DNA of 46,366 bases from NCBI RefSeq assembly GCF_017940815.1, contig NZ_JAGAXX010000049.1:1-46366 (forward strand), read 5' to 3'. The stretch comes from Methanobrevibacter sp. (GTDB lineage: Archaea; Methanobacteriota; Methanobacteria; Methanobacteriales; Methanobacteriaceae). Positions within the stretch are counted from its first letter, which is position 1; the number at the start of each line of letters is the position of its first letter. Under the pieces are notes generated by a model that saw only the letters and a list, made by a program, of their open reading frames with translations, ran no database searches and was not told the origin of the DNA. Of the stretch, positions 1 through 46,366 are shown one piece after another. The position numbers and the translations under genes are program-made.

Positions 1-86
1 ATATTAATATTTAAGTTCCACCTTATATATTAATTTTACTGCTTTTAAATTAAAAATAAAGAAAAAATAGAACGAAAAAATTTCGA

Positions 87-135
87 GACTCAAAAACTAG
101 TGAAAATTCAAATCACACAAGTTTTTGAAAGAGAC
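87..135. repeat. Degenerate insertion-sequence end pair (relic or MITE-like)
   Basis: Bases 110-135 match the right terminal repeat of the complete element at 5396-6737 at 22 of 26 positions. The bases just inside, AAAATTCAAATCA, also match. Bases 87-98 (GACTCAAAAACT) look like the opposite left end with an internal TTTC missing. The two ends sit head to head with almost nothing between them. A decayed solo end or a very short MITE-like derivative would explain this. Confidence 0.5.
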
Positions 136-218
136 AAAAAATACAAAAATTGCATCTAGAAAAAATAACAGAAAACATTCCAAAAATAAAAAAACTAAAA
201 TTAAATCAGCACAAAAAA

Positions 219-274
219 TTTAATGCCCAATATTGCGAGTTTAAAAACTCACAACACCGCCTTTAGGCATTAAA
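219..274. repeat. Nested inverted repeat, possible structured RNA
   Basis: Outer arms TTTAATGCC (219-227) and GGCATTAAA (266-274) are perfect complements. They enclose a perfect 14-bp palindrome GAGTTTAAAAACTC (237-250). The GC content of the arms stands out in this AT-rich leader. It could be a transcript end, a small RNA or a regulatory hairpin far upstream of proS. No known RNA family is recognised. Confidence 0.35.
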
Positions 275-586
275 CTGTCAATAATTTAAAAGTTGAGGTT
301 AGCTCGTTTTGGAGATAACTCTCTTGATTAACTATATTATGGAAGGTCATATATAAATATAACTTTTAAAAGCTTTTTACATACTGGTTTTGATTAAAAA
401 AATATTTAAAGCTTGTTGAAGTCATTTTGGAAAATTGCTTTCATTGAAACATAATATATGAAGTTTTTGTCAAATATTTTTAGAAACAAAGATTATAATA
501 TTGTTTTTTAATGAAATATTCATGATTAAATTTAATAGTAATTAAAAACAGATAATTTAATATTATAAAAAAATTATTTAGGTGAT

Positions 587-1990
587 ATGGTGGAAAATTT
601 TGATGAATGGTTTCATGATATTTTAGAACAAGCAGATATAACTGATTCAAGATATCCTATTAAGGGAATGGCTGTTTGGAGACCTTATGGTTTTCAAATA
701 AGAAAACATTCAATGAACATTATTAAAAACTTATTGGACAAAGACCATGATGAAGTATTGTTCCCAATGCTCGTTCCAGAAAGCGAACTAGCAAAGGAAG
801 GAATCCATGTTAAAGGATTCGAGGATGAGGTATACTGGGTTACAAAAGGCGGTCAAAGAGAATTAAACGAACAATTGGCATTAAGACCTACCAGTGAAAC
901 TGCAATCTATCCGATGTATTCATTATGGATCAGAACACACATTGACCTTCCAATCAAGATGTATCAAATCGTCAACACTTTCAGATACGAAACAAAACAC
1001 ACCAGACCATTAATCAGGGTAAGGGAAATCACAACATTCAAAGAAGCTCATACCGCTCATGCAACACCCGAGGAATCAGATGAACAGGTTCAGGACTTCA
1101 TTGAAATGTACAAGGAATTCTTTGACGATTTGGGTCTTCCATACCTGATTTCCAAAAGGCCCGAATGGGACAAGTTCCCAGGCGCCGACTACACAATGGC
1201 TTTTGATGTCATAATGCCTAACGGTAAGACCTTACAAATTGGTACAATCCACAATTTAGGCCAAACATTTGCAAAAACATTTGATATTACCTTTGAAGAC
1301 AAGGATGGAGAGCACAAGCTGGTTTACCAAACCTGTGCAGGACTTTCCGACAGGGTTATCGCATCTGTAATCGGAATCCATGGAGATGACAAGGGTTTAC
1401 GCCTACCTCCAAAAGTATCACCTAATCAAGTTACAATAATTCCAATCCTCTTTAAGAAAGGAAAAGAGGAAGTTCTTTCAAAATGCGCTGAAATCAAGGA
1501 ACAATTAGAGGCAAAAGGCCTAAGGGTTAACCTTGATGATAGGGACATCAGACCGGGTAAGAAATTCAACGATTGGGAATTGAAAGGAACTCCAATCAAG
1601 CTCGAACTTGGACCAAGAGACTTGGAAAACAACATTACAATTGCAATGAGCAGGGATGAAGAGGAAAAAATCGAAATTGCATTGGATGACAATTTAGCAG
1701 CCAACGTGGTTGACCTATTGAACAAATCATCTGAAAACTTATCCGCTCAAGCATGGAACTTCCAGGAAGAGCATGTCAAATTTGCAAACACATTAGAAGA
1801 AGTTCCTGAACTTGTTGAATCCGGAAATGTGGTCAAGTTCTACTGGTGCGGAGAAGAGGAAGTAGGACACGAAATCGAAGAGAAAACTGGTTATGACGTT
1901 TTAGGCATACAGGAAGAAGTATCTGAAGGTAAATGTATAGCCAGTGGAAAAGACGCTAAATACATCGCTTTAATTGCTAAAACATACTAG
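587..1990 (+). CDS. proS: Prolyl-tRNA synthetase (archaeal/eukaryal type)
   Basis: A cytosolic class II aminoacyl-tRNA synthetase that charges tRNA-Pro with proline. The 467 residues fit the short archaeal form without the bacterial editing insertion. Near residue 100 is the LRPTSET proline/ATP-site signature, followed by the class II motif 2 region ([17 protein letters not shown]). The anticodon-binding domain follows (about 275-380), then a C-terminal domain ending [10 protein letters not shown], which lacks an obvious Cys4 zinc site (only two well-placed cysteines, C443 and the CGEE cysteine, are seen). The ATG at 587 directly follows GGTGAT. cofC begins 8 bases after the stop, so the two are probably co-transcribed. 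Confidence 0.96.
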
Positions 1991-1997
1991 TGATAAC

Positions 1998-2669
1998 ATG
2001 GATGACATATACGCAATTATCCCAGTAACCAAGTTCAAAAATGCTAAAACCCGTTTATCACCCTTTTTATCAGAGGAAGAAAGGGAAAAACTTCTAAAAG
2101 CAATGCTCCATGATGTAACCGACACCTTGAAAAAATATGTTGATAAGATCTTCATAATCAGCAGGGACGAGGACGTGTTGAGTTACGCCCACAGTTTGAA
2201 TGTGGACACCATCCTGGAGGATGAAAACTCCAATTTGAACAAGGCCTTGAAACAGGCAATGAAATTCTGTAAAGGAAAAACAAAAAAAGTAATCATCGTT
2301 CCATCAGACATACCATTGATTGGTAAAACAAATATCCAAATGTTGATTGACGCTTCAAAAAGCCTGGACTTCATCATAGTTCCAGCCAAAGGAGGCGGAA
2401 CCAACATGATTATCATGAAACCTATGGCAATACACACAAGATTTGAGGGTTTCAGCTATAAGGAACATGTGCAAGCCGCTGAAAGGAAAAAGCTTAACCC
2501 ACAAGTTCATGATTCCTTCTTCATGGCATTGGACGTCAACACCACTGAAGACTTGGGAGAAATCATGATTCATGGGGACAAGACACATACCAGAAAATAT
2601 TTAAAAGAACTGAAAGTTGAGTTTGAACCTTTCCGTGGTTCTGAACGGATTAAAGTAACAAGAAGATGA
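1998..2669 (+). CDS. cofC: 2-phospho-L-lactate guanylyltransferase
   Basis: CofC activates 2-phospho-lactate (or a related phospho-acid) with GTP in the synthesis of coenzyme F420, the hydride carrier of methanogenesis. The protein begins DDIYAIIPVTKFKNAKTRL, the nucleotidyltransferase loop typical of the family, and has VPSDIPLIG in the middle as the metal/nucleotide-binding segment. An upstream in-frame codon is open from 1974, but that would overlap proS. The ATG at 1998 has GTGATAAC just before it and gives a normal length of 223 residues. It is the second gene of the proS-cofC-thiD-DGC operon. Confidence 0.92.
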   Translation: MDDIYAIIPVTKFKNAKTRLSPFLSEEEREKLLKAMLHDVTDTLKKYVDKIFIISRDEDVLSYAHSLNVDTILEDENSNLNKALKQAMKFCKGKTKKVIIVPSDIPLIGKTNIQMLIDASKSLDFIIVPAKGGGTNMIIMKPMAIHTRFEGFSYKEHVQAAERKKLNPQVHDSFFMALDVNTTEDLGEIMIHGDKTHTRKYLKELKVEFEPFRGSERIKVTRR

Positions 2670-2673
2670 TTTT

Positions 2674-3408
2674 ATGATTGTAATGAGCATTGCAGGCGTT
2701 GACCCATCAGCAGGAGCCGGTGTTTTTGCTGACTTGAAAACATTCCAAGCAGTGGGAGTTTACGGTACAGGCATTGTAACTGCTCTTACAGCCCAAAATC
2801 CTTACAAATTTTTCTCAACCCATCCCATTTCACCAAACTACATTGAAGAGCAAATAGATTCCGTCATGGATTCCTATGATATTAAGTTCATAAAAACAGG
2901 AATGCTATACTCACCGGAAATAATTAAATTAGTATCCAAAAAGATAAAGCAATACGATTTGAAGGCTGTGGTTGATCCAGTCATGGTGGCAACATCAGGT
3001 GGAGATTTGACAAAAGAGGATATTGCAAAGGTGATGAACAAATACCTGCTTCCAAATTCAATCTTAACCACACCAAACATTAGTGAAGCCGAAAAGCTAA
3101 GTGGAATCAAGATCAGCAATAAAGAAGATGCCATTGAAGCTTCTAAAAAAATAAAATGTGACAGCCTGATTACAGGAGGGCATCTGGACGGTATCAACAC
3201 AATAAACATTGACGGAGAAATATCAATTCAAAAGCAGGAATTGATTGAAACAGACAATTTACACGGTACCGGATGCAACTTATCCGCAGCAATCACCGCA
3301 TACCTTGCCAAAAACAATGATTTGTATAATTCCATCACAAAAGCATTGGATTATGTGTATGAAGGAATAAAAAACGGAAATCATGGAACATTAATAGCTA
3401 AATTGTGA
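2674..3408 (+). CDS. thiD: Hydroxymethylpyrimidine/phosphomethylpyrimidine kinase
   Basis: A ribokinase-fold enzyme that phosphorylates HMP and HMP-phosphate to HMP-pyrophosphate for thiamine synthesis. Visible are the N-terminal SIAGVDPSAGAG substrate loop, DPVMVATSGG near residue 100, and the catalytic-anion-hole motif LHGTGCNLSAAI near residue 200. At 244 residues it has only the ThiD domain, whereas many archaeal ThiD proteins are fused to a ThiN domain. It starts 4 bases after cofC. A second ATG at 2683 is possible but less natural. The ABC importer that converges on this operon could serve a thiamine precursor, but that is only a guess from location. Confidence 0.9.
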   Translation: MIVMSIAGVDPSAGAGVFADLKTFQAVGVYGTGIVTALTAQNPYKFFSTHPISPNYIEEQIDSVMDSYDIKFIKTGMLYSPEIIKLVSKKIKQYDLKAVVDPVMVATSGGDLTKEDIAKVMNKYLLPNSILTTPNISEAEKLSGIKISNKEDAIEASKKIKCDSLITGGHLDGINTINIDGEISIQKQELIETDNLHGTGCNLSAAITAYLAKNNDLYNSITKALDYVYEGIKNGNHGTLIAKL

Positions 3409-3412
3409 TAAG

Positions 3413-3799
3413 ATGAAAGAAAAGATTGTGTTATGTGCATGCAGTGGCATGAATCCGCGTGGCGAAGTGTCACGAGTCAGCGTTTACGATTTGTCCGTTG
3501 AACACGATGACATTGAATATTGCTGTGTTGTTGCAAGCGGAGGAAATTATCAAAAATTCATTGAACTTGCTCAAGACCATAATGTAATAGCCGTTAACGG
3601 CTGTGAAAACTGCTGTCCTGAAACAATACTGAAAACAAAAAATGCCACAGTCGAATATAATCTAAATGTAAGCAAACTATTGAAAAAACATGACTTACAC
3701 GCTGAATGTACAGTCAGAATCAATGAAAATGATGAAAAATGCGTTAATATAATTAAAAATGAAATTTTAAAAATAAAAAATGAGTTAGAAGATAGTTAA
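3413..3799 (+). CDS. DGC-domain putative zinc-binding protein
   Basis: A 128-residue cytosolic protein. Its pattern is an N-terminal CACSGMNPRGEVSR segment, a central VVASGGNYQKFIELA and a cysteine cluster NGCENCCPE near residue 63. These fit the DGC/putative zinc-binding family, small Cys-rich proteins of unknown function often near metal or redox genes. It follows thiD by 4 bases with GTGATAAG before the ATG, so it closes the operon. The stop codon is only 4 bases from the stop of the convergent ABC ATPase. No enzymatic role can be assigned. Confidence 0.72.
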   Translation: MKEKIVLCACSGMNPRGEVSRVSVYDLSVEHDDIEYCCVVASGGNYQKFIELAQDHNVIAVNGCENCCPETILKTKNATVEYNLNVSKLLKKHDLHAECTVRINENDEKCVNIIKNEILKIKNELEDS

Positions 3800-3803
3800 T
3801 TAA

Positions 3804-4556
3804 CTAATCTCCCATATCCAAATCTTCTACAATAGTTTCCTGAAGAGCTATGAACTCTTTGGAATCTCTTTTTCTAGGCCTTTCAATATCCACATCGATG
3901 ATATTTGCAATCCTGCCCGGATTCTTATCCAATATGACTATCTTATCTGCAAGGTATACTGCCTCATCAACATCGTGGGTTACAAAAACGATTGTGTTTT
4001 CAAACCTTTTCCAAACACCGATTAATTGTTCCTGAAGCTTGTGCCTATTTTGCATATCCAATGCGGAAAACGGCTCATCCATAAGTAATATTGGAGAATG
4101 ATTAAGTAGGGATCTGATAATTGCAACCCTTTGCTTCATACCACCTGAAAGTTCATGAGGATAGCTATCCTTAAAGTCGATTAATCCTACACTTGTCAAG
4201 TATCTTTCAGCGGCAGCAATGTTTTCCTCTTTTGCACCCTTGTTGGTCATTTCCAAACCGAATGTCACATTCTGCAATACTGTCAACCATGGGAACAGTG
4301 AATATTGTTGGAAGATTACTGCCCTGTCACCAGATGGCTTTTTAACTACTTCGCCATTTGCAACAATCTCACCTGAGGTAGGCTGGTCGAGACCTGCAAT
4401 CAATCTTAATAAGGTTGTCTTACCACAACCTGAAGGTCCTAAAAGGCAAACCAATTCACCGTCATCGATTGTCAAATTGATATTTTCCAAAACGGATAAC
4501 TGATTAGTTTTCTTACTCTTAAAGGATTTGTTAATATTTTTAACTTCAATTGCCAT
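3804..4556 (-). CDS. ABC importer ATPase (nitrate/sulfonate/taurine type)
   Basis: The cytoplasmic ATPase subunit of an importer. Walker A (GPSGCGKTT, about residues 39-47), a Q-loop near 83 (FQQYSLFPWL), signature LSGGMKQR and Walker B ILLMDEPFSALD are all present, followed by the switch-histidine region FVTHDVDEA. Length (250) and sequence resemble the SsuB/TauB/NrtD/ThiZ group. It follows its permease by 9 bases. The substrate (sulfonate, nitrate, taurine or a pyrimidine precursor) cannot be told from the ATPase, and no binding protein is encoded nearby. Confidence 0.88.
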   Translation of the reverse strand: MAIEVKNINKSFKSKKTNQLSVLENINLTIDDGELVCLLGPSGCGKTTLLRLIAGLDQPTSGEIVANGEVVKKPSGDRAVIFQQYSLFPWLTVLQNVTFGLEMTNKGAKEENIAAAERYLTSVGLIDFKDSYPHELSGGMKQRVAIIRSLLNHSPILLMDEPFSALDMQNRHKLQEQLIGVWKRFENTIVFVTHDVDEAVYLADKIVILDKNPGRIANIIDVDIERPRKRDSKEFIALQETIVEDLDMGD

Positions 4557-4565
4557 TCATAACAC

Positions 4566-5315
4566 CTACCAGAATATCCTCTCTTGAGCTTTTGTAAATA
4601 CATAATCGAAGATGATTCCGATTAAACCAATATCCAACATACCAACTACGGTTGTACCCGGATCGAACAGGCTTGTTGCTGTAAGAATCATGTAACCTAA
4701 ACCGCTGCTGGAACCTACCATTTCCGCAGAGATGGTACACATCAAAGCAATACCTATTCCCACTTTCAAACCGGAAACAACATAAGGGACTGCTGATGGT
4801 AAAATAACTCTTTTTAAAACGTTCCAATCACTTGCCCCTAAAGTTTGAGCGGATTCTATTAAAACCTTGTCGGTTCTTTTTACACCATCAATTGTATAGA
4901 CCAAAATAGGGAATACACAACCCATGAATATGATAAATACTGCTGGAAACATTCCAATTCCGAACCATAAAATTGAAAATGGAATCCATGCAACAGGAGG
5001 AATCGGTCTTAAAACACTTATAACCAATGTAGCGATATCTTCCAAGGTCTTATACCAACCGAGCAAAATACCTAGTGGAATTGCAACTACAGAAGCTAAA
5101 ATCAAACCTCCAAACACTTTGTATAATGTATCCAAGGTATTTGCGAGAAGCTTTCCGTTTAAAATTAACTCCCAAGCGGATTGACATACTGTAATCGGAC
5201 CAGGTAAAATGTATGGATTGACCAAACCTAGCCCCTCAGTAATTAAATACCAAAATATGATTATACAAATTGGTAAAATTAATGGAATAAACTTATTCTT
5301 ATAATTATCTAACAT
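4566..5315 (-). CDS. ABC importer permease (SsuC/TauC/ThiX type)
   Basis: A 249-residue inner-membrane permease with about six transmembrane segments. It starts with an N-terminal helix (FIPLILPICIIIFWYLI). The EAA-type loop that docks to the ATPase is ESAQTLGASDWNVLKRVILPSAVPYVVSGLKVG, near residues 155-190. This is the binding-protein-dependent permease family found with the downstream ATPase. GTGATTAA precedes the ATG, and a TATA-like TTTTATATGATG lies about 50 bases upstream. An insertion sequence begins 80 bases before the start codon, where the substrate-binding protein gene would often be. Confidence 0.87.
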   Translation of the reverse strand: MLDNYKNKFIPLILPICIIIFWYLITEGLGLVNPYILPGPITVCQSAWELILNGKLLANTLDTLYKVFGGLILASVVAIPLGILLGWYKTLEDIATLVISVLRPIPPVAWIPFSILWFGIGMFPAVFIIFMGCVFPILVYTIDGVKRTDKVLIESAQTLGASDWNVLKRVILPSAVPYVVSGLKVGIGIALMCTISAEMVGSSSGLGYMILTATSLFDPGTTVVGMLDIGLIGIIFDYVFTKAQERIFW

Positions 5316-5387
5316 TTAATCACTTAGTAAAAAATTTTTATACAATATTAGATTAGCATATCATCATATAAAAACTTTTAAAACTTT

Positions 5388-5395
5388 AAAAAAAA
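5388..5395. repeat. Probable 8-bp target-site duplication, left copy
   Basis: Eight A residues abut the left inverted repeat of the element. The same eight A residues follow the right end (6738-6745). An 8-bp duplication fits, but poly-A runs are common here, so the match could be chance. Confidence 0.5.
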
Positions 5396-6737
5396 GACTC
5401 TTTCAAAAACTTTGTTGATTTTCAAAATCCTTTTTGCGATTGTCATTCCAAATTAGATCTCTGCGATATATTCGTTTTAAAACCCCTCGTTTGGTCTTGA
5501 ATGTTCGTTTTCTTGATTTTGGCATTGTTTTTTGAAATGCATTTTCAATTTTGTTACTTGTCTTTTCAATTCGTTTATCTTTTAAGTGATAAATGAAGCT
5601 TTTATATCTTGGAGCTATTGATTTTCTAATGATTTTATAAATAACTGGATGAAAATCATTTTTATGATAAATTAATGATTGTACTTCATTTTTGAATTCA
5701 TCATAGTCATTTAAATCGAATAAATCTTTGATAATTTTCAGTTGTTTGTGACATTCTTGATATTCTTCGTCAGAAATACGATTTTTATCTTTAAAAGTTT
5801 TTAATTGTTTATTTAAACTTTTTTTAGTATGAAAAATACATAATTGATGTTTAAAACCTAGTTTTGGAATAATTGAGGCATATTTTTTATCTAGATCTGT
5901 TGTGATTGCAATTTTATTTTTATTTGCTGTAGATTCTCTTAAAAACTTTTCTACTGTTGTTTCATCTTCAGTATCGTAAATTGCATCGGCTATGATGCAA
6001 TTTGATATGGAATCAAGTAATGTGTGACGATATTTCCATTCTCCGTTGATTTTTATCCATTCAACATCAAAGACGTAATAACCCGAGCAACGTCCTAAAT
6101 CAAATTCTAAAATGTTTTCATTAACAAAAAGCCAATTTTCAATTGTTTGATGTGAAACTGTGATTCCAAAGAATTTTTTAAATGATTTGCAAACATTTTT
6201 TAAGCTTCCCAGATAATCTGAAATTAAATGTTCTGATTCACTTTTCAATTCATTCGTAAAATTGCTGTTTTTATCAACAAGACTTGTTAAATCTGTTTGA
6301 AAGGTTTTATTACAGCGTTTACAGATATAACGCTGAACTTTCACATTAGTTTTACCTATTTCTTTAAATACTAGGGTTCTTTTTGTAAAACCATATTTAA
6401 CAACATGACGAGTTCCACAATAGGGGCATCTGGCTAAACTCATTTTAAAATAAGGAACATCCTTTTTAAAACTTAAATCAAAAGATTTAAGAGCCTTTTG
6501 ACAGGATTTAAAAATTTTCACAAAACGAGGATCTGAAAGGACTAATCCATCATCAGAATCACAAAATATATATTGTTTAACATCTAAAATACTATTTGGA
6601 GTAAATGTTTTTTGATTGGGCATGATAAAAACTTTACTCCAACTCTTTATTAAATTTAACTATTTTTAAACGAAATTAAAAATTCAAAGATAACTTTCAT
6701 CAAAAAAATTCAAATCAACAAAGTTTTTGAAAGAGTC
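5396..6737 (-). mobile_element. Complete insertion sequence, ISM1/IS6-like, 1342 bp
   Basis: The element is bounded by perfect 26-bp terminal inverted repeats (5396-5421 and 6712-6737; outer bases GACTCTTTCAAAAACTTTG). It contains a single transposase gene running towards the left end, and both sides are flanked by AAAAAAAA, consistent with an 8-bp target duplication. Identical ends and an intact gene suggest recent insertion. ISM1, first described in Methanobrevibacter smithii, also makes 8-bp duplications but is shorter. The family is therefore a suggestion. A decayed copy of its ends is at 87-135. Confidence 0.88.
5403..6623 (-). CDS. DDE-type transposase with zinc-ribbon N-terminus
   Basis: A 406-residue transposase. 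A zinc ribbon (C66-x2-C69 and C101-x2-C104) is followed by a helix-turn-helix region (about 140-168, VSHQTIENWL). The catalytic core has a first Asp in YYVFDVEWI (about 186) and a second in ITTDLDKKY (about 243). An HxxC-like HQLCIFH segment follows, and the final Glu lies in TSNKIENAF. The spacing and the TSNKIEN block resemble ISM1/IS256/IS6-type DDE enzymes. The gene stops 7 bases inside the left end of the element and is intact. Confidence 0.9.
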   Translation of the reverse strand: MPNQKTFTPNSILDVKQYIFCDSDDGLVLSDPRFVKIFKSCQKALKSFDLSFKKDVPYFKMSLARCPYCGTRHVVKYGFTKRTLVFKEIGKTNVKVQRYICKRCNKTFQTDLTSLVDKNSNFTNELKSESEHLISDYLGSLKNVCKSFKKFFGITVSHQTIENWLFVNENILEFDLGRCSGYYVFDVEWIKINGEWKYRHTLLDSISNCIIADAIYDTEDETTVEKFLRESTANKNKIAITTDLDKKYASIIPKLGFKHQLCIFHTKKSLNKQLKTFKDKNRISDEEYQECHKQLKIIKDLFDLNDYDEFKNEVQSLIYHKNDFHPVIYKIIRKSIAPRYKSFIYHLKDKRIEKTSNKIENAFQKTMPKSRKRTFKTKRGVLKRIYRRDLIWNDNRKKDFENQQSF

Positions 6738-6765
6738 AAAAAAAATCAAGAAAAAAAGAAAAAAA

Positions 6766-8913
6766 TTATGAAGCGTCAGCCACTTCAACGGCCTCTACTT
6801 CAATATCGTTTGTAAAGTCTCTGTCTTTAAGCACTGATTTTGTACTCATTGCACCGAACATCATTGTGGACAGGTTATGTATCATTGATGATGTTGACGG
6901 TGGAATAACACCCATTACGCCAAGAACTAAAAGGGAACCGTTCACCGCAACGATATTGCGATAGTTGGAATTGATCTTATCCAACATTCCAGTGCTTAGC
7001 TTTCTAAGGGTTACCAGGTCATACAAGTCATCAGACAACAATGAAATGTCTGCAACCTCACGTGCAATATCTGATGAATGTTTCATTGAAACTGATACAT
7101 CAGCCGCCGCAAGAGCAGGTGAGTCGTTAATTCCGTCTCCAACCATGATTACGGTCTTGCCTTCCTCCTTAAGCTCTTCGACAATCCTTGATTTGTCTTC
7201 CGGAAGAACTTGTGACCTGTATTGTGTGATGCCCAATGCCTTAGCACCTGCTTTGGCACCGCTTTCACTGTCACCGGTAAGCATTATGATGTTTTCAATG
7301 CCTAGTGCCTTAAGCTCTTCAATGACATATTTTGCCTCTTCCCTTACAGGGTCGTCAATGCATATCAATCCTTCAAGCTTTCCGTCAATTGCAAGGTAAA
7401 CTACAGAGTGTTCGGCTGCTTTTTTTGCAATCTTCTTCTCTTGAGTCTTGGTTACCTTAACCTTCTCGTCATCGAACAGGAAGTGTTTGGATCCGATTAC
7501 TGCACGTTTGCCATCATATTCGGTAACGATACCATGAGCAACAATGTATTCAACCTCACTGTGGTCCTCCTCATGCTTGAGGCCCTCCTCTTCAGCCTGG
7601 TTTACAATGGCTGTAGCAATACTGTGTGCGAAGTGCTCCTCGATACATGCAGCCATTCTGAGGATTTCATCACGTTGGTATCTTTTTGACATAGGAATGA
7701 CTTCAACAACCTTTGGAGTTGCATTGGTCAAGGTTCCTGTCTTGTCGAACACGATTGTGTCTGCATTTGCATACGCTTCAAGGAATTTACCTCCCTTGAC
7801 CATCATCCTGTTGTCGGATGCCTCACGCATTGCAGATATGATTGACAATGGGGTTGTAAGCTTGATTGCACATGAGAAATCAACCATCAATACGGACAAT
7901 GCCTTAGATGCATTTCTTGTGAGTAGATATGTCAATGCTGTCGCAAGGAAACTGTACGGCACGATTGAATCGGCCAATTTTTCAGCCTTGCTTTGAGTTT
8001 CAGCCTTCAACTCCTCTGAGTTTTCAATAAGGTCAATAATCTTATTTAATCTGGTTTCCTTGTTCATTGAATATACTTCAACGACAATGTTACCCTCTTC
8101 AATTACGGTTCCTGCGTGAACTGTTTTTCCTAAGGACTTATGAACAGCCAGTGGCTCACCGGTCATTGAGGCCTCATTGACCATGGCTTCGCCGTCAACT
8201 ACTTTTCCGTCCACAGGGATCACGTCACCCATGTGGATTTTGATTTTATCCCCTTTATTGATATCCATAGCTGAAACCTGTTTTTCCTCACCGTCTTCTC
8301 CGACTACCCAGACAGTATCAATATTTAAAGCCAAACTGTCTTTTAAAGTACTTTTTGCTTTTTGTACTGTGTAATCCTCTAAAGCGTCGGAGATGGACAA
8401 CAAGAACATCATGGAACTTGCAGGTTGATATTGTCTTTGCAGTAATGCTCCTGCAACTGCAGCACCATCAAGCAATGCCACATCTATACGGAAATCGGTC
8501 AAGCTGTCGAAACCTTCCCATACGTATCTGATTGCACGATATATTGTCAATGCATTCTTGATAGGCAGTGGCAGGAACCATCTTCCAAGCAGCCTGCGTC
8601 CGATCATCTTGGACAATTTCAAATAGAAGTCGTCTGTGATTTCCTTTGAAACCTGAGTCTGTGTCGGTTCGGCTTCAAACAAATCATCAATTGTGATTGC
8701 GCTTAGAATATCGAATATCTTATGCTTGTTTTCAACCTCCCCATCATAGTATATCAATATACTACCGTTTCTGTGGGAAGTGAAAACCTCATGGATAAAA
8801 TCTTGCTCTAAAAGTAATGAAGCGATGCCATAACCTTCCTCCTTGGTGAAGGCCCATTGGCCAGCGCGGATTCTTAAACGAACCCCGCTATCATGCATTA
8901 CTTGAAATTTCAT
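6766..8913 (-). CDS. P1B-type heavy-metal-transporting ATPase
   Basis: A 715-residue membrane pump that uses ATP to move metal ions. The actuator loop TGEP (251-254), phosphorylation site DKTGTLT (D390), LTGDSESGAKAGAKALGI and the hinge GDGINDSPALAAADVS are all present. The metal-site helix reads FSCAIKLTTP (346-355) rather than the usual CPC, CPH or SPC, and the nucleotide-domain HP motif reads HS (EEHFAHSIATAIV). There is no N-terminal CxxC; about 75 residues of an HMA-like fold without cysteines take its place. It lies 31 bases downstream of the small membrane protein gene at 8945-9211, as a probable two-gene operon. The metal cannot be deduced, though the DtxR-like boxes upstream point to iron or manganese. 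Confidence 0.92.
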   Translation of the reverse strand: MKFQVMHDSGVRLRIRAGQWAFTKEEGYGIASLLLEQDFIHEVFTSHRNGSILIYYDGEVENKHKIFDILSAITIDDLFEAEPTQTQVSKEITDDFYLKLSKMIGRRLLGRWFLPLPIKNALTIYRAIRYVWEGFDSLTDFRIDVALLDGAAVAGALLQRQYQPASSMMFLLSISDALEDYTVQKAKSTLKDSLALNIDTVWVVGEDGEEKQVSAMDINKGDKIKIHMGDVIPVDGKVVDGEAMVNEASMTGEPLAVHKSLGKTVHAGTVIEEGNIVVEVYSMNKETRLNKIIDLIENSEELKAETQSKAEKLADSIVPYSFLATALTYLLTRNASKALSVLMVDFSCAIKLTTPLSIISAMREASDNRMMVKGGKFLEAYANADTIVFDKTGTLTNATPKVVEVIPMSKRYQRDEILRMAACIEEHFAHSIATAIVNQAEEEGLKHEEDHSEVEYIVAHGIVTEYDGKRAVIGSKHFLFDDEKVKVTKTQEKKIAKKAAEHSVVYLAIDGKLEGLICIDDPVREEAKYVIEELKALGIENIIMLTGDSESGAKAGAKALGITQYRSQVLPEDKSRIVEELKEEGKTVIMVGDGINDSPALAAADVSVSMKHSSDIAREVADISLLSDDLYDLVTLRKLSTGMLDKINSNYRNIVAVNGSLLVLGVMGVIPPSTSSMIHNLSTMMFGAMSTKSVLKDRDFTNDIEVEAVEVADAS

Positions 8914-8944
8914 TTATACCACTTATGAAAAAAAATGATTGAAC

Positions 8945-9211
8945 CTATTCTTTGGATTCAACGTAGATTTCTTTTTTAGTATCAGCGTTTGCATCAATAA
9001 CAATGTCTTCTGCGTTTTCTTTCATGTCTTGGAAACATGCTTCAGCGTCTTTTTTAGCTGACATTACAGTAGCCATTCCTCTTGTTGCTGCGTCTTTAAC
9101 AGTTTTTGATTCTAATACTTTTTTACCTACGATAGCAGTTGCAATTCCTGCTGCAAAAATTAATGCATGTTTGTGTTCTACACAAGTGTTAATAATATCT
9201 TCGCGTTTCAT
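8945..9211 (-). CDS. Small membrane protein, DUF6110/PacL-like
   Basis: An 88-residue protein with an N-terminal hydrophobic segment (HALIFAAGIATAIVGKKVL, about 14-32). A long amphipathic, Ala/Lys/Glu-rich helix follows (KTVKDAATRGMATVMSAKKDAEACFQD) and then an acidic tail. Layout and helix pattern resemble actinobacterial DUF1490/PacL proteins, which sit beside P1B ATPases and stabilise them or hold metal. Here too the gene is directly upstream of a P1B ATPase. The PacL aspartate/histidine tail motif is missing; the only metal ligands to note are a histidine pair (H13/H15), C6, C60 and acidic residues. The SD is AAGGATGGT. Function is inferred from position and shape. Confidence 0.75.
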   Translation of the reverse strand: MKREDIINTCVEHKHALIFAAGIATAIVGKKVLESKTVKDAATRGMATVMSAKKDAEACFQDMKENAEDIVIDANADTKKEIYVESKE

Positions 9212-9306
9212 TTTTATACCATCCTTTTTTAATAAATTTTTTTAGTTATATCTTGAAGCTTAAAATACACTCCAACAATATACTATTTGTTTTTTTAATA
9301 TTAATA

Positions 9307-9324
9307 TTTTAGGTAAACCTAAAA
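9307..9324. promoter_or_regulatory. DtxR/IdeR-like operator upstream of the metal ATPase operon
   Basis: TTTTAGGTAAACCTAAAA is a perfect inverted repeat apart from its two central bases. It lies about 100 bases upstream of the PacL-like gene start (9211), on the far side of a possible TATA region (about 9275-9300). The core TTAGGTNNACCTAA resembles binding boxes of DtxR-family metalloregulators, so repression or activation by iron or manganese status is a reasonable inference. Confidence 0.55.
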
Positions 9325-9686
9325 CATTTCTATTTTATTACTGGAAACAAAGACTCTCCCGCTCAGCCTAGAAGATATTTTGAACCTGATCTCAAAACTT
9401 ATGCAAACCTAAAAAATTTCTTCGATTTACATAAGCCATCTGACAATACAATATTAATAAATTATTCCATATAAACTAATCGATTTTTAAAGTGTTTTTA
9501 GGCTAATCAAAGGATTTTTATTTAGTTATACTTAAAAATAATTTACGTGCATCAAAAAAATTTTTAGTGATGCCAAAAAAATATCACACCTGAATAATGG
9601 ATAAAACACTAAAAAATCATGAAAAATAGTCAAACGATAAAGGCAATAAATTTAAAAAAGCAAAGGTGTGTACTTGAGGTAAAATC

Positions 9687-9767
9687 ATGCAAAAAAAACA
9701 TGAAGTAGCTAATTTAAATTTGGAATGCCTTTACGGTATAAGTTTTGATTATACACTTAAATATTAA
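9687..9767 (+). CDS. Possible 26-residue peptide
   Basis: A short frame beginning MQKKHEVANLNLECLYGISF. Its ATG has TTGAGGT seven bases upstream, which is acceptable spacing. The sequence upstream, with TTTAGTTATACTTAA at 9521, could be a regulated promoter. There is no recognised domain, and short frames arise easily in AT-rich DNA. It is listed only because of the ribosome-binding site and its place inside the operator-rich gap. Confidence 0.2.
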   Translation: MQKKHEVANLNLECLYGISFDYTLKY

Positions 9768-9925
9768 CATCCCTATTATATTTAAATTAAACGGTCTAAA
9801 ATTGAGTTATACCTAAAAAAGTAAAACATATTTAGTTATACCAAAAAATAACGAAGTTATGCAGGGATGTTAAAAAAAATAGTAAAAAATATACAACATA
9901 AATACAAATTCATGTCAAAATATGC

Positions 9926-10051
9926 TCATTTCTTAATTATTTCACGAGCTATAAATGCGCCTAAGGCAACATCCTTAATCAGGCTCAAACTTGATCTTGG
10001 ACGTGGGCGCAATAAACTATGTGACCTTCCATGTCTATGTCTGCGTCCCAT
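9926..10051 (-). CDS. 41-residue His/Arg-rich peptide
   Basis: A small gene beginning MGRRHRHGRSHSLLRPRPRS and continuing into a hydrophobic amphipathic stretch (SLIKDVALGAFIAREIIKK). The ribosome-binding site is strong (GGAGGATAGTAAT directly before the ATG), and a TATA-like CAATATATAAATT (10115-10127) lies upstream. The His/Arg leader resembles the first 20 residues of the neighbouring ferredoxin, RGRHGGGHSSIG, so the two may share a function such as metal binding or membrane attachment. The annotation rests on RBS, promoter and context; no family is recognised. Confidence 0.65.
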   Translation of the reverse strand: MGRRHRHGRSHSLLRPRPRSSLSLIKDVALGAFIAREIIKK

Positions 10052-10211
10052 ATTACTATCCTCCGAAATTTTTTACTACAGAAAATAAGCTCAGCAATAA
10101 TATATTAAAATCAACAATATATAAATTAAACGGTTATAAATAGGTTTTTAGGCAAAACAAATAATTAAAATAAGTAAAAAAAGAAATAAAATTTATATAT
10201 TCCTAAAAATT

Positions 10212-10493
10212 TTATAAACGAACCTGGTCAAGGCAGCGAGTCGGACATCTCATAACACACTTAAGGCATTGTGTGCAACGCCTGTTGTTCAATGTCCATG
10301 TCTTATTGTGCACACTAACTGTTATTGCATTTACAGGACATACAAACTGGCATTTTCCACATAAAGTACACTTATGGATGTCATTTCCTATACGCCATCT
10401 TGACTTATGTGATGAACGTAAAAATTCTGAAAACAAATGCATTCCTAATTCCAAACCAATTGATGAATGGCCACCACCATGTCTTCCTCTCAA
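10212..10493 (-). CDS. 2[4Fe-4S] ferredoxin with basic His/Gly-rich leader
   Basis: The C-terminal half holds two cluster motifs, CTLCGKCQFVCP and CTQCLKCVMRCP, typical of 8Fe ferredoxin domains. Before it are about 40 unusual residues: RGRHGGGHSSIGLELGMHLF, a helix, then SSHKSRWRIGND. I place the start at the TTG at 10493, which has GGGGGAG five bases upstream. A GTG at 10499 is open but overlaps that ribosome-binding site. The operator TTAGGTATACCTAA lies 18 bases upstream, so metal-regulated expression is likely. The electron partner is unknown; the leader could dock it to a membrane protein or bind metal. Confidence 0.8.
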   Translation of the reverse strand: MRGRHGGGHSSIGLELGMHLFSEFLRSSHKSRWRIGNDIHKCTLCGKCQFVCPVNAITVSVHNKTWTLNNRRCTQCLKCVMRCPTRCLDQVRL

Positions 10494-10510
10494 GTACACT
10501 CCCCCATTTT

Positions 10511-10524
10511 TTAGGTATACCTAA
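10511..10524. promoter_or_regulatory. Perfect palindromic operator TTAGGTATACCTAA
   Basis: A perfect 14-bp palindrome between a two-way TATA-like element (10537-10550, CATATATAAATATT) and the ferredoxin start. Relative to the minus-strand promoter it covers the expected transcription start, which suits a repressor. The sequence is close to DtxR/IdeR/MntR-type boxes. Confidence 0.6.
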
Positions 10525-10550
10525 TTTTATTTACAATCATATATAAATAT

Positions 10551-10564
10551 TTTGGAATACCTAA
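10551..10564. promoter_or_regulatory. Second operator copy upstream of the CPBP protease gene
   Basis: TTTGGAATACCTAA matches the palindrome at 10511-10524 at 12 of 14 positions. It lies on the other side of the shared TATA region, 56 bases before the protease start. This suggests one metalloregulator controls both the ferredoxin and the divergent protease gene. Confidence 0.45.
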
Positions 10565-10620
10565 ATTTTATGCGATAAGTAAAAATAACAAAAAATCAAA
10601 AAGGTATACAAGGTGTAAAT

Positions 10621-11550
10621 TTGAACATTCACAAAAAATTCTTCTCAAAAATAGGATTCAGCTACCTTGCACTTGGTCTGATTGCAATAATATTCCAAAT
10701 GATTATAGTAAATCTAATTAACATGACAAATCCCAGCTATTTGTCAGATTTCAATATTCTTTGCGCAATATCCTCATTATGCAATTACATATTGCCGTTT
10801 CCAGTGTTTTACTTGCTGATGAAAAAGCTTGAAAGCTTTAAACTTGAAAAGAGCAATCCGACAGCCAAGACATTTGCACTATATCTTGGAATCACATTCA
10901 CATTGATGTGGATTGGAAACATGATTGGATTAGGAATAACCGCAATCCTAAGCAGCACCATACAGACAGACATCTCAAATCCAGTTCATGAGCTGATCAA
11001 CAACACAGACATCTTGTTCAATCTGATTGTGATAAGCATAATCGCGCCAATCTTTGAGGAGTTCTTATTTAGGAAAATGCTGATTGACAGAAGCATCAAG
11101 TATGGTGCACGAGTGTCAATAGTACTATCAGCAGTTCTTTTTGGGCTGTTCCATGGAAACTTGAACCAGTTCTTCTACGCAGCACTGATAGGAGGATTTT
11201 TTGCATATGTCTACATCAAAACCGGAAAGCTGATTTACCCAATAATATTGCATGCATTCGTAAACCTGATGGGATCGGTCGTGAGCTTGATATTGGCCAA
11301 TGCAATAATCAATCTTGAAACTTCCATAAACTCATTTGATTTGACAATAGCGCTATTGTATCTGGTTGTTTGTGCAACATTGGTAGTTTTGGGAATTGTT
11401 GGACTTAGCAGATACAAAAAAGCCAAGTTCAATGGTGAAAAAACCAAAATCAGTCTCAAGTATCCATATAAAACCCTGTTCATGAATTTGGGAATGATAT
11501 GCTTCGTTGTGTTTTTCATATTCGAAACAATAATGCAGGCCATCCCATAA
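10621..11550 (+). CDS. CPBP family intramembrane glutamic protease
   Basis: A 309-residue multi-pass membrane protein (about eight helices) of the CAAX-protease/bacteriocin-processing family. The three catalytic motifs are intact: APIFEEFLFRKML (EExxxR), FGLFHGN (FxxxH) and ILHAFVN (HxxxN), in the middle third of the protein. Archaeal members may process membrane peptides or give immunity to peptides; the substrate here is unknown. Translation probably begins at the TTG at 10621, preceded by AAGGTGT. It is divergent from the ferredoxin across a shared promoter with DtxR-like boxes, and the nearby 41-residue peptide is a conceivable partner. Confidence 0.85.
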   Translation: MNIHKKFFSKIGFSYLALGLIAIIFQMIIVNLINMTNPSYLSDFNILCAISSLCNYILPFPVFYLLMKKLESFKLEKSNPTAKTFALYLGITFTLMWIGNMIGLGITAILSSTIQTDISNPVHELINNTDILFNLIVISIIAPIFEEFLFRKMLIDRSIKYGARVSIVLSAVLFGLFHGNLNQFFYAALIGGFFAYVYIKTGKLIYPIILHAFVNLMGSVVSLILANAIINLETSINSFDLTIALLYLVVCATLVVLGIVGLSRYKKAKFNGEKTKISLKYPYKTLFMNLGMICFVVFFIFETIMQAIP

Positions 11551-11704
11551 CCATCAAATAATTAAAATGAGACATCATCAAAATAGACTTTTCAATGATA
11601 AAATCAATATTCTTATCTGAATTTTTAATTAAAATGAAAAACAGTCTAAACCAAGATTATTTCAATAGGTAAATCTACATAAAAAGAAAAAGATATGGAT
11701 AAAA

Positions 11705-12037
11705 TTATTCATCCATAGTAGCGATAACGCTGTTTAAGATTTGAAGTGATTTTGAAAATGCAGGCATTCCTGAAGTTAATAACACAATTCTTAAAACATC
11801 AATAATTTCCTCTTTGGTAATGCCTAACTCATGAATTGCACTTTTGATTTGCTTTTTGGTTGCTCTTGGATCAGCACGGGAAGCGGTAATTCCAATAGCT
11901 ATCAATTTTTGGGTTTTATAGTCTAAAACCTTACCGTTCCAAACAGTTTCATTGATATCCTTAACCAATTCATATAAATCCGGTTCGTCATTTTCCAATT
12001 CACGAATACCCTTACCGTAAAATACTTCACCTTTCAT
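11705..12037 (-). CDS. Carboxymuconolactone decarboxylase-family protein without redox cysteines
   Basis: A 110-residue, all-helical protein of the CMD/AhpD fold. The core TQKLIAIGITASRADPRATKKQIKSAIHELGITKEEIIDVLRIVLLTSGMPAF is typical of the family. The CxxC motif used by AhpD peroxidase partners is absent; there is no cysteine at all, so a thiol redox role is unlikely. It stands alone, convergent with the protease gene upstream in the window. The exact function of this subgroup is unknown. Confidence 0.8.
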   Translation of the reverse strand: MKGEVFYGKGIRELENDEPDLYELVKDINETVWNGKVLDYKTQKLIAIGITASRADPRATKKQIKSAIHELGITKEEIIDVLRIVLLTSGMPAFSKSLQILNSVIATMDE

Positions 12038-12110
12038 ATAACTCTCTCCAAAATTATATAGTTAAAAATATACCTTTTAAATTATTTATAATTTAAGATT
12101 TTAAAAAAAA

Positions 12111-12308
12111 TCATTCCTCAAACAGAAAAACATCTGCAATAAAATCCTTTTTCAATGCTTTGGTTATATCACGTGCAGTCAGTAAAGACGGTATGTTTTT
12201 ATTGGATTCAATGTCATTTAACTCTTCAACGGGAATATTAACGATATTTGCGAGCTGCTCTTGAGAAATTCCTAATTCCTCACGTAATTTTTTAATGTTA
12301 TTTTTCAT
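12111..12308 (-). CDS. Small XRE-family helix-turn-helix regulator (copy 1)
   Basis: A 65-residue DNA-binding protein, essentially one Cro/C1 helix-turn-helix (IKKLREELGISQEQLANIVNIPVEELNDIESNK, about 4-38) with a short tail ending DVFLFEE. GGAGGCG precedes the ATG. Between the start and its likely promoter is ATGTATAATTTACAT (12328-12342), a TGTA/TACA palindrome, suggesting autoregulation. It is clearly paralogous to the regulator at 14080-14277, with the same MKNNIK start and DVFL(F/Y)EE end. Confidence 0.85.
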   Translation of the reverse strand: MKNNIKKLREELGISQEQLANIVNIPVEELNDIESNKNIPSLLTARDITKALKKDFIADVFLFEE

Positions 12309-12327
12309 ATAAACGCCTCCGAGTGTA

Positions 12328-12342
12328 ATGTATAATTTACAT
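12328..12342. promoter_or_regulatory. Operator-like palindrome upstream of XRE copy 1
   Basis: ATGTATAATTTACAT is an imperfect inverted repeat with ATGTA and TACAT-like ends, 20 bases before the regulator start codon. It belongs to the same TGTAAAT/ATTTACA motif family as the sites at 12835, 12964 and 14034. Confidence 0.4.
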
Positions 12343-12389
12343 TTGTTTCTAATAATTTATAAATGTATTATACAGGCCAATATGAAAAA

Positions 12390-12779
12390 CTAATTATGAG
12401 TTACAGACACATTGCCATCATAAGTGCATCCATGATACTTGCCCTCACCTGCAAAGGTGAAATTACCATAATAATTTTCATTGCCCGCATCTGCCAAATA
12501 TTCGGCATTTTCAATCGTGAACTCCCCATTTTCATCGGTTCTCACATCCACAATTGTTCCCATCCGATAACCCGGCTTATGATATGTAATTGTTTTGTTA
12601 GCCACACCGTTGCCATATGAATCAACCAGCATACCTGAAAATGATCCGTTTTCAGCAACTTCAGTTTCATTAATTATCATGAATGTTGACACGTCATTGT
12701 TGAATTGGAACCAGAACACCCCCATGCATATCACAAAAGCAGCCAACAATACTATAAGATATTTACTTTGTTTTTCCAC
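12390..12779 (-). CDS. Membrane-anchored protein with one Ig-like domain
   Basis: About 129 residues with one N-terminal transmembrane helix (KYLIVLLAAFVICMGVFWF) and an extracellular beta-sandwich domain. The domain runs GSFSGMLVDSYGNGVANKTITY, then TDENGEFTIENAEYL, then GNFTFAGEGKYHG. This Ig-like/transthyretin pattern is the repeat unit of Methanobrevibacter adhesin-like proteins. I choose the GTG at 12779 because AGGTGG lies six bases upstream; a GTG at 12788 overlaps that site. The protein is a single-domain mini-version with unknown partner, next to XRE copy 1. Confidence 0.7.
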   Translation of the reverse strand: MEKQSKYLIVLLAAFVICMGVFWFQFNNDVSTFMIINETEVAENGSFSGMLVDSYGNGVANKTITYHKPGYRMGTIVDVRTDENGEFTIENAEYLADAGNENYYGNFTFAGEGKYHGCTYDGNVSVTHN

Positions 12780-12834
12780 AATATCCACCTAATTTTATAT
12801 TTATTAAAGCAACAAATAAACATATTGATAAAAA

Positions 12835-12852
12835 TGTAAATTAAAATTTACA
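12835..12852. promoter_or_regulatory. Operator-like inverted repeat TGTAAAT-N4-ATTTACA
   Basis: Perfect 7-bp arms around TAAA, about 55 bases upstream of the Ig-like membrane protein start. Probably a target of one of the two small XRE regulators nearby. Confidence 0.45.
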
Positions 12853-12963
12853 ATATAATAAATTTATAATTGCACTTTAAATTAAAAAATATAGAATATA
12901 AATTGATTTCTAAAATTTTTTTATAAAAAAATTTATATAACATGAGTTATTTAATTAACAAAT

Positions 12964-12983
12964 ATGTAAATATATATTTACAT
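12964..12983. promoter_or_regulatory. Perfect 20-bp palindrome
   Basis: ATGTAAATATATATTTACAT is perfectly self-complementary and shares TGTAAAT/ATTTACA arms with the sites at 12835 and 14034. It lies in a gene-free region, about 185 bases upstream of the Ig-like protein gene. Confidence 0.45.
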
Positions 12984-13263
12984 TATCGGCATATCACTAT
13001 GAAATTATTAATTTAAAATTAATGAAACAATCATCTATTTTAAATCTCAATAAATCATATCTCCCTTTAAATATGCCGATACAAATTAATTCCAAAAAAA
13101 CAATACGCAATCTACATAATATCAGAAATCAAAAAGTTAAGGGAAAAATCCAAATAATCAGTGCAGAATACTAAATTATTAAAAATAAATCATTTATTTA
13201 TTATCCCCTAACACAGCAGAAAAACAGCATAATACTTAACTGATAATTCTTTTGGGAATTAAT

Positions 13264-13956
13264 TTAATTAAAATCCATATAAACCATTCCAACGATTCTT
13301 GCAACTAAAATATGTAAAAATGGTTGCACTAACAATGCAAATATTATCAGGACCACAAAACCTGCCAGATCAATGGAGAATGAGAAAATTGTAATATCTG
13401 CAGTAATAAACAAATTAAGAAAATCTACAAAATCATCTAGAAATACACCCAATCCAGAATAAATGATAACAAAACCTATTAACACTCCTAATACTAGTTT
13501 AAGACCAATCTGACTAATTATGATATGGTTTATCTCATTAAGATTAAATGCTTTTTTAAATGAATTCTTTTTAATCATATGGGCAATGGCAATATAACCA
13601 TAGCTATATGTTAACACGAACAGGATTGAAAACACAATAAACTCGAACGCCCCATGAACAACATCCCATCTTAATAGAAACATCACTGCAAGAGGAATTA
13701 ATAAATAAATCACTTTTACAACATATACTTTAATTCCATTGAAAAAAAGTTGCTTAAATCCATTAAATTCAACCATCTGGTCGTCACCGCCGATAATCGA
13801 ATCCAAGGAATGTTCTATAATCTTATACTGATACCCTGAAACAAAAAAAGCAGGTATGAAAAATACAGAAAATAACTCAAATAAACCCAATTTCAGGATA
13901 TTTTTAGGGTTTGAAAAAGAATATTTTAAAGAATCGCATAATACATCTATAATCAT
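13264..13956 (-). CDS. DUF4013-type multi-pass membrane protein
   Basis: About 230 residues with roughly six hydrophobic segments. The start at 13956 gives MIIDVLCDSLKYSFSNPKNILKLGLFELFSV, the usual opening of DUF4013 proteins (a cytosolic amphipathic DSLKYxFSNxKxxLxLG entry before the first helix). The frame stays open 12 codons upstream, but that extension does not look like the family. A perfect GTAAACATATGTTTAC palindrome is about 78 bases upstream, and the gene follows XRE copy 2. The family is common in methanogens, with unknown function. Confidence 0.75.
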   Translation of the reverse strand: MIIDVLCDSLKYSFSNPKNILKLGLFELFSVFFIPAFFVSGYQYKIIEHSLDSIIGGDDQMVEFNGFKQLFFNGIKVYVVKVIYLLIPLAVMFLLRWDVVHGAFEFIVFSILFVLTYSYGYIAIAHMIKKNSFKKAFNLNEINHIIISQIGLKLVLGVLIGFVIIYSGLGVFLDDFVDFLNLFITADITIFSFSIDLAGFVVLIIFALLVQPFLHILVARIVGMVYMDFN

Positions 13957-14033
13957 TTTATCACAATCAAAACTGCAATAGAAAAAGTACACAAAATTCT
14001 AAAATTCATGAATTAATTAATTGCAATTGTTAT

Positions 14034-14049
14034 GTAAACATATGTTTAC
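14034..14049. promoter_or_regulatory. Perfect palindromic operator-like site GTAAACATATGTTTAC
   Basis: A 16-bp perfect palindrome between the end of XRE copy 2 and the DUF4013 gene, in the expected promoter of the latter. It differs from the copy-1 sites in its centre (CATATG), so each paralogue may have its own operator. Confidence 0.5.
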
Positions 14050-14079
14050 TTATTATATAAATTTGATGTAAAAAATTAG

Positions 14080-14277
14080 TTACTCTTCGTATAAGAAAAC
14101 ATCTTCAATATACTTCTGATTTAATGAAAATGTTATCTTAAATGCATGAATCAGATTAGGACTCATACGATTGTTTTCAATGGCATTCATGGCCTGGCGT
14201 GAAATACCCACCTCATTAGCCAGCTCCTCTTGAGTCAAGCCCTTCGCTTTTCTTAAAATCTTAATATTGTTTTTCAT
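14080..14277 (-). CDS. Small XRE-family helix-turn-helix regulator (copy 2)
   Basis: A 65-residue single-domain DNA-binding protein. The motif IKILRKAKGLTQEELANEVGISRQAMNAIENNRMSPNLIHAFKI is a textbook XRE helix-turn-helix of the YgzD-like type. I use the ATG at 14277 because it aligns exactly with the MKNNIK start of copy 1; seven further codons are open upstream. It sits just before the DUF4013 gene on the same strand, with a palindrome between them, so control of that gene is likely. Confidence 0.85.
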   Translation of the reverse strand: MKNNIKILRKAKGLTQEELANEVGISRQAMNAIENNRMSPNLIHAFKITFSLNQKYIEDVFLYEE

Positions 14278-14378
14278 AAGATGCCCAAAACTATTCAATT
14301 TTCAGTTAAATAATAACAATATATATTTAATATATATTTTTTTACCATATTAAAATATGTTGTTTATCACAACTAAAA

Positions 14379-14798
14379 TTAAATATTCAGAATAGCTTCA
14401 CGTACCTTGTCAACAGCAATTTGTTTTTTAGCAGGAAATGCAGCAACCTTAACCTTAAGATGTATTGCATCGCCACTGTCCAAGATGGTCCATTTTTCAT
14501 CCAAAGCATCGGCCTTGTCGAACCTTAAAAACCAATTACCCTTCTCATCCATCTTGCGTTCAAGATCATCATTCAACTTGTCCAAATCCACACTTTCCAA
14601 AAGTGTATTGAAAAAAGCCTTAGTGAAACGTTTCTTTGACACAACACCAGTCAAAATAAGAATCTTGTTTTCAAGCATTCCTTCAGCCTCTTCAGCCTCG
14701 ATTTCAGCTTCAGGAAGAATGTTTAAAATAGCTTGTGAGACTTCGTCCACATCCTCATCCTCATAGACGAAAGCCCTGAATTTAATGTTATGAATCAT
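14379..14798 (-). CDS. Archaeal RNA-binding protein (COG1325, exosome-associated type)
   Basis: A 139-residue protein beginning MIHNIKFRAFVYEDEDVDEVSQAILNILPEAEIE and ending in ...VDKVREAILNI. The alternating pattern and GNWFLRFDKADAL segment match the archaeal COG1325/DUF54 RNA-binding family, predicted from gene clusters to act with the exosome. It lies just downstream of rpl15e on the same strand, the linkage expected for this family. The ATG at 14798 is preferred over the in-frame TTG at 14807. Confidence 0.8.
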   Translation of the reverse strand: MIHNIKFRAFVYEDEDVDEVSQAILNILPEAEIEAEEAEGMLENKILILTGVVSKKRFTKAFFNTLLESVDLDKLNDDLERKMDEKGNWFLRFDKADALDEKWTILDSGDAIHLKVKVAAFPAKKQIAVDKVREAILNI

Positions 14799-14833
14799 TT
14801 TTATCAAAAATAGAAAAAAGGAAAAAAGAGAAA

Positions 14834-15391
14834 TTATAAATCTCTTCTTCTAGCTTGTTCTGAGCCTTTTCCTTTAGATTTAATTCCACGTCCTTTATTA
14901 CCAGCACTGGTTAAGCCTCTGAGAGCTCTGTTAGTGTGTTTTTTGGAGCAAATCCAATTGATTTTTTTATCGTTAATGATAGAAGGACTTTGTGGATCTA
15001 CTAAAATTACTTCGTAATATTTATATCTACCGTCAGACCATACCCAGTAAGAGTTTAAAACTTCTAAGTTAGGGTATTTTTTGCCTACACGTTCTTCAGC
15101 AATTCTTTGAATAGATTTAGCTTGGGTAATTTTGTTTACACCCATTCTTTTAGGTTTACGACCGTTGAAGTGACGGGTTTTCCTTCTTCCACCACGTCTT
15201 ACTCTGGTTCTTACTAAAACGAAACCTTTTTTAGCTCTGTAACCTAAGCTTCTAGCTCTGTCGAGCCTGGTAGGTCTTTCAATTCTTTGAACTGCTTTTT
15301 GTCTTCTCCATTTAGGAGCTCTTTCCCACATGAGCTCACGTACGTAAGACTCATCAGGGTTTTTCCATGCGTCTCTAATATATTTGTACAT
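14834..15391 (-). CDS. rpl15e: 50S ribosomal protein L15e
   Basis: A 185-residue basic protein of the archaeal/eukaryal large ribosomal subunit. It begins [20 protein letters not shown], and the conserved blocks [33 protein letters not shown] and [15 protein letters not shown] are intact. The frame is open 19 codons further upstream, but the ATG at 15391 has AAGGTGTT before it and matches the family start. Codon use is more biased than in neighbours, as expected for a ribosomal gene. It is probably co-transcribed with the COG1325 gene 35 bases downstream. Confidence 0.97.
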
Positions 15392-15526
15392 AAATAACAC
15401 CTTTTTGTTCAGCCACGAGGGCCACATCCATATGGGACAATATCCCAAAAAAAGTAATTTATCACTGCCATTAAAATAACAGTAATAAAGTATTTGTTTT
15501 AAGCATTTATAAATGTATCGACATTA

Positions 15527-15718
15527 TCAATCATTAGTTAATTTGAACCCATACTGATTTAAAAATTTATCAACACGCATTTTTCTATCTTGAATTTCAT
15601 CTTCACTAAATTCAATAGGATTATCAATATGAAAATGATATTCCTCAGGATACATAGGTATCCCTCCACATTTATATGCCTGACCCCACCCATCATTTGA
15701 CTCATATTCATTAGACAT
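15527..15718 (-). CDS. 63-residue partner of the JAB-like gene
   Basis: A small acidic protein (MSNEYESNDGWGQAYKCGGI... ending NQYGFKLTND) with no recognised domain. Its ATG immediately follows the stop codon of the 245-residue gene, with AAGGAG inside that gene's last codons, so the two are translationally linked. The arrangement looks like an effector with an immunity or accessory partner, but nothing in the sequence proves it. Confidence 0.65.
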   Translation of the reverse strand: MSNEYESNDGWGQAYKCGGIPMYPEEYHFHIDNPIEFSEDEIQDRKMRVDKFLNQYGFKLTND

Positions 15719-16456
15719 TTAATCAAACTCCTTTTTAACCAAAAGCAAATCTATACCTTGAATTTCTTTATCAATTTCATTCATTAAATAATTACCTATG
15801 ACATCTTCGGTAATATTATCAATATCATATTTCGGACAATTGGTTCTGATAATTGAAATAATTCTACCCATATCCCCGCCAAGGAATTGTTGAAATAATT
15901 TTCTATATTCTTTAGCAATTTTTCCTTTAAATTTTACAATCCAAAATGCACTATATGAAATGATTATTTCATAATCCTCATGGACATTTTCCAAAATATC
16001 AAAATTGTCTGGAGAAGGGAACGAGTAGAATCCTTGTGGATGATTGTGAATTGATGCAATTTTTCTATTACAAACATGAATATTTTCAAAATCACCTTTA
16101 GCTTTTCCTTTTTCACCTTTCCAACAATATATCACTTCACCATTTGTATAATCAAAGTACAGCATCCATTCAATATCCTCATTAACAGTTTTCCTATGAA
16201 ATTCATCAACCAATTTACAGACTTTCGGACAAAATTCCTTAGTCAAATCATTGGGACTGATTGATTTGACAGATTGGTCAACTTCCAATCGCTTATAGTC
16301 CAGCCAGTCCTTATCTGGAATGTGAATTTCATCAAATGACAACATCAATCCTCCACGATTGTCCTTTAAAAACCTTTTGAATTCATTTAGGGAAAATGCA
16401 TTTGAAAGAAATTTTAACATTAATGAAAATCTGTATTCAATATCTCTGAAGTTCAT
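15719..16456 (-). CDS. JAB/MPN-like metallo-isopeptidase-type protein
   Basis: A 245-residue cytosolic protein. Its central region reads RKIASIHNHPQGFYSFPSPDNFDIL (about 131-155), the HxHP...PS..D arrangement of JAB/MPN zinc proteases. The serine and aspartate are spaced SPD rather than the standard SxxD, and no clear upstream catalytic Glu can be assigned with confidence. The N-terminal 90 residues are unassigned. It directly precedes a 63-residue gene with no gap. JAB-like domains of this type occur in conflict and toxin systems as well as in housekeeping deubiquitination-like roles. Activity is unproven. Confidence 0.5.
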   Translation of the reverse strand: MNFRDIEYRFSLMLKFLSNAFSLNEFKRFLKDNRGGLMLSFDEIHIPDKDWLDYKRLEVDQSVKSISPNDLTKEFCPKVCKLVDEFHRKTVNEDIEWMLYFDYTNGEVIYCWKGEKGKAKGDFENIHVCNRKIASIHNHPQGFYSFPSPDNFDILENVHEDYEIIISYSAFWIVKFKGKIAKEYRKLFQQFLGGDMGRIISIIRTNCPKYDIDNITEDVIGNYLMNEIDKEIQGIDLLLVKKEFD

Positions 16457-16610
16457 GAATTTATATTATAATCAAAGATATTTAAATGTCTTATTTTAAA
16501 TAAAAACAATTTTACAAGCTCAAATCAATATTACGATATCGTACAATTAATTAAAAAAAATAGCAAAGGAGTTGAAACTCCAACTAAACAAAGAATAAAA
16601 TCAATATAAC

Positions 16611-17180
16611 TCATTCTTCAATAATCTCATAATAAGACCCTTCCGCACAAGACCTGCACATCGGTTTGCCTCCTCTGAGCACGTGACGTCCGTCAGAAAC
16701 CTTTTCACCGCAAACTGAACAGAATGTTGTGATGTAAGGCTTGCCCGGCATGTCACCCGGACCCAGTTCAAGTTTTACTTTAGTAACCTTGAACAATTCT
16801 TCAGGAGGGGTTCTTCTAAATCGGGAAATCATTTCCTCTTTTGTTTCATTATTCTTAATCTTTTTATTTGCATCTGCATCAGTTATCCTCAATGCAACTC
16901 CTGTATCCATATTATAGAATGTTGCTGCAAATTTCCCATAGTACATCTGCTTCAATGTCCGTTTCCCCATGGAACATCCTGTAACTGACTGAACGGCATC
17001 AGACATGCACCTGTCAATTTCCAAAAATACAATCAGGTTTTTATGGACCTGATTCAGTTCCATTCCCAAAAGTTCCAAACCATACATTGCAAGTTTGGTT
17101 CCAATTGCAATTCCTCCACATAGATGACCATGAAACTCAACTGCCTTTGCCAATTGTTCGTCATACTCTTTTTCGTCCAT
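16611..17180 (-). CDS. FmdE-family protein with C-terminal zinc finger
   Basis: A 189-residue cytosolic protein. The FmdE domain is shown by VEFHGHLCGGIAIGTKLAMYGLELLG (about 13-37) and a conserved RCMSDAVQSVTGCSMGKRTL block with likely metal/cofactor cysteines. The C-terminal 40 residues form a Cys4 zinc finger (CSVCGEK ... MCRSCAEG). FmdE proteins were named from the molybdenum formylmethanofuran dehydrogenase operon of methanogens, and their role is uncertain. This copy is not next to fmd/fwd genes and is divergent from a DUF3795 gene. Confidence 0.85.
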   Translation of the reverse strand: MDEKEYDEQLAKAVEFHGHLCGGIAIGTKLAMYGLELLGMELNQVHKNLIVFLEIDRCMSDAVQSVTGCSMGKRTLKQMYYGKFAATFYNMDTGVALRITDADANKKIKNNETKEEMISRFRRTPPEELFKVTKVKLELGPGDMPGKPYITTFCSVCGEKVSDGRHVLRGGKPMCRSCAEGSYYEIIEE

Positions 17181-17250
17181 ATTATCACTTAAATATAATA
17201 TCTCCCTCGGATTAAATAAATATATTAATTTCTTTAACTAAACTACTATT

Positions 17251-17652
17251 ATGAAAATGCCCGATGAACTAGATTCAAAATTGCTTGCCCCTTGTGGGAT
17301 AAACTGCATCAGTTGTGAAAAATATCAAAACCCCTGTGGAGGATGCTTAATAAGTAACGACGGAAAAAGCAAGGCCAGTCTAAAATGCAAGATCAAAGCC
17401 TGCTTTGATAAAAAGAATTTCAGCTATTGCGGGCGTTGCAGTGAATTTCCCTGCCCATTAATGAAAAAGCACTCAAAAAAATATATCAAGAGGCATGGTC
17501 TTGACACTTTGGGTTCCGCAAAAAGAATTAAAACTACAGGCATTGGAAAGATGATGGCACAAGACCGTGAAAAATGGTTATGTCCCCAATGCGGAGGAAT
17601 CATCAAATTCCAAAATAAAACCTGTAGCGAATGCGGATTTGAAACCGATTAA
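17251..17652 (+). CDS. DUF3795 zinc/Cys-rich protein
   Basis: A 133-residue protein starting LLAPCGINCISCEKYQNPCGGC. A CKIKACFDKKNFSYCGRCSEFPCPLMKK segment follows, as in DUF3795 proteins. The tail carries a rubredoxin-like zinc ribbon (CPQCGG ... CSECGFE). Thirteen or so cysteines indicate metal binding. The function of the family is unknown. It is transcribed away from the FmdE-type gene across a 70-base promoter region. Confidence 0.82.
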   Translation: MKMPDELDSKLLAPCGINCISCEKYQNPCGGCLISNDGKSKASLKCKIKACFDKKNFSYCGRCSEFPCPLMKKHSKKYIKRHGLDTLGSAKRIKTTGIGKMMAQDREKWLCPQCGGIIKFQNKTCSECGFETD

Positions 17653-17670
17653 ACTGGAAAAATAGCTCAG

Positions 17671-18102
17671 CTATTTACCGTTCACTATTTTTTTATTTAT
17701 ATTGCGTGCAAGCAAGTAATAATATACATAAAAGCCACACCAGAAGACTGCTGCAAACACACAAGCAATCAAAATCCATGTTATTATCGGACCGATTCCC
17801 AGATTAATCGGCATCCATTTAAGATAAACTGCAACCAAGAACAGCACAGTCATCCCGATTCCCATCTGGAAAATGATTTGAAGCGGCAATGCGATGTCTT
17901 CCCTTTCATATATCAATCCGGTCAATGAGAAGCTCCATCCTATGACTATGCATCCGAAGAAGAGATTGATTATGTCCACCCCGGAAAAGCTGATGTTTTG
18001 AGGTCCCACCTGGAAAGAAATCAAGACTGCAACCATCAATCCGATAAAGCATCCGACAAAAGCGCCTAAAGCTAAACTTTCAATTATATCCGTAAGTTTC
18101 AT
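17671..18102 (-). CDS. DUF3021 four-helix membrane protein
   Basis: About 143 residues with four hydrophobic helices (residues about 12-33, 45-62, 75-93 and 103-128). This is the small integral membrane DUF3021 protein that in Firmicutes is nearly always encoded directly after a LytTR regulator, and the same order is seen here. It starts 8 bases after the LytTR gene behind AGGTGG. In bacterial pairs the membrane partner is thought to hold the regulator in check. Finding the pair in a methanogen suggests transfer from Firmicutes. Confidence 0.8.
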   Translation of the reverse strand: MKLTDIIESLALGAFVGCFIGLMVAVLISFQVGPQNISFSGVDIINLFFGCIVIGWSFSLTGLIYEREDIALPLQIIFQMGIGMTVLFLVAVYLKWMPINLGIGPIITWILIACVFAAVFWCGFYVYYYLLARNINKKIVNGK

Positions 18103-18110
18103 GATTCCAC

Positions 18111-18551
18111 CTATAAATCCAAAGCATTCTTAAAATCTGGCAAGTATTTCCTTGAGATATTGTCCTTCAATCCATTCTTAAGTTCGATAAACATCATTCC
18201 CTTAAGTGAGGGAGCCACACGCTCTATCCTTCTTAAGTTGATGATTGTTGTTTTTGAAATGCGCACAAAATCACCGCTTAACTGCTCCTCAACCTGATAC
18301 AGAGGTTTTTTAATCAGGTATTCCTTATCCTGGGTAAATACTTTCACCTGTTTGTCCTCAACCCTGAACATGAATATTTCATCAAATTCCAAAAATGCAA
18401 TATCTAATCCCCTCTTGACTGCAATCATGTCATTAGAATCATCACTTTCCAGAATTGATATTGCCTTTGTAACGTTATCGGTCAGCTCATTGGTATGGAT
18501 ATCTGCATGAGGCTCGTCAATATCTCTTGAAACAAATAAATTTACTTTCAT
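18111..18551 (-). CDS. LytTR-domain transcription regulator
   Basis: A 146-residue protein whose C-terminal half (about 45-146) is a LytTR DNA-binding domain: DEIFMFRVEDKQVKVFTQDKEYLIKKPLYQVEEQL, then DFVRISKTTIINLRRIERVAPSLKGMMFIELKNG and RKYLPDFKNAL. It lacks a receiver domain, so it is of the stand-alone type paired with DUF3021. It starts 3 bases after the 2TM gene. A 21-bp-period direct repeat matching LytTR sites lies upstream of that operon's TATA box (18901-18931), which implies autoregulation. Confidence 0.86.
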   Translation of the reverse strand: MKVNLFVSRDIDEPHADIHTNELTDNVTKAISILESDDSNDMIAVKRGLDIAFLEFDEIFMFRVEDKQVKVFTQDKEYLIKKPLYQVEEQLSGDFVRISKTTIINLRRIERVAPSLKGMMFIELKNGLKDNISRKYLPDFKNALDL

Positions 18552-18554
18552 AAT

Positions 18555-18830
18555 TTAAATCCTTAATTTTTCCATTTCCTCTTGGATTTTACGTTCTCTG
18601 TAATCATCGCTGTCGAAATCATCAATGAATACATAAGCCTTTAAAAAGTCAACTAGAACACCGATTCCCCAGAAGACTATTGGGAAAGAAACCCACCAAA
18701 AGTCAGGTGAGCTAAACCAGTTGATTACTGCTAAAACTGCATTAACAATTAAATATGCTTTTAAGTTTCTATAAAATTTAATTTTCAGGTTTACTCTTTC
18801 TTCAGCTCTTGCTCTTAAACTGTCAGACAT
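18555..18830 (-). CDS. 2TM-domain membrane protein
   Basis: About 91 residues: a basic cytosolic start (MSDSLRARAEERVNLKIKFYRNLKAYLIVNAVLAVINWF), two transmembrane hairpin helices around SSPDFWWVSFPIVFWGIGVLVDFLKAYV, and a charged tail with DDYRERKIQEEMEKLR. This is the 2TM family, which is often fused or linked to LytTR histidine kinases in bacteria. Start chosen at 18830 (AAAGGAGAT upstream) rather than an upstream open codon. It leads the 2TM-LytTR-DUF3021 operon. Confidence 0.82.
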   Translation of the reverse strand: MSDSLRARAEERVNLKIKFYRNLKAYLIVNAVLAVINWFSSPDFWWVSFPIVFWGIGVLVDFLKAYVFIDDFDSDDYRERKIQEEMEKLRI

Positions 18831-18870
18831 CACTATTATCTCCTTTAATTCGATAATAGTACTTAGTTTA

Positions 18871-18931
18871 ACTATATATAAAGCACTAGTTATCAACCTT
18901 ACTGAGATGCGAATTTCATAAACTAAGATGC
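18871..18931 (-). promoter_or_regulatory. Promoter with LytTR-type direct repeat
   Basis: On the minus strand a TATA element GCTTTATATATAGT (18871-18884) precedes the 2TM gene. Just upstream are two direct repeats, ACTGAGATGC (18901-18910) and ACTAAGATGC (18922-18931, plus-strand reading), exactly 21 bases apart. Read on the minus strand they give TTAGTTTAT and TCAGTAAGG, each fitting the published LytTR half-site pattern at 8 of 9 positions. Upstream of TATA suits activation. Confidence 0.55.
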
Positions 18932-18950
18932 AAAAAATAGAAATTGAAAT

Positions 18951-18973
18951 TAGTAACTATAAGATAGTTACTA
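18951..18973 (-). terminator. Hairpin over the stop codon of the polyprenol-kinase-like gene
   Basis: TAGTAACTAT and ATAGTTACTA are perfect 10-bp complementary arms around three bases. They span the end and stop codon of the kinase gene on the minus strand. It could be a transcript end or mRNA-stabilising hairpin. No T-run follows directly, so function is uncertain. Confidence 0.35.
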
Positions 18974-19655
18974 AGTAATATAAGATTGAAGTTATTGCAG
19001 GAACTGTCAAGTTGTCAATTCCACCATAACTGAACGCTTCACAGATTGTTGCAACAGCAGAGATTGCTATGATATAAACAATGTTGAATTCAGGCATCGC
19101 ACATCCGATTGAAGAGAAAACCATCCATACGAATACGCTCATAACTGTTGTAACAACAAACATGGTAAGTGATCCTTCTAGAGACTTTGTTCCACCGAAT
19201 ACGGTGTATTTGACCTTACCGAATTTTTGACCTATCAATGCTGCAAATCCGTCACCGTATACCATTGGAACAATAGCCAATGCAACAATCCAAATGTAAT
19301 ATTTAGGGTCGTTTGCCGGTGCGATTGAAGCGAATATTGCAATCAATACTGTCCAGATTCCAGCATAGAAGAATAAACCTAAAGCATGTCCGGATTCGGT
19401 CACGCTGTTTTCAATCTTGATAGGAGAATATTCTGTCAGGAAGAATAGCACTATTGTGATTGGCAGTGTCAAGAACCAAACCATTACCCACGGATCTGAG
19501 AAAAATGGCATGGCAAATATCATGTTACCTACCATAATATGTAAAAATTTACGTGAAACTTCAGGCCGTGTCTTTAAAACCATTTCAGCTACAACGAAAA
19601 TGATAGCAACGTAAACATATACAACAATTAATGCAAGGATATCAAAGAATATCAT
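18957..19655 (-). CDS. Dolichol/phytol kinase-family membrane enzyme
   Basis: A 232-residue protein with about seven transmembrane helices. The family signature is present: EVSRKFLHIMVGN (about 32-44), YGDGFAALIGQKFGKVKY (about 133-150) and GGTKSLEGSLTMFV (about 153-167). These are the conserved blocks of the SEC59/VTE5 group, CTP-dependent kinases of dolichol and phytol, related to phosphatidate cytidylyltransferase. Its ATG overlaps the stop of the tocopherol-cyclase-like gene by 4 bases (ATGA), so the two act together. An archaeal isoprenoid alcohol is the natural substrate guess. Confidence 0.82.
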   Translation of the reverse strand: MIFFDILALIVVYVYVAIIFVVAEMVLKTRPEVSRKFLHIMVGNMIFAMPFFSDPWVMVWFLTLPITIVLFFLTEYSPIKIENSVTESGHALGLFFYAGIWTVLIAIFASIAPANDPKYYIWIVALAIVPMVYGDGFAALIGQKFGKVKYTVFGGTKSLEGSLTMFVVTTVMSVFVWMVFSSIGCAMPEFNIVYIIAISAVATICEAFSYGGIDNLTVPAITSILYYLVTIL

Positions 19656-20773
19656 TCGTCATCATACTCCCCATATTCGCAACCTGCGTTTTCAATTTTC
19701 ACATGGTCAATGAGGGTTCCATCTTTCTTGTATAATTTGATTTCACCGTAACCGCTTCCACCGTTCCATAAGCGGTTATGTCTTTTTTGACCGTCAGGAG
19801 CTTCATAGTTGAAAAGCATCATTTCTTCACGTTTGCAGTAAAGAACCAACTCCATTCTGGAGTTTCTGTTGCTTGCGTTAACATGCCATGTGTGAACGTC
19901 TTCGCCTTCCTCGAAGTCAAAGTCGATTTTTACAAGGTTCCAGAATCTTGCGAAGTTGTATTCATACATTTTTCCTTCATAGTAGAAACCTATCAATAAT
20001 TTACGAGGCAAAGCAATACCGAATGCCTTTGGCCTTCCACCACCGGCTTCAAATGCGGAATTGTTTAATTTTTTGCCTGTAATAAGACTTGTCAAGTTAC
20101 AGGATGAAATCCATAACCATGGAGAAGTGAAGTCCCCTCCCCAGTTCTTATCAGCATATCCATAGGATTTTTCAGGAATAACTTCATATTCCTCACCGTC
20201 TAGCCATACAGTACCGCTGTATTGTGTTTTGATTCCTTCTGCGTGCCAGAACATTTCAAAAGAGTTTAGTTTTCTGAATAGGGTGTTTGCCCCATAACCT
20301 ACGTTGAATGTGATTTGCTTGTCAATGTCCAGGTCCCACATCATGTCCCCAGCGTCAGACATGTACTCAGGGTGGTTTTTGGCTTCCTCTTCAGTGACTC
20401 TTGAAAATCCGCTCATGTGAGTCTCTGTCAAACTGCAGTCGCCGACCTGGATGTTCAATTCATCATCGGGACAGTTGAAATATTTCATTGAGTAAAAATT
20501 ATGAATTTGTTTTGGGTCTTTACCATATGCACCTGCCTTAATCATGCAGTAAGATGGTCTTTTGCCCGCTTTTTGGTTTTCAGGGTCTTGTCCAAGCACT
20601 GGTTCATCTTCAGCCAATGCAGGGTTACATGTAAAGTATTCTATAAAAAATGGCCTTGCCTCACCGGTTTTTTTGTTGTAACCAGTGAAAGAATGCCACC
20701 ACCAGTCATAACCTTTTTTGGCAAGAGGCCCTTTTAGCATATAATGGTTCCTCTTCAAATCGCTTTTATTCAT
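19652..20773 (-). CDS. Tocopherol cyclase-like (VTE1-family) protein
   Basis: A 373-residue soluble-looking protein. YGYADKNWGGDFTSPWLWISSCNL (about 203-226) matches the YGDKNWG...W.W block of the tocopherol cyclase/lipocalin-like family. The N-terminus (YMLKGPLAKKGYDWWWHSFTGYNKKTGEARPFFIEYFTCNP) also fits. Plants use VTE1 to close the chromanol ring; prokaryotic relatives are uncharacterised and may bind or modify lipids. It overlaps a phytol/dolichol-kinase-like gene. The native substrate is unknown, as no tocopherol pathway is expected in a methanogen. Confidence 0.75.
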   Translation of the reverse strand: MNKSDLKRNHYMLKGPLAKKGYDWWWHSFTGYNKKTGEARPFFIEYFTCNPALAEDEPVLGQDPENQKAGKRPSYCMIKAGAYGKDPKQIHNFYSMKYFNCPDDELNIQVGDCSLTETHMSGFSRVTEEEAKNHPEYMSDAGDMMWDLDIDKQITFNVGYGANTLFRKLNSFEMFWHAEGIKTQYSGTVWLDGEEYEVIPEKSYGYADKNWGGDFTSPWLWISSCNLTSLITGKKLNNSAFEAGGGRPKAFGIALPRKLLIGFYYEGKMYEYNFARFWNLVKIDFDFEEGEDVHTWHVNASNRNSRMELVLYCKREEMMLFNYEAPDGQKRHNRLWNGGSGYGEIKLYKKDGTLIDHVKIENAGCEYGEYDDE

Positions 20774-21060
20774 ATTAATCCTCCCAGAGTAAGATAATAT
20801 GATATTTATTGAAAATCTTTTAAATAATTTATTATAAAAACTGAAAAAAAATAAAAAATTAATAAAAATTACCCTTTAGAAAATATATCCCCAACATCGT
20901 AACTATAATACAATTTAACTGTGAAAATGATTAATAAAATTATACAAAAAATTCAATCAACTTGAAAAAATTCATAACCATCATTAAATTTGTTTCAATT
21001 AAAAAAAAATTATTTATAAAATAAGTTATATAGGCAAATAAAAAAAATAATAAAATGAAA

Positions 21061-22446
21061 TCACATTAAATCGTGAATTTCATCCTTAATATACAATACA
21101 ACAATCACCGCTGAGATGATTGCAAGAATTGACATCACAAGTGAAGTCTGCGCGAATGCGGACACTGAAAGGTAGTTATGACCCACATTTCCTCCTGCAA
21201 ATGCAGCCATCAGCACAACCGCAACCGCTGAACCGATTGCACCTATGATTTGCCTTACTGTGTTGTTGATTGCTGTTGCATCCTCAACGTCACCTGATAC
21301 AACCGCAATTGTCCATGTTACTGCAGGCATCAATCCTAATCCCGCACCGATTGCACGCACAATCTGGGTTACGACCATGTACTCAACAGAAGTTGTTCTT
21401 GTATAGGTCATCATCAAAAGGTACCCTACAACGGTGAATAAACAGGATAGAAGCAATACCTTGCGAACACCGAACTTGTTGGCCATCAAAGGACCTATGA
21501 AGTTGAACACAATCATCACAAGAGTTGCCGGAAGCAATATGACTCCAGCAGTTGTCGCATCATGGCTTGCTATGCTTTGGGCAAACAAAGGCATGATAAC
21601 ATTCAATCCGCACATTGTAAAGTACAATATAGCTGAGAATAATGTTCCAAAGAAGAAATACTTGTTTTTAAGGGCATGCAAATCAAGTAATGGAGTTTCA
21701 ATGCCGAACTGCCTTTTGACAAATAGCACTAAAGATATTGCACCAATCACAATAGGCAATATTACCCAAATCATGTCGAATCCGTTTTGGGCGATGTTTG
21801 AAAATCCAAACATTATGCCGACACATGCAAGCACACAAAGTATCAGTGAAGCTATGTCCAGCGGATAGTGTCCTGTTTCGAATTCCAGTTTCACAACAAC
21901 TGAAGCAACCACCATCAATATCGCAACCATGATTGCAAATATCAAGAATATGGATCTCCATCCGACGGAATCGATAATGAATCCTCCGGCTGTCGGAGCC
22001 AATGCAGGGGCGATTCCTATGATGAAACCAAACAGTCCCATGTAAACCTGCCATTTTTCCTCAGGAATGACCTTAAAAAGCACAATCTGAGTAATTGGAA
22101 GCAGGATTCCAGATCCACAGGCCTGGATAACCCTTGCAAGAATCAGTACCCCAATGTTTGGAGCAATATACGCTATGATTGATCCTATTAAAAACAAGCC
22201 CAATGAGGCCAGCAATATTGTCTTTATCTTAAATCTACGGGTAAAAAATGCAGATAACGGTATCATAACACCCAATACCAGCAAGAATGAGGAGTAAATC
22301 CATTGTGCTGTTGTTGAGTGAACATGAAAATCAGCCATTATCCCGGTAATACCGGTTGTCACTACACTCTGAGCGGCACTCAATATGGCCGCAGCAATAA
22401 TAAAAATAATTAATGTTGACATTCCTCTGTCTATGTTCTCATTCAT
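21061..22446 (-). CDS. MFS multidrug exporter (DHA2/EmrB type)
   Basis: A membrane antiporter of about 461 residues with 12-14 helices. It opens with NIDRGMSTLIIFIIAAAILSAAQSVVTTGITGIMADFHV and has the motif PLSAFFTRRFKIKTI after helix 2 and LARVIQACGSGILLP in helix 4. The motif C-like GIAPALAPTAGGFIID marks it as an exporter. The ATG at 22446 has GAGTG six bases upstream; a GTG at 22455 is also open. An IS4-like element is inserted 10 bases upstream of the ATG (target duplication 22457-22466), separating the gene from its native promoter. Confidence 0.9.
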   Translation of the reverse strand: MNENIDRGMSTLIIFIIAAAILSAAQSVVTTGITGIMADFHVHSTTAQWIYSSFLLVLGVMIPLSAFFTRRFKIKTILLASLGLFLIGSIIAYIAPNIGVLILARVIQACGSGILLPITQIVLFKVIPEEKWQVYMGLFGFIIGIAPALAPTAGGFIIDSVGWRSIFLIFAIMVAILMVVASVVVKLEFETGHYPLDIASLILCVLACVGIMFGFSNIAQNGFDMIWVILPIVIGAISLVLFVKRQFGIETPLLDLHALKNKYFFFGTLFSAILYFTMCGLNVIMPLFAQSIASHDATTAGVILLPATLVMIVFNFIGPLMANKFGVRKVLLLSCLFTVVGYLLMMTYTRTTSVEYMVVTQIVRAIGAGLGLMPAVTWTIAVVSGDVEDATAINNTVRQIIGAIGSAVAVVLMAAFAGGNVGHNYLSVSAFAQTSLVMSILAIISAVIVVLYIKDEIHDLM

Positions 22447-22456
22447 AATATACACT

Positions 22457-22466
22457 CTAATAATTC
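22457..22466. repeat. 10-bp target-site duplication of the IS4-like element, left copy
   Basis: CTAATAATTC directly precedes the left inverted repeat and is repeated exactly after the right end (24351-24360). A 10-bp duplication is typical of IS4-family insertion. Confidence 0.9.
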
Positions 22467-22488
22467 CAATGTCGTCAACTTAATTTTT

Positions 22489-22991
22489 TCTGAAAATTCT
22501 TATTTTTTGTTTTATTAATATATTATTAGTTTATTAGTAATATACTGTGTTCAAAATTTTTATTTTTTAAAATTAATAATTTACTATTTGTATTTCTTTA
22601 TTTAAATAGTTATTTGTCTTATTTTATTTTGCAAGTTATTATGTCTTGAATCAATTTAATTGGTGCTTTATTTATTTTAGTTAAATCAGCTGTAAATTTC
22701 ATTAATTTTTAAATGGTTGATATTGATATGACATGAGTCATTATTAGAAGTTGTAAATATTTAAAAATAGATTTGAGGAATTATACAAAGTTTTATTAAG
22801 GATTGAGGGTATATTATATATTATGCGAGAAAATAACAAACCCTCAATACTATATTGGGGAAAGGAACTAATTAATTTTTCTATTTTTTTCCAAAAAATA
22901 GAATTTGTGAAACTTGTTGTAAAATCCTTAAAAATCAGAAAAAACATTAATTTTAATGTTATTTCGTCTCAGTATAGTGTTGTGATGCTCC
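22489..22991. other. Long non-coding leader inside the IS4-like element
   Basis: This stretch of the insertion sequence lacks a convincing gene. A 61-codon frame at 22823-23008 (MRENNKPSILYWGKELINFS...) overlaps the transposase start in another frame and has no clear ribosome-binding site. The GAGGGTATATTATATATTATGC segment before it could be the transposase promoter. Confidence 0.45.
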
Positions 22992-24305
22992 ATGTTTTAT
23001 CATATTAAAAATACATTTGATAATATTGCAAAACCTATTGAAAAATATGTTCTTGGAGAAAATAAATTTATAAGAGACAGTAAATTTTCATTTAAGGATT
23101 ATGTGACGTTTCTTTGCTTTAATAAAGGGACATCCAATCAGGCAGATCTTGAAGATTTTATCGAAGACAATTTCACAACAGACATTCAACAAATAACAAG
23201 ACAAGCATTTTCTAAACAAAGAACATTCATTAATCCATTAGTATTTAAAGAAATAAGTAAACAATACTTGCTTGAAATTAATTATCATAAAAATTATGAC
23301 TTTTTTAAGAGTTACAAAGGATTTCGTTTGTTTGGTGGTGATGGATCTGACTTTGAAATTCCTGATTTTGAAGAAGTTCGAAAAGAATTCCAAATCAAAA
23401 ACACTGAAAAATACAGAAAACCAGCTCAAGCCAAATTTTCATCAATAATGGACTTATTAAACGGATTTATACTCGATGGAATCATAGGAAACTACAAACA
23501 AGCAGAATTACCATTAATGCACCAAAACCTAGAGAATATCCAAGAATTAATCATCCCAGAAAAATCAATTTTCATTTTTGACAGAGGATACAACGCAATG
23601 GAGCTATATGCACACATAATGTCCATGAGCAGTTATTTTATCGTCAGATTAAAAGATAAAAGCTATATAGACGACAGATACAAAATAACAGAAAACGACG
23701 CAGAAATCGAACTAGAACTCACAAAACAGCGACTAAAAAAATTCCACAACAAAGACCTAAAAGAAAAATACAGCAAAGAAAAACACTTAAAATTAAGAAT
23801 ACTAACAATAAATCTTGAAAACGAATCAAAAGAATACTTATTAACTAACATATTAGATAAAAACTTCACAATGGAAGATTTCAAAGAACTCTATAATCTG
23901 CGCTGGGGAATCGAAACCAACTACAATACAATGAAAAACAGACTAAACATAGAAAATTACACTGGAAAAAGAAAAATAACTATCAAACAAGACATATATT
24001 CCAAATTCATCAAATATAACATCTTCCAATACTACAAAATCTATTTCAACCTACTAATCAACCGAGTAAAAAGACAAAAAGGAATAAAACAAAAATACAA
24101 AGTCAATCAAGCACACCTAATACGAAAACTCAAAAAATACCTGCCCATAATGATTCTAAATCCCACAAAAGAAATAATAAGAAAATACACAAAAAAATTA
24201 ATAGATTCCTGCACACAATCGCCAAACAAAGACATCAAAAATCCAACAACAACCAGAAACAAGAAAAAACAACGAAAATTCAACATCAACTACAAACCAA
24301 CATAA
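22992..24305 (+). CDS. IS4-family DDE transposase
   Basis: A 437-residue transposase with the IS4 layout. The first catalytic Asp is in RLFGGDGSDFEIP (about 117), the second in IFIFDRGYNAMELY (about 196), and the Glu is in the YREK-type block LYNLRWGIETNYNTMKNRL (about 314). The basic C-terminal tail (TRNKKKQRKFNINYKP) fits DNA binding. The frame is intact. The start is ATG at 22992, inside a weak translational context. It lies wholly within the element with perfect inverted repeats, so it is probably still able to act. Confidence 0.93.
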   Translation: MFYHIKNTFDNIAKPIEKYVLGENKFIRDSKFSFKDYVTFLCFNKGTSNQADLEDFIEDNFTTDIQQITRQAFSKQRTFINPLVFKEISKQYLLEINYHKNYDFFKSYKGFRLFGGDGSDFEIPDFEEVRKEFQIKNTEKYRKPAQAKFSSIMDLLNGFILDGIIGNYKQAELPLMHQNLENIQELIIPEKSIFIFDRGYNAMELYAHIMSMSSYFIVRLKDKSYIDDRYKITENDAEIELELTKQRLKKFHNKDLKEKYSKEKHLKLRILTINLENESKEYLLTNILDKNFTMEDFKELYNLRWGIETNYNTMKNRLNIENYTGKRKITIKQDIYSKFIKYNIFQYYKIYFNLLINRVKRQKGIKQKYKVNQAHLIRKLKKYLPIMILNPTKEIIRKYTKKLIDSCTQSPNKDIKNPTTTRNKKKQRKFNINYKPT

Positions 24306-24350
24306 AAACCAGGAAAAAACATGAAATCAAAAATTAAGTTGACGACATTG

Positions 24351-24360
24351 CTAATAATTC
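24351..24360. repeat. 10-bp target-site duplication of the IS4-like element, right copy
   Basis: CTAATAATTC, identical to 22457-22466, directly after the right inverted repeat. Joining the copies restores the native leader of the MFS gene. Confidence 0.9.
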
Positions 24361-24551
24361 TAGAAATATATTAATCAAATATATTATATAAACTTAATTT
24401 ATAAAACATATTAATAAAAAATTTATAATATAATTGAACAAATCATTAATTTATTAGAATTCTAATGAAAATAGTGAGAAGTTAAAAATTGTTTAGTGAA
24501 AAAATATGATTAAAAAATATGTATAGGACAAAAAAAAGTATATATAAATAA

Positions 24552-24989
24552 TCATTTTATCTTGTTGGAATTAATAACATCCAAAAGACCCAAATCAAAA
24601 ATAAGCCTGCGCAGGTGCCTTTCTGAATAAGTAACATTAAATTCTTTTTGAATCTCTTTTTTAATCTCAGAAATGCTTGATAAACCCTTAACCGTAATGT
24701 TATTCTTTAAAATTTCCAATTGATAATCTGACAACTTGGAGATTCTCCCGGAACCTTCCTTTCTAAACAGACCGTCAAAACCCTCATCATTCCATGTTTT
24801 CAACCATTTATATCCAGTTTGAGGAGTTTTGCCCCTGCGCTCCATTGCAGATTTGACAGTTTCATCACAGTATAACTCCTCTATGAATGTCACTTTTTCA
24901 TATAAATCCACAAACTTCTGCAAATCACGTTTTACCCTACGGATTTCAGTTATTGGAACATCCTTGTTTACATAGGCCTGCCTGCTCAT
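24552..24989 (-). CDS. IS630-type helix-turn-helix protein (orphan OrfA)
   Basis: A 145-residue protein. A first helix-turn-helix (SAMERRGKTPQTGYKWLKTWNDEGFDGLFRKEGSGR, about 48-83) is followed by a winged-helix segment (LSDYQLEILKNNITVKGLSSISEIKKEIQKEFNVTYSERHLRRLIFDLGL). That is the DNA-binding half of IS630/ISL3-like transposases. The DDE catalytic half is not encoded next to it, and no inverted repeats were noticed. It may be a decayed element or a domesticated regulator. Confidence 0.7.
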   Translation of the reverse strand: MSRQAYVNKDVPITEIRRVKRDLQKFVDLYEKVTFIEELYCDETVKSAMERRGKTPQTGYKWLKTWNDEGFDGLFRKEGSGRISKLSDYQLEILKNNITVKGLSSISEIKKEIQKEFNVTYSERHLRRLIFDLGLLDVINSNKIK

Positions 24990-25027
24990 AAGATAATTTA
25001 ATAAAAAAATACTATAAAAATTTTATG

Positions 25028-25135
25028 TCAGTAATAGTCATCTTCTTCATCATCATCGTCGGAACCGTCATATCCGCATTCAGGACAGCATGGCTCTCCA
25101 AGGTCAATCCATGACCCGCATCTAGGACAAATCAT
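25028..25135 (-). CDS. 35-residue zinc-ribbon protein
   Basis: A tiny gene: MICPRCGSWIDLGEPCCPEC then GYDGS and a run of Asp/Glu ending YY. Two CxxC pairs form a complete zinc ribbon and the tail is highly acidic. AGGTG lies six bases before the ATG. It sits 9 bases after the DMT transporter gene on the same strand and resembles the second tiny zinc ribbon at 25573-25674. Likely real, function unknown. Confidence 0.65.
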   Translation of the reverse strand: MICPRCGSWIDLGEPCCPECGYDGSDDDDEEDDYY

Positions 25136-25144
25136 ATTTTCACC

Positions 25145-25570
25145 TCACAAATTTATCAAAATCAACCCTGCCATGCAGACAAATATTCCTAAAATCTGCT
25201 GCAGGGAAACATTTTCCTTGTATAGGAAATATCCAACAACCAAAAGAACGCAAGCCAATCCTATGTTTGCAACAACACTTGCAGTGCTTACAGACCATCC
25301 TGCACGATAGACAAACACGTATCCCACTTCAAGACCAACGATAACCAATGCCAATATGATTGAAGTCCAATTGACCTTTGACAATTCAAAGGCTACATTC
25401 GCCGGTTTTACCATGAAAACAAATATTATCGCAGTGATAATCGCAGCTCCAATGTATGTAACCATCAATGCAGCAAATGGATTGACATCTGAAGGCATCG
25501 ATTTCATGCAAATGTTATAGACTGTATTTGACAGTATAACTATCAAAATCGGTCAGATCAAGTTCCACAC
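25145..25570 (-). pseudogene. EamA/DMT-family transporter with in-frame TGA at codon 6
   Basis: A transporter of the small EamA/DMT type with four to five helices (SNTVYNICMKSMPSDVNPFAALMVTYIGAAIITAIIFVFM ... ILGIFVCMAGLILINL). The natural start seems to be the GTG at 25570, with AGGTGAT placed well upstream. It reads VWNLI-stop-PILIVILSNTVYN, where the TGA (25553-25555) may replace a TGG. If translation instead begins at the ATT (25549) or TTG (25546) just after it, the protein loses only a few residues and is intact at 133-134. I mark it as probably broken but possibly rescued by restart. Confidence 0.5.
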
Positions 25571-25572
25571 AG

Positions 25573-25674
25573 TCAATCACCTGATTCAGGGTCAAACGGA
25601 ATGAAACCGCAATTAGGACAAGGCACATCAAAAACATCGCAAGGATAACCGCACATAGGACATTCATCTAACAT
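25573..25674 (-). CDS. 33-residue zinc-ribbon protein
   Basis: A tiny gene: MLDECPMCGYPCDVFDVPCP then NCGFIPFDPESGD. It has two CxxC-type knuckles (CPMC, CPNC) plus one extra Cys. GGTGATTAC directly precedes the ATG. Its last codons supply the ribosome-binding site for the transporter gene that follows, so the two are coupled. The paralogous 35-residue zinc ribbon lies at the other end of that gene. Confidence 0.65.
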   Translation of the reverse strand: MLDECPMCGYPCDVFDVPCPNCGFIPFDPESGD

Positions 25675-25718
25675 GTAATCACCAAAAAAGAAAAAAAAGT
25701 TAGTGAAGATTGACTTCA

Positions 25719-26345
25719 CTATTTTGTACCGTATACTCTGTCACCAGCGTCTCCAAGACCTGGCAGGATGTATGCATTTTCGTTTAATTCCCTATCCACT
25801 GTTGCACAGAATATTTCAACATCAGGATGGTCTTCCTCAATGCATTTGATACCTGCAGGTGCAGCCACAATACACAGCAATTTTACCTTGCTTACACCGT
25901 CCTGCTTGAGCCTTGAAATTGTTGCTGATGCGCTTCCACCGGTTGCAAGCATAGGGTCAACCACTAAAACCTCACGGTTTCCGATTCCTTCAGGCATTTT
26001 GTAGTAGTATTCCACAGGCTCGAAGGTTTCCTCATCCCTATAAAGACCGATGTGGCCTATCTTTGCATTAGGAATAACGTTCAAGACACCGTCAACCATA
26101 CCCATTCCTGCCCTTAAGATTGGAACGATAGCATAATTGTCTTCATTCAACATACCAGTATCCATCTTTTCCAATGGAGTTTCAATTGTTGCTTCCTCAA
26201 GTTTTGCATCCCACATAGCTTCATAAACAAGGATTGTTGATATTTCTGTTACAAGTTCCCTGAACTCTTTTGTTCCTGTGTTTACATCTCTTAAAATTGC
26301 TAGTTTATGAGTTATCAACGGATGGTTTAATACGAACTCATTCAT
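25719..26345 (-). CDS. upp: Uracil phosphoribosyltransferase
   Basis: A 208-residue cytosolic enzyme that makes UMP from uracil and PRPP. The PRPP loop is VLVVDPMLATGGSASATI (about 125-142). Also present are VPILRAGMGMVDGVL (about 74-88) and the uracil-binding end YILPGLGDAGDRVYGTK. It follows the uracil permease with an 8-base overlap, giving an uptake-and-salvage pair. Confidence 0.96.
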   Translation of the reverse strand: MNEFVLNHPLITHKLAILRDVNTGTKEFRELVTEISTILVYEAMWDAKLEEATIETPLEKMDTGMLNEDNYAIVPILRAGMGMVDGVLNVIPNAKIGHIGLYRDEETFEPVEYYYKMPEGIGNREVLVVDPMLATGGSASATISRLKQDGVSKVKLLCIVAAPAGIKCIEEDHPDVEIFCATVDRELNENAYILPGLGDAGDRVYGTK

Positions 26346-27627
26346 GGTTTTCCTCCGGCACTAAAAGATTTAATAATACTCCTACAATAGCTGCAAGAGA
26401 CATTCCTGAAATTGATATGGACAAGTCTCCATATGCGAATGATAATGCTGCACCACCTAATCCTAGAACAAGCATTGTTGCAGCGACAACCACATTTTTA
26501 TTGTTGTTGAAGTCCACTTGGTTGTGAATCAAAATTTTCAAACCGTTTACACATATGAAACCGTATAGCAATACTGAAATACCTCCTAAAACAGGACCTG
26601 GAATTGCGGTTAAAATTGCAGTCAGGTGTCCTGAGAATGCAAATATTATTGCAATGACTGCAGCAAGACCTATTACGTAGGTTGATGCCACACGAGTCAT
26701 ACCGACAACTGAAGTGTTTTCACCATAGGTGGTGTTAGCTGGTCCTCCAAGCAATGCTGCAACGAATGTTGCAAGACCGTCACCGAGAAGGGTTCTTTGA
26801 AGACCTGGATCTTCAATCAAGTCACGACCGATGATTTCACTCAAAACCTTGTGGTCTCCAACGTGCTCCACCATTGTCACAAGTGCAATTGGAACTATTG
26901 TCAGTACTGCCGCAAAGTTCAGATTATAGCTCATGAACGGCATGTAGAATTTAGGAACCTCAATTACATGGGCAGCAAGGGTAGCTGAAAAATCAACCAT
27001 ACCTAAAGCAGCAGCGACTATATAACCTACAACGATACCAACCAAGAACGGAATGACCTGCAGGATTCCTTTTCCACGAACCGCAACAATTGCAGTCACC
27101 AAGAATGAAATGAATGCAACAAACAGACTTTGCCATGGCACAACTTCCAAATCCAGACCAATTGATGAAATTGCTGTTGGAGCAAGGGACAAACCAATTA
27201 CCATAATCATCGGACCGACTACTACAGGAGGCAGCAGTCTGTTAATCCAGCTAGGACCTGTCATACGGATGATCAGTGAGATGATTACATATACAATACC
27301 CACAATCATTAATGCGGTGAATACACTTCCAGTACCCCCGATTGCATAACCCGCAACCATAGGAGCAATGAATGCAAATGAACTTCCCAAATATACTGGG
27401 CTTCTATTACGGGTACAAATCAGATAGATTAATGTACCTATACCAGATGAAACTAATGCTACTGGAATTGACAATATATCTGCACCAGCAGTGGTGTTTA
27501 CAACGATAGGAACCAGAATTGTAGCCCCAAACATTGCACATACATGCTGGATAGCAAGCAGAAGCCACCTTAATGCGGTTGGCTTGTCACCAGTGCCGAG
27601 TAACATGTTACTATTTTCTTCCACCAT
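26338..27627 (-). CDS. uraA: Uracil permease (UraA/NCS2 family)
   Basis: A membrane uracil symporter of about 429 residues with some 12-14 helices. The NCS2 hallmarks are a QHVCAMFGATILVPIVVN segment in helix 1, LLPPVVVGPMIMVIGLSLAP, and the substrate-binding block GDGLATFVAALLGGPANTTYGENTSVVGMTRVAS, whose Glu binds uracil in UraA. Translation starts at the ATG at 27627 behind GTGATAAGT. The downstream upp gene overlaps by 8 bases. Confidence 0.95.
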   Translation of the reverse strand: MVEENSNMLLGTGDKPTALRWLLLAIQHVCAMFGATILVPIVVNTTAGADILSIPVALVSSGIGTLIYLICTRNRSPVYLGSSFAFIAPMVAGYAIGGTGSVFTALMIVGIVYVIISLIIRMTGPSWINRLLPPVVVGPMIMVIGLSLAPTAISSIGLDLEVVPWQSLFVAFISFLVTAIVAVRGKGILQVIPFLVGIVVGYIVAAALGMVDFSATLAAHVIEVPKFYMPFMSYNLNFAAVLTIVPIALVTMVEHVGDHKVLSEIIGRDLIEDPGLQRTLLGDGLATFVAALLGGPANTTYGENTSVVGMTRVASTYVIGLAAVIAIIFAFSGHLTAILTAIPGPVLGGISVLLYGFICVNGLKILIHNQVDFNNNKNVVVAATMLVLGLGGAALSFAYGDLSISISGMSLAAIVGVLLNLLVPEENHE

Positions 27628-27867
27628 ACTTATCACAAAATTTTCCTATATTTCTCATAAATTGATTAATTAATTTAAAAATTAAATTGAATAACTTACC
27701 AATTAACCATTAAAATATTTAAAAACTGTACAATTACGCTTTAAATACTGAAATAATCATTTATGATTAGTCATATATTTCTAAATGAAAGTATAAATGT
27801 TTTCTCATTAAAAAAATAGCAATGTGAAAAATAAAAAAAAGTTGGGAAAATGAATTCCCTAAAAAAT

Positions 27868-28509
27868 TTAAGCTTCTGCAGGTTTTCCTTTCTCAGCCCA
27901 TCTTACAGTCATACCTGTGAATGGTTGAGCGATTGCACTCCAAATTAAACTTAATACCCAGTGAGAAATAATCATCACTAAGATTTCCCATACAGGGAAA
28001 ACACCGATGAATGCTAAACCGATGAAAACAAAGTTGTCGATTAATTCACTGAAAGCGATTACAGCTAAGTTTTTAACAGCGGAATAGTCGTTTCCTCTGT
28101 TAACAATTGTTGTAATTCTTGCGTTTACAAAGTTACCGATTAAGTAACTAATGTATGATGCAACAAGGATTCTTGGAGTTTGTGTAAATACAAATGCCAA
28201 GCTTGAGTCTCCGGTATATGTTGCAGGAGAAGGCAAGAATAATATTAATGTTGTCATGAAAACAAACAACACATCTACACAAAGACCTAAAATAATGGTT
28301 CTACGTGCAGTCCTTTCACCATAAACGTCAGCAATCACATTGGTTAAGATATATACTAAAGGATAAATCAATACTCCAGCAGGAGTTTCCATTCCTAAAA
28401 ATCCAATGTTAATGATTTTAACGGTTATTAAGTTTGCAATGGTGAACGCCATACAGAAAAATGCAGTAATTATTACTCTTTTTTCAGTAAAGTCAAAATT
28501 CAAATCCAT
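27868..28509 (-). CDS. Queuosine/archaeosine-precursor-type transporter (VUT family)
   Basis: A 213-residue membrane protein with about six helices. It includes VIITAFFCMAFTIANLITVKIINIG, GVLIYPLVYILTNVIADVYGERTARRTII and SYLIGNFVNARITTIVNRG, which is the COG1738/YhhQ (VUT) pattern. In bacteria these carry queuosine precursors; in archaea preQ0-like bases for archaeosine are a reasonable substrate. The start is ATG 28509. It is a monocistronic unit with its own promoter region. Confidence 0.85.
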   Translation of the reverse strand: MDLNFDFTEKRVIITAFFCMAFTIANLITVKIINIGFLGMETPAGVLIYPLVYILTNVIADVYGERTARRTIILGLCVDVLFVFMTTLILFLPSPATYTGDSSLAFVFTQTPRILVASYISYLIGNFVNARITTIVNRGNDYSAVKNLAVIAFSELIDNFVFIGLAFIGVFPVWEILVMIISHWVLSLIWSAIAQPFTGMTVRWAEKGKPAEA

Positions 28510-28615
28510 ACACACTAATATTAAGTTTTAAAGTATTTAAAAGTAATTATAAAGCTTATTTGATATATCTAAAATAAGAATGATAAAAAAATAAAAAAAA
28601 GTTTAATTTGAAAAA

Positions 28616-30484
28616 TTAAACTCTACCAATCCCCTGACCGGTACTATGCTTAAGCCAATTTGTGCCGAAACTACTGTAATAACTGTTGACACTATCCTTT
28701 ACGGCATCCGGCAGATTATAGTTAAGTCTAACTATCAGGCTTTCATCCCATTTTGGAGAGAACCTGTTTTTCATATAGCTCACCTTTACCCACTTGGTAG
28801 GGATATTGTCATATGTGCCGTAGGAATTACTTACCAAAACCTTCTTGCCGTCGCCACTTATGTCCAGAATGCTAACATAATGATTGTTTGCATGGAATAT
28901 CAAAGCGGCACCTCCTTTCTTAAGCTCATTCAATGCTGAAGTGAATGTGGACTTATAGAAGTAACTGCATTTGAAATTATTCTTTTGAAGTGCGGCAACC
29001 ATATTAGGGCAACTGGTTCCGGTGGAATCAGTTCCTGAAATCTTTGCCAAGTATCTCTCACAGAAATAATTCTTCAAAACCTGGCTGCAGACACTGGCTG
29101 ATGTCGGACCGCAGGTATATCCTGTTCCCTGAACATCCCTAACTTCAGGATAAGTGTATGATTTTCCCTTAAGGGAAACTGTTATCTTGCCAGGCCAATA
29201 GCCATTCTTGTTCTTTTTGACAAGTTTTGTGTTGATGGCCCTTTCAATAACGTTCCATTTCTCCCGTGAGATAATATGATTCAAGTTAGGATGTGACTTA
29301 GTTTTAAAGAAAGTGTATTTTGTCAGTTTATTATTTAAAAACAGACAATAGCTATCTCTTTTTAGAACATCCTTATATTGGGACTTTTTAAGAGTGTATT
29401 TTGCATTGCCATCACCTGTAACATAATTTCCCGGCATCAAATCAACGTCCGGAACTCCATTTTTCAAGGCAACCTTCTCTTTTAATGGGTCTTTTACATT
29501 ACCCTCATAACACATGAGAATCTTTTGTGAGTAATATTTTCCAACCTTTGCCTTAACCGTATAAAAGCCCGCTTTGACTTGAGGTTTGAAAACTGCAATT
29601 CCCTCGGAATTTGCCTTTTTGGACAGTTTCTTGTTGCCAATTGTCAGAGTGACCTTTTTGCTGACTGCCTTTCCGGCAACTTTCAGATAAACTCTGATAA
29701 ACCCATTTGTAAGCACCTTAGTATTCTCTATTTTAATTGATCTTGATGAGATTACATGAATCTTAAGGCTTCTTGAAGAAGATTTATGCTTATTGTCGCC
29801 TTTAAATTTAGCCTTGATGGAATACTTAGAGTTAGATGATTTGATTTTAAGTTTGGCCGTACCATACTGATTGGTTTTTTTAGTATAAGTTTTTCCATTG
29901 AATTTTATTGTCATCTTCTTATTTGCCAAGCGGTTTCCATTGCTATCTGCCAAAGAGAAATATAAATAGTTCCCCTTAACTGCAAAATTGGCAGATTCGG
30001 TGATTTTGGTCTGCAACTTGACCACTTTAATATTGAAACTTTTAGATACTGGAGTATAGTTGTCATCACCCTCAAAGGACATGGTCAACTTATATGTTTT
30101 TGCAGGCAAATCAATGGTCAGTTTTGCAATTCCCTTTGAATTGGTGGTAAGAGGATATTTCTTATCATTAATACTGGCAATTATCTTTTTAGATTTTAAG
30201 GCATCGCCAGAAGAGTTGGTTAGCTGGATTTCCAAAGTGTCCTTGCAGTTAACTTTCTTTGATTCAATTGAGATTTTCGGCGTTGTCTTTTCAATAGGTT
30301 CTAAAACAGATGAATTTACCTCATCAACACCCTCATCAGCAATATCTTCAGCTTCAAGGTCTGCTGAGCCATCATGATCCAATTCAACAATCTCAGTTGA
30401 ATTTAAATCATCAGCTGAAACCGCAGCAATATTGACAAATAAAAAAATGATTAGTATAATAAAAAATTTTTTATCGATATGCAT
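28616..30484 (-). CDS. Secreted Ig-like-repeat protein with C-terminal C39-like cysteine peptidase
   Basis: A 622-residue exported protein. A signal peptide (FFIILIIFLFVNIAAVSA, ending about residue 24) and an acidic linker come first. Three or four Ig-like repeats follow (about 70-155, 155-245, 245-325; the SKGIAKL and QYGTAKLKIK turns mark them). The final 180 residues hold a papain-like domain: GTGYTCGPTSASVCSQVL with the catalytic Cys (about 459), and AALIFHANNHYVSILDISGDGKKVLVSNSYGTY with His (about 536) and later Asn/Asp. It resembles surface peptidases of Methanobrevibacter, some of which cut pseudomurein cross-links. The target here is unknown, and no cell-wall-binding repeat was identified. 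Confidence 0.82.
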   Translation of the reverse strand: MHIDKKFFIILIIFLFVNIAAVSADDLNSTEIVELDHDGSADLEAEDIADEGVDEVNSSVLEPIEKTTPKISIESKKVNCKDTLEIQLTNSSGDALKSKKIIASINDKKYPLTTNSKGIAKLTIDLPAKTYKLTMSFEGDDNYTPVSKSFNIKVVKLQTKITESANFAVKGNYLYFSLADSNGNRLANKKMTIKFNGKTYTKKTNQYGTAKLKIKSSNSKYSIKAKFKGDNKHKSSSRSLKIHVISSRSIKIENTKVLTNGFIRVYLKVAGKAVSKKVTLTIGNKKLSKKANSEGIAVFKPQVKAGFYTVKAKVGKYYSQKILMCYEGNVKDPLKEKVALKNGVPDVDLMPGNYVTGDGNAKYTLKKSQYKDVLKRDSYCLFLNNKLTKYTFFKTKSHPNLNHIISREKWNVIERAINTKLVKKNKNGYWPGKITVSLKGKSYTYPEVRDVQGTGYTCGPTSASVCSQVLKNYFCERYLAKISGTDSTGTSCPNMVAALQKNNFKCSYFYKSTFTSALNELKKGGAALIFHANNHYVSILDISGDGKKVLVSNSYGTYDNIPTKWVKVSYMKNRFSPKWDESLIVRLNYNLPDAVKDSVNSYYSSFGTNWLKHSTGQGIGRV

Positions 30485-30650
30485 TTATTCACCAAACAAT
30501 TAAATCTTTGTCCAGGTCAATATAAATAATTAATGAAAAATAGAAAAATGCCTAAAATCAAATGATTTTAGGATTAATGGGGTTAGTGAATGTAGAATTA
30601 TTAGTTGTAATCAAATGTGTTGTTGGTAAATTTTCATTCACTAAATCAAC

Positions 30651-31286
30651 TTATTTCTTTGCCTTTCCAACACGGCGAGCAATAACCATTTCTCCAACAG
30701 AAATCAAACCTGCGAAGAACTTTTCAAGTCCACCAGTAGCCCAAATGGCTTCACCGAATGTGGAATTCATGATATTTGCTTCATACTCTTCAGGAGAAAT
30801 CTTTTGACCGGTTGTTTTCTTGGATACCAAAGCGGATGCTGCCATCAACTCTTCCCATGTTACCCCTTTGAGTTGGTTTTGCATTGCCTTGTATAATTTC
30901 ACGACTTTGATGTCATAAAGCTCGGACAGCAATTCAACGATGTCACATGCACGAACCATACCTATAACCTGATTGTCATCATTCACAACAGGAACGGTCA
31001 CAAACTTGTTGTTAGCAGTTAATATTACTGCTTTTCTTGCAGGATCATTTTCATGAACTGTTGAAACCTCTTCGGAACTGCTCATGATGTCAGATATCTT
31101 TTCATGACCTTCCCTCAAACCTCTTGTAATGTCAAATGCTGTAATCCATCCGACCAATTGCTTGTTTTCGTTTACAACAGGACAAGTAAAACGTCTTACA
31201 TCTTCCATCGCTTTTGAAGCGTCCACCACTGTGTCATCACAGTTCAAGTATACAAAACTTTCATCCATTAATTCTTTTGCTTTCAT
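30651..31286 (-). CDS. CBS-domain protein of the eha cluster
   Basis: About 211 residues with two CBS domains (about 3-57 and 65-120; VNENKQLVGWITAFDITRG and VNDDNQVIGMVRACDIVE are the ends). A C-terminal helical region follows (KGVTWEELMAASALVSKKTTGQKISPEEYEANIMNSTFGEAIWATGGLEKFF) that is unlike the classic IMP dehydrogenase. CBS pairs sense adenylate nucleotides. It closes the eha operon and may link hydrogenase or formate/CO2 handling to energy state. The second ATG (31286) has better spacing from GGGGT than the first (31292). Confidence 0.82.
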   Translation of the reverse strand: MKAKELMDESFVYLNCDDTVVDASKAMEDVRRFTCPVVNENKQLVGWITAFDITRGLREGHEKISDIMSSSEEVSTVHENDPARKAVILTANNKFVTVPVVNDDNQVIGMVRACDIVELLSELYDIKVVKLYKAMQNQLKGVTWEELMAASALVSKKTTGQKISPEEYEANIMNSTFGEAIWATGGLEKFFAGLISVGEMVIARRVGKAKK

Positions 31287-31300
31287 AAACATACCCCATT

Positions 31301-32128
31301 TTATTTCATATCTATTCTTTTAAGTGCTCCTACAGGACAATGATTTGTACATTCAACACATCTTATGCATTTATCATTGTCAAGGACAACTTCACCATCA
31401 ACTAACTCTATTGCACCTGTCGGGCAATTCTCTTCACATAAAAAACAATTCACGCATGAATCATAGTTTACATCAATGAACCTAGAATGATGAATAGGTC
31501 CGATGTATCTATCCAATTCAATTGCAAACTCATTTAGTGATATTTCTTTACATGCCCCACATCCAATGCACATCTTTTCATTGATATATGGATACAATTC
31601 ATCATCGATTAGTTCAATGCCTAAATCCATATCCAAATCTTCAAAGAACTCTCTGAATTCAAGAGTGAATGCATTTGTTGGACATAAGGTTGCACAATCA
31701 TCCCAATTATTATCAACTGAATAATCAATTGAAATTTCATTCATACGAACTACTCTATGAGGATAGCTAACGTTAGCCAAATTATATTCAATAACATCAC
31801 GCTCATCCTCACTATTATAAACGACTGCATTACTGATCAGCTTGATTGCTGAAACCGGACATGTCTGAACGCATATCTCACATTTCACACACTTGTCAGT
31901 AATTTTAGCCATTCTGAAAATATTAGCTGGTTCGATTGCATTAACTGGACATTCACCAACACAGGTATTACACCTTACGCACCTAGGCGCAACGGCAATG
32001 ATTTCTTCTTCGGTACTGAAATCCTCCAGTTCGAATTGGAAATCGTCACCGTCATCATCTAATTCAACAGACTTCAAAAGGACCTCACGTTCCAAGTTTT
32101 TCATCTGTTTTATAAAAGACACATTCAT
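31301..32128 (-). CDS. Polyferredoxin (about five to six cluster motifs)
   Basis: A 275-residue iron-sulfur protein. Intact motifs are CVRCNTCVGECP, CVKCEICVQTCP, CVNCFLCEENCP and CIRCVECTNHCP. CIGCGACKEISLNEFA lacks its normal fourth Cys nearby, and a lone CATLCP lies between motifs. It could carry electrons from Eha to the formylmethanofuran-making system. It corresponds in position to the polyferredoxin that follows the ribokinase-like gene in related methanogens, downstream of the eha set. Confidence 0.85.
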   Translation of the reverse strand: MNVSFIKQMKNLEREVLLKSVELDDDGDDFQFELEDFSTEEEIIAVAPRCVRCNTCVGECPVNAIEPANIFRMAKITDKCVKCEICVQTCPVSAIKLISNAVVYNSEDERDVIEYNLANVSYPHRVVRMNEISIDYSVDNNWDDCATLCPTNAFTLEFREFFEDLDMDLGIELIDDELYPYINEKMCIGCGACKEISLNEFAIELDRYIGPIHHSRFIDVNYDSCVNCFLCEENCPTGAIELVDGEVVLDNDKCIRCVECTNHCPVGALKRIDMK

Positions 32129-32162
32129 TTTAATACCAACTAAATAATTTATTTAAATAAAC

Positions 32163-33095
32163 TTAAAAAAATTCCTCCAAGTCCTTTAGGGAAGGGAATT
32201 TTTCCATACCGAATCCTTCTATTGCCTTGCTGGCCACCCAATTTCCGATTTTGCATGATTTTTCCAAATCATAACCTTTCAAGTAAGAATATAGGAATCC
32301 ACTGTTAAAGCTGTCGCCCGCACCGGTAGTGTCAACAACATCACACTCAAATGACTCGACTTCACAGGTCTGATTGCCATTCATTGCAAACACTCCTTTT
32401 GAGCCTTGTTTTACAACAACAGTTTCAATTCCCAAATCTAAAAATCCAATAGCCAACTCTTTTAAAGAGGATTCATTATTATTACATAATAATCTTAATT
32501 CTGACTCATTTATCAATAATATATCAGTCCTATCAAGAATAGGTTTTAACTCGTCAAAGCCTTTTTGCACATATAGCATTCCAGGATCAAAGCTTAATAT
32601 GCATTCCTTGCTAAGCTTATCCAACAGTTCAATCTGAGTTTTGAATGAGTCGCCAACAAAAGATGTGTAATGCATGATTTTACATCTCATGATGTTTAAT
32701 GGATTTATCTCATCGATTCTGATTTCATCATTAACTCCAGGGTCGATGTAAAGGCATCTTTCACCTTCAGAATCGACAAAACCTAAGCATTTTCCTGTAG
32801 ACCCATTTTCAGAATAGATTAAATTATTTGTATATACTCCATTGACGGCCAAATTGTACTCTATCAAGTCACCGTCCTCATCCTCAGCAATTTTTCCAAT
32901 CAATGAGGTGGAACACCCCAATCTGGATAAACCTATTATGGTATTTGCTGCAGAACCTCCGGGAGTGTCGGTTTCGTCCTTGATGAAACTTTCCTCATCT
33001 TTTGAGACTATATGTTCCACTGAATATAATTTATCCACATTCAATGCGCCAAATCCTATGACTTCTGCATTCAAATCATTGTCAAATATTTCCAT
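32163..33095 (-). CDS. pfkB/ribokinase-family sugar kinase linked to eha
   Basis: A 310-residue cytosolic kinase. The N-terminal GGSAANTIIGLSRLGC (about 48-63) and the C-terminal catalytic DTTGAGDSFNSGFLYSYLKG (about 250-269) are complete pfkB signatures. The substrate is unknown, and a sugar or nucleoside is expected from the family. Its place between the Ftr paralogue and the polyferredoxin in the eha cluster is conserved in Methanobacteriales, yet no role in hydrogenase function is established. Confidence 0.85.
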   Translation of the reverse strand: MEIFDNDLNAEVIGFGALNVDKLYSVEHIVSKDEESFIKDETDTPGGSAANTIIGLSRLGCSTSLIGKIAEDEDGDLIEYNLAVNGVYTNNLIYSENGSTGKCLGFVDSEGERCLYIDPGVNDEIRIDEINPLNIMRCKIMHYTSFVGDSFKTQIELLDKLSKECILSFDPGMLYVQKGFDELKPILDRTDILLINESELRLLCNNNESSLKELAIGFLDLGIETVVVKQGSKGVFAMNGNQTCEVESFECDVVDTTGAGDSFNSGFLYSYLKGYDLEKSCKIGNWVASKAIEGFGMEKFPSLKDLEEFF

Positions 33096-33104
33096 ATTAA
33101 AACC

Positions 33105-33995
33105 TTACTTTAAGATATCTAATAGATTAATGTTCTTATCTCCAAGTTTTCCATCGAAATTACCTGCAGATATTTTAATTACACCATCAAATTTTAAAGC
33201 AGCATCAATACCTGCTTTAACTGCATTGTTCATTGATTCCTCATCGATTGCATTAATTACAACTTCAGGAATGTAGTTAACGCCTTCAGGAACCTTGGAC
33301 TCATCGCCTAAAGTCTCCTTTAATGATGGGCAGTAAACATGATTGGTGGTCGGACCGATTTCCGGGAAATTTGTTTCAGGCTTTGAAGCAGCTGAACAAA
33401 TATCGAATGGTGCTGTTGCACCTTCAACTTCCATGATGGCATCAATGATTGCTTCACCGGCTTCAAGCACGGCTTCCGGAGTTTCACATAGATACCAGAA
33501 GTTACCTCCCATGGTCCCATCGTTTATTTTGAATTTCTCTTCAATTTGGAAATCAGGCACTGCAATAGGAACGTTGATCATTTTTCTTCCATATTCCTCA
33601 ACAATCCATTCATATCCATCACCGCAGTGACCTACAATGTCCATCATTTCAATATATTCATCACTGTCTTTATCAGAGTAATCAAAGATACGTGTGAACG
33701 GTTTGACCAATACGTCTTGTCTTAATCTGTAGGAAAGTTCAAATGCGAATTTTTCAACATCGTCACCGCCTAACCAGTATTGGACAATAGCACCATACCT
33801 TCCGTCAGGAGTTTCGGACTTGTCTAAAAATCCTTCAACACCCCCTTCAACCCTACCAATCACTGCACTAGGAGTTGAAGTTGAATCGTATGCTGCTCTT
33901 TTTACGATTTTTTCATTAGGGCCAGTAATCAATGCCCTTACATATTTTCCTTGAAATGCTTCAAAGAATGTGTCTTCTACTTTATCATAACTCAT
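33105..33995 (-). CDS. Formylmethanofuran:tetrahydromethanopterin formyltransferase paralogue (Eha-linked)
   Basis: A 296-residue Ftr-family protein. It retains the ftr opening [24 protein letters not shown], the [11 protein letters not shown] region, [25 protein letters not shown] and the end [22 protein letters not shown]. Ftr passes a formyl group from methanofuran to H4MPT in the methanogenic pathway. Methanobacteriales often carry a diverged second copy beside eha. Several charged and aromatic positions differ from canonical Ftr, so it may be structural or regulatory rather than a full catalyst. Confidence 0.88.
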
Positions 33996-34003
33996 CTTTA
34001 CAC

Positions 34004-35047
34004 CTAACCTAATCCACCTATATCTTGACCACGGATATTATTTCTCATTTCCTTGCTTATTTTTAGGATATCCTCATAGTTTTCATCAGTGATTATTTGA
34101 ATTACAGGATATTCCTCTTTAAAAATTGAGAAAAATTCATTTTTTACATTTTCATTAATATTGTAGTCATTAAATAATTTTTCATAATCATTTGAGCCAT
34201 TATACTCATTTATAAATTCTAAAACTTTATCTTTGTCATGATCTGCATAAACGTTAGCGATTACTGCAGTCGCTATTGCACTTGGTGAGACAATTGCAAT
34301 TTCTGCCACATTCAATGGATATTCGTTTCCGTTGAATGATATGCTCACACCATTATTATTGCGGGCAAACTCCAATGGTTCGACATCAGTTATGCTGTCT
34401 CCAATGTAGAGGATTTCATTGACATCAATTCCATCCCTTTCGATTATCTCATCAATGGCCAGTTTCTTGCCTTGACCTCCAACAACTTCTATTTCCTTGA
34501 TTTTGTCATAGATTCCCATTTGGGTAATCTGTTTGAAGAATATGTCATCAAACAGCTCATAGTCTGTCGGATTTTCAAGTATTGATTTTTTGAATTCCTT
34601 GATTTTTTCAGTTTCTTCGACAGAAAGTTCAAGTGCATCCACATCCACATTTGTATAAAATGTGTTTTCAAATGGAACTTCCATATAATTGGAAACTGCT
34701 TCAATATACTGACCATAACTGGTGCTGACTATGTAAGTATTCATAGCTTCCTTCAAGTAATTCAATAGGAATTTTGAATCCCTGACTGAGTAGATATTGT
34801 TTTGGGAAAATTCAACCATATCATTATTCTTAAGGTTTTCAACCACAAAAAATGGCAAGATCAACTTTAAGGTGTTTCCTGCCTTATAGTTTTCTTTCTT
34901 GACAACATCCACCAGATAATCATCGTATAAACTGAGAATCTTGAATAATTCTCCACCGTCTTCAATGAAATTAGCAGCCAATTCAAATGCATTGTCATTC
35001 AAGGTCAGAGGACCTTCACAATCTGTAATAAATGATTTTTCAAACAT
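34004..35047 (-). CDS. ehaR: Energy-converting hydrogenase A subunit R (HAD-like)
   Basis: A 347-residue cytosolic protein of the archaeal HAD-like group. Motif I is [15 protein letters not shown] (residues 5-19), i.e. DxE rather than the phosphatase DxD. The later motif is [28 protein letters not shown] (about 217-244). It belongs to the eha gene set and is counted as a nonconserved hydrophilic subunit. Because motif I lacks the second Asp, catalytic phosphatase activity is doubtful. It starts 3 bases after the 10-cluster polyferredoxin. Confidence 0.82.
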
Positions 35048-35050
35048 GGT

Positions 35051-36412
35051 TCACCTGAAATTAACTATTCTAATCGCATCCAACGGACAGATTTCCTCAC
35101 AGGTTCTGCAGTAGATACATTTTTCGCTGTCGAAATCTATTGCATCATCCTCAGTCAATGACAACGCATCGGCAGGACAATTCTTTACACAAATCGCACA
35201 AGCCTGACACTTGTCCGCTGAAAGTGAAAAGTCACCAAGTCTTTGTTGATATAAATATGACCTCGCATAGTACAAATCGCTGTCCTTACTGTAGAAGTAA
35301 TCGTCATATGCACCGATAGCGTCAAATTGACAGACCTCAACACATTTTCCACAGTAAACACAATTGTCGTTGATGGTTATTGGATTTGGACCGTTCACCT
35401 CTATTGCATTTACAGGACAGACGTTGTAACATTCGCCACATGCTATACATTTCTTGTCATAAACCTCGATGTTCCTGTCCATCAGATAAGAACCGAAAAG
35501 CTTTGTGAACTTATCCACTTCAATACTGGAGTCCAAACTGATTTTCAACTCCCTTTCCATCATGTCATTTACCTTGCATTCGATGAAGTGCTCGAAGTTC
35601 TGGTCATTGAATTCCAACGCTATTGATTTTCCTACCTTTTCAAGAACCTTATTCAAACTGATCAAGTCAAGAGACAGCCTTTTGACATCATAATCTATGA
35701 TACTTGAAACTATATCATAGGATTTGATTTCACTGTACATCTTATAAGCTTTCTTACGTGATGAATACCTTATTGCTGTTGAAGGACATGAATGCATACA
35801 TTCCTCACATCTCGCACAGTATCCCGGGTTGATGTATGGCAACTTGTTGGTTCTTCCAACATTTATTGCACCCATTGACGGACATACCCTTGTACATGTC
35901 ATACAGCCAATACATTTGGCCTGGTTAACAACAATAGCCTTACCTCCCTTAACGGTCTTAGGAAGCAATTCACCATATTTGATTGCATCAGTAGGACATA
36001 CCCTGAAACAGAATCCGCATCTGACACAGGTGTCCTTATCGATTTTACTGTGAGGTTCGTTATTGCCGTCAGCCACAATGTGAATGGAACCGTTCTTACA
36101 TGCCTGGACACAGGCACCACATGCCTTACATAATTTTGTGTTGATGTTTGGAACGTTTTCCTTTAAAGGAGGGTCCATCTTAACATCCAATGATATTGCA
36201 TCAAACGGACAAGCGTTACGACATAATACACAACCAAAGCAAGTACTTTTCAGTTTAATGAGACCATCAGTTTCATCCATATATATCGCATCGATTGGAC
36301 ATGACTCCAAACATGGCTTGTCACTACATTCAGCACATTTTGTCTGGTCCACAACATAGTCGACGTCCACGTGTCTCAATGGTCTTGGTGTTTTAGTAAA
36401 ACTATCTATCAT
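35051..36412 (-). CDS. ehaQ: Polyferredoxin, 10[4Fe-4S] (Eha)
   Basis: About 453 residues with ten 4Fe-4S cluster motifs, including CAECSDKPCLESCP, CFGCVLCRNACP, CKACGACVQACKNG, CVRCGFCFRVCP, CIGCMTCTRVCP, CARCEECMHSCP, CIACGECYNVCP, CVYCGKCVEVCQ, CQACAICVKNCP and CIYCRTCEEICP. A 10-cluster polyferredoxin is a known Eha subunit. The ATG at 36412 (GGAGTGA before it) is preferred over the GTG at 36421, which would overlap the previous gene. It likely wires Eha to soluble ferredoxin or to formylmethanofuran dehydrogenase. Confidence 0.9.
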   Translation of the reverse strand: MIDSFTKTPRPLRHVDVDYVVDQTKCAECSDKPCLESCPIDAIYMDETDGLIKLKSTCFGCVLCRNACPFDAISLDVKMDPPLKENVPNINTKLCKACGACVQACKNGSIHIVADGNNEPHSKIDKDTCVRCGFCFRVCPTDAIKYGELLPKTVKGGKAIVVNQAKCIGCMTCTRVCPSMGAINVGRTNKLPYINPGYCARCEECMHSCPSTAIRYSSRKKAYKMYSEIKSYDIVSSIIDYDVKRLSLDLISLNKVLEKVGKSIALEFNDQNFEHFIECKVNDMMERELKISLDSSIEVDKFTKLFGSYLMDRNIEVYDKKCIACGECYNVCPVNAIEVNGPNPITINDNCVYCGKCVEVCQFDAIGAYDDYFYSKDSDLYYARSYLYQQRLGDFSLSADKCQACAICVKNCPADALSLTEDDAIDFDSEKCIYCRTCEEICPLDAIRIVNFR

Positions 36413-36417
36413 AACAC

Positions 36418-37446
36418 TCACTCCATAAATAAATCATCATTCAGATTAGATGCCTTTACGGTAACATGAATATTCTCGCCGTCTTCCAGCGAGAATTTGG
36501 AAATGAAGTACTTGATTACTGAAAACGGACATGTCTGGTAACAAATACTGCATCTTAAACATCTATCCTTATCTCTTACAATTGTATCTTCAGCCTCATC
36601 AAATGAAATGCATCCTGTTGGACAATCCGGAATACACAATTGACATTTTTTACATTTGTCCTTATCCCAATCGATGATTCTGACTTTAAGCCTGTTAACG
36701 GCATTGACAATTATTTCCAATGCAATTTCATCATCCGGAATGATTTTTAAAGCCTTATCCCAAATGTCGGATACAGGCACATCATACTGCAGAAGGTCAT
36801 TTTTGTCCAATGCCCTCAAGTCCTCTTCCTTGGAGTTGATGTAATTTTCAAGATAATCCACACATAAAAGAATCAAATCCTTTTGGTCTTGAAGGTTATC
36901 CACAAACACTGCCTTCATTGCACCGTTCACTGGACATACATCCACACATTCTCCACAGGAGATACATTTGAGCTGATCAACCACAACCTTGCCGTCAACT
37001 TCACTTATCGCATCAACAGGACATTTCTTTAAACATTTCTTACATTTAATACATAGATAATCGTCAACAATGTATTGCCTTTTTGATGGAATTATATTGA
37101 ATTCAGGTAAGATGAAATGATTTACCCCACATTCCAATGTTTTCGGATCTGTCGGACACACTTCCGCACAAAAACCGCAACGGATACAAGCTCCCGGCTT
37201 GATTACCGGATAGGTCAATCCTGCACCTTCCTCAGAATCCTCATCACGAACCAGCTTGATTGCATTTGGTGAAGGGCATGAAACTGTACATGCACCGCAA
37301 CCGATACAATATTCCTTATTGACCTTTGGGAAATCCCTGAAACGTTCTGGCTTTTCAGAAATCTCCGGTTCGTTTTTCGCATTTGCAAAAGCGTCGACCC
37401 ATGCCTTTCTTGCAAAGTCGTAAATGTACCATATTAAGGATGACAT
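36418..37446 (-). CDS. ehaP: Polyferredoxin, 6[4Fe-4S] (Eha)
   Basis: A 342-residue polyferredoxin with six motifs: CIGCGACTVSCPSPNAI, CIRCGFCAEVCP, CIKCKKCLKKCP, CISCGECVDVCP, CKKCQLCIPDCP and CLRCSICYQTCP. The count matches the 6[4Fe-4S] subunit of Eha described from Methanothermobacter. A helix-rich section without cysteines separates motifs 4 and 5 (about 180-260). It starts one base after the large hydrogenase subunit, the place expected for the electron-wire subunit. Confidence 0.92.
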   Translation of the reverse strand: MSSLIWYIYDFARKAWVDAFANAKNEPEISEKPERFRDFPKVNKEYCIGCGACTVSCPSPNAIKLVRDEDSEEGAGLTYPVIKPGACIRCGFCAEVCPTDPKTLECGVNHFILPEFNIIPSKRQYIVDDYLCIKCKKCLKKCPVDAISEVDGKVVVDQLKCISCGECVDVCPVNGAMKAVFVDNLQDQKDLILLCVDYLENYINSKEEDLRALDKNDLLQYDVPVSDIWDKALKIIPDDEIALEIIVNAVNRLKVRIIDWDKDKCKKCQLCIPDCPTGCISFDEAEDTIVRDKDRCLRCSICYQTCPFSVIKYFISKFSLEDGENIHVTVKASNLNDDLFME

Positions 37447-37447
37447 T

Positions 37448-38572
37448 CTATATCACCTCATCAAACTTCTTGATTGAGGTTTTTCCTGCCTCATTGGTTA
37501 TTGCCACCCTTTCAGCACATGCAACACAAGGGTCGCTGGTTGCATATGTAGCTACAGCATCTGCAACGGTTGGAACATCACGAATCATGTATTTGGCACA
37601 TGAGTCCATATTTGCAATACTTGGAGTCCTGATTGAAATGTTCTTGATCAGATTACCGTTAGTTTCAATCATGTAGGTTACTTCACCACGAGGAGCCTCG
37701 TTTTGACGCATTGCATAACCAGATTTTAAATCTACAGGAGTACGTACTTCACCTTTCGGTATGTTTTCTATTGCTTGTCTGATTAAACTTATTGATTCAG
37801 GTATTTCATCAAATCTAGTTAATGTTCTTGCGTAGTTATCCCCTTCGGTTCTTCTGATAACCTTAAAGTCAAAGTAATCATCATAAGTGTAATGGCCCTT
37901 ACGGAAATCCTCTTTTATTCCTGATGCCCTTCCGATAGGTCCGACAGCCCTTCCTTTGATAGCTTCTTTTTTAGTCATTACCCCTATTCCTTTACATCTT
38001 AAAGCCAATGCAGGACCTTCAGCAAACAATTGCCTTGTCCGTTCAAATCCTTCTTCAATGATATCAAGGTTCTTGAGTATTGCATCGAAGTGGCGCTCAT
38101 CTGCATCCATCCTCACACCACCCACAACGTTCCAACCCATGTTAACACGGTTACCGGTTAACAATTCGATTGAATCCATTGCATATTCCCTTAACTCCAG
38201 AACATGCATGAACAATGTTTCATGATCCATTGATTTGAAAAAGGTAGAATTTCCAAGCAAGTGGCTTTGAATTCTATCCAATTCGTTTGTAATGACTCTC
38301 AAGAATTGAGCTCTTGGCGGAACATCAACATCAGAAATCTGCTCGATTGTCTCTGCAAAGGTTTGGGTGTGCTCATATGAACAGATACCACATACCCTTT
38401 CGGACAAGTAGATTCCTTTCTGCCAGGTTTTTCCTTCAATTATCTTTTCAATTCCCCTATGAACATAACCGTATTCAATTTCTGCTTTAACAACCCTTTC
38501 ACCTTCAGTTTGAAGTCTTAATCTGATAGGTTCTTTTAAAGCTGGGTGAATTGGACCAATAGGCACTATCAT
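37448..38572 (-). CDS. ehaO: Energy-converting hydrogenase A large catalytic subunit
   Basis: A 374-residue NiFe-hydrogenase large subunit of the membrane-bound group 4 type. The two nickel-binding motifs are present: [14 protein letters not shown] near the N-terminus (about 59-72) and [10 protein letters not shown] near the C-terminus. No C-terminal processing extension is seen, as usual for group 4 enzymes. It consumes H2 to reduce ferredoxin, driven by the ion gradient through the membrane subunits. It overlaps the small-subunit gene by 4 bases. Confidence 0.95.
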
Positions 38573-39018
38573 TTTTGTTCCCTCCCACGATCAGCAATAG
38601 CTTGAGGTCCAACGGCAAGGATAGCTTCCAATATTTCACTAGGCCTTGGCGGACAACCTGGAATTTCTGCTGCAACCGGAATGAAATTTGACGCAGGAGC
38701 ATTCACATGACCTCCCTCTTGGGCAAACACGTCTCCGGATATTGGGCAGTTTCCAACCGCTACCGCTATTTTTGGTTCAGGAGCCTTATCATAAATTCTT
38801 TTTAAATTATCTTTCCATTGTTCGGTGACAGCACCGGTTAACAACAGAACATCAGCTTCACGAGGATTGTTGTGAACATAGATACCGAATTGCTCTAAAT
38901 CGTATCTTGGAGATAATAATGCAACGCATTCAACATCGCATCCATTACATCCGCCACAATTTACGATACAGACGTGAATAGAGCTTTTTCTCACAACATC
39001 CTTAATAGCATCTAACAT
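38569..39018 (-). CDS. ehaN: Energy-converting hydrogenase A small subunit
   Basis: A 149-residue NuoB/HycG-like subunit that carries the proximal 4Fe-4S cluster. The ligand pattern is [26 protein letters not shown] at the N-terminus, [13 protein letters not shown] in the middle and [15 protein letters not shown] towards the end. It passes electrons between the NiFe site and the polyferredoxins. It begins after GAGGGAGTACA and overlaps the large-subunit gene. Confidence 0.94.
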
Positions 39019-39051
39019 TGTACTCCCTCTTTTTGTATAAATTTATAAACG

Positions 39052-39444
39052 TTAATATTCTGATTTTTCCTTTAGTAAATCAAATAATTCTAGTTGACCT
39101 TCTTTTAATGCATCTTCATAACTTTTTCCTGATTTGACTTCATCAACTAGCTTCTCCTTAAGTTTGTCTCCTTCCTCTTCAGTTAGAATATTCAAGTAAC
39201 CGACGAACCAACATAACCTCAAGTCGGCATGAAACTTCTTTGAAAGACATAACCTGTCAGCTATGTCGAATGTTCCATGAAATGCCTCCAATGTGGACAT
39301 GTCAAACAATTTGAAGAAGACCTCTTTTAACTCTTCAGGTGTGCATTCAAAATCTTTTGAAAGTGGATCTATTATATCTCTTTGCCATGCATAACTTCCA
39401 AGTATTCTTTCTTTCATCAATATCATTTTAGATTCATCATCCAT
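39052..39444 (-). CDS. ehaM: Energy-converting hydrogenase A subunit M (hydrophilic)
   Basis: About 130 residues, soluble and helical (RILGSYAWQRDIIDPLSKDFECTPEELKEVFFKLFDMSTLEAFHGTFD). It has no cofactor motif. Its position, directly between the membrane block and the NiFe small subunit, identifies it as one of the nonconserved hydrophilic subunits of Eha. The ATG at 39444 has GAGGTG upstream; a GTG at 39453 is open but less well placed. Its biochemical role is unknown. Confidence 0.78.
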   Translation of the reverse strand: MDDESKMILMKERILGSYAWQRDIIDPLSKDFECTPEELKEVFFKLFDMSTLEAFHGTFDIADRLCLSKKFHADLRLCWFVGYLNILTEEEGDKLKEKLVDEVKSGKSYEDALKEGQLELFDLLKEKSEY

Positions 39445-39454
39445 GCAAAACACC

Positions 39455-39757
39455 TCATACTGTCCAGTGCATTAGGAAATACACAACAATTGCTATAATT
39501 AATCCCACTGCACTTTCTTTTCTACCATATCCTGGCCTTTCTCCCATTATAAATCCTGCAAGGAGAAAACCGATACCAGATAAAATAACATTTCCTGCAT
39601 TGAACGCCAAGACCCATCCGACGATGGAGATGATTGCTGCAACAGTATTGAAGTCTGTCACTGCAACAAATGCCTCACCATGTTGCTTGTAGCTGTAAAG
39701 CAATCCCAAAATGGACCCGACAACAAATGCAATTATGTAAATCATATAATCTAACAT
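39455..39757 (-). CDS. ehaL: Energy-converting hydrogenase A subunit L (membrane)
   Basis: A 100-residue integral membrane subunit with three hydrophobic helices (about 1-18, 33-52 and 80-97; MIYIIAFVVGSILGLLYSY, VAAIISIVGWVLAFNAGNVIL and SAVGLIIAIVVYFLM). Small loops carry ERPGYGRKES. No catalytic residues. Assigned by gene order and size. Confidence 0.78.
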   Translation of the reverse strand: MLDYMIYIIAFVVGSILGLLYSYKQHGEAFVAVTDFNTVAAIISIVGWVLAFNAGNVILSGIGFLLAGFIMGERPGYGRKESAVGLIIAIVVYFLMHWTV

Positions 39758-39765
39758 AATATCTC

Positions 39766-40020
39766 CTACATAGGTTTATAAAGTAATATAAATGAGCATA
39801 TAATTGCTAAAAATGTAATCACAAAACATAATTTCTCAATGCTTTCAATCTTATGTGAAAAATTGCCTTTGGACAACAATACGAATGCTGTTAAGACCAC
39901 ACCGATTATTATGATTGGAGCAATCAGATAAGAATGCAATGCTGTAGTCAACAATCCCACAACAATGACACCTATAGCAACCAATGCGGTTAAATAAACA
40001 ATAACGTTTTCACTCTTCAT
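39766..40020 (-). CDS. ehaK: Energy-converting hydrogenase A subunit K (membrane)
   Basis: An 84-residue, three-helix membrane subunit ([59 protein letters not shown]). The start at 40020 overlaps the ehaJ stop by 4 bases (ATGA), whereas the longer frame that is open upstream would lie inside ehaJ. Assigned by order. Confidence 0.78.
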
Positions 40021-40889
40021 GCTACCACTCCAGTAAATATCATTACTATTGTACCAAAGAAGCATATGGCTCCAATAGTGATTTGAGTCATGACTGAATG
40101 ATTTGGACTGAAAATCGGTGTTGTAGCGTTAATGAAACCGGTTATGAATGTTATGACAATCATTCCTATTAGGTATCCAACAGCGTTTAATGGTCCAAAG
40201 AAAATTGTTAAAAATACCCAAAGCATAACATACCATGCGATTGATTCTGAGAAATGCATGAATCCTCTTAAAAGACCGTAATGTTCGGTTTCAAATCCTG
40301 AAATTAAAGCCTTATCCTTTGTAATCGCAAACGGAGAGTAAGGGGATTTTGTAATTATCAGCATGAAAAACATCAATGCCGCAAGCGGAATTGTGTAGAT
40401 TAACGGTCCGTGAACTGATTGATAGGTTATGATTTCCCCAATGTTCATTGTACCGGTGACCAGATAGACAAACACAATAGCTGCAAACAATGGAAGCTCT
40501 GTTGCCGCTGAAAGAACAGCCCTCACACAGCTCAATTTACCGTAAGGTGAACCGGAACTTGATCCTGAGTTATGCTCAACAATCTTGTAGACCGCATAAA
40601 CACCAAATAATATGAGTAATGAATCATGAGCCACAGGTCCTGCAATTACTCCAACAACCCATATTAATGCAAGGATAAATGTGATTCCTATATAAAATGG
40701 TTTGGAAACTGTTTTTGGGAAACCTGTTTCTTTAAAGAAAAATTTCAATGAATGCAACAAGTGCTGTATTATAGGTGGACCTGGACGTCTCTGAACACGT
40801 GCCATGATTTTTCTATGCAATCCCAAAAGCAGGCTTCCTGCCAGGAATGCAATAATAACTTGAATTAAAATATTTGCCATCAAATTCAT
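40017..40889 (-). CDS. ehaJ: Energy-converting hydrogenase A subunit J (NuoH-like)
   Basis: A 290-residue membrane protein of the NuoH/HycD family, the subunit that couples the hydrogenase module to the ion channel. It opens with [50 protein letters not shown], the conserved polar loop, and has about seven helices. The [21 protein letters not shown] segment is the quinone-site-like loop. Start 40889 fits GGTGGTAAT immediately upstream. Confidence 0.92.
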
Positions 40890-40898
40890 ATTACCACC

Positions 40899-41114
40899 CT
40901 AATATCCAGTAAATGGTTCTTTCAACCTTCCTTCTACATCTTCAGGTTTCGGTTTGGCCATTGTCAATAGGCCTAAAGATAAAACCCATGCTGGAATACC
41001 GAACATAGCAACTGTATAAACTATCCATGCGTCAAAGTCTATAACCAAGCATGCAAGGATTGCTATTGTTGATAATACCAATACTATAATACTAACGATT
41101 TTTTGACTAACCAT
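40899..41114 (-). CDS. ehaI: Energy-converting hydrogenase A subunit I (membrane)
   Basis: A 71-residue two-helix membrane protein (KIVSIIVLVLSTIAILACLVI and WIVYTVAMFGIPAWVLSLGLL) with a charged end (KPKPEDVEGRLKEPFTGY). The ATG at 41114 has GTGGTT spaced before it; a GTG at 41123, immediately after the ehaH stop, is also open. Assigned by order and size. Confidence 0.75.
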   Translation of the reverse strand: MVSQKIVSIIVLVLSTIAILACLVIDFDAWIVYTVAMFGIPAWVLSLGLLTMAKPKPEDVEGRLKEPFTGY

Positions 41115-41123
41115 TCTAACCAC

Positions 41124-41798
41124 TTACCACAATACCAATAATAATATTTCAACGGCTCTTACAATAATGAATAATGAACTTAAGTGAATTATAACAATGA
41201 ATGGAGAACCAGGAGTCCTGAACATCTCTGCTTTGCTTGCAAAGAATGGGGCCACTCCACTTTCACCTAAAATTCCAATCAACATCAATATCGCACCAAA
41301 CACTACCATCGGACTTGCAGGCATTTGGGACAATACTGCAAGGGATAATGTACCTGTTGAAGCTAAAATGATAGCTGCTCCACCAAATAACGGCAGGCTG
41401 CACATCATGGCGATTAAACCGTAATTGAAAGCTGAGTTTAAAACGCTTGTCTGTTTAACTGCAGATACGATACCGATGTTTAATATTCCCACCAAAGCCA
41501 TGAACAGTGTGAAGTTAAATAAATCTCCAGTAATCATTGCTCCAGCGGAGGCGATACCACATATTATTGATAAAAATCTTCTTTGCCTAAATTCTTTTTC
41601 ATCCACTTTGACTTCCGCAACACCTAATGTGTTGAATTTGGATGCCTCAACTTGTGTTTCAGGTTTACTTATGGCAATAAGGAATGTGAAACCAAGCAGC
41701 ACCGCAAAAAGGAACAAGTTAAACGGATTTATGTAAAGTACAATATCTCCAAGCGGAATTGTTCCAAGTAAATCTCCTCCAAGTGTAACAAAATCCAT
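41124..41798 (-). CDS. ehaH: Energy-converting hydrogenase A subunit H (antiporter-like)
   Basis: A 224-residue membrane subunit with about six helices. [28 protein letters not shown] and [33 protein letters not shown] resemble the NuoN/MrpD proton-channel family, but the protein is less than half the usual length. It is therefore a compact version of the ion-translocating subunit of complex I-like enzymes. EhaG, six bases upstream, may supply additional helices. Confidence 0.85.
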
Positions 41799-41804
41799 AT
41801 TATC

Positions 41805-42488
41805 CTACTCCTTATCAATATCCTCTCTCATAAGCAGGCCTATTAAACCCACTTTGGATGCTACTTTCAGTAATAGTCCACATGCTGCCAAGAATAAACT
41901 TAATAACCAATATTGCGGTGTGACGAAGAACAGTAAAAATCCTATAATCCATAAACACCATGCAATACCGGAAACACCAGCGATACCGTCAAGCACAAGC
42001 ACTGGAAGTCCTCTTGCTTTTTTGGATAAAGCGTACAGTACAATTCCTCCACCAGCTACTGCTCCTCCAGTAAAACCAGTCAGGAATATACCATATGCTA
42101 TTAAAATCAATGCTATGAAATTTGGCGCAGTAGTCATGATTTCCATATCAAGTGAAAATGCCTGTGGGAACAGTGAAGATGACCTTTTGAGATTTGCTCT
42201 TGGATCCTGTTCGATTTTACGCATTTCACGTGTGATAAGAATTTCTGAAATGGCCAATGTCTCAGCCAGTTCAACTACCAAACCAGGTAAGATCAACGCT
42301 TCCGCAAGGTCTGTTCCGACCGCAGAAACAACGAATATCATTGCAAGACCAACAATGTCAGTGAGGATAAGAATGTGAATCTCTTCCCTTTTCATTGCAA
42401 TCGCCATGGTTCCGATGAAACCTATGATCAATCCTGCATAGATTGCAGGCAAATACATGCTAATGAACTCTTGAGGAACATACAACAT
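41805..42488 (-). CDS. ehaG: Energy-converting hydrogenase A subunit G (membrane)
   Basis: A 227-residue membrane protein with six to seven helices. [56 protein letters not shown] contains acidic residues within a helix (E in VELAE) that could take part in ion movement. It starts where ehaF ends (TGATG overlap) and precedes the antiporter-like ehaH. Confidence 0.85.
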
Positions 42489-43081
42489 CAGTTATCCCTC
42501 CTAAGTTGTTTTGACCTTGCCTTAATGTCATTTGCCTTAACCTCATTAGCCACATGAGTGGAATCGGTTATGGCCTTTTTGAAGTCTTTCTTGATTTCAT
42601 CCTCATCATTCTTTCTGTTCATGGTGTAATTGACAGACAGCCATGAAGCGATGATGAATGACATCATCAAAATGCTTGATTCAAGGATTGTATCGAATCC
42701 CCTTGTGTAATACAATATCTCATCAATCAGTCCACCAGGGGATGAGTAAATGGATGTACCGAAGTACGGTGAAATTGATGATATCCATTGGGCCAATGGA
42801 GACATGTATCCTGTAATCATTCCCAGACTTGCCGCATTGTCCGGATATTGCGGATTAATCTCTCCCGGTGCGACTAAAACCTCGCCACCCCGGTCATAAG
42901 GTGCGATTGCCAAACCTTCATCAATTTGCTCCTGTGGAGCAGGTCTAGGATACAATTGATCAGGATTCAGTGCCATCGGCACAATCAAACCAACGATTAG
43001 AATTATTCCAAGGCTAAATGCAAATAGACGTGGAATGTTTTTAGGGTCAGCCAGCTTATTCCATAAAACTCCTATTCTCAT
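42488..43081 (-). CDS. ehaF: Energy-converting hydrogenase A subunit F (membrane)
   Basis: A 197-residue subunit: one N-terminal helix ([20 protein letters not shown]), a long extracytoplasmic-like loop rich in Pro/Gly ([41 protein letters not shown]), a second helix near 140 ([19 protein letters not shown]) and a basic cytosolic tail. Overlaps ehaE by 4 bases. Confidence 0.83.
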
Positions 43082-43338
43082 ACGTCTGCCCCCATCTCTT
43101 CTAAACGAATAATAGCTCTGAATAAAATTAAACTAATGATAACTGTTGTTGCAAGCAATGTCAACAATGCCAACACATGATTGTAGCATAAAAGCACTAG
43201 ACATACTCCAATTGATGCAACTTCAGTGTTGAATGTCCTTACAACTGGATCGTTAACTCCCGGACCCCAAGCAGTAGCAATACTTCCTATTATTGCTAGA
43301 AAAATTCCAAAGTAGAAAAATAATGAAACATCTATCAT
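43078..43338 (-). CDS. ehaE: Energy-converting hydrogenase A subunit E (membrane)
   Basis: An 86-residue, two- to three-helix membrane protein ([53 protein letters not shown]). Similar in size and pattern to small MrpF/MnhG-type subunits of Na+/H+ antiporters. Its ATG overlaps the ehaD stop (TAATG). Confidence 0.82.
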
Positions 43339-43601
43339 TATGCATCACCACTTGCAATTTTCTTTGTTCTGATTTCTTTGATCTTAACAATAGATAAGAT
43401 AAATACTAAAGTTGACAATGGACCTGCCAAAGCCGCAAACATCGCAACATCCAAATATTTGAATAGAACAATAACTAAAACAAATCCTGCATCAAGTATT
43501 GAAAACATTATGACCTTATCCAACGGCCTTTTCAGGAATATTATACCGAATGCCCCGATAACCATTAAAGCTATTGCGATAATTGATACGAAAAACTCCA
43601 C
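43338..43601 (-). CDS. ehaD: Energy-converting hydrogenase A subunit D (membrane)
   Basis: An 87-residue, three-helix membrane protein ([61 protein letters not shown]). It resembles MrpB/NuoJ-type small subunits. Translation begins at GTG 43601, with GGAGG in the end of ehaC as its binding site. Confidence 0.82.
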
Positions 43602-43603
43602 TT

Positions 43604-43855
43604 TCAGTCCTCCAGTAGTATTTCATCATCTAGTCTTTTTAATGTATAAGCAATAGCATTTGCACTAATTGTTGAACAAATAAAGAATGCTGCTGCAACT
43701 ATAAGGGCGAATGGAGTGTTGATAACCAATGCAATAATTGCAGAAACTCCAAACCCAATAACGTTTATGTACAATAGCCTTTCAGCCCTGTTTTGGGTTA
43801 TCAAAGCCCTTAATGCTACAAATATGACTATAATTCCAATAATTTCAACATACAT
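43604..43855 (-). CDS. ehaC: Energy-converting hydrogenase A subunit C (membrane)
   Basis: An 83-residue, two- to three-helix membrane subunit (MYVEIIGIIVIFVALRALIT, LLYINVIGFGVSAIIALVI, FALIVAAAFFICSTISANAIAYTL). The ATG at 43855 has GAGAGTGAT upstream; the longer frame would run into ehaB. This block of small proteins resembles a NuoK/MnhC-like part. Confidence 0.82.
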   Translation of the reverse strand: MYVEIIGIIVIFVALRALITQNRAERLLYINVIGFGVSAIIALVINTPFALIVAAAFFICSTISANAIAYTLKRLDDEILLED

Positions 43856-43859
43856 ATAA

Positions 43860-44357
43860 TCACTCTCTAGCATGCCTATTGAATTTTTTGGCAACTTTAC
43901 CTAAAACTATTGAAGCCCTTGTCTGATCGATTCCCATAATGGTCAAAATGGCTATAACCATACCAACAATGAACATTTCAGGTGTTAAACCGATGAATGA
44001 TGTCAGGAATATGATTATTGTTGCAGTCAAGCTTCCAACAGTTCCGGCATACCCTGGATCTGCACACAATCTGTTTCCGATGAAAACAAGGAATGCTGCA
44101 ATGATTCCTCCAGGAATTCCTAAAAGCAAGTATCCAATAGAAGCCAATAATGTACCAGCGGATGCGTCCGGAGAACATAAAACGTTTCCTTGGAAGAATC
44201 CACCAGCAATGTCTCCCCCTCTTTTCTCAATGTCTTTACCTATTATGCTGGCCCCTCTTACGCCAGGCTGCTCGGGAAGTCCGAAATATGTATCTACAAT
44301 AACAAAATTCAACCAACAAAGAATTGCAGCAATTATTATTCCAATTACCTCATTCAT
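43860..44357 (-). CDS. ehaB: Energy-converting hydrogenase A subunit B (membrane)
   Basis: A 165-residue membrane protein starting [52 protein letters not shown]. It has four to five helices. The start at 44357 overlaps the ehaA stop by 8 bases (ATGAATGA); the longer open frame lies inside ehaA and is rejected. Confidence 0.85.
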
Positions 44358-44739
44358 CAATATCCTCTCCCGCATTTTCATCCAGAGGTTTTGGAAATAC
44401 AAAATCAAATAAATATTTCACAAATAATGCAGATAAAACACCAATTATAACGGCTAAGACCAAACCATTATACATGAAAGTATAGTTTAAAACTAAAAAT
44501 ATGGATAGAATACCAACCGCTATTATTGGAGTTGGATATATTGCACTCACATCAAAAGAATACCTATATGGTTTGCTTGGCAACAATGGGATTTTTAAAA
44601 CCAATGCCACTACAATAGAGCATAGGATAGCCACAATATAAGCTAATGCAATGTCGAATGCACCAATTGTTATATTGCTAAGCCCAAAGAAGTTAACCTT
44701 TGAAGCAAAAAATATGGTATCGTACATCAAATCAAACAT
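44350..44739 (-). CDS. ehaA: Energy-converting hydrogenase A subunit A (membrane)
   Basis: A 129-residue membrane protein and first gene of the operon. It has about four helices ([75 protein letters not shown]) and an acidic end ([14 protein letters not shown]). GAGGAGTCTAATA precedes the ATG. A TATA-like AATATTTATATATT at about 44783-44796 is the likely promoter for the roughly 14-kb operon. Confidence 0.87.
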
Positions 44740-44854
44740 ATTATTAGACTCCTCTTATAATATAATTATTAATATATAAAAATATATAAATATTGCTTCT
44801 TAAAAATTTAATATAATTGTCCAATATTAAGCTAAATAGTAATACGGTGATTTA
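44740..44854. promoter_or_regulatory. Divergent promoter region between ehaA and the sugar epimerase
   Basis: A 115-base AT-rich gap. For the eha operon a TATA-like AATATTTATATATT lies at about 44783-44796 on the minus strand. For the epimerase a TTTAATATAA at about 44808-44817 fits on the plus strand, with GGTGATTTA just before its ATG. No palindromic operator was noticed. Confidence 0.5.
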
Positions 44855-45787
44855 ATGATAAATAAAAAGATTTTAATAACAGGAGGACTTGGTTTTATTG
44901 GATCGCACATTGCAAATGAGCTAATGGCCAATAATGAAGTGATTATTGTCGATAATTTATCCACAGGCAACATTAAAAATTTGAATAATTACAATTCAGA
45001 AAATTGCAAAATTATTGAAGAGGACATATGCAATGCAAATTTTGATGACCTAACCCGTGATGTCGATTACATTTTCCATCTTGCGGCGATGGTGAGTGTT
45101 CCAATGAGCGTTGAAAATCCGATTGAATGTGACAGGATTAACGTTAATGCCACAGTCAGGCTATTAGATTCAGCTGCAAGAAACGATGTCAAGAAAATCA
45201 TATTCTCATCATCATCTGCAGTTTATGGGGAAAATAATAATATGCCCTTAAAGGAAACAGAGCCATTCATGCCAAATTCACCATATGCCGCATCAAAGGC
45301 AAGCGGTGAGTTATATTTACAATCATTTTATGAAAATTATGGTCTGAATTACACTGCCTTAAGATATTTTAATGTGTTTGGACCAAAACAGGATAAAAAC
45401 TCCCCATATGCGGCAGTGATCCCCAATTTCATTAGCGCATTGCTTGAAGGCAAACAACCAGTCATCTATGGAGACGGCGAACAGACAAGAGATTTCGTCT
45501 ATGTGGGAGACATTGCTCGTGCCAATATCGAAGCGGCCAAATCTGATTTCAATGGAGTTGTTAACGTTGCTTCCGGTGAAAAGTTAACCATCAACAGATT
45601 ATATGAAATTGTCAAGGCCACATTAGGAAGCGATATAGATCCTAAATACCTTCCAGAACGTTTAGGCGATATAAAACATTCCGTAGCCGATGTAACCAAC
45701 CTTGAAAAAATAAATATCGAAATAAGTTCTGACAATTTTGAAAATCAGCTGATTGAAACGGTTGAATGGTTCAGAACCATCCTTTAA
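44855..45787 (+). CDS. NAD-dependent nucleotide-sugar epimerase (GalE-like)
   Basis: A 310-residue extended SDR enzyme. The NAD-binding GGLGFIGSHIANEL is at residues 9-22, SSSSAVYGE at about 122-130 and the catalytic SPYAASKASGE (YxxxK) at about 146-156. It also has FNVFGP and a GDGEQTRDFVYVGDIARA segment, typical of UDP-glucose/UDP-GlcNAc 4-epimerases. Supplies sugars for cell-surface polymers or glycoproteins. The precise substrate is not evident. Confidence 0.9.
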   Translation: MINKKILITGGLGFIGSHIANELMANNEVIIVDNLSTGNIKNLNNYNSENCKIIEEDICNANFDDLTRDVDYIFHLAAMVSVPMSVENPIECDRINVNATVRLLDSAARNDVKKIIFSSSSAVYGENNNMPLKETEPFMPNSPYAASKASGELYLQSFYENYGLNYTALRYFNVFGPKQDKNSPYAAVIPNFISALLEGKQPVIYGDGEQTRDFVYVGDIARANIEAAKSDFNGVVNVASGEKLTINRLYEIVKATLGSDIDPKYLPERLGDIKHSVADVTNLEKINIEISSDNFENQLIETVEWFRTIL

Positions 45788-45810
45788 TCAAAATCTAAAA
45801 AAAGTTAAAG

Positions 45811-46182
45811 TTAGTGGAATCCGCATCCACTACAAGTTTCACATTTTTCTTCTTCTAAAGGATCATATTGCTTATCTTCCTGCAGGGTGGCTGAGATAAA
45901 GTACTGGTCGAATTCGTCCTTGTTTTTAAGTACCGGTGAAATTCCTTTGAAATCACATTTAATGTCACCTGTTCCACCAATATCAACCAGGATAGGTTCA
46001 CCTAACTTAAATCTTTTAAAGTACGCTTCAATTTCATCTATTAAAGATCCAGGCACTCTGAAATTAAAAGATAAAATATTGTTCTCCTTCATTTTTAAAC
46101 CAACATATTTCTGGTCTATTTCATAGTTCAGGCCTAACTGCTTTTTGAATATTACATTAGTACCGATATCATTAGATGACAT
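45811..46182 (-). CDS. Uncharacterised protein with Cys-rich tail
   Basis: A 123-residue soluble protein, mostly beta by pattern (SFNFRVPGSLIDEIEAYFKRFKLGEPILVDIGGTGDIKCDFKGI), ending EEKCETCSGCGFH. The tail offers three Cys and a His as a possible metal or cluster site; similar C-terminal CxxCxxC tails are seen on small methanogen proteins, but I do not recognise the family. It faces the epimerase gene, 23 bases from its stop. Confidence 0.7.
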   Translation of the reverse strand: MSSNDIGTNVIFKKQLGLNYEIDQKYVGLKMKENNILSFNFRVPGSLIDEIEAYFKRFKLGEPILVDIGGTGDIKCDFKGISPVLKNKDEFDQYFISATLQEDKQYDPLEEEKCETCSGCGFH

Positions 46183-46366
46183 TTTTTATAATCTCCTTAA
46201 ATTATTAAATTAAAATTATTAGTTTGTAATATATAAAACTTTCCGATGATTGTCACAAAAGATACAATTTAAAAAAAAATTTGTTCATTGAAATTATAAC
46301 GAATTATAATGATTTTTACTAAGATTTATATAATTTTAAATTCAAAATTTAGAATATGTTATAATA

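Follow-up and report, generated by a model that had tools for sequence, protein, structure and literature searches.

A DUF6110-P1B-6 ATPase gene pair of Methanobrevibacter with a DtxR-type box in common with feoB: a candidate FezA-FezB-type Fe(II) system

Introduction

FezB, the P-type ATPase of the FezA-FezB pair, is said to be a P1B-6 ATPase with archaea included among its hosts, reportedly in work by Grant from 2022. In C. difficile, ferrosomes require both FezA and FezB, and Fur represses the two (PMC12574912). FezB is described as a putative ferrous iron transporter (PMC10979944), and R. palustris carries six fez genes, RPA2333-2338 (PMC12016538). DUF6110 proteins were described by Boudehen in 2022 as lacking a metal-binding motif, occurring mainly in Firmicutes and also in archaea, and being typically encoded with P1B6 pumps, a class featuring a highly conserved HN in transmembrane helix 6 (PMC9374683). 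The mycobacterial pump CtpC has HN together with CPC and is hence termed merely P1B6-like, and PacL2 carries just a half-motif at its C terminus (PMC9374683).

Here we describe a DUF6110-pump gene pair in a window of 46,366 nucleotides from Methanobrevibacter sp., the window being the whole stretch of DNA that was analyzed.

Results

The 88-codon gene lies directly 5' of the 715-codon pump gene on the same strand with a gap of 31 bp (Table 1), and both genes are judged real. The locus has the FezA-FezB layout of a small membrane protein gene adjoining a P-type ATPase gene, and a congener encodes a pump 92% identical to that of the window. The host genome holds a second DUF6110-like gene (G000:C43:5-199, L002), truncated by the contig start, with a peptide/nickel-type substrate-binding protein encoded 3' of it (by eye).

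Table 1. Positions in the window of the gene pair, the boxes and neighboring features
Feature	Position	Strand	Basis or remark
Transposase-like gene with zinc ribbon	5403-6623	-	Directly 3' of the pump gene; weak ISH6 match
P1B-6-type P-type ATPase, FezB-like, 715 aa	6766-8913	-	ORF, motifs and NCBIfam
Small membrane protein of the DUF6110 family (PacL-like; candidate FezA), 88 aa	8945-9211	-	ORF, Pfam and predicted helices
DtxR-type palindrome TTAGGTAAACCTAA	9309-9322		98 bp 5' of the DUF6110 start codon; adjoins an AT-rich TATA-like stretch
Weaker box TTATGCAAACCTAA, possible second operator	9399-9412		Pattern match with two mismatches
Three related weaker sites with AGTTATAC in common	9522-9535, 9803-9816, 9832-9845		In a long intergenic stretch
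41-codon ORF	9926-10051	-	His/Arg-rich start (MGRRHRHGRSH...), short hydrophobic end; no Pfam match
4Fe-4S ferredoxin-like gene	10212-10499	-
Second exact DtxR-type box TTAGGTATACCTAA	10511-10524		Just 5' of the ferredoxin-like gene

The 88-residue protein scores 30.8 bits against Pfam DUF6110 (PF19605), above the curated cut-off of 26, which bears out the DUF6110 link raised in the initial annotation. Its predicted model (pLDDT 77.9, pTM 0.39) consists of a membrane helix (residues 14-33) and a single long helix (36-87), and the tail (...KKEIYVESKE) has no Asp/His metal motif, the same PacL-like layout without an Asp/His tail that had been noted at the outset. DUF1490 (PF07371) has no Pfam match in the protein; a true DUF1490 protein run as control reaches 136.8 bits. 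The profile comparison proposed in the initial annotation gives, by hhalign, a weak match of DUF6110 with a DUF1490 profile built from seven DUF1490 sequences (probability 74%, E 2.9e-5) and a probability of 10% when the DUF6110 profile is compared with one DUF1490 sequence; the likeness stays weak evidence because the higher value needed the seven sequences. Membership of the protein in PacL/DUF1490 is rejected by Pfam, by the tail and by the pump tree.

The M4 helix of the pump contains D345-F346-S347-C348-A349-I350-K351, followed by L-T-T-P, where CPC or SPC is usual, and the HP motif is replaced by HS in EEHFAHS from residue 425; both departures, the first read as FSCAIKLTTP in place of CPC/CPH/SPC, had been recognized correctly in the initial annotation. 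Asn-658 is located in M5, and the last helix, M6, carries H679-N680-L-S-T, giving H679-N680-x-x-T683. Across an alignment of 30 pumps, Asp-345, Cys-348 and Ala-349 are invariant, as is the His-679-Asn-680 pair, which lies within the predicted helix 672-690. The predicted model of the pump has a mean pLDDT of 77.5 and helices at residues 85-113, 116-139, 145-158, 162-194, 305-332, 335-367, 631-666 and 672-690, with helix 335-367 broken at the SCA segment, and a Foldseek search with the model ranks P1B pumps first. The N-terminal domain gives a weak HMA_2 match and is without CxxC. The pump scores 490.9 bits against TIGR01525 (P1B heavy-metal ATPase; cut-off 346), and a copper or zinc class is rejected, as the NCBIfam copper and ZntA models remain below their cut-offs.

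The features given for P1B-6 in PMC9374683 are HN in transmembrane helix 6, no CPC and a DUF6110 partner. The pump has HN in transmembrane helix 6, is without CPC in transmembrane helix 4 and adjoins a DUF6110 gene; it belongs to the known class P1B-6, and a novel pump class is rejected by the same match. The initial description of the metal site as outside any standard class thus holds against the older CPC/CPH/SPC classes but not against P1B-6 as described, and the HS variant is common to most DUF6110-partnered pumps of Bacillota (EEHFPHS).

DUF6110 is present in 101 of 139 Methanobacteriaceae genomes and in none of 13 further genomes of the phylum (152 searched altogether, with the same 101 matches), and the pump motif, sought as a degenerate DNA pattern, is present in 104 of the 139. 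The co-occurrence check suggested earlier, run here within Methanobacteriaceae, finds both in 99 genomes, DUF6110 alone in 2, the pump motif alone in 5 and neither in 33 (Fisher p = 2.8e-24, a value that overstates independence because the genomes are related). Among 60 loci taken around DUF6110 matches, the pump lies directly 3' of DUF6110 in 53. In the other seven (L048, L052, L054, L057, L060, L070 and L096), a CPC pump has between one and four DUF6110 copies in tandem behind it, and the N terminus of the pump is His/Asp/Cys-rich where the sequence extends that far. Such a pairing of a CPC pump with DUF6110 in archaea may be a closer functional analogue of PacL-CtpC; a search of the host assembly found no close homologue of the pump. 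By eye, a MATE-like gene follows this set of genes in several of the seven loci (Methanobrevibacter relatives), and a peptide/nickel-type ABC gene set is present in L054 and L057.

A quick tree of 110 pumps by maximum likelihood (midpoint root, for drawing only) groups the DxSC pumps in a single 58-row clade (support 99). This divides into a DUF6110-type clade of 48 rows (support 100) and a second clade of 10 rows, drawn from Pseudomonadota, Campylobacterota and one Desulfarculaceae genome; in the latter clade, the small proteins encoded upstream are YtxH-like or have no assigned family. The Methanobacteriaceae pumps form a single branch of 21 rows (support 99) among bacterial DUF6110-type pumps. 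Its neighbors are, in succession, Anaerotignum, Defluviitaleaceae and a Spirochaetales genome (95, 98 and 89), and this placement suggests acquisition by a single transfer from bacteria. The DxSC clade includes neither the DUF1490-partnered pumps, which have the CPC motif, nor the CPC pumps found at the seven tandem loci.

The bacterial loci are the best 80 of at least 588 candidates from one collection scan, and their neighbor counts are for that reason examples and not frequencies. Among these best 80, eight loci (L117, L120, L123, L124, L131, L132, L133 and L143) have FeoB, Fur or DtxR-like genes next to a DUF6110-type pair, and FeoB is found near pumps of the 10-row clade in L146 and L169. 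In Azospirillum (L109), six genes form a cluster whose DxSC pump belongs to this sister clade.

Upstream of the DUF6110-pump operon, within 350 bp, a TTAGGTNNACCTAA-type box matching at 10/12 positions or more is found in 45 of the 53 loci (shuffles, mean 1.6 and maximum 5), and at 11/12 or more in 31 of the 53 upstream regions compared with 0.06 in shuffles; the reversed control gives 0, and a clear box is absent from eight regions. Paired boxes have a preferred spacing of 21 bp, and several relatives likewise have a weaker box some 190-200 bp upstream. The host genome has 13 exact copies of TTAGGTNNACCTAA and none of the reversed pattern; in 41 congeneric genomes the two counts are 236 and 18 (summed from the per-genome table). 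The same box lies 80-880 bp 5' of feoB in five genomes (G036, G037, G039, G042 and G043) and 95 bp 5' of a feoB in the host genome, six genomes altogether, so that a conserved DtxR-type box is common to the operon and feoB. It is also near a gene resembling rubrerythrin in G039 (by eye). Elsewhere in the host genome, three exact boxes (L043-L045, G000:C88:27357-27761) occupy a long gap 5' of a 242-codon gene, and similar genes are seen by eye near boxes in G037, G039, G042 and G043. A literature search on an archaeal DtxR-type (MDR1) box returned nothing useful.

One protein in the host genome contains Fe_dep_repr_C, together with N-terminal repressor and FeoA domains, and is the single DtxR-family regulator. 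Its segment HDQACEMEH is at the place of the Cys-Glu-His ligands of DtxR/IdeR (matched by eye). Neither the iron operator nor a ferrosome reading had figured in the initial annotation.

Discussion

The gene pair, the class and clade of its pump, the co-occurrence, the conserved operator in common with feoB and the single DtxR-family regulator are shown computationally. The pair is probably a FezA-FezB ferrosome-type Fe(II) system that would be derepressed in low iron. This reading draws on the reported P1B-6 class of FezB and on the Fez literature, and it would explain why the pump gene has its operator in common with an iron importer; low-iron induction is predicted from the operator.

In the mechanism that we infer, the FezB-like P1B-6 ATPase would pump cytosolic Fe(II) across a membrane, with Cys-348, His-679 and Asn-680 and probably Asp-345, Asn-658 and Thr-683 making up the transport site. 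The FezA-like DUF6110 protein would place one helix in the membrane, packing via conserved glycines, and its long cytoplasmic helix may cluster or stabilize the pump and help shape a membrane patch into an iron-storage vesicle, the ferrosome. The single DtxR-like iron sensor would bind TTAGGTNNACCTAA beside the promoter, so that high iron would keep the operon off and low iron would turn it on, in readiness for iron storage once iron returns. FezC, the DUF4405-like cytochrome of FezABC systems of the Desulfovibrio magneticus type, is rejected for the host, as no DUF4405 gene lies near the operon and the sole match in the genome is sub-threshold, on another contig (C46) and without a box. The host genome has ferritin-family matches, and iron storage therefore need not rely on ferrosomes.

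The main rival, which we regard as rather unlikely, is a plasma-membrane exporter that expels excess Fe(II), with DUF6110 as a PacL-like scaffold clustering the pump in an effluxosome and no vesicle. At the membrane of mycobacteria, PacL proteins cluster P-ATPases and stabilize them, a role that the PacL authors propose for DUF6110 as well (PMC9374683, PMC13043812); the iron-linked operator and context fit an exporter too, and genomic context cannot separate a vesicle from a plasma membrane location. The box, however, stands beside the promoter and is common to feoB, where a DtxR-type protein is expected to repress in high iron; an exporter would then be shut down at the time of need, unless the regulator acts as an activator at this operon. 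The Fur-repressed FezA/FezB of C. difficile, moreover, make ferrosomes (PMC12574912).

An efflux pair for zinc or another divalent metal, working like mycobacterial PacL1-CtpC, is improbable. It would accommodate the distant match between the DUF6110 and DUF1490 profiles and the HN motif common to the last helix of both pumps (PMC9374683), but the pump has no CPC, the small protein no zinc-binding tail, the pump falls in a different part of the tree, and the operator and the feoB/Fur neighbors are linked to iron. Least credible of all is transport of Mn(II), or of Fe and Mn together, under a Mn-sensing DtxR/MntR-type regulator: ScaR and SloR, both metalloregulators, are among the best sequence matches of the regulator to solved structures, and a Glu is at the place of DtxR Met-10 (by eye), but the HDQACEMEH ligand segment has a Cys as in DtxR/IdeR (by eye), and the box is 5' of feoB in several genomes.

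The FezA-FezB-type reading may be carried further, though tentatively and with some doubt: Methanobacteriaceae, gut methanogens included, might build ferrosomes from a bacterial operon acquired once and rewired to an archaeal DtxR-type sensor, with PacL-like DUF6110 and FezA being the same family. The literature examined yielded no report of an archaeal ferrosome, and the word ferrosome was not found in the PacL papers (PMC9374683, PMC13043812). If right, the FezA-FezB-type reading would give a poorly characterized class of methanogen pump a likely substrate, Fe(II), link the PacL-like effluxosome and ferrosome literatures, which stand apart in the papers examined, predict an archaeal organelle that can be tested for in culturable organisms and suggest how the iron regulator of an archaeal host could take over a transferred bacterial operon.

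Comparison with known systems

The six-gene fez operons of the R. palustris kind (PMC12016538) are resembled by the Azospirillum cluster, a comparison made by description, and clusters of this type encode YtxH-like and other small proteins where the window has DUF6110. The C. difficile FezA-FezB pair (Pi 2023, as given in PMC12574912) is, like the pair in the window, a membrane protein and P-type ATPase in an anaerobe; it is under an iron-responsive repressor, and the window pair has a DtxR-type box from which regulation is predicted. The host is, unlike C. difficile, an archaeon, and the box is of DtxR and not Fur type. This likeness to FezA/FezB is drawn by description, and the bacterial DUF6110 pairs and the sister clade bear on it only indirectly.

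PacL1-CtpC of M. tuberculosis likewise combines a one-helix small protein, with a long cytoplasmic region, and an adjoining P1B pump with HN, and the Lys-to-Gly spacing is 8 in both small proteins (K9-G17 in PacL, K14-G22 in the window protein). The window protein differs in having neither a DUF1490 match nor an Asp/His tail, and the PacL1 partner pump has CPC, belongs to another clade and has a zinc context, in contrast to the iron context here. The DUF6110-P1B6 pairs of Boudehen 2022 (PMC9374683) have the same Pfam family, pump class and HN in transmembrane helix 6 and also have no metal tail; the architecture of the window pair does not differ from theirs. As DUF6110 with P1B-6 pumps, without a metal motif and in archaea too, was thus published in 2022, the initial claim that an archaeal pair would be new biology falls. 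The class is already known; relative to those pairs, the iron operator, the pump tree and the reading as a ferrosome-type system are new.
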